Shown in pieces: positions 1-27,585 of a DNA stretch of 27,585 nucleotides (position 1 is its first letter; every line of letters begins with the position of its first letter). The stretch spans positions 1 to 27,585 of IMG/VR virus record IMGVR_UViG_3300034023_001319, one strand, 5' to 3'. Source of the stretch: a virus. The notes beneath the pieces are model-generated. The model was not told where the DNA came from and made no database searches. It saw only the letters and a list, made by a program, of their open reading frames with translations. Both the position numbers and the translations under genes were made by a program.

Positions 1-1467
1 TTATCCGTAACTCAGGTTAGATACACTATTTTTAGGATTGTTTATTGCTTTAGCAAGAGTATTGTAGGATAAACTCTCAGTAGCATCATTTGTTGCTTTA
101 TGACGAAGTATATTTTCCAGTCTTTCCCGTTTTGCAACATCCCCGTATAATTTATCGGCTTCCTTAAAAGCATCATACCACTCTGGGTTACTCTTACCGT
201 ACTCTTGAATATCCCGTGAAACTGCTTTTTGTATTTTCTTAAGCTGATTTTTAACTCCTGCATCTGTATCCCATTTTATAATCGAATTCAGGCTCTTTTT
301 AGTCCCAACGAGTTTATTAACGTCATACTCTTGTAGCGGTAACTTTATAGGACTACCATATTGATTTAGTACTTTTGAAAATGGTTCTATTTCATTTTTC
401 ATAGTTTCAAGCGACTGCAGGAGGCTTTTTTCATCAGGGGAAAGAATAGCCGTATCTATTTTTATATTATCAATTGCTTCTTTAAAGTTAGTAGGTAATG
501 TTTTAGCATCTGCCGGTAATGAAGTCTTGACTTTATCGTATAAACCGGCAATCTGAGATTCTATCTCCGGAGTTCTTGACGGACCGATTTCATCAAAAAT
601 ATCACTTAATACTTTTTGCGTCTGTTCTTCGGCAAGCGCATATTTATTTTTTAACTTATTACCAAAAATGGGAGCTTTCCCCACGTACTGATCGGCTAAA
701 GCGGTTAATTTAGAATCGGTAACCGCTGCAGCCGGTAAATCTATACCTAAATCTCTTGCTGCCTTAGCTGCTTCAATATTCATACTCTTAGGCGTTAACC
801 CCATAAGTTTCATCGGTATTTTTGCGAGCGTCTGGCGAGGTTTTGTAAAGTTATTTAACAGACTTTTACTTTTAATAATAGCGGTAGGAGTAGCAACGCT
901 AGATATCAGATCAGCGTGCAACGGATCAACTCCTGCTTCCTGCATTACTCCAGAACCTGCCCCTATGCTACTGCCTGTTCCTATATCCTTGGCAAATTTG
1001 GTTAATAAAGATTTACTACCCCCTCGAATTGCACTTCCGGCAGCATTTAACGAAGCGCCGGTTGGAAGAGGGAGACTTGCCGTAGCACCTCCAAACTCTC
1101 CGGCTTTATATAGAATATTCCCTAAACTATCATTCTCCTTAGGCTTCATGGCGTCCAAAGCCTCAAGTCCTCTACTTGCTGACTTAGCCATGAATTCTGC
1201 GGACTCTGGCAGGATTGGAGCAACAACTCCGGGTGCTACCTCCATAACACCTGCCCCGAATTGATCTGCCGCTTCTGCCAGACCCGATCTACTAAAACCC
1301 GCTAATGCTCCTTTGCCAAATTGACCAAGCCTATCAAGAAAAGACGGCGGTGTTTCTTTTGCTACAGCTTTAGGACTCCGGTACTTATCAAATACACTAC
1401 TCCTTTGGCTCGGTAATTGATCTCTATCTATATTTTTAGGAGCTTTATACTTATCAAATTTACTCAT
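1..1467 (-). CDS. Phage virion-associated protein, unknown function (488 aa)
   Basis: Last gene of a four-gene minus-strand phage operon; its ATG overlaps the stop of the upstream 315-aa gene by 8 bases. The N-terminus carries a short repeated motif, FDKYKAPK (about residues 4-11) and FDKYRSPK (about 26-33), followed by a Gly/Ala-rich stretch (about 45-180) with short hydrophobic segments. The C-terminal half is charged and predicted mostly helical, with NPEWYDAFKEADKLY near residue 435. This layout resembles large internal or DNA-ejection proteins of podovirus-like phages, but I see no diagnostic domain. The stop codon lies exactly at the window edge, so the gene is complete. The phage-structural assignment rests mainly on the neighbour ending at 4358; the specific role is unknown. 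Confidence 0.6.
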   Translation of the reverse strand: MSKFDKYKAPKNIDRDQLPSQRSSVFDKYRSPKAVAKETPPSFLDRLGQFGKGALAGFSRSGLAEAADQFGAGVMEVAPGVVAPILPESAEFMAKSASRGLEALDAMKPKENDSLGNILYKAGEFGGATASLPLPTGASLNAAGSAIRGGSKSLLTKFAKDIGTGSSIGAGSGVMQEAGVDPLHADLISSVATPTAIIKSKSLLNNFTKPRQTLAKIPMKLMGLTPKSMNIEAAKAARDLGIDLPAAAVTDSKLTALADQYVGKAPIFGNKLKNKYALAEEQTQKVLSDIFDEIGPSRTPEIESQIAGLYDKVKTSLPADAKTLPTNFKEAIDNIKIDTAILSPDEKSLLQSLETMKNEIEPFSKVLNQYGSPIKLPLQEYDVNKLVGTKKSLNSIIKWDTDAGVKNQLKKIQKAVSRDIQEYGKSNPEWYDAFKEADKLYGDVAKRERLENILRHKATNDATESLSYNTLAKAINNPKNSVSNLSYG

Positions 1468-2407
1468 TGATTACCTGCAAACCATCATTATCTATGGCAT
1501 CTTGCACCCAATCTTTATGAACCCAATCTTTTGTACCTGTTATTGGATCAAGCATTAAAACCCTATCGCCGCCGTTAGTGCTCTTATCCCCTTCATCAGC
1601 ACTTATACCGAGCATAGCTCTTAAATCGTTAATAACGTTTATATTCGTTGCCATATCATTATCAGGCGATATCGTCGGTATATGTTTAAATTCCTCCTGA
1701 TTTGTGTATTTAAAAGCTTTATTCAATTTCCCGCGTAATACCTCACCTATTGCCCAAATCTTTGCCTGATCCGGACTATATTCCTGATTACTGAATTTTG
1801 ATCGGATGTATTTTCCTAATGGCGACCTCTCTCCTTCAGAACCAAGGTTCGTAACCGTATTTTCTGCATGAGTCAGCATTCCTTTCAACTCGTTCAAAGC
1901 TTCCTGCTTTTCTCGTTCTTCTTTACCTTTCTTAAAATTATTTAATAAACTTTTCTCTTCTTTTTTATCTCTCCTGAAATTATCCAGTAAATTATGATGT
2001 CTCTTAGTCTCTTCCAGCTGCCTCTCCTGAAATTTACGATGCCAGGCTTTGTCTTCTCGAGCGTCTGCTAAAGCCTGCTCTGCTCTTTGTTGCTGCAATA
2101 TTTGATTAGCCAAACGCTCATTTTCAGCAATTGCAGCATCCTCGCTAGTATTATAAGCCGAGAGTGCCGGATTCATCGCCCTCCCTATAACCCCTAAATT
2201 GTTTTTAAATCCACGCATGTCAGGCTCGTTTGCTAAACCGTTACCAAGAGCAAGTAATGCCTCATTTATCGCTCTATGCTGCTGATCCCTACTCATCCCT
2301 AAGTTGCTTCGGGTGCTGCTAATTGCTTTTGCTATTCCCTCATCAAAAGGATTTCTTCTCTCCGGGAGAGCTGCTACCTGATTTAATATTTCTTCTTCCA
2401 TAATCAT
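1460..2407 (-). CDS. Phage virion-associated coiled-coil protein (315 aa)
   Basis: Third gene of the minus-strand virion operon, 2 bases after the 648-aa gene. It is a soluble, charged protein. Residues about 95-185 are rich in E, K, Q and R with heptad-like spacing (ending in stretches such as LLNNFKKGKEEREKQ) and should form a long coiled coil. The N-terminal part (NPALSAYNTSEDAAIAENE region) resembles small helical phage internal proteins. There are no signal peptide or membrane segments. A second in-frame ATG two codons in (MEEEIL) could be the true start; neither has a clear Shine-Dalgarno, so translation may be coupled to the upstream gene. Function not recognised; a virion-assembly or internal-protein role is inferred from position. 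Confidence 0.6.
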   Translation of the reverse strand: MIMEEEILNQVAALPERRNPFDEGIAKAISSTRSNLGMSRDQQHRAINEALLALGNGLANEPDMRGFKNNLGVIGRAMNPALSAYNTSEDAAIAENERLANQILQQQRAEQALADAREDKAWHRKFQERQLEETKRHHNLLDNFRRDKKEEKSLLNNFKKGKEEREKQEALNELKGMLTHAENTVTNLGSEGERSPLGKYIRSKFSNQEYSPDQAKIWAIGEVLRGKLNKAFKYTNQEEFKHIPTISPDNDMATNINVINDLRAMLGISADEGDKSTNGGDRVLMLDPITGTKDWVHKDWVQDAIDNDGLQVINE

Positions 2408-2409
2408 AA

Positions 2410-4356
2410 TTAAATTAAATTAGCATATTTTTTCCAGTAAGACATTTTATCTAATATGCTCTGTATCCTTGGCTGCAATACGGCTATTCTATCTTTATCT
2501 CTATTATAATTACTATAACCCAGCCCAAGTTCGCGCATCATGTCATATCTAGCGCTTACTTTAGCTAATTCAGCTTGTTGCCTTTTTAGTTGAATATCTC
2601 TTTCTTTTAATTTGCTTTCAGCTAAAGCCTTTCTTTTCAGTAAAGCTTGTCTATTTTCTTCAGCTATTTTTAATTCCTTAGCTTTCCTAATTTGAGCTTG
2701 CCGATTTTCTTCTGCCATTCTTGACGCTAGACGCGTTGCCTCTGCCTGCCGCCTTACCTCATCTTCTCTTTTTCTCTGTAATTTGGTATTCTCAAAATCA
2801 GCATAATTCTTGATACCCCCCATATCCTGATTTAGGTTGCTCTCAAGCTCCGTCTCACTATGACTTACCGGTACAGTCTGCGCATATTGTGCCAAAGCAT
2901 GAATATTTGGCCTTAAAGATGGCGTATAAACAGACGGATTACTACTGATATTTGGATTGGCAAAAATACTGCTAATTTCTGGGCTTACATTGTATTTTAC
3001 AATATCACTACCCGCTATTTGCGGCCATTCCTGATTCCTCTCTTCTTCAAATCGCTCCCTCCTCTGGTTTAACTCATCTTGCGTATTTAGCCACTTGTCT
3101 ACTCCGAGCCGGTTCATTCCGCTAATCTTGCCCAGTAACTCCTGATATTCGGACAATCCTTGCTGACCTAAACTATTTAACCGGTTTAAATCATTCATGT
3201 CACTTTTATTTAAACCGCTCATTCTCCCTCGGAGTACATCCTGGAGTAAGTTGTTTCTATTGCCAAAACGACTTTTAGCAATTCTATTTATAGCATCCTC
3301 GGTTTGTGATAAATGTGATTGTGATCCATAAGTACCCTTTCGCTCATGATCCATACTGATTCTAGCCTTTTCCGCTTTTAAAAGACTTTTGGTATCAGCA
3401 TCAAGCTTGTTTACTTGTGGATCATAAATTGTAGGTAAATCGCCTATAGCTCGCGTTCCAACATTCTCTCGCCCCATTAACGAGCCATAAAGCTTATCTC
3501 TTTCTTCCCTTGATGAATCATTATAATCATGGCTCAAATCACCTAGCAGACGATGCGATACTGCTAATTCTTCAGGCACATTAGCAAGTTGCTGACCACT
3601 GTAAGTGGGAGTAGGGCTATTATAAAGATTTAGTCCCTTCTCAAGTACCTTAACTGCAGCTGCTTCACCATAAGGCCCCATGTTATCAGGATTACCGCCG
3701 CTATTTACTATATTGTATAACGCCTTCATCTTTTGCTTTGGGGCGTTTAATTCCTCGTAGTACTTGTTTTTATCTGCCGAATTTGCTAAATGCGAATATA
3801 TATGTTGCTGATTGCCGAATTGCCCCAGCATATTTGTTAATCCCGCTCTCTTTGCCTTCTCAGCTGACCCTAGTGCATTTAAACTATTGCCAAGTCCGGA
3901 ATTAAATTCAGATTCCAAACTCTTTGCATCATTACTTAAGGCATCTATACCAACACGTGATAATGGAAGCCCCTTATTTAGGTTCTTATCAAATTTATTA
4001 TAAAAACCGGTTTGCCTACTATCGGTTCTATCTCCAAACTGCTTTCCCATCATCCTCCATCCGGTATTACCCACCCCTCTTTGGCCTGATGAGAGTATAT
4101 CCAGTAAAGAGGTCTTTTGCCCCTCATTAAAACCCTGCGGAGTTCTACTTAAAACACTATTTGCCTCCACCGAGTAAGGAGCAGGGTTACTCGCAAACTG
4201 ATCTTCCAGAGTTCGTTTCTTCTGTGTTAAAGAAGACATTGGCACACTAGTCTTTCCTCTGTATACAGGTGTAGGGTTAGCTACCATTCGCCCTACATCA
4301 CGATTAATAACGGCTAAGGCTTGTTCTCGGAGGTCATTTAAGTTTCGTGTTTTCAT
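2410..4356 (-). CDS. Large phage virion-associated protein with C-terminal coiled coil (648 aa)
   Basis: Second gene of the minus-strand virion operon, one base after the stop of the 537-aa gene and with a good AGAGGA ribosome site. The N-terminal 450 residues are polar, Asn/Ser/Leu-rich and low in complexity, with many short helices. Residues about 520-620 form an extended Lys/Arg/Glu/Gln coiled coil that repeats the string AEENRQA twice. No enzyme motif or membrane segment is visible. Its length and composition suit an internal virion, scaffold-like or ejection protein, but no family was recognised. The phage assignment comes from operon position. Confidence 0.6.
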   Translation of the reverse strand: MKTRNLNDLREQALAVINRDVGRMVANPTPVYRGKTSVPMSSLTQKKRTLEDQFASNPAPYSVEANSVLSRTPQGFNEGQKTSLLDILSSGQRGVGNTGWRMMGKQFGDRTDSRQTGFYNKFDKNLNKGLPLSRVGIDALSNDAKSLESEFNSGLGNSLNALGSAEKAKRAGLTNMLGQFGNQQHIYSHLANSADKNKYYEELNAPKQKMKALYNIVNSGGNPDNMGPYGEAAAVKVLEKGLNLYNSPTPTYSGQQLANVPEELAVSHRLLGDLSHDYNDSSREERDKLYGSLMGRENVGTRAIGDLPTIYDPQVNKLDADTKSLLKAEKARISMDHERKGTYGSQSHLSQTEDAINRIAKSRFGNRNNLLQDVLRGRMSGLNKSDMNDLNRLNSLGQQGLSEYQELLGKISGMNRLGVDKWLNTQDELNQRRERFEEERNQEWPQIAGSDIVKYNVSPEISSIFANPNISSNPSVYTPSLRPNIHALAQYAQTVPVSHSETELESNLNQDMGGIKNYADFENTKLQRKREDEVRRQAEATRLASRMAEENRQAQIRKAKELKIAEENRQALLKRKALAESKLKERDIQLKRQQAELAKVSARYDMMRELGLGYSNYNRDKDRIAVLQPRIQSILDKMSYWKKYANLI

Positions 4357-4357
4357 A

Positions 4358-5971
4358 TTATCCTCTTAAATAACTCTCTAGTGACTTTGCACGAGGCGGA
4401 AGATTTACTTTTCCCCCTCTTTTATGTTTGCGAATGTTTTTTACAAACATGTCTAATTTTTTAGCGCCTAAATCGTTATCTCCGTTACCCAATTTACTAA
4501 CAATCTGAGGACTAATTTCCATTTCTCCATGAGAAACTAATGCTTTAATCTTTTTTGCTCCTGCTAAAGAATTACCATCTCCGGCATCAGCTACTACATC
4601 AGCTGGCATTACATAAGAACGATCTAGTAAATCCCTTCTAACCTTATCATCTTGCCCCCCGCTATCACCACTTAAATAAACTATAGGACTTCTAGGGTAA
4701 TAAATTTCTTCCGTTAAATAAGCATAAGGACTACGGGCGCTTCCGCCGCCTTTCATTCTAATAGGCCTACCATCATCATCCGTATACTCAATCCAGCGAC
4801 CGGTTCTTGCAAATTCCTCAGGTGATACAACGCGCCGATTAATACGACCCATGTTCTTTATATCTTCATCTAACTGCTTGTTTTTCCGCTTTTTTTGTAA
4901 ATCGGCACGTGCGGTTTCCAGAGCTTCATCAGCTTCAACTTCAGCAATCGTCTTACGACTAGCGTTACGATATCTTCTTTCTTCCTCTGCTATTTTCTCT
5001 GGACTCTTTGGCTTCTGCCGACCGCTTACTTGCGCCGCTACCGTTCCAAGTGTTAGTAAATTCTTAGGCTCAGTTAGATAGTCTTGTAATTTATCGGTAA
5101 AACCCATATTGTCTTGTTTTTTCTGTCTATCAAGCATGTAATTATAATAGTTCTCGGCATAATCCCCGCTACTGACACCTAAACCATGACCTTGTCCTCT
5201 GCCCATACCCGAAGAAAGTGCAGTTGCGCTACTTAAAGCCCCACCACTTACATAAGGATTACTTCCTCCAAGCCCGAACAGTCCACTACTACCGCCAGAA
5301 CCACCAAGACCTAAAGCAGGCAATATCGCATTAGTACTGCCGTAATTACTAAGGCTAGAACCAAGAGCCGTTCCTCCAATGCTTCTTAGTCCAGAGCCGA
5401 GAGCAGATGCAAAAGATGGAAGAGCTGCTCCCATACCGGCTCCTTTTAAAGCTCCACTTAAAGCACTCTTGCCTCTTGCTGCGTGCTGTATTCCCTGACC
5501 GAGTGCGCCGCCGATAATGCCACCTATTCCCGGTAGCACCATGTTACCGATAACTGCTCCAGCTCCACCTCCTATTACACTTTTTATTGCTTTAAATGGA
5601 TTAGTCCAAAAACTATATTCACGAAGCCCGGTAGCAGGATTTATCGTACCACTTCCACCTAAACTTTTTAATATATGAGCTTCTATAGGATTAATATGCG
5701 CAAGCTCGGTATCGCCGTTTCTTCCGTGTCTTCTAATCAGATCGGCAAGCTTCGGTAAGTCTTCATCACCGACAGAGCCTCCTTCTTTAAAAGAGTACTG
5801 CGCTCCTGTATTATCATAAGCATTACTGTAAGACATATTGGGATCACCATAACCTCCCTCTTCATAACGAGAATCAGGCATTTGATTATCGCCATCAGAA
5901 GCTAGGTTATAAGGATCAGAACTGTTATAAGGATAGTTGTAGGTATTTAAATATGGATCGTAATTTTGCAT
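4358..5971 (-). CDS. Glycine-rich phage structural protein (537 aa)
   Basis: First gene of the minus-strand virion operon. The N-terminus is Tyr/Asn/Asp-rich (about 1-65), followed by DLPKLADLIRRHGRNGDTEL and AHINPIEAHILKSLGGSGT (about 72-110). I associate this signature with a phage protein family whose members read much like LRRHGRGGDTxLAHINPxEA. Residues about 125-270 are a glycine/alanine/serine-rich, partly hydrophobic region (GGIIGGALGQG, GLGGSGGSSGLFG) that could insert in or interact with membranes. The C-terminus has a second familiar phage pattern: GEMEISPQIVSKLGNGDNDL, then KKLDMFVKNIRKHK and LPPRAKSLESYL. Both signatures point to a virion-associated protein of tailed phages. The exact role (ejection, internal or tail) is not known. 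It anchors the phage interpretation of the whole left arm. Confidence 0.7.
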   Translation of the reverse strand: MQNYDPYLNTYNYPYNSSDPYNLASDGDNQMPDSRYEEGGYGDPNMSYSNAYDNTGAQYSFKEGGSVGDEDLPKLADLIRRHGRNGDTELAHINPIEAHILKSLGGSGTINPATGLREYSFWTNPFKAIKSVIGGGAGAVIGNMVLPGIGGIIGGALGQGIQHAARGKSALSGALKGAGMGAALPSFASALGSGLRSIGGTALGSSLSNYGSTNAILPALGLGGSGGSSGLFGLGGSNPYVSGGALSSATALSSGMGRGQGHGLGVSSGDYAENYYNYMLDRQKKQDNMGFTDKLQDYLTEPKNLLTLGTVAAQVSGRQKPKSPEKIAEEERRYRNASRKTIAEVEADEALETARADLQKKRKNKQLDEDIKNMGRINRRVVSPEEFARTGRWIEYTDDDGRPIRMKGGGSARSPYAYLTEEIYYPRSPIVYLSGDSGGQDDKVRRDLLDRSYVMPADVVADAGDGNSLAGAKKIKALVSHGEMEISPQIVSKLGNGDNDLGAKKLDMFVKNIRKHKRGGKVNLPPRAKSLESYLRG

Positions 5972-5991
5972 TTTTGCCTCTAGTCTATAAC

Positions 5992-6020
5992 AAAATAAAG
6001 GCTTTATTTTTATTATAGCA
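5992..6020 (-). promoter_or_regulatory. Extended -10 promoter and dyad operator of the virion operon
   Basis: On the minus strand a consensus TATAAT (6012-6017) is preceded by TGC (6018-6020), giving an extended -10 element; no good -35 is seen. The predicted start of transcription (about 6005) falls inside a perfect dyad, AAAATAAAG-G-CTTTATTTT (5992-6010). This could be an operator or a 5' stem-loop in the mRNA. The promoter lies just downstream of the recT terminator and 40 bases before the first virion gene, so the two operons are separately controlled. Confidence 0.5.
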
Positions 6021-6046
6021 GAAACAATCTTAATCCATGTTTTTTC

Positions 6047-6081
6047 GTAAAAAGAAAAAAGGAGCTAAAAAGCTTAGCTCC
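6047..6081 (-). terminator. Rho-independent terminator of the exonuclease/recT operon
   Basis: A perfect 8-bp stem, GGAGCTAA (6061-6068) with TTAGCTCC (6074-6081) and a 5-base loop, is flanked on its left by an A-run (about 6051-6060). Read on the minus strand this is a GC-containing hairpin followed by a U-run, the classic intrinsic terminator. It sits about 84 bases after the recT stop and insulates it from the virion promoter. Confidence 0.8.
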
Positions 6082-6164
6082 TCTAAAAATAGAAAAAAAC
6101 GAGTAATTGATAGTGTGTTCACGTTAACATATTTTAACAAGCAAATCTAGGTGTATTTTAAAAC

Positions 6165-7028
6165 TTACGCCGCCTCTACTATGCTTTGCGAATAATTATA
6201 CTGCTCGTTAATCCATTTAATACAGGATAGTTGTCTTTCCTCCCCTAAGTCAGCAATACTCTCAACACCAGCTTTACTGCACCACTTGTTTATTATCTCG
6301 CTTGGTACGTTATACAATTTAATAAGTTCTATTAACTCGGCTAAAGTTTCGCTTGGCTCTAGGGCTTTGACTTCTTCTTCCTGGTGACTTAAAACGGAGT
6401 CAAGTTTGCTACTTACTACTTGAGACTTCATTTCCAAGCGGTCATAATTTGTAACGGCTTCATTACTTTGAGTCTTAGGCGTTACATCCTTTTCCGGCAT
6501 ATCTACTACCTGATAGTCTTGCGCCTCTTCAACTGTTATCAAGCCTCCCAAAGCATCTGCAAACTTATCTCTAAGAGCAAAGCCTCTCGCTCTCATCTGC
6601 ATCATTCTTTTCGGATACTGAGTCCATGGACCGCTCTTACCCCATAAGCCAGCTTTTTTAGCATCTTCTGCGCTAAAGCTTACGGTATGCTCGGTTTGGT
6701 TCCGACGCTTAACCCTGCAAAAAGCCGTATTTGTTTTCTCATCATACCACTCCTTGATATCTTCAAATGACGAATGTGCCTGTACAAGAGCAAGTAATGC
6801 GTCGCCATACACGGAAGGTTTGCCGTTAATAACCGCTATATTCTGCAACGCCTGTATTGGCTTTAATCCAAGTTCGGCTCCCATTTGCACGGCAACTAGA
6901 ATATCTGCTGCTTTACCCTGATAAGTTCTCGGCACCATAGCACTATTTGCTATAATCGTAGCATACTCCATAGCTTCCTTTAAGTTACTCGGTGTTAATA
7001 ATGTTGTTTTTACTGCTATGTGACTCAT
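6165..7028 (-). CDS. recT: RecT-family single-strand annealing protein
   Basis: A 287-aa protein with the hallmarks of the RecT recombinase family. These include QGKAADILVAVQMGAELGLK (about 37-56), IQALQNIAVINGKPSVYGDA (58-77), a central GLWGKSGPWTQYPKRMM block (128-144) and MRARGFALRDKFADALGG (145-162). RecT proteins coat single-stranded DNA and anneal it to complementary strands, working with a partner 5'-3' exonuclease; the exonuclease gene lies directly upstream. The C-terminal about 100 residues (after VVDMPEKD) are a charged, helical extension. The operon ends at the intrinsic terminator 6047-6081. A 151-base spacer separates it from the exonuclease gene, longer than the other gaps in the operon; I see no convincing promoter there. 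The ribosome site is weak (AAGAGAT). Confidence 0.9.
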   Translation of the reverse strand: MSHIAVKTTLLTPSNLKEAMEYATIIANSAMVPRTYQGKAADILVAVQMGAELGLKPIQALQNIAVINGKPSVYGDALLALVQAHSSFEDIKEWYDEKTNTAFCRVKRRNQTEHTVSFSAEDAKKAGLWGKSGPWTQYPKRMMQMRARGFALRDKFADALGGLITVEEAQDYQVVDMPEKDVTPKTQSNEAVTNYDRLEMKSQVVSSKLDSVLSHQEEEVKALEPSETLAELIELIKLYNVPSEIINKWCSKAGVESIADLGEERQLSCIKWINEQYNYSQSIVEAA

Positions 7029-7179
7029 ATTTTATCTCTTAATTATTATTTTAAAAAATGTATTGCAGCTTCTTATTTCCCTCATGCTTAACGTAGTCCT
7101 AAGAACTAAGATGAGTAATAATGTGAGCGAAAATTATGCTAGCAATAACTACCTCTAATAAAATCATTTCCTTTGACCC

Positions 7180-8103
7180 TTATTTAATTAAAAACATTCT
7201 TGATTGCTTACCGTAGTTTATACATTTCTCGTATACTTCTCTATACTTTTCCTTAAACTTCTTTACATCAACCAGCGACTTTGGAGCAGTGTTTTTCCAT
7301 GTAGCTATTACGTTCCCCTGACCATCAATTAGCACGTCATAATCTCTCATAAATTCCTGTATATCGGTCTTTAATTTCTCAATGGTGCTTTGTATCCGTA
7401 CTTCTTCCTCCTTAGCCGCTTTAAGTTGTTCCCATTTTTCCAAAATGTTACTTTCCGCTACTATTTCGTGATGGTTACTTTGTGGAAATAAATTAAATGT
7501 GTCCCTAGTATTAACACATTTAGGCGGGATTCTTTTTTCTATATGGTTATGCCAAAAATTACAGGCTATCTTAATTAACTTATCTTCTAGCTCCTTGTTT
7601 CTATTATACGTGTATATTCTAAAATCTTGACCGCCGATGAGTACTGCTGTATCAACTACTGGAACATTACAAACTGCCGAATATGTAGCGTTTTGAATAA
7701 GATAGGACTCGGGGATTTGGTCAGTCCCTAAGTCGCCCCATTCTTTAGCTTTAAGAAACGAAGCAGTTTTACATTCAAGAATACGCCTTTTATTATCTGC
7801 CCACCGATCAATATTAGCTGCTAAAAATGAATATTCAGGATGATAAATCGTGTTTGGCTCTATTTCCACATCATAGCCAGTATCCTCACTATAAGCCTTA
7901 GCAACCACATCTTCTAAAAGGTTGCCCCACCTCATTGCAGCGTTAGTCTCTTCGCTAATATCATCGCTGGTTTTATCTAAGTATACGTCAAGAGCCGTGC
8001 GGTATGGATTTAAGCCGCAGATAGCTCCTAAATCACTGCCACCGATATAATTTTTACGTTCTTTTAACCAATGCTCTCTTAACCATTCTTGTTTGTTTTC
8101 CAT
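7180..8103 (-). CDS. YqaJ/lambda-type viral recombinase exonuclease
   Basis: A 307-aa PD-(D/E)XK nuclease of the YqaJ/lambda exonuclease family. The N-terminal signature YIGGSDLGAICGLNPYRTAL (19-38) is followed by GNLLED (E64), NIDRW (D99) and ILECKTA (E110, K112). The D-ExK triad is intact, and Q137 in YLIQNATYSA matches the conserved glutamine. Such enzymes degrade the 5' strand of double-stranded ends to expose single strands for the annealing protein encoded next in the operon. Normal length for the family, no membrane segments. The C-terminal region (about 225-265) is a helical, charged segment. The pair forms a phage Red-like recombination system used in replication or repair of linear ends. 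Confidence 0.9.
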   Translation of the reverse strand: MENKQEWLREHWLKERKNYIGGSDLGAICGLNPYRTALDVYLDKTSDDISEETNAAMRWGNLLEDVVAKAYSEDTGYDVEIEPNTIYHPEYSFLAANIDRWADNKRRILECKTASFLKAKEWGDLGTDQIPESYLIQNATYSAVCNVPVVDTAVLIGGQDFRIYTYNRNKELEDKLIKIACNFWHNHIEKRIPPKCVNTRDTFNLFPQSNHHEIVAESNILEKWEQLKAAKEEEVRIQSTIEKLKTDIQEFMRDYDVLIDGQGNVIATWKNTAPKSLVDVKKFKEKYREVYEKCINYGKQSRMFLIK

Positions 8104-8127
8104 ACTAATAACCTTATTGCTTTATTA

Positions 8128-8385
8128 TTATAAATAACGTTTTATTTCTTCAAGCTGACCTAGTACCTTCTGTGGATTAAAAAGCAAATGCTCTTTTGCC
8201 GCCGCCTGTCGTTCCAAAAATGTAACTATCAAGACACAAAACTCCCTCGGTACTACTACAAACTCGTCATCAGTCTTAGACTTAAGCCACATTGACAAGC
8301 TGTGTGTTGAAATATCACCAACCATGCCCCAGAGAAGATTAGAAATTTCCTCCCGTGAAATAAACCGATCTTTTACAGTAAGCAT
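8128..8385 (-). CDS. Unknown small phage protein (85 aa) in the recombination operon
   Basis: I start this gene at MLTVKDRF because a strong GGTGGAGG ribosome site lies 6 bases upstream and the ATG is one base after the preceding stop. The longer open frame upstream of it runs through the end of the 219-aa gene. The protein has a possible HTH-like N-terminal helix pair (SREEISNLLWGMVGDISTHS) and a C-terminal helix. There are no catalytic motifs and no recognised family. It lies between a 219-aa unknown protein and the exonuclease, so a role in recombination or replication is inferred from context only. Confidence 0.65.
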   Translation of the reverse strand: MLTVKDRFISREEISNLLWGMVGDISTHSLSMWLKSKTDDEFVVVPREFCVLIVTFLERQAAAKEHLLFNPQKVLGQLEEIKRYL

Positions 8386-8386
8386 T

Positions 8387-9046
8387 TTAAACCTCCACCC
8401 CTCTAGTTGATGAAAAGTAAGAGCGCAAGCTTTGATCATGCATGTAAGCATTATACTCTGCCTTATCAATTGCCTGCTCTAGAGCTACCGGGTCATATTC
8501 ACTAGTATCCCAATCAACACAGTAATCTTTTGCCTTTGCAAGTAAATACTCGTATTTATCAATATCAACCATTAGCCGGTAGTAGTTATCGCCATAGGTT
8601 TCATAGGGAATGTTATAAAAGTTAGCTCTTTCTATCTGTTCCTCTATAAACGCTTCCTTTGCTCTTGTAATAATTCTGGCAAATGTTTCTTTAACACTTT
8701 CTGGTAGCTCTAGGCTTTCAGTTTTAGTTTCGTGAAATTTAGGTAGTTCCGTTAGGTTATCTGGTAATTTTGCTACTTGACGCTCATTAGAAATTTTTAC
8801 CGCTTGTCTTAATCGCTCAAGATTAGAAAATACTTGCACCGCTTCTTTTTGAGGCAGTAGCATCTTCTTTAAGTATTCTTTTGCTTTGGCAACACTGATT
8901 TCTTCTAAACTCGGCATAGTAGATTCGTAATTATCATGGCTTATTAAATCTATTGTACCATGCTTTACCGAATTATTGATTTTCTCGTGATTTTTTGATT
9001 CTAAAAAAGACTCTTGACGTAAAGGTAGGGTTGAGATATTTTTCAT
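8387..9046 (-). CDS. Unknown phage protein, first gene of the exonuclease/recT operon
   Basis: A 219-aa soluble, charged, mostly helical protein of no recognised family. The C-terminal part is acidic and aromatic (NFYNIPYETYGDNYYRLMVD, about 142-161, and CVDWDTSEYDP). The start has a good ACGGAGA ribosome site at spacing 4. It is the first gene after the promoter at 9189-9217, separated by a leader of about 135 bases that holds two inverted repeats. The leader and the first few codons overlap the proposed antisense RNA and its promoter, so translation of this gene is the likely point of control for the operon. Confidence 0.65.
   Translation of the reverse strand: MKNISTLPLRQESFLESKNHEKINNSVKHGTIDLISHDNYESTMPSLEEISVAKAKEYLKKMLLPQKEAVQVFSNLERLRQAVKISNERQVAKLPDNLTELPKFHETKTESLELPESVKETFARIITRAKEAFIEEQIERANFYNIPYETYGDNYYRLMVDIDKYEYLLAKAKDYCVDWDTSEYDPVALEQAIDKAEYNAYMHDQSLRSYFSSTRGVEV
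9014..9042 (+). promoter_or_regulatory. Candidate promoter of antisense RNA
   Basis: TTGACG (9014-9019), a 17-base spacer and TATTTT (9037-9042) form a plausible sigma-70 promoter on the plus strand, inside the 5' end of the minus-strand gene 8387-9046. It faces into that operon's leader, and transcription would begin near 9049. No plus-strand protein gene lies downstream before a terminator. The -10 element matches only 4 of 6 consensus bases. Confidence 0.4.
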
Positions 9047-9048
9047 AT

Positions 9049-9172
9049 ACTCTCCGTTTATGGATTGGTTATTGAAAAGTAAGAATTGTTAGCTCTGTTA
9101 AACTGTTAATTCTTACGGATTATATAAGGTTTTCATTTTACGTCCTAAGCTCTAAACTTAGGGCGTTTTTTT
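9049..9172 (+). ncRNA. Candidate antisense regulatory RNA against the recombination operon leader
   Basis: A plus-strand promoter-like pair (9014-9042) and an intrinsic terminator (9141-9172) bound about 124 bases with no open reading frame worth reporting. A perfect 9-bp inverted repeat, GTAAGAATT (9079-9087) with AATTCTTAC (9108-9116), would give a stem with a 20-base loop. The RNA would be fully complementary to most of the minus-strand leader transcribed from about 9182. It would cover that operon's ribosome site (9051-9057) but not the start codon. This arrangement is typical of cis-antisense control in plasmids and phages. No RNA family was recognised, and expression is inferred only from these signals. 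Confidence 0.4.
9141..9172 (+). terminator. Intrinsic terminator (plus strand)
   Basis: CGTCCTAAG (9141-9149) pairs with CTTAGGGCG (9157-9165), with one G-U pair and a 7-base loop, and is followed by seven T (9166-9172). It points along the plus strand, although the nearest upstream gene is on the minus strand. It is therefore best explained as ending an antisense transcript. The same inverted repeat lies in the leader of the minus-strand operon without a U-run there. Confidence 0.75.
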
Positions 9173-9188
9173 ATTGCCTTATGAGATG

Positions 9189-9217
9189 AGTATAGAGGGG
9201 AAAGAGAGTATTGTCAA
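9189..9217 (-). promoter_or_regulatory. Consensus promoter of the recombination operon
   Basis: On the minus strand TTGACA (complement of 9212-9217), exactly 17 bases, then TATACT (complement of 9189-9194). This is close to a perfect sigma-70 promoter. The transcript would start near 9182 and read through a structured leader into the gene at 9046. The -35 box lies 10 bases beyond the stop of the winged-helix gene at 9227-9541. Confidence 0.8.
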
Positions 9218-9226
9218 ATATTTTAT

Positions 9227-9541
9227 TTAGTTGTGTAAAATATTTTCTCTAACAGAATGATATTTTACTATATCTTCAAATTTTTGTGGTTTTAGTACAA
9301 AAGAGCTTAATCTACTCCCAGGATTATTATTTCTAGTGATAAGTTTTTCTTTTTCTAAAACTTTTAAAGCTGCATAAACTGCTGGTCGAGAGACTTTAGA
9401 TAGTTTACTTAAATCTTTTATGTTAGTAATAACTATATCATCTATAGCCAATTTAATAAGAGTCTTTAATACTTCCTGATAAGCTGGAGTTAACAGTGCA
9501 TAACTATCAATAGCTTTTAATAACAATTCTTTGTTGTCCAT
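9227..9541 (-). CDS. Small winged-helix transcriptional regulator (104 aa)
   Basis: A single winged helix-turn-helix domain fills the protein. A helix around YQEVLKTLIKLA leads into DLSKLSKVSRPAVYAALKVL (about 43-62), a clear HTH with recognition helix SRPAVYAALKVLEKEKLI, followed by a basic wing (TRNNNPGSRLSSFVLK). The size and layout resemble MarR/TrmB-like or plasmid replication regulators; no closer family was recognised. It lies between the recombination promoter (9189-9217) on one side and the divergent initiator gene on the other, so it is well placed to control either one. No ligand-binding domain is present. Confidence 0.7.
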   Translation of the reverse strand: MDNKELLLKAIDSYALLTPAYQEVLKTLIKLAIDDIVITNIKDLSKLSKVSRPAVYAALKVLEKEKLITRNNNPGSRLSSFVLKPQKFEDIVKYHSVRENILHN

Positions 9542-9862
9542 CTAATTTTATAAAACCTAAAAAGATAATTTATAATTAATTTTACTTTAAATATAACACT
9601 TTTTACTCAAACTTCAATAAAACTCTTGATTTTATTAAAACAGTTAATATTCTTGTTTGTTATGTAAGTAAAAATTAGGAGGTAATAGAGAGGATTTTAT
9701 AAGAAATATGTAGAATATAAGGAAATGAAAAAAGAAAGGGTGCCACCCCTACAAGACAACACCCAAACTCCACTTATTACAATTTGGAGTATAGTGGTAT
9801 ATTGTCTCTTCGTCAAGGCACTTTTTCTAAAAAATTATAAATTATTAAAATTTTTAGAGAAT
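9542..9862. other. Intergenic control region with inverted repeats upstream of the initiator gene
   Basis: About 320 bases without a supported gene. The left part (9542-9660) is very AT-rich and could serve as a melting region. The right part has several dyads: GGGTG-C-CACCC (9738-9748), and AGACAA (9754-9759) with TTGTCT (9802-9807) enclosing ACTCCA (9767-9772) and TGGAGT (9785-9790). An open frame from 9725 crosses this part but would encode an unlikely hydrophobic N-terminus on the initiator, so I treat it as noncoding. A replication origin or an operator of the initiator gene is a reasonable inference; no iterons or DnaA box were seen. Confidence 0.45.
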
Positions 9863-10951
9863 ATGGCAAAACAACAAGAGCAAAAATTAACCTTTACGGA
9901 ATCATACCAAGACCAGCTAGGAAAACTCTACTCTTTCAAGCAAGAAAAAGCCCGCTATCGTAAACATTATTTACACTGGGATAAGATAAAAAGAGCCAAT
10001 AAAAAAGTTAAGCCTGTTCGTCAAAAATCTTTTTTTCTTAGTAGCCCTGCTAATAAATTACTTAGTGCTGTTATGGGAAAACTAATAAAAGGGGAAAGAG
10101 TACTTTTAAATCACAAATATATTTCTACATTCACACTCGTAGAAAGAAGACAGAATGTAAGAATTATTGAGGAATTAGAAGATATATTAAATATTACCTA
10201 TCATAATTCTATCACTCATAACGGTAAGAAATATCGTTATAGTTATGAGTTCGCTCATAAGGAGCAAAACCTTGGAAATACTGCTTCTGTAGAAAATTCT
10301 GTTGCGACTTTTATGTCCCGACAAAACGATCCTTTCTATATATATGAAAATAAGAATATTGAAGATATAGATCTGAAATCTAATTTTTTGCAAAATTCTA
10401 AAAGTAATAAACTAGAGAAAAATACAGAACCTCAAATTACAGAATTTTCACCTCTTACCCCCCTTAAACTCAAAAAAAGAACCTCTAATAAGAGGAAAAA
10501 GTCCACTATAGCACAGGCAAAGGCAAGAATTTATCGTTTTAACCAGTATAAAGAGCCGCAAGACCTAAAGCACCATTACCCTTTAACCAAACAGGATGGA
10601 AGCAAATTACAAAGCCTTTCAGGGCGAGAATTTAGCCTAAATGCCATGAATGAAATACTCCTTTCAATGTCAAAACGGAAAGATAACAGGTTTTGCTCGA
10701 AAGCCCAGTTTATGGCATATTTCGGCAAGTGTCTGATGTTTGAGATGCGGGATGCTGTTAAGACAGGCAACGACAATTTCCGTATAAAAGCTAATATTTC
10801 CAAGGAAGAAGCTCCAAAAAAAACTCAGATATTTGGAGAAAAGGAACTAAAGGCATACGATCTAGAGAATAGGAATATTGAGGGTTTTCAAAGGCTATCT
10901 TGCTTTGGAATACTAGACAAATTGAAATTTGAAAATTCAAGTAATAATTAA
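9863..10951 (+). CDS. Plasmid replication-initiator-like protein (DnaA-like type)
   Basis: A 362-aa basic protein from MAKQQEQK. An upstream in-frame ATG at 9725 would add 46 residues, but these are hydrophobic and overlap dyads. Residues about 60-130 form a probable winged-helix domain (YISTFTLVERRQNVRIIEEL, 86-105, then a YRYSYEF strand). A variable linker rich in K, N and S follows, then a C-terminal helical domain (FSLNAMNEILLSMSKRK and AQFMAYFGKCLMFEMRDA). The same two blocks recur in the protein at 17380-18636, so they are paralogues. I recall this layout in the so-called DnaA-like replication proteins of Rickettsia plasmids. It probably recognises the plasmid origin. It has no ATPase motif, so it is not true DnaA. 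Confidence 0.6.
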   Translation: MAKQQEQKLTFTESYQDQLGKLYSFKQEKARYRKHYLHWDKIKRANKKVKPVRQKSFFLSSPANKLLSAVMGKLIKGERVLLNHKYISTFTLVERRQNVRIIEELEDILNITYHNSITHNGKKYRYSYEFAHKEQNLGNTASVENSVATFMSRQNDPFYIYENKNIEDIDLKSNFLQNSKSNKLEKNTEPQITEFSPLTPLKLKKRTSNKRKKSTIAQAKARIYRFNQYKEPQDLKHHYPLTKQDGSKLQSLSGREFSLNAMNEILLSMSKRKDNRFCSKAQFMAYFGKCLMFEMRDAVKTGNDNFRIKANISKEEAPKKTQIFGEKELKAYDLENRNIEGFQRLSCFGILDKLKFENSSNN

Positions 10952-10959
10952 GGAGTTTT

Positions 10960-11367
10960 ATGAGCATTCATCCAAACAAGTCCGTTAAAAGCGACTATAA
11001 ATATTTTAAAGCTGTTATAGGTGTTTTAAGTAAGGAACTAGATTACTTTGGTAGACCAAAGGAAGTGCTATTATTGAATAAAGTATCTCAAATAACTAAA
11101 GGAAATAAGCCTGTTGCCGATTATATTATGATCGATAAAAATAAAACAACGGAATGTTTGTTTGAAATAGCACGTCAGGATCTAATCAATCAGGCTATCT
11201 CATTCTACGGCAAAATACTTGATTACAAAGAAGTTAAAGTATACGACGGTATGAGTTTTTTACAGGATGAGTCTCATTGTAAGATCGGACATATCAAAAA
11301 CCTCAAAATTTATTTTGAAAAGAAAGAGAAGTCTCCTTTAAATGTTTCATTTAAAGGAGTGAGGTAG
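10960..11367 (+). CDS. Unknown protein downstream of the initiator gene (135 aa)
   Basis: Lies 8 bases after the initiator-like gene with a strong AAGGAG ribosome site, so the two are probably co-transcribed. It is a small, basic, mixed alpha/beta protein with no recognised domain; the pattern ITKGNKPVADYIMIDKNKTT near the middle looks like a beta-hairpin segment. The last codons (SPLNVSFKGV) are encoded by a perfect 11-bp inverted repeat. A replication accessory or copy-control role is possible from position only. Confidence 0.6.
   Translation: MSIHPNKSVKSDYKYFKAVIGVLSKELDYFGRPKEVLLLNKVSQITKGNKPVADYIMIDKNKTTECLFEIARQDLINQAISFYGKILDYKEVKVYDGMSFLQDESHCKIGHIKNLKIYFEKKEKSPLNVSFKGVR
11333..11359. 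repeat. Perfect 11-bp inverted repeat, possible terminator
   Basis: CTCCTTTAAAT (11333-11343) and ATTTAAAGGAG (11349-11359) flank the loop GTTTC, inside the last codons of the 135-aa gene. No T-run follows on the plus strand. The left side is A-rich, giving a loosely U-rich tail if read on the minus strand. It may end the initiator operon in a Rho-assisted way, or act as a weak minus-strand terminator for transcription arriving from the convergent transporter gene. Confidence 0.5.
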
Positions 11368-11450
11368 ATATACATCAAAAATACTAAAAATCAAAACTGG
11401 TTAGAGTTTACTTAATCACAAATATCTTTAATGATGACTAATAAGTTACT

Positions 11451-11456
11451 TATAAT
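11451..11456 (+). promoter_or_regulatory. Candidate -10 element of the alarmone-hydrolase gene
   Basis: A consensus TATAAT lies 28 bases before the ATG at 11485; no convincing -35 is seen at normal spacing. A palindrome CTATTAATAG (11461-11470) lies immediately downstream near the expected transcription start. No Shine-Dalgarno is visible before the ATG. Confidence 0.35.
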
Positions 11457-11484
11457 AGAACTATTAATAGTGTATTAATTAATT

Positions 11485-12198
11485 ATGAATTATTCAGAGC
11501 CTTGTCAATATTCGATAAGATTAATAGATAAATTAAAGTCATTAGATACTAAAAATGTACTAGATTTTGATTTAATCAATAAAGCTATTTATTGGGCTAA
11601 GAAGTATCACGGCGATCAAAAAAGAAAAAGCGGTGAGCCTTATTATTCCCATCCTTTGGAAGTTGCATATTTATTTGCTGAATACGTGGCAGTGGAAGAG
11701 ATAAAATATTATAATACTGATTTGATAATTACTGCTGTACTTCATGATACTATAGAAGATACCTCGTTAACCAAAGAAATGATTTCACAAAACTTTAATA
11801 AATCAATTGCTAGTAAAATCGAAGACTTAACGAGGATAAAATTCAACAAAAAAATTACTGCTGGAGAGACTGTAAATTTATTATTCTTACAGCATAAAAA
11901 AGATGTCTTGTATATCAAATTATTTGATAGACTGCATAATATGATAACTATTGGATGTATGACTATTGAAAAAAAGAAAAAGATAGTAGAAGAAACAATA
12001 ATACATTTTATACCACTTGCTTCTTATTTAAACGCAAATAAAGTTAAATTAGAACTAACCAGATTATGTCTTAGAGAAGAACCAAATAAACAAAATTTGA
12101 ATCTACCGATATTAAAAAAATATATCACTAATAAATCTGTTCACTTTCTTTTTCCAACTTTTCAAAATGTGATAGAGAAAATTTATAACCTAAAATGA
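11485..12198 (+). CDS. Stand-alone (p)ppGpp hydrolase-type HD protein (small alarmone hydrolase)
   Basis: A 237-aa HD-domain protein matching the hydrolase half of RelA/SpoT. YHGDQKRKSGEPYYSHPLEV (41-60) supplies H42 and H56. LHDTIEDT (86-93) supplies the HD pair (H87, D88) and the E91-D92 pair. LFDRLHNM (146-153) supplies D148 and the conserved Asn. All ligands expected for the Mn-dependent removal of pyrophosphate from (p)ppGpp are present. The synthetase, TGS and ACT domains are absent, so the likely activity is alarmone breakdown only. The last 24 codons overlap the end of the convergent transporter gene by 71 bases. Carriage on a mobile replicon suggests manipulation of the stringent response. 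Single-domain SpoT genes are common in Rickettsiales genomes and mobile elements, which supports the host assignment. Confidence 0.85.
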   Translation: MNYSEPCQYSIRLIDKLKSLDTKNVLDFDLINKAIYWAKKYHGDQKRKSGEPYYSHPLEVAYLFAEYVAVEEIKYYNTDLIITAVLHDTIEDTSLTKEMISQNFNKSIASKIEDLTRIKFNKKITAGETVNLLFLQHKKDVLYIKLFDRLHNMITIGCMTIEKKKKIVEETIIHFIPLASYLNANKVKLELTRLCLREEPNKQNLNLPILKKYITNKSVHFLFPTFQNVIEKIYNLK

Positions 12199-13450
12199 TA
12201 GGTATACTAATCAATAATATTCCCCAATTATTAAAATATTCAATTAAAAAAACTAATCCAAAAGAAGTCACTACAAACATTACCGCCCGTCCTAAAGCAT
12301 ACATTAAACAACTCATAGTAAAACGCTTAAATACAGGAAAATACTTGTAAAAAATAGGTGTTGCTGGAAAATGCCTAATAGCAAAACTTACCATCGATAT
12401 TTGTAGTAATAATAACTGAAAAGATGAATTAATATTATTTAGTAAATAAGGACATAACAAAAATAATATGGTTGTTATAGATAAAAGTACTTTAAGAATT
12501 TTTATAGGATATATTTTATAACTTAAATAAGTAATAACTAACATAGACGTCAGTTCAAATAAAATAACAATCAAGTTTTGATTAATTATTTGTCCTGGGG
12601 TGAAACCAAATTGGTCTTTCATTATTGTTCCACAATAGATATAAACAAAATAAAAAATTAATGGATAAGCACATTGTATAATGAATAAAGAAAAAGCGGT
12701 TACTTTATTAACCTTTTCTTTCCAAATAACACTACCTTCTAATATTTTTTGATCTCTATCAGTTTGTTTAATAAATTCTTGTATTCCACGTTTTGCATCC
12801 GCAAAATCAGGGGTTTCCCTCAAAGTAGTTCTTGCTATCATACCAATTACTGCTATTGCTGCTCCAAACCAAAAAGCAAACCGCCAATCTGTTGTAAAAC
12901 TAGTAACAAATGAACCAACTCCTAAAGCTAGTGTTCCTCCTATAGTAGCAAACACGGGTACTAAACCTACCATAGGGTATTGCATTGGTGGTTTGATTGA
13001 TTCAGTTATATAAACCTCTGCCCCTATAGCTTCACCCATTGCTGCCATTCCTTGGATTACACGACATAAAATCATTATACAAGAGGCAGTAATGCCTATT
13101 TTATCATATGTTGGTAACAAAGCCATAACTGTGCAACAGCCAGCCATTATAAACATTGTTAGAAGTACTGTTGTTTTGCGTCCAAGTGTATCCCCGATAT
13201 ATCCAAAAATTAATGCTCCTAAGGGTCTAAAAACATAAGTAGAACAAAAAGTAAAGGCAGCCAATAATGAGGTAATGAAGGGGTCGGTTTTAGGAAAAAA
13301 TAGCTCATTAAGCAGTACCGCCATGTGAATATAAAGCATTACGTCAAAATATTCTAAAAAAGTGCCTATAGATAAAAGTCCTACAGCCTCTTTTTGTGAT
13401 TCAGAAAGTTTATTCTTCACTATTGCTTCCATATAAATTAATAACGCCAT
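12128..13450 (-). CDS. proP: MFS metabolite:H+ symporter, ProP-like
   Basis: A 440-aa inner-membrane transporter of the MHS branch of the major facilitator superfamily, with about 12 hydrophobic segments. Diagnostic features are GTFLEYFDVMLY (29-40) and RPLGALIFGYIGDTLGRKTT (75-94), the MFS motif with conserved Asp and Gly-Arg-Lys. The string AVLLNELFFPKTDP (44-57) is typical of the ProP paralogues expanded in Rickettsia. Its substrate (proline, betaine or another small osmolyte or acid) cannot be told from sequence. A second ATG at codon 7 (MEAIVKNK) is an alternative start; neither has a clear ribosome site. Its 3' end overlaps the convergent hydrolase gene by 71 bases. It is full length with no visible damage. 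Confidence 0.88.
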   Translation of the reverse strand: MALLIYMEAIVKNKLSESQKEAVGLLSIGTFLEYFDVMLYIHMAVLLNELFFPKTDPFITSLLAAFTFCSTYVFRPLGALIFGYIGDTLGRKTTVLLTMFIMAGCCTVMALLPTYDKIGITASCIMILCRVIQGMAAMGEAIGAEVYITESIKPPMQYPMVGLVPVFATIGGTLALGVGSFVTSFTTDWRFAFWFGAAIAVIGMIARTTLRETPDFADAKRGIQEFIKQTDRDQKILEGSVIWKEKVNKVTAFSLFIIQCAYPLIFYFVYIYCGTIMKDQFGFTPGQIINQNLIVILFELTSMLVITYLSYKIYPIKILKVLLSITTILFLLCPYLLNNINSSFQLLLLQISMVSFAIRHFPATPIFYKYFPVFKRFTMSCLMYALGRAVMFVVTSFGLVFLIEYFNNWGILLISIPIILGYKFSLSHFEKLEKESEQIY

Positions 13451-13458
13451 TTAATAGT

Positions 13459-13552
13459 GTTGATTTAATCATCAACAGCGGAAACCTGACAACAGGTATG
13501 TTTAAAAGACTTGATCTATTTTCTATTTAGTTGTTTTTATATCATAATACCA
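13459..13552 (-). promoter_or_regulatory. Candidate promoter and dyads upstream of the ProP-like gene
   Basis: On the minus strand TATTAT (complement of 13544-13549) preceded by TGG gives an extended -10; a weak TTAGCT is 17 bases further upstream. Between it and the ATG lie two short dyads: ACCTG/CAGGT (13484-13488 and 13493-13497) and GTTGAT/ATCAAC (13459-13464 and 13471-13476). They could be operators or leader stems. The 140-base gap holds no supported gene. Confidence 0.35.
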
Positions 13553-13590
13553 AAGCATTTTAGTAGAGCTAATTTTTTAAATATATTTTA

Positions 13591-13956
13591 TTATTTTACA
13601 ATTTGGCTACTAACAACATCTTCAAGCTCCTCATTAGTTAGAGTTCTTGAAGCGAGTACACCGTGTGTTTCTAAGCGTTTTATAGAATTTAGATATTTTT
13701 TCTCATTAATTCTTAATTTATTCATAATATCATCGTTAAAAACAACTCCTTCTTTATGTCCATTTTTAGCAATTATTAATAAATAAACCACAATATCAAT
13801 GGGTTGATATATTCCTTTTTGAAATAACATCGATAAACGAAGATTCAAACTTTTTGTAAGCCAAGTTGGGTCAGTTTCTAGGTTTTGTCTAACGAAATCT
13901 AAGACATCTTTCAGTCTCACATACTCCTCGCCGTCTATTATCAAGGGTTTAGTCAT
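13591..13956 (-). CDS. Unknown winged-helix-like protein (121 aa)
   Basis: Last gene of a three-gene minus-strand operon with the sodium:solute symporter; its start overlaps the preceding stop by 8 bases. Residues about 50-105 read like a winged helix: VVYLLIIAKNG, FNDDIMNKLRINEKKYLNSI and a turn into KRLETHGVL. The N-terminus (LIIDGEEYVRLKDVLDFVRQ) looks like a small beta hairpin plus helix, as in DNA-binding excisionase-like or MerR-like folds. No known family was recognised. A regulatory role in the symporter operon is an inference. Confidence 0.6.
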   Translation of the reverse strand: MTKPLIIDGEEYVRLKDVLDFVRQNLETDPTWLTKSLNLRLSMLFQKGIYQPIDIVVYLLIIAKNGHKEGVVFNDDIMNKLRINEKKYLNSIKRLETHGVLASRTLTNEELEDVVSSQIVK

Positions 13957-14728
13957 TTTTGAATTTTTGATAATGTTTAAAAATCAGATCTATATCTAGT
14001 TTTTCAAAACAGTGGGGACACTCTGGTTCTATAAGTGCCATCCCATAATAGTTATTAATAGCAAAATCCTCTTCTAAATCAGAATAATTACTGTGTTTCT
14101 CATCTAATTTTAGAATATTATCTTTGTTCAAGTTAACAACTAAATTACCATTATTTTCTTCGGAAAAAGTTATTAAATTTAAATTCTGTAATGATACTAA
14201 AGCATTTTTTATATTCTCTTCTATTTCATTAAAGATTTTTTTCAATTTAGTATAAGAGCTCTTTAGGATAAGATATTCTTTTTTATTTTCTCTGCTAAAG
14301 AAATAAGACAATAAATGTAAACTTAAATTGCTTCCTAACTCTATTAAATGCCCTAAATAAATATAAAAACCATATGACAAAGGTTTTACTTTATAACCAT
14401 TATATATACAAAAACCTTCATCATTATGCATTCCTCTGTAATTCATTGAACAGATGACTTCAATTGTCCTATAATCGGGTCTACCATTTGAATTGACTAT
14501 ATCATGGTAATACTCATTCCTAATGGGAGCTACTTCTCGACTTTTTAGACAGTTTATAATAAGCTGTCCTAGTTTTTTCATAAATTTATCTGTTTCTTCT
14601 TCAGATAAAGCCTGGAATTTTTTGTTCAGTTCTTTTGTTTTTATAGAATCTTTTTCATCTTGAATCCTATCTTGTTCATGAATCTCGGTATAAGGCAATA
14701 ATGTATGGTAGTTAATTTTTTCGTTCAT
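13949..14728 (-). CDS. Unknown protein with a C-terminal CPHC motif (259 aa)
   Basis: Middle gene of the symporter operon, one base after the symporter stop and overlapping the next gene by 8 bases. The N-terminal 60 residues are charged and helical. A beta-rich middle contains YRTIEVICSMNYRG and GFCIYNGYKVKPLSYGFYIY. A helical segment (about 155-205) ends in a wing-like hairpin (LITFSEENNGNLVVNL). CPHC near residue 236 could be half of a zinc knuckle; no second CxxC is visible. There are no membrane segments. No family recognised. The gene order suggests it works with the symporter or regulates it. Confidence 0.6.
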   Translation of the reverse strand: MNEKINYHTLLPYTEIHEQDRIQDEKDSIKTKELNKKFQALSEEETDKFMKKLGQLIINCLKSREVAPIRNEYYHDIVNSNGRPDYRTIEVICSMNYRGMHNDEGFCIYNGYKVKPLSYGFYIYLGHLIELGSNLSLHLLSYFFSRENKKEYLILKSSYTKLKKIFNEIEENIKNALVSLQNLNLITFSEENNGNLVVNLNKDNILKLDEKHSNYSDLEEDFAINNYYGMALIEPECPHCFEKLDIDLIFKHYQKFKND

Positions 14729-14729
14729 A

Positions 14730-16157
14730 TTATTTTCCTTTCAACTTATTTAGGATATCAAAGCATTTTAGTATTTTTTTATCTATTAAGTAGTGGGTAA
14801 TAAACAATAAGAATGCATTTAATGTCATAGTAAAGATAAGCGGTTCCTCATGAGATATAAATAAATACCATATAATCCAAAATATAGCAGTAATGATCAT
14901 AGATATCAGTACACATCTTCCGGAAATTTTGTAATTAAATATAGCCAGCATCAGAGGTATAGTAACTAGCGGCATATAAAAACCGCTTGTGAACATAATT
15001 ATTTTTAATAAATCTTGATTCCAAAAAGTTACCGCGTAAGCAAGTATCCCTATTAAAACCGTATATTTTCTTGCCATTTGTAGTTTTTTATAAGGAGACC
15101 AACTATTTTTGCCAAACGTATCATTGGCAAGCATAACTGCCGAGATATTTATATGAGAGTCAGCCGTAGACATGGCCATGGATAATATACCGATGATTAT
15201 AATTATTTTTAACCAAGGATTTAAAAGGTCTAGAAATTCCGATAGCCGATCTTCAGTAGGTAAATTGGGATTAATTAAAAACAATTGATAAGCTATGTAA
15301 CAACCGGCGAGTATTGTAAGAAGGAAACCAATGCAAGATGTAATCCAACTCCATTGAACTTGCTTTACATTAACTCCTATAGAAACTCTTTGAAATTCAG
15401 TCGGCGAGAAAGCCGGTATCATAAAGTAAAAGAATAGTGATCCCATTGTTATTAATTCTTCTTTTGAACTATTAAAAACCGACATCACATTAAATTTTAA
15501 GAGAGCATCAGTGCCGATATTTGCTTTTGGTAATCCCTGAAGTGAGGCAATAGCTATTACGAATGCTAAGGTAAATAGTATTGATTGAGCAATATCCGTG
15601 TATATAACGGAACGGACTCCTCCTAAATAACAATAATATACCGTTAATGCTCCAAAAAGCAGCGTTAATACTTCCTTTGGCATTATAGGCCAGAGGTAAT
15701 ATGCTATATTACCCGATATTTTGAATTGTATAGCAATACCGCCGCATACGCCGATTGTACTTATGATAGCGGTTAATGTTCTAACCGTTTGGCCGTAATA
15801 CTCTCCCATGTAACTTGCTACCGAAGTTTTACCTAAAACGCTATGAGCCCTAGGTATTACTACGAATGTTATAAATAATATGGATATTATCATTCCTAAG
15901 GAAGGTAATAAATATTTCCAGCCGTTATCATAGAATTTGATTAACTTAATATTAAACCCGCTAGCACTAACCCAAGTAGCTACCAGGGTGAATGCTATCA
16001 TTTTTATAGAGAAGTCCCGAGCTCCAATTGAAAACGTATGGATGGTACTTACATAGTTTGTCTTTAATCTTCCTACTATAAAAATTACAGATACAAAAAT
16101 AATCAATACAGTTGCATCGAATGCGTTTGTAAGAAACGAATTTGTAACGTAAGTCAT
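14730..16157 (-). CDS. Sodium:solute symporter (SSS family)
   Basis: A 475-aa inner-membrane protein with about 13 hydrophobic segments. The family signatures are TFSIGARDFSIKMIAFTLVA (41-60), GGVRSVIYTDIAQ (179-191), which is the SSF signature region, and STADSHIN (330-337), which carries the Na-site serines and threonines. It should couple Na+ entry to uptake of an organic solute; the substrate is unknown (PutP-like proline uptake is one option). In many alphaproteobacteria a similar symporter domain is fused to a histidine kinase. Here no kinase follows and the next genes encode unknown soluble proteins. Transcription is probably from the TTAACA/TAAGAT promoter at 16214-16242, divergent from the phage early operon. 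Confidence 0.87.
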   Translation of the reverse strand: MTYVTNSFLTNAFDATVLIIFVSVIFIVGRLKTNYVSTIHTFSIGARDFSIKMIAFTLVATWVSASGFNIKLIKFYDNGWKYLLPSLGMIISILFITFVVIPRAHSVLGKTSVASYMGEYYGQTVRTLTAIISTIGVCGGIAIQFKISGNIAYYLWPIMPKEVLTLLFGALTVYYCYLGGVRSVIYTDIAQSILFTLAFVIAIASLQGLPKANIGTDALLKFNVMSVFNSSKEELITMGSLFFYFMIPAFSPTEFQRVSIGVNVKQVQWSWITSCIGFLLTILAGCYIAYQLFLINPNLPTEDRLSEFLDLLNPWLKIIIIIGILSMAMSTADSHINISAVMLANDTFGKNSWSPYKKLQMARKYTVLIGILAYAVTFWNQDLLKIIMFTSGFYMPLVTIPLMLAIFNYKISGRCVLISMIITAIFWIIWYLFISHEEPLIFTMTLNAFLLFITHYLIDKKILKCFDILNKLKGK

Positions 16158-16175
16158 ACTTTTCTATTTAATAAG

Positions 16176-16184
16176 TTATCCACA
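16176..16184 (+). promoter_or_regulatory. Perfect DnaA box
   Basis: TTATCCACA is an exact match to the consensus high-affinity DnaA-binding site. It lies in the 112-base divergent region between the symporter operon and the phage replication operon. The stretch to its right (16217-16260) is strongly AT-rich and could melt. I found no second perfect box nearby, so an origin role is possible but unproven. Confidence 0.55.
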
Positions 16185-16213
16185 AAAAGCCCTAAAAGCT
16201 CCAATATCTTTCC

Positions 16214-16248
16214 ATCTTATTTTTATATTTTAATCTTGTTAAGATTAA
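16214..16248 (-). promoter_or_regulatory. Symporter-operon promoter with overlapping dyad operator
   Basis: On the minus strand TTAACA (complement of 16237-16242), 17 bases, then TAAGAT (complement of 16214-16219). The -35 sits inside a perfect 8-bp dyad, TTAATCTT-GTT-AAGATTAA (16230-16248). A protein binding the dyad would block this promoter and could also act on the divergent plus-strand operon. A T-run (16253-16259) follows the dyad on the plus strand, so a weak attenuator is another reading. Confidence 0.55.
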
Positions 16249-16269
16249 TAGGTTTTTTTAAGAGGCGTA

Positions 16270-16941
16270 ATGGTAAATCAATTTACTATAATAGACTTTA
16301 CGACACTTCGGAAAAGTCTAATTAACAATCAAGATTGTAATCAAAAGGCGTGCAGTACGGAAGTTATAGTAGCATGGTCTTTATATGAGCTTATTACCTT
16401 AATAGAAGAAGAAATAACTAATAAAATTCTTGCTAAATATTCCGGATACAAAGAAAAAACTACTAGCGGTTATATAAATATTTTGATCAAAAAGTGTTTT
16501 TTCATAAATACTGCAACCGACCTCTATCGGAGAAGATTACTACCATTATTACCTACTTGGAAACATTCCATAGCAAAGAAAGAGGAGGTAAGTAATAGAG
16601 ATCAATTAATAACATTTTACTTTCTTGTTCCTAATACTGATTTAAAGATTCAAATCAATCTTGAGATTTTAGAGGAACAAATTGAACAGTTTAAAACAAT
16701 CCCCAACAAAGAATATTACCTGATTAATTACAATCAGTCATGGATAGAAAATGAAAGTTTGATGATAAGTAATTTGATTATTATTAAAGCAAAGGGATTT
16801 ATTAGCATAATTCCTATCAAACATCTCGGCTTTAACATTAATGATCAAGGACAGCCTTATAAACTTATGCAACAAGGAGAAGCATTAACCAGAACGACAA
16901 CGAACGGAATAATTTATGGAAAATATCAAAATAGTAGCTAG
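16270..16941 (+). CDS. Unknown protein, first gene of the phage early operon (223 aa)
   Basis: Starts with an AAGAGG ribosome site just right of the divergent control region. Soluble, helical N-terminal half (VAWSLYELITLIEEEITNKI), then a beta-rich C-terminal half rich in I, N and K. There is no signal peptide, catalytic motif or recognised family. Being first in a replication operon fits an early regulator or host-takeover protein, but this is inference only. Confidence 0.6.
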   Translation: MVNQFTIIDFTTLRKSLINNQDCNQKACSTEVIVAWSLYELITLIEEEITNKILAKYSGYKEKTTSGYINILIKKCFFINTATDLYRRRLLPLLPTWKHSIAKKEEVSNRDQLITFYFLVPNTDLKIQINLEILEEQIEQFKTIPNKEYYLINYNQSWIENESLMISNLIIIKAKGFISIIPIKHLGFNINDQGQPYKLMQQGEALTRTTTNGIIYGKYQNSS

Positions 16942-17053
16942 GAGGCTAAGGAGAGTAACCAATGAAAATCATGCGTCATTGACGATTGATACGGTAATTC
17001 ACGATTTAACCACATTAATAAATTTAATTTTAGAAGAGGAAAAAGATGAGTAA
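16916..17053 (+). CDS. Possible small protein bridging two genes (45 aa)
   Basis: An in-frame ORF from ATG 16916 to TAA 17051-17053 encodes MENIKIVARRLRRVTNENHA and then a hydrophobic/acidic helix ending EEEKDE. It overlaps the 223-aa gene by 26 bases and the next start by 8 bases (ATGAGTAA). That is the same start/stop overlap used between the methyltransferase and terminase-like genes at 24806. It fills an otherwise empty 104-base gap. It has no strong ribosome site of its own, so translation would need coupling. Amphipathic, basic N-terminus, acidic C-terminus; function unknown. Confidence 0.35.
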   Translation: MENIKIVARRLRRVTNENHASLTIDTVIHDLTTLINLILEEEKDE

Positions 17054-17375
17054 GGCAATTGACATAGAGTGTGTAATGAATAAAGAGGAGCTCCAGCATA
17101 TCAATGAAGTAATAATAGCTGTTTACGATACTTTAAAAAGTAACTTTCTCGGTGCTAATAAATTATTAGAAAATTACGCTTCAAATTCTGAATATAGCCA
17201 GCAAATTAAGGCACGAATGAAGATTGTGTTATCGGCTATGAAGCGTTTAGTTGCAGTTTTAAAGATACGAGATCCGCTACATAAATACCGAAATTTCTGT
17301 AAAGAAGTTTGGATATTACAAGAAATCTGTGAACGAGACTTAAAGAACATAGATTGCAAAATGGGGGAGGCTTAG
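17046..17375 (+). CDS. Unknown small helical protein (109 aa)
   Basis: Starts at an ATGAGTAA overlap with the preceding small ORF, with an AGAGGAAAA ribosome site. The whole protein looks helical: LQHINEVIIAVYDTLKSNFL, then KARMKIVLSAMKRLVAVLKI and a Cys-containing C-terminal helix (CKEVWILQEICERD). It has no recognised family. It sits immediately before the second initiator-like gene, with a GGGGGAGG ribosome site in between. A role in replication is inferred from position. Confidence 0.6.
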   Translation: MSKAIDIECVMNKEELQHINEVIIAVYDTLKSNFLGANKLLENYASNSEYSQQIKARMKIVLSAMKRLVAVLKIRDPLHKYRNFCKEVWILQEICERDLKNIDCKMGEA

Positions 17376-17379
17376 AATT

Positions 17380-18636
17380 ATGGCAAAAGCATCGTCTAAT
17401 GTCATCAGTTTAGAATTCTATAATAGGAAGACTGATAAGAACGAGAAGACCTTTGATCAAATATTACGTATAGCAAAGTTTATTGGCCGAGCTAATGATA
17501 AAACTAAAAGTATTGGTAATAAGAATAGTAAATTTTTATTAGCACATATAGCAGACAGAATTAAACGTAGTAAAACCGGAGTAATTTTTATTGACCATGA
17601 TGAGATATCAGAAATTACGGAATGCCGTTCTGACCAGAACTTAAATCTCATAAAACAATTAATAGATATCTTTAACTTTGAATATCATCGTTTTATTGTC
17701 TTTGAAGGTCAAAAAAGGTGTTATGGTTATACAGTAAAATATACGAATGACGGTATTGAGCGAATAAATAATCCTGAGTTATTTTATCCTGAATTACTTA
17801 ATAAAAAGTTTCAAATTGATAGCCGAAAAGAGTCTATTAGCAAGCCGAAAATATTTGGCTACGAGACAGAAAAAGTTCGGCCACGTAACCGAAAAAATTC
17901 GGCGATACACGCGCGCGTTCTAAATAGAAATTTAGATATTATAGATATAAATAAAGATCTTTCAGATCTTTGTTCCAGTGAAGATATAAGTTTTGGTATA
18001 GAGAGCCAAGATCTAAAAAATCAGGATACTAATTTTATTTTTTCTAATCAGACCGAGGTAGAGGCTAATACGGAGTTCCCTAACATGAGCCGTGTAGACA
18101 GAATGATAGCAAAGGAGCAGGCTAGAAGACAGCGAGACGAGCTTGAGGGAAATTCTTTTGAGGAAGTACTTGCAAGGGCAAAAGCCGATCGAGATAAAGA
18201 GAAATTAACCTTAACAAAACAGCAGGAAACAGCACAAATAGAGCCGCCTACGGTTAAGGCTTGGCATACCCCGCCTCAGGTTCAGAGAGAGCCAAACGAT
18301 ATTCATACCAAGAACGACAATGTCTACCATGGCAACAGATTACTTAACGAGTTTGATTTCACGGACGAGTTAATTAATGCCGTACGAGAGAGGAGTAATA
18401 AACCGCATTTTTCCAATAGCCGAATAATTGCGATTATGAAAAATATTATCGCTAGCAATCCTAAGGTTAGAATTTGGGGAGGAAGGAATGCCTTTATCAA
18501 CTATATGGTCAAAGCGGTAAACAACGAGAAGGAATTCACCAAGGAAGAGAAGTCACAATCGCTTGCGGAAATGAAGAGAAAGGAAGCAGAACAATTGATG
18601 TATGACTTTGAACACCGAGTAATCAGATATTTTTAA
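17380..18636 (+). CDS. Replication-initiator-like protein, paralogue of 9863-10951
   Basis: A 418-aa basic protein. Residues 67-125 (VIFIDHDEISEITECRSDQN, 68-87, then YHRFIVFEGQKRCYGYTVKY) align with the winged-helix-like block of the initiator-like protein at 9863: I-S, Q-N and the G-x-K-x-Y-x-Y pattern fall in the same order, offset by 11 residues. A long variable charged linker (about 150-320) follows, then a C-terminal helical domain (FDFTDELINAVRERSN and RIIAIMKNIIASNPKVRIWG) related to the C-terminus of the same paralogue. DnaB follows 11 bases downstream, so this protein probably recognises the phage origin and/or recruits the helicase. No ATPase motif is present. I do not assign a symbol. 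Confidence 0.65.
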   Translation: MAKASSNVISLEFYNRKTDKNEKTFDQILRIAKFIGRANDKTKSIGNKNSKFLLAHIADRIKRSKTGVIFIDHDEISEITECRSDQNLNLIKQLIDIFNFEYHRFIVFEGQKRCYGYTVKYTNDGIERINNPELFYPELLNKKFQIDSRKESISKPKIFGYETEKVRPRNRKNSAIHARVLNRNLDIIDINKDLSDLCSSEDISFGIESQDLKNQDTNFIFSNQTEVEANTEFPNMSRVDRMIAKEQARRQRDELEGNSFEEVLARAKADRDKEKLTLTKQQETAQIEPPTVKAWHTPPQVQREPNDIHTKNDNVYHGNRLLNEFDFTDELINAVRERSNKPHFSNSRIIAIMKNIIASNPKVRIWGGRNAFINYMVKAVNNEKEFTKEEKSQSLAEMKRKEAEQLMYDFEHRVIRYF

Positions 18637-18647
18637 GGAATAAAATA

Positions 18648-19976
18648 ATGGATCAGGACATTTTAACTAAACTAGAAGAAATAAAGCAACTTGATACTCG
18701 CAACGAGAAAATAGCTATCGGTCATATGCTCCAAGATGAGGTAGCAGCTATTACCGGAACTAGAATGCTAATAGCAAAATACTTCATCACTCCTCATGCT
18801 GCACATGTGTTTAAGATTGTTAAGTCGTATGTAGAAGAGGGGAAATCAGTTAGCGATATATATTTCCACATTCACTCAATAGCAGAAGAGGACTGGCAGT
18901 CTTTTTCGCAAGGTGTAGCAAGAGAGGAATACTTAAGGCAATGTATGGTACTTAGCATCCCATTCCTTGGTACAGATGTTTACGCTGAGGGTGTTTTTGG
19001 TCAGATACAGAAACAGTATTTTAGAAGAGAGGCATTTTTTCTTTATGAAAATGCCAAACCAAAAATTCTTAATACGGCAGATAGTAAGGATTTAACGGAA
19101 ATAGTAACCGATATCGGTAACAAGTGTAATGCTCTCCTTGATGGGATGACACCAAGCGACGAACATGATTACGAAGCAGAAGTAATGGAGGTTTTAAATA
19201 CTACAGAACAAGCTGTAATCAGTAGCGGTTTTAAAGACCTTGATCAGATTATAGAGGGATTTAGACCGGGTCAATTAATTACTGTCGGAGCAGGAACGGG
19301 AGTCGGTAAGAGTGCTTTTGCGGTTAACCTTGCTTTAAATATTACTAACCAAGGTTATAAAGTTGGTCTTTGGTCTTTTGAGATGGATAAGGAGGAAGTT
19401 TATCAAAGGATAATTTCAAATATTACTGAAATTAGCAGGAAAGATAGGTTGCATGCAGAAGAACGTTACAATGCAGTTAAGAAATATTTTAAAGAAGCTA
19501 AAGATAATATTCAGATTTTTACTGATCGGATTAAGGATTTAGGGAGTTTCTATCTTCACTGCCGTAAGGAAAGTATCAAGGAAAACATGAAGGTGATCAT
19601 CATTGATTATGTTCAATTAATACATTTATCAGGTTTTACGGGTTTAAACAGAGTTTCTGAAATAGAACTCATTACAAAGACACTAAAAAATATAGCTAGT
19701 GAGCTTGGTATTACGGTAATCATACTTTCCCAGTTATCAAGAGAATATCAGAAGAGAGAAAACAAACAACCGATTCTTTCTGACTTAAGGGATTCAGGTT
19801 CGATAGAGCAGGATTCAAATCTAGTAATATTCTTGCACAGGCAGGATGATTACCCGCTGATGCTAAAAGATTATGAGAAAATAATTACGGTCATAGTAGC
19901 AAAAAATAGGGACGGCCGCTGTGGATCATTCATTTTGAAGTATCAGGGAAACATAACAAAATTTAAGGAGGAGTAA
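18648..19976 (+). CDS. dnaB: DnaB-type replicative helicase (phage)
   Basis: A 442-aa hexameric 5'-3' replicative helicase, close to the length of cellular DnaB. The C-terminal RecA-like domain is complete: Walker A GAGTGVGKS (214-222), SFEM with catalytic Glu (243-246), Walker B VIIID (316-320) then YVQLI, the sensor LSQLSR (360-365), and LSDLRDSGSIEQDSN (377-391) with the arginine-finger region. The closing element is VAKNRDGRCG. The N-terminal about 170 residues are DnaB-like but diverged, which suits a dedicated initiator or loader encoded nearby rather than host DnaC. It has an AAGGAAT ribosome site. The next gene starts directly after its stop, showing a compact operon. Confidence 0.9.
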   Translation: MDQDILTKLEEIKQLDTRNEKIAIGHMLQDEVAAITGTRMLIAKYFITPHAAHVFKIVKSYVEEGKSVSDIYFHIHSIAEEDWQSFSQGVAREEYLRQCMVLSIPFLGTDVYAEGVFGQIQKQYFRREAFFLYENAKPKILNTADSKDLTEIVTDIGNKCNALLDGMTPSDEHDYEAEVMEVLNTTEQAVISSGFKDLDQIIEGFRPGQLITVGAGTGVGKSAFAVNLALNITNQGYKVGLWSFEMDKEEVYQRIISNITEISRKDRLHAEERYNAVKKYFKEAKDNIQIFTDRIKDLGSFYLHCRKESIKENMKVIIIDYVQLIHLSGFTGLNRVSEIELITKTLKNIASELGITVIILSQLSREYQKRENKQPILSDLRDSGSIEQDSNLVIFLHRQDDYPLMLKDYEKIITVIVAKNRDGRCGSFILKYQGNITKFKEE

Positions 19977-20402
19977 ATGAAAACAAAACAGCAATTAGAA
20001 GAACAGATTATAGATATGTATTTAAATAATAAAATTAACTCGGCTACAAAGGAGGCAAAATTATTATTTTTAAATCTCTTTCCAACAAAAGAAGGATTTA
20101 AGCATATTGAAAACATGTTGAAAGATTCTCAGGCATTAGAATTTATGGAGAAAGTCGTTGATAGAGAAATGGATTTAGAAGAACAAGGGTTGGAAATTTC
20201 CGATATGAGTGAAGAATGTCTACACAGTATATTTGATTCTTTAACTCGAAAAGGGTTCTTTAGAAAAGATAGAAAAGGATATGCCTTAACGCCTAAGGAT
20301 AATTTGAATATGGATAGTTTATCAGATGCAGAGGCATTCGTATATATAAAATTTAGAAAAATGTTTTTTAATAAAATAATGGAAAATAAGGAGGTTTTAT
20401 GA
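19977..20402 (+). CDS. Unknown early phage protein (141 aa)
   Basis: Its ATG follows the helicase stop without a gap; the GGAGG inside the last helicase codons serves as ribosome site. Residues about 5-60 are helical (EEQIIDMYLNNKINSATKEA). The C-terminal third (CLHSIFDSLTRKGFFRKDRK) looks like a winged-helix wing. The N-terminal block loosely resembles the 105-aa protein at 23283-23600. Function unknown. Confidence 0.6.
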   Translation: MKTKQQLEEQIIDMYLNNKINSATKEAKLLFLNLFPTKEGFKHIENMLKDSQALEFMEKVVDREMDLEEQGLEISDMSEECLHSIFDSLTRKGFFRKDRKGYALTPKDNLNMDSLSDAEAFVYIKFRKMFFNKIMENKEVL

Positions 20403-20644
20403 GCGAACAAGAAGCTAGGAAATATACGTCAATTCATAATTTAAGAGACGAGATTAGGAGGGATATGGAGGATTATAAGCTTTTATGGACTGATGAATAT
20501 GTAGGAGTAGATACTGAAGCCGTGTATTTATTTAACCGCAAAAAAGACAATGATCTTCGTTTTTGGTTTTCAAAGTACTTAGATAAACAAATTGATAACA
20601 ACTTATCAAAATTAAAAGAACTAGTGGAGCAAAAGAATGGGTAA
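20399..20644 (+). CDS. Unknown small early phage protein (81 aa)
   Basis: Starts by ATGA overlap with the previous stop, with an AAGGAGG ribosome site. Charged and helical (NLRDEIRRDMEDYKLLWTDE at the N-terminus, KLKELVEQKNG at the end), ending in an 8-base overlap with the next gene. No family recognised. Confidence 0.6.
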   Translation: MSEQEARKYTSIHNLRDEIRRDMEDYKLLWTDEYVGVDTEAVYLFNRKKDNDLRFWFSKYLDKQIDNNLSKLKELVEQKNG

Positions 20645-20915
20645 GAAATTTGATCTTAGTCATATGCCTTATATTAGAGATAAAGATACGTTTAAGGCTG
20701 TTATGTTTGCAAGGAATCTTATGGGACAGCGTGTACCAATCCAGTTAGCCCTCTATAAAGCAGCAAAATATTATAAGGTTAATACTTATCAAGTTGCTAA
20801 ATATATGGGGAAATTGGGGAGTAATACTAAAGAAGAATATATTGGAAATGATGCTTGTTTTAATGACGAGCTATGGGAAAAGAAAAAAAGAAAAAGGAGC
20901 AAAAATAATGACTAA
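20637..20915 (+). CDS. Unknown small basic protein with possible HTH (92 aa)
   Basis: Overlaps both neighbours by 8 bases; a GGAGC ribosome site lies before its ATG. The segment IQLALYKAAKYYKVNTYQVA reads like a helix-turn-helix, and the C-terminus is strongly basic (KKKRKRSKN). It lies just before the SSB-like gene. DNA binding is likely but no family was recognised. Confidence 0.6.
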   Translation: MGKKFDLSHMPYIRDKDTFKAVMFARNLMGQRVPIQLALYKAAKYYKVNTYQVAKYMGKLGSNTKEEYIGNDACFNDELWEKKKRKRSKNND

Positions 20916-21489
20916 ATGGAACAACTTTAATGATGCCGAGGATCAAATGTCTTATGAGTTAATCCCGCATAAAACTATAGCAAAAGTTCGTCTGCTGATA
21001 AAAAAAGGTAATCATGTAACTGATGAATTTAAAGATGGATGGGCTACCAAAAGCCGCACAGGAACTAGTATATATCTTGCCTGTGAGTTCGTAATCTTAG
21101 GAGGAGAATATGAGAATAGGAAGATCTGGAGCAATATCGGTCTTCACAGTGATAATTCACCAAAATTCGCTCAAATGGGTAGAACTATGATCAAAGCTAT
21201 CCTTGATTCTGCTCATGGATTACATCCAGCAGACAAATCACCAGAAGCAGAAAAAATGAGAACTATTAAAAGCTTTTCCGACCTTGATAATTTGCAGGTG
21301 GTAGCTGAAATTACCATTAACGATAAAGGCGATAAGCCTAGTAATGAGATTAAGACGATAATTACTCCAGCACATGCTAAATACAGCGAGTACATGGACG
21401 AGAGAAGCGGTAAGTTTCCGATAAATTATAGTGGAGATGGGAGTAAGCAAATAAGTACTGAATTTACTTCTGATGAAGTGCCATTTTAA
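20908..21489 (+). CDS. Phage single-stranded-DNA-binding-like protein (193 aa)
   Basis: I start at MTKWNNFNDAEDQ because an AAAAAGGAGC ribosome site precedes this ATG; the longer open frame upstream lies inside the previous gene. The body is beta-rich: LIPHKTIAKVRLLIKKG, then TGTSIYLACEFVILGGEYEN and RKIWSNIGLHSD. The C-terminus is acidic and ends SDEVPF, very like the DDIPF tip of SSB proteins that recruits partner enzymes. I recall closely similar proteins (N-terminal W-N, the LIPxGTxAKVR pattern and a GRSxIRAIL helix) in alphaproteobacterial phages, usually unannotated. Co-location with helicase and HNH-AP2 genes supports a replication role. The SSB assignment is inference from the tail and beta content, not from a proven OB-fold match. 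Confidence 0.55.
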   Translation: MTKWNNFNDAEDQMSYELIPHKTIAKVRLLIKKGNHVTDEFKDGWATKSRTGTSIYLACEFVILGGEYENRKIWSNIGLHSDNSPKFAQMGRTMIKAILDSAHGLHPADKSPEAEKMRTIKSFSDLDNLQVVAEITINDKGDKPSNEIKTIITPAHAKYSEYMDERSGKFPINYSGDGSKQISTEFTSDEVPF

Positions 21490-21513
21490 ATACAAATAAC
21501 AAGGAGAGAGAAA

Positions 21514-22326
21514 ATGTTTACATTTTTAAGAAACGTCAAAAAAGCAGCAGACTTTTTTAGTATTCACCCAGAGGGCTTAAGTTTTGTAACAGAAAGAAGG
21601 CTTAAGGGCTTGGAAGCTAGTGTTAGTAAATTGCCGAAAGCTATAGAGGATCGCAATCTTACTCGTATAATTAATTTAGAACATGAAAGCTATAAAAATT
21701 TCTGTGAGTTAGAACAAATCGTTGAACGTATAGTTACAATTCTTGAAAAAACACTAGATAAAAAGGAAGCATCTACTCAGTCATTACCGGTAGAGCAAAC
21801 CAAAACTACTAAAAAACCTAAAGTCGTAAAACTTAAAGCTGTAGAAGAGAAAGTCAAAAAAGTTAAACCGCAATTAACACAGGCGCAAGTTAAAAAGTTG
21901 TTTGAATATAGAGAGGGAGAGCTTTATTTGAAGGTTAATAAAAGAGCAGTTAAAAAAGGTATTAAACTATCCTTTTTAGCAAAAAATGGCTCTAGTGTTA
22001 AAAGATACGTATTTATCAATAGTACTAAATATAATGCTGGACGGATAATATACTTGATGTTTCATGGGTATTTACCTGAAGTAGCTGCTTATAAAGATGG
22101 CAATTCATTAAACACTAAAATTGAGAATATAATAGCAGCTAGCTGTTCTGAACAATCTGGGTATAAAGGCGTAACTTATGCAACAAAAACGAAAAAATGG
22201 GTAGCTAAGATTATGAAAGAAGGAACAAATCTTTATCTAGGTTCTTTTAACTCCCCCGAAGAAGCCCATAAAGCATATTGCAAAGCAGCAAAGAAACTAT
22301 ATGGGAGATTTGCACGAGTAGCGTAA
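21514..22326 (+). CDS. AP2-domain protein with degenerate HNH region (270 aa)
   Basis: A fusion with a strong AAGGAGAG ribosome site. Residues 1-85 form a helical N-terminal domain not usual for this family. A Lys-rich linker (about 95-120) follows, then an HNH-like region (121-210), then an AP2/ERF DNA-binding domain (213-268: SGYKGVTYATKTKKWVAKI, YLGSFNSPEEAHKAYCKAAK). In active relatives the HNH centre reads close to IDHINGNxxDNRIENL. Here it is AAYKDGNSLNTKIENI (191-206), so the catalytic Asp-His is lost while the flanking frame is kept. It probably binds DNA without cutting it. HNH-AP2 genes are usually homing endonucleases in phages. The N-terminal fusion and dead active site suggest a new role, for example as a regulator. 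Confidence 0.75.
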   Translation: MFTFLRNVKKAADFFSIHPEGLSFVTERRLKGLEASVSKLPKAIEDRNLTRIINLEHESYKNFCELEQIVERIVTILEKTLDKKEASTQSLPVEQTKTTKKPKVVKLKAVEEKVKKVKPQLTQAQVKKLFEYREGELYLKVNKRAVKKGIKLSFLAKNGSSVKRYVFINSTKYNAGRIIYLMFHGYLPEVAAYKDGNSLNTKIENIIAASCSEQSGYKGVTYATKTKKWVAKIMKEGTNLYLGSFNSPEEAHKAYCKAAKKLYGRFARVA

Positions 22327-22357
22327 TAGAAATGTAACATAATAATAGGCAAGCACG

Positions 22358-23308
22358 ATGAACATGAATTTTCATATTAACGAAGAATTTGCAAAACTTA
22401 TTCCTCCATTATCCAGTGATGAGTTGTATAACCTAGAGCAGAGTTTGCTTAATGAAGGTTGCCTCCATGCACTGGTAGTATGGAATAACACCATAATAGA
22501 TGGACACCATAGATATGCCATTTGCAGTAAGTATGGCATAAGCTTTGACGTAGTAGAAAAAACAGGGCTAGAAACCGAGCTGGACGTAAAGCTCTGGATG
22601 ATCAATAACCAGTTTAGCAGAAGGAATTTACCTACTGAAACTAGGCTTGCACTAGCTTATAAGTTTAAGCAGTTTGAAGTAGAGAAAGCTAAGGAGAGGC
22701 AAGGCACTAGAAATGATTTAGTAGAAAGCGATACTAACATTGCCCAACCAGTTGGTAGAAGTGAAACTTCTGAGTATGAAAACAGAGGGAGAGGCACTTT
22801 AGGAGAAATAGCCAAACGAGCTGGCGTGAGCCACACGACAGCCGAGCAATACGATACCATCCAGCGCAAAGGTACTGATGAGCAGAAAGCCGAAGTTGCA
22901 GAAGGCAGATCCAGTATTAAGAAAATGTATAATGAGATTAAAAAAGCAAACAGACTGGAAAAAGACCCCAATCCCGATAACTCTTCTCAATTATCGACTA
23001 ACGGAGTAATGAGTATTCAAGAACACATTACCGGTATTTATGATGCCTTAGAGGGGTTTAATAACTATAAGGACATGGTTGCGATTCGTTATTGGCTTTC
23101 AAATACCAGTCTTAGTCAGAATGATAATTTTCGTTCTACAGTACTTGATGTAGAGAAACAAAAGAAAGTGGTAACTAGAAATCTAACTGTGCTATCGGAA
23201 GAAGTAGATGACTTAGAGTTTTTAGTGAATAGGTGTAAGCACTTTGTTTCGATAGAAACCCAGAAAGATAAGAAATTCTTGAATGAGTATAATAAATATT
23301 ATGGCTAA
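22358..23308 (+). CDS. ParB-like nuclease-domain protein with HTH (316 aa)
   Basis: The N-terminus is a ParB/Srx-type domain: IIDGHHRYAIC (46-56) carries the GHxR motif that binds nucleotide in ParB, after a LNEGCLHALVVW strand. A central HTH (RGTLGEIAKRAGVSHTTAEQ) and a helical, charged C-terminus follow. It could act in DNA segregation, CTP-dependent DNA clamping or transcription. It is far from parA (4 kb away on the same strand) and stands next to a ParB-methyltransferase fusion, so it is more likely a phage regulatory protein than the partition partner. Its ATG has no clear ribosome site. Confidence 0.75.
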   Translation: MNMNFHINEEFAKLIPPLSSDELYNLEQSLLNEGCLHALVVWNNTIIDGHHRYAICSKYGISFDVVEKTGLETELDVKLWMINNQFSRRNLPTETRLALAYKFKQFEVEKAKERQGTRNDLVESDTNIAQPVGRSETSEYENRGRGTLGEIAKRAGVSHTTAEQYDTIQRKGTDEQKAEVAEGRSSIKKMYNEIKKANRLEKDPNPDNSSQLSTNGVMSIQEHITGIYDALEGFNNYKDMVAIRYWLSNTSLSQNDNFRSTVLDVEKQKKVVTRNLTVLSEEVDDLEFLVNRCKHFVSIETQKDKKFLNEYNKYYG

Positions 23309-23600
23309 AGCAAAATGTGAAGAGATTGTTATAGAGCGTTATTTAAAAGGGAATATTAGCAATGAGTTTAAAGATGAGCTTTTGTGGGTCATTAACCTAA
23401 GGCGTGATAACCATCAATATTTAGAAGTATTATTTAGACTGTTAGAAGATGAGAGCTCGGAAAAGCTTAATATTCTAGAGAATATAGTAAATATGATAAA
23501 GAAACAAATTATTGCCGATAGCAGAGACATTCCGCTAAAAAATCCAAAACAGGTTATAAACAAGTTGCTAGAGGAGCTAGAAAATGAACTATCCAAGTAA
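23283..23600 (+). CDS. Unknown small early phage protein (105 aa)
   Basis: Overlaps the ParB-like gene by 26 bases; an internal ATG at 23301 (MAKAKCEEI) would reduce this to 8 and may be the real start. Acidic and helical throughout (VIERYLKGNISNEFKDELLW, LEVLFRLLEDESSEK, a C-terminal LLEELENELSK). The N-terminal block loosely resembles the 141-aa protein at 19977-20402. No family recognised. It overlaps the methyltransferase start by 17 bases. Confidence 0.55.
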   Translation: MSIINIMAKAKCEEIVIERYLKGNISNEFKDELLWVINLRRDNHQYLEVLFRLLEDESSEKLNILENIVNMIKKQIIADSRDIPLKNPKQVINKLLEELENELSK

Positions 23601-24813
23601 TCATGAAACTATCACATGGCAGGCTACTAGTATTAAACTGGCCTGCTTAAAAGAATATCCTAATAATCCGAGAAAAATAACCAAGGAAATGCTGGATAAA
23701 CTAGCTGCTCATATCAAGGAGGACGGGTATCATCAGAGAATAATAGTAGATAACGATTACACCATTATCGGCGGCCACCAGCGTAAAAAAGCTTTATATA
23801 TGGCAGGTTACGATGATGAGACTGAAATTGAAGTGTTAAAGCCGAGTAGGAAACTAACAACTGCCGAAATAGACAGGTTAAACATTAGAGATAATCTAGC
23901 GTTCGGTGAATATGACTTTGATGTACTAACGGAACGGTTTGATATGGAGGAGCTATTATCTTTTGGTATGGATAAGGATATGCTCACACCTATATTTGAT
24001 AAAGCCATATTAGAAGAAATAGGGGAAGAAGAGGAAATAGAACCGGGGGGAGAAACTACTGCTAGGCTTGGTGATATTTACCTGCTTGGGTCTCACCGTT
24101 TAATGTGCGGTGATTCTACTAATCCGCAGCATGTTGAAAAACTAATGGATGGAGCAAATCCGATTTTGATGGTAACCGATCCGCCGTACGGTGTGGAGTA
24201 TGATCCCAAGTGGCGAGAGGGATGTGATTTAGGAGTCGGCAAGCGTTCTAAAGGTAAGGTACTAAATGATGATAGATATGACTGGTCTGATGCTTATTCA
24301 TTATTTACCGGTGATATTGCTTATATCTGGCATAGCGCAAAGTATACTCATAAGTTTGCCGAAAATATAGAAAATAGCGGTTTTGATTTAATTAGTCTTA
24401 TATTTTGGGCAAAACAGCATTTTGTAATTAGTAGAGGTGATTACCATAACCGGCATGAGCCTTTATGGTATGCCGTGCGGAAAGGGAAGCAGCATAACTG
24501 GCAGGGTAAACGCGATCAATCTACCGTATGGGAAATTGAAAATAATAACTCATTCGGTAATAGTAACACGGAGGAAACCTTTGGACACGGCACGCAAAAA
24601 CCGATGGAGTGCATGCTTCGGCCTATACTTAATAACTCCGCGCAAGGCCAGAGCGTATACGATCCGTTTGGCGGTAGCGGTACTACGTTAATTGCCTGCG
24701 AGCGGTCAAAGCGTAATTGTTATATGATGGAATTATCCCCGGCTTATGTTGATGTTATAATAAAGAGGTGGGAAAAAGAAACCAATAAAAAAGCTGTATT
24801 GTTGAATGAGTAA
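23584..24813 (+). CDS. ParB-domain / DNA adenine-type methyltransferase fusion
   Basis: A 409-aa protein with GAGGAG ribosome site. The N-terminal ParB-like domain includes IIGGHQRKKALYMAGY (61-76). The methyltransferase domain has DPPYG (199-203) before DPFGGSGTT (360-368) and HGTQKPMECM (335-344) between them. The order IV then I is the beta class of N6-adenine or N4-cytosine methyltransferases. All catalytic and S-adenosylmethionine-binding motifs look intact. ParB-methyltransferase fusions are common in phages and integrated elements and modify DNA without a partner nuclease. No restriction gene is adjacent, so it is an orphan that may protect phage DNA, control gene expression or time replication. 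The target sequence cannot be read from the protein. Confidence 0.9.
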   Translation: MNYPSNHETITWQATSIKLACLKEYPNNPRKITKEMLDKLAAHIKEDGYHQRIIVDNDYTIIGGHQRKKALYMAGYDDETEIEVLKPSRKLTTAEIDRLNIRDNLAFGEYDFDVLTERFDMEELLSFGMDKDMLTPIFDKAILEEIGEEEEIEPGGETTARLGDIYLLGSHRLMCGDSTNPQHVEKLMDGANPILMVTDPPYGVEYDPKWREGCDLGVGKRSKGKVLNDDRYDWSDAYSLFTGDIAYIWHSAKYTHKFAENIENSGFDLISLIFWAKQHFVISRGDYHNRHEPLWYAVRKGKQHNWQGKRDQSTVWEIENNNSFGNSNTEETFGHGTQKPMECMLRPILNNSAQGQSVYDPFGGSGTTLIACERSKRNCYMMELSPAYVDVIIKRWEKETNKKAVLLNE

Positions 24814-25390
24814 ACCAAAAAGGGATATTACGCCGGAGGAGTCCGCACAGGTTGAAGCATTGGCGGCACATGGTCATACACAGGAAGAGATTGCGGTTTT
24901 TTTAGGAATGTCTGCGAGGCATTTTAGAAGAACTAAGGGTGAGAATAAATCTTTAATGTCCTCCTATAACAGGGGTAGATTTAAGGCCAAGAACTATGTT
25001 GCATCAAGGCTTATGAGGTTTATTAAGGATGATGAGCTAACGGCCGTTAATTTAAATGCAATCACCTTCTACCTCAAGACAAAAGGAGGCTGGGGTAGTG
25101 AATACAAAAATGATAATCAACCCGTGTGTTTGACGTTTTCTGACAAGCAAACGCCTGCTGAAATATTCAATATCGGGTTTAATGCACTTAAAGAAGGACG
25201 GATAGATTTTACTCAGATGCAGCAGATAGGGGGTTTAGCGATAACTAAGATGAACATAGAAAATAACGGTTCTAAGGAGGATAAAATAGCTTATCAGCAA
25301 AGGAGTAGAGAGGAAGCATTGGAAATTGCCGCTAAGATGAAAGAGGCAAGAGAGAATATCAGGTTTTTTAAGGAGAATATTAAAGAATAG
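24806..25390 (+). CDS. HTH protein resembling phage terminase small subunit (194 aa)
   Basis: Starts by ATGAGTAA overlap with the methyltransferase. Residues 9-45 form a helix-turn-helix (TPEESAQVEALAAHGHTQEE, then IAVFLGMSARHFRRTKG) followed by YNRGRFKAKNYVASRLMRFI and TFYLKTKGGWG. That order (HTH, basic helix, short linker ending in a Gly-Trp turn) is typical of small-terminase-like or HTH phage proteins. The remainder is charged and helical. The large terminase subunit is not in this window, so packaging function is not shown; a DNA-binding regulator is the alternative. Confidence 0.6.
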   Translation: MSKPKRDITPEESAQVEALAAHGHTQEEIAVFLGMSARHFRRTKGENKSLMSSYNRGRFKAKNYVASRLMRFIKDDELTAVNLNAITFYLKTKGGWGSEYKNDNQPVCLTFSDKQTPAEIFNIGFNALKEGRIDFTQMQQIGGLAITKMNIENNGSKEDKIAYQQRSREEALEIAAKMKEARENIRFFKENIKE

Positions 25391-25392
25391 TT

Positions 25393-25608
25393 ATGTCTAA
25401 GAGAGTATATATTAAGGAAACTAGAGCCGTAAATTATTATAAACCTCTTACGTTAGAAAAATACAGAGAAATAGAAAATGCTGAACAAGAGGATCAAAAC
25501 TATGCACTCTCCAAGTATAGAAAATTAGTACATACCCGCAGAGAAAAGGAGAAGTTATGTCCTAGAGAGCCTGAAATATATCATCACGATCTCTATAAAA
25601 AGTTATGA
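25393..25608 (+). CDS. Unknown small protein, last gene of the early operon (71 aa)
   Basis: Two bases after the preceding stop; an AAGGAGAAT stretch in the end of that gene is the only possible ribosome site. Highly charged, Tyr-, Arg- and Lys-rich (VYIKETRAVNYYKPLTLEKY at the N-terminus, REKEKLCPREPEIYHHDLYK at the end), so nucleic-acid binding is plausible. No family recognised. No terminator is visible before the next promoter. Confidence 0.55.
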   Translation: MSKRVYIKETRAVNYYKPLTLEKYREIENAEQEDQNYALSKYRKLVHTRREKEKLCPREPEIYHHDLYKKL

Positions 25609-25632
25609 GAAAATAAGGATAGTCAAAGCCTA

Positions 25633-25641
25633 TGGTATAAT
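25633..25641 (+). promoter_or_regulatory. Extended -10 promoter of the C5-methyltransferase gene
   Basis: TGGTATAAT (TGn plus consensus TATAAT at 25636-25641) precedes the ATG at 25682 by 40 bases; no good -35 is present. It probably starts the methyltransferase transcript separately from the early operon. Confidence 0.45.
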
Positions 25642-25681
25642 TACTTTAGCTAAGGAATGAATATAAAGTAATAAAGCTAAA

Positions 25682-26710
25682 ATGTTAAATGTTCTAGATA
25701 TTTTCTCAGGCATAGGCGGGTTCTCAATCGGCTTAGAAGCCGTCGGACTAGAAACGGTTGCCTTTTGTGAGATTAATCCGTTTTGCCGAAAAATATTAAA
25801 AAAACATTGGCCGTCTGTTCCGATATTTTCTGATGTTACCACTATCCATAAGGAAGATTTAAAGGCTCTGCCGTCAATTGACGTAATTGCGGGAGGATTT
25901 CCTTGTCAGGATATATCGGTAGCAGGCAAGCAGAAAGGAATAATGGCTAAACGTTCAGGATTATGGAAAGAATTTGTGAGATTAATCAATGAAATCAGAC
26001 CAAAATATGCGATTATCGAAAACGTGGCAAACCTTCGCAGTAAAGGACTTATCGCCGTCCTGCAAGATTTATGGGAGATCGGGTATAATGCAGAGTGGCA
26101 TTGCATACCGGCTTCCGCCTTTGGCGCACCTCACAGACGGGACAGAATATGGATTATTGCCCACCCCGCTTGCTTCTGCAAAGTCGGATTGTCCATCGGA
26201 AAGGAGGAGACAGAGTCCACATTTGGAGACGATTGTAAAAATGCTTCCGACCCCGACTGCAAGCGATGCGAGCATAGGGAATATAATAAGCAAAGACGAT
26301 GTTTACCTGGTAACAAAAACAGGAAGTATCCGCAAACACAACAGGAATGGGATATCAGGGAGTCTTGGACTAGCCAGATATGTAAGATTCTTCCCGACAC
26401 CGACCAGCAGGGATTACAAGGATGTGGGGGATTTGAAGAAATTAGCCCAATATGCTCACAAGAGCAGATTGGCATGTACTATTGCCGCCGAGGAATTAAG
26501 CAATGGGGAGAAGAGCCTTTAGAAGTGCCAAGGCTAAAAGATGAGAGGTTGAACCCTGATTGGGTAGAATGGCTTATGGGTTATCCTATTAGCTGGACGG
26601 ACGGAGGCAGTCGCATGCAGCGTCTTATGGCGTTAGGTAATAGTGTTGTGCCTTTGATTCCTGAGTTTTTAGGAAAAGTGGTTGTAGAACATGATAATAA
26701 TATACGGTGA
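25682..26710 (+). CDS. C5-cytosine DNA methyltransferase with frame-switched central region
   Basis: A 342-aa open frame with the core motifs of DNA (cytosine-5) methyltransferases: DIFSGIGGFSIGLEAVG (6-22), GGFPCQDIS with catalytic C75 (71-79), ENVANL (113-118), FGAPHRRDRIWIIA (147-160) and RLMALGNSVVP near the C-terminus. Between about residues 161 and 275 the protein is Cys-, Gln- and Asn-rich and unlike the family. The +1 frame over the same bases (about 26133-26522) encodes LLPTPLAS, MLPTPTASD, GLARYV and FFPTPTSRDYKD, which are hallmarks of phage methyltransferases of this type. The original frame returns at LNPDWVEWLMGYP (from about 26551). The target-recognition region is thus likely displaced by two compensating indels, by programmed shifting, or by sequence error. 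The core is intact; specificity and activity are uncertain. Confidence 0.8.
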   Translation: MLNVLDIFSGIGGFSIGLEAVGLETVAFCEINPFCRKILKKHWPSVPIFSDVTTIHKEDLKALPSIDVIAGGFPCQDISVAGKQKGIMAKRSGLWKEFVRLINEIRPKYAIIENVANLRSKGLIAVLQDLWEIGYNAEWHCIPASAFGAPHRRDRIWIIAHPACFCKVGLSIGKEETESTFGDDCKNASDPDCKRCEHREYNKQRRCLPGNKNRKYPQTQQEWDIRESWTSQICKILPDTDQQGLQGCGGFEEISPICSQEQIGMYYCRRGIKQWGEEPLEVPRLKDERLNPDWVEWLMGYPISWTDGGSRMQRLMALGNSVVPLIPEFLGKVVVEHDNNIR

Positions 26711-26859
26711 CCAATGTGTCTTGAATCCCCTGCAGTGTATTATAAAGATATTTATAAAGGGCGAAGTATTGACTGTTTCACTTACCGATATACTATAGTT
26801 AGTATGGGTTATTTTGCTTTGTAGCCATTTACCTATAGATGAAGTTATTTTGGTATCGT

Positions 26860-26913
26860 TATGACGTCGTAATTGTATATTATTGACATCTTTATTACGT
26901 CATACTATATAAT
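26860..26913 (+). promoter_or_regulatory. parA promoter and dyad operator
   Basis: TTGACA (26883-26888) with TATATA 17 bases later (26906-26911), or TATAAT (26908-26913) at 19 bases, forms a strong promoter 31 to 33 bases before the parA ATG. The -35 is bracketed by an inverted repeat TATGACGT (26860-26867) and ACGTCATA (26897-26904). A second small dyad GTGAT-CA-ATCAC (26917-26928) lies near the transcription start. A self-regulated partition operator (parA/parB) or centromere-like site is likely. A weaker promoter-like pair (TTGACT 26769, TACTAT 26791) is further upstream. The 233-base gap contains no supported gene. Confidence 0.6.
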
Positions 26914-26943
26914 AGTGTGATCAATCACTAAAAGGTAGGTAAA

Positions 26944-27585
26944 ATGATTTTACTAATAGGCGGAGAGAAAGGAGGAACAGGTAAATCAACGATTGCTACT
27001 AACATGGCAGTAAAACTAGCTCATCAACAACAAGAGGTTGTGATAATTGACTGTGATCCACAAGGTACAGCTACAAAATGGCTAGCTAGGCGTAATAAGT
27101 TATTTCCTGATTTGCCAAAAGTATTTTCTATACAGAAAACAGGGGATATATACGATACTTCCATAGATATGTCTCATAGGTATAAGTATGTAATCATTGA
27201 TGCTGGAGGTAGGGATTCTGAAGAACTTAGAACTGCTATGGTAGCCTGTAATAAAATGTATATTCCATTAAAAGCTTCTCAACCTGATATAGAAACAAGT
27301 AATCATATAGTACAGTTAATAAAATTAGCAAAAGCTCTAAACCCTAAATTGCTTGCATTTACCATGATATCTATGGCTTCGACCAATCATGTATTAAAGG
27401 AAGATCAGGAAGCAATTTCGTTATTATCTAAACTTAATATAGCAAAAGTATCTAATATAATAATTCGTGAAAGGAAGGTTTACAGGGATGCTATAGCGGA
27501 TGGAAAAGGGGTTATGGAATATGACAATCTAAAAGCTAAAAATGAGATTATACAATTATTCGAGGAGATATTCTGTAATGACTAA
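26944..27585 (+). CDS. parA: ParA-family partition ATPase
   Basis: A 213-aa ParA/ParF-type ATPase without an N-terminal HTH (small type Ib). The deviant Walker A KGGTGKST (9-16) includes the signature Lys9. The TKWLARR segment, the Walker B region YVIIDAGGRDSEELRTAMVA and the PLKASQPDIETSN stretch match plasmid-type and VirC1-like members. It should polymerise or form gradients on DNA to segregate the replicon. The gene is complete; its stop is at the window edge. An ATG at 27578, eight bases from the end and preceded by a GAGGAG ribosome site at 27563-27567, very likely starts an overlapping parB/parG-type partner outside the window. Its presence identifies the element as a stably inherited plasmid rather than a simple chromosomal prophage. 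Confidence 0.9.
   Translation: MILLIGGEKGGTGKSTIATNMAVKLAHQQQEVVIIDCDPQGTATKWLARRNKLFPDLPKVFSIQKTGDIYDTSIDMSHRYKYVIIDAGGRDSEELRTAMVACNKMYIPLKASQPDIETSNHIVQLIKLAKALNPKLLAFTMISMASTNHVLKEDQEAISLLSKLNIAKVSNIIIRERKVYRDAIADGKGVMEYDNLKAKNEIIQLFEEIFCND

Follow-up and report, generated by a model that had tools for sequence, protein, structure and literature searches.

The question raised by this locus is why a virus-derived replicon carries a SpoT-type hydrolase gene tail to tail with the gene of a membrane transporter, and whether the pair serves the element. The window, meaning the whole stretch of DNA that was analysed, is a 27,585-base IMG/VR record, an incomplete contig that is a fragment of a phage-plasmid. 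In a preliminary description, the two genes were proposed to be cargo with which the element could reduce host (p)ppGpp and increase solute uptake. The comparison of related loci presented here points to a different relationship: the pair appears to be an ancient and widely conserved module, not phage cargo. The features concerned are collected in Table 1.

Table 1. Features of the hydrolase/transporter locus, in positions of the window (the dot marks a feature without strand)
Feature	Position	Strand	Basis
Conserved stretch: 5' flank of the hydrolase gene plus the gene's first third	11329..11684	+	blastn; about 79-84% DNA identity to other Megaira-type plasmids; best-aligning part of the gene
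Predicted stand-alone RelA/SpoT-type (p)ppGpp hydrolase (rickSpo-like small alarmone hydrolase), 237 aa	11485..12198	+	Pfam HD_4; TIGR00691 (partial); PDB phmmer; fold match; catalytic residues
71-bp coding overlap of the hydrolase and MFS tails	12128..12198	.	ORF table; geometry
MHS/ProP-like MFS transporter of the hydrolase-linked subfamily, 440 aa	12128..13450	-	MFS_1; TIGR00883; alignment; MFS tree, apart from generic ProP-like MFS
Separate SSF (sodium:solute symporter) gene, possible extra member outside the conserved pair	14730..16157	- (MFS strand)	Pfam SSF

Family searches of the ORFs in the window identified RecT, RecE, DnaB, a terminase small subunit and ParA, and the backbone aligns in blocks, at 79-88% DNA identity, with the complete circular Candidatus Megaira plasmids CP113869 and AP017967. 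The former, a complete circle, carries ParA, terminase, tail-fibre and GroES-like genes. ParA, the terminase small subunit and RecT/RecE are found in the window itself, and circularity is taken from CP113869; judging by gene content and similarity, the replicon is a Candidatus Megaira-like phage-plasmid. Chromosomal contamination, which the preliminary description had named as a finding that would overturn its reading, is excluded because phage-plasmid backbone flanks the pair on both sides. None of the RAGE hallmarks (F-type T4SS tra genes, integrase, transposase) is named among the family-searched ORFs of the window. A toxin-antitoxin or defence system was also considered and rejected: the neighbouring ORFs contain no synthetase domain, so that no small alarmone synthetase toxin adjoins the hydrolase as in a toxic-synthetase/SAH pair, and there was no PADLOC hit. 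On plasmids pPCS201 and pMegNEIS296, a synthetase-only RelA_SpoT gene (9024-9638, minus strand, in loci L006 and L007) divergently adjoins the hydrolase/MFS pair, so that genes of a synthetase, a hydrolase and a transporter are neighbours there. Two further ORFs of the window were recognised by eye and from annotated relatives, namely a ParB-like plus DNA methylase ORF at 23584-24813 (+) and a cytosine methyltransferase ORF at 25682-26710 (+), the latter overlapped by a second long frame.

The hydrolase ORF matches Pfam HD_4 (E 7e-17), solved Rel/SpoT hydrolase domains in the PDB (phmmer, 8.6e-23) and the N-terminal hydrolase part alone, positions 1-160, of the TIGR00691 spoT_relA profile (1.4e-36); comparison with Pfam and with TIGR00691 revealed no synthetase domain in it. 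Its AlphaFold model, based on an alignment of 29 relatives, has a pLDDT of 85.5, with low confidence in the tail encoded by the overlap. Rel and SpoT catalytic domains rank first in a Foldseek search with this model, and the fit to the Pseudomonas aeruginosa small alarmone hydrolase is close (TMt 0.83, rmsd 2.4 Å). Residues R47, H56, H87-D88, E91-D92, D148 and N152 are all present, and the metal-ligand and catalytic pattern H..HD..ED..D..N is complete. The synthetase-free HD domain, the active-site residues and the Rel/SAH fold are those of a small alarmone hydrolase (SAH) of the RelA/SpoT superfamily, and the nucleotide cleaved is probably (p)ppGpp. In a tree of HD domains, stand-alone and MFS-fused hydrolases split from long RSH proteins (100/100), and this separate branch rules out the hydrolase halves of long RSH as the origin of the window-type proteins; the rickSpo subgroup name is applied by reference to this tree rather than to the original rickSpo HMM. 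Closest relatives come from Candidatus Megaira plasmids, and according to the HD tree and a similarity search the window hydrolase is nearest to those encoded by pPCS201 and pMegNEIS296, which are plasmids other than the backbone relatives. In the public annotation of CP113873 and CP113869, the hydrolase is called a 'SpoT-like (p)ppGpp synthetase domain protein', though the aligned family is hydrolase-only.

The transporter ORF matches Pfam MFS_1 (3.7e-23) and the metabolite/H+ symporter profile TIGR00883 (6e-51), the latter scoring 173.7 bits where the cut-off is 443. It is a TIGR00883 relative outside the curated family, and the name 'ProP' denotes only a resemblance; the profiles ranked next are those of ProP and shikimate transporters. 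In a quick MFS tree, the hydrolase-linked transporters form their own branch, separate from the four generic ProP-like MFS included. The two genes of the window are convergent and have their last 71 bp in common. No terminator was found inside this overlap, and a terminator-like hairpin of 12 pairs (11333-11359, minus strand) precedes the start of the hydrolase gene. Consequently, the MFS transcript might cross the whole hydrolase gene in antisense. Upstream of the MFS gene and on its strand, the SSF gene and, after it, two small ORFs of helix-turn-helix-like type form a block whose members touch or overlap at their ends (13591-16157). This block was not seen in the opened Megaira plasmid regions; its SSF protein shares 24% identity with the corresponding part of one of the Amoebophilaceae SSF-hydrolase fusions discussed below. 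The preliminary description was right on the components: a hydrolase-only SpoT-type HD protein with intact active-site residues lies beside an MHS transporter, although the latter scores under the family cut-off, on a phage-like Rickettsiales replicon. The convergent overlap and the conservation of the module were missing from it.

Whether the arrangement is peculiar to this replicon can be judged from its relatives. Of nine further Megaira plasmid regions inspected, eight contain a convergent hydrolase/MFS pair, one with its MFS gene split by a transposase; the ninth has the hydrolase and an MFS remnant. Of the 67 stand-alone hydrolase ORFs across the loci retrieved, 46 overlap a convergent MFS gene of the same subfamily, and 40 of these 46 overlaps share one phase (length mod 3 = 2), which is also that of the window. 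The 68 non-redundant pairs comprise 49 overlapping convergent pairs, 9 that are convergent without overlap within 1.6 kb, and 10 fusions. A less selected sample, consisting of the best hydrolase match from each of 30 Rickettsiales genomes, gave 18 overlaps with an MFS gene, 2 cases within 70 bp, 3 with a gap of ~1.1-1.2 kb, and 7 hydrolases with no MFS inside 1.5 kb. By a rough estimate, the probability of this overlap count arising by chance is 1e-40 or less, which rules out accidental overlap. In a profile of 344 genomes, an MFS of the linked subfamily occurs in 63 of 68 genomes with the hydrolase versus 11 of 276 without a strong hydrolase match, at thresholds chosen by the analyst and for genomes that are not independent of one another. 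The pair is also present on further viral contigs, on chromosomes, and on both conjugative-type and other plasmids.

Purifying selection acts on both genes: dN/dS is 0.08-0.37 for the HD protein and 0.03-0.17 for the MFS protein. Alignment gaps aside, the catalytic residues are kept in 58/58 paired and 24/24 fused proteins, and this conservation together with dN/dS rules out degenerate hydrolases. The two putatively Orientia-like genomes G186 and G187 contain dozens of rickSpo hydrolases, mostly broken and without an MFS of the linked subfamily, so the hydrolase can also spread alone. Several variations of the locus were seen. In Rickettsia tamurae (L029), a BNR_2 (sialidase-like) gene at 5704-6801 (-) lies between the convergent hydrolase and MFS genes; gaps of the same size occur at several Rickettsia loci, L029 being the sole case in which the filling was examined. 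At G148:C1:224879-237882 and G149:C2:32195-48426, MFS paralogues of the subfamily, about ten at each place, lie in tandem, and the hydrolase gene is found elsewhere in the genome. In the Rickettsiales genome G191, two hydrolase/MFS pairs are mirrored head-to-head (L187, 999-5915), apparently as an inverted duplication.

The two parts also occur as single proteins. In Candidatus Fokinia, MFS and hydrolase form one protein of 655 aa, and MFS-hydrolase fusions with open frames of 640-705 aa are encoded by at least 10 Rickettsiales genomes, in several copies each, up to about six. The search was made in whole-genome records, and none of the fused forms comes from a phage record. The MFS part comes first and the hydrolase is the C-terminal domain. 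The 24 aligned fusions are monophyletic according to the HD tree (100/100), and the quick MFS tree likewise unites them in one clade. Such a protein cannot arise from an unfused pair by read-through of a lost stop codon, as the two genes converge; two different arrangements therefore keep the same two parts together. The AlphaFold model of the fusion (pLDDT 84, pTM 0.80) suggests a defined domain arrangement. The top 50 hits of a fold search with it list MFS folds only and no hydrolase fold, because the MFS part dominates the alignment. A third architecture is found in the Amoebophilaceae family, where proteins of ~1150 aa consist of an SSF symporter, extra predicted membrane helices and a C-terminal hydrolase domain. 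The SSF...HD query matched in 18 of 21 genomes of this family, often in many copies, and all 11 near-full-length proteins scanned contain SSF plus HD_4. Two of the genomes (G352, G346) encode about 20 or more such fusion proteins each.

At the site shared with related plasmids, the hydrolase/MFS pair is far more divergent than the backbone (blastn), and the only DNA similarity left within it covers the first third of the hydrolase gene, with a weaker match in the 5' portion of the MFS gene. Among Megaira-type hydrolases, the N-terminal 60 residues have a mean identity of 84% versus 49% for the core. The divergent pair on a similar backbone, the closest relatives on different plasmids, and this contrast between N-terminus and core indicate that the module has been exchanged and recombined between replicons. 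Distances between HD proteins and between MFS proteins, with fusions left out, are moderately correlated (Mantel r 0.29; 0 of 5000 permutations), which indicates that the partners also recombine with one another.

These observations bear on function. A synthetase domain was found in 4/4 and 10/11 of the sampled host genomes, mostly within one long Rel-like protein, so the alarmone can be made in most of these hosts. Intact active sites, low dN/dS and the host synthetases together speak for a (p)ppGpp hydrolase coupled to a transporter, with uptake tuning alarmone breakdown and mobile elements spreading the unit; this reading is considered somewhat probable. Hydrolase and MFS would then work as a unit in which a transporter in the membrane is coupled to a (p)ppGpp hydrolase in the cytoplasm; the hydrolase is a separate protein in the window and a C-terminal domain in the fused relatives. 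The transporter would import a host-derived solute, and the hydrolase would degrade the (p)ppGpp that the Rel/SpoT synthetase of the host cell produces. The input is most likely the transporter: in the presence of substrate, local alarmone hydrolysis would be favoured and growth arrest relaxed. Mobile elements, the phage-plasmid of the window included, would spread and shuffle the module. Observations that weigh against this reading are the many hydrolases of G186 and G187, the eleven genomes with the MFS and no strong hydrolase match, the seven sampled hydrolases that lack a nearby MFS gene, and the moderate correlation of HD and MFS distances. Of the earlier proposal that alarmone removal is tied to solute uptake, the physical linkage stands, with genes that overlap or, in relatives, are fused; a biochemical or regulatory coupling, and its direction, are what these arrangements suggest. 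A broader generalisation is more tentative, possible rather than probable: Rickettsiales and Bacteroidota symbionts may have many MFS or SSF transporters each tied to its own (p)ppGpp hydrolase, with uptake erasing the starvation signal of a central synthetase, and phage-plasmids may be among the traders of these units.

An alternative that is unlikely, but not negligible, is hitchhiking: two common mobile cargo genes of Rickettsiales would travel together with no functional coupling, and their accidental overlap would be kept since splitting it damages both. SpoT hydrolases and ProP-type transporters have each been reported as RAGE or other mobile cargo (PMC10732058, PMC4316617, PMC6300072, PMC5615194), the mostly fixed overlap phase is as expected of one inherited arrangement, and the poorly modelled tail of the hydrolase may reflect a drifting stop codon, but in-frame fusions of both domains go beyond simple read-through of a convergent layout. 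The fusion of a second transporter superfamily (SSF) to the same hydrolase domain, as well as the phylogenetic profile, likewise argue for coupling. Metabolic salvage is an improbable reading, in which the MFS would import a nucleotide-like or phosphorylated host compound for the HD enzyme to hydrolyse, the two acting as a transport-and-trap unit and not as an alarmone regulator. Obligate intracellular bacteria do need imported metabolites (PMC5615194), and small alarmone hydrolases can be promiscuous, as shown by a Xanthomonas enzyme that cleaves several alarmones and NADPH (PMC9765508). However, the active-site pattern is that of alarmone hydrolases, and one hydrolase domain fused to both MFS and SSF, families with different typical substrates, better fits a common output with variable input.

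The original proposal, in which the element would use reduced host (p)ppGpp and increased solute uptake to keep the host cell growing to its own advantage, is also given little credence. The pair does lie on a phage-plasmid, and on related plasmids at the same site, and the hydrolase is accompanied by an MFS or MFS remnant in every Megaira plasmid region opened. The gene-content comparison with other Rickettsiales plasmids envisaged in the preliminary description thus confirmed recurrence of the pair, but not phage specificity: chromosomes and conjugative-type plasmids carry the module equally, the fused forms come from whole-genome searches, and the same phage-plasmid backbone holds divergent, exchanged versions of the pair. 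As a general explanation, phage-only cargo is ruled out by the chromosomal and conjugative-plasmid copies and the whole-genome fusions.

The individual components of the transporter-coupled hydrolase are familiar. The rickSpo group comprises hydrolase-only RelA/SpoT homologues of Rickettsiales and Amoebophilus, multi-copy and associated with transposable elements (Atkinson 2011, PMC3153485). The window hydrolase resembles them in being hydrolase-only, with the same fold and active site; the description of rickSpo, in the part of that paper considered here, concerns the hydrolase alone, without a transporter partner or transporter fusion. Mobile hydrolase-only spoT genes are RAGE cargo in Rickettsiaceae (PMC10732058, PMC4316617) and occur on Rickettsiales mobile elements in a further report (PMC6300072), whereas the window pair lies on a phage-plasmid, tail to tail with a specific MFS gene, and no RAGE tra genes were seen. 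The ProP-type (TIGR00883) symporters of Rickettsia are MHS-type MFS proteins that have proliferated in Rickettsiales (PMC5615194); the window MFS differs in its own branch relative to the four generic ProP-like MFS and in its linkage or fusion to a hydrolase. Thus, rickSpo hydrolases and ProP-like transporters are each already known as Rickettsiales mobile cargo, and no earlier report of a tail-to-tail MFS/SpoT pair or of an MFS-hydrolase fusion was found in the open-access literature.

Two published puzzles meet at this locus. The numbers and architectures of hydrolase-only spoT genes were described in an Orientia mobilome paper as 'deserving of future investigation' (PMC10732058), and a metabolic reconstruction of Rickettsia left the substrate ranges of the ProP-like paralogues unresolved (PMC5615194). 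The physical link between hydrolase and ProP-like transporter, together with the natural fusions, may offer one answer to both. Homologues labelled 'spoT ... sodium glucose cotransporter' are listed for Amoebophilus and Cardinium in one phrase of PMC6232779, and this combination of an SSF transporter with a SpoT-type hydrolase corresponds to the third architecture. Relative to the window pair, the SSF-hydrolase proteins have a transporter of another superfamily, are far larger, and were found here only in Bacteroidota symbionts. The fusions make the transporter-hydrolase idea testable with a single protein in E. coli; if true, it would link nutrient transport directly to (p)ppGpp breakdown. 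A transporter fold serves as the input of a signalling protein in SSF-domain sensor histidine kinases such as CbrA. The output of a transporter-hydrolase would differ, being a (p)ppGpp hydrolase and not a kinase.
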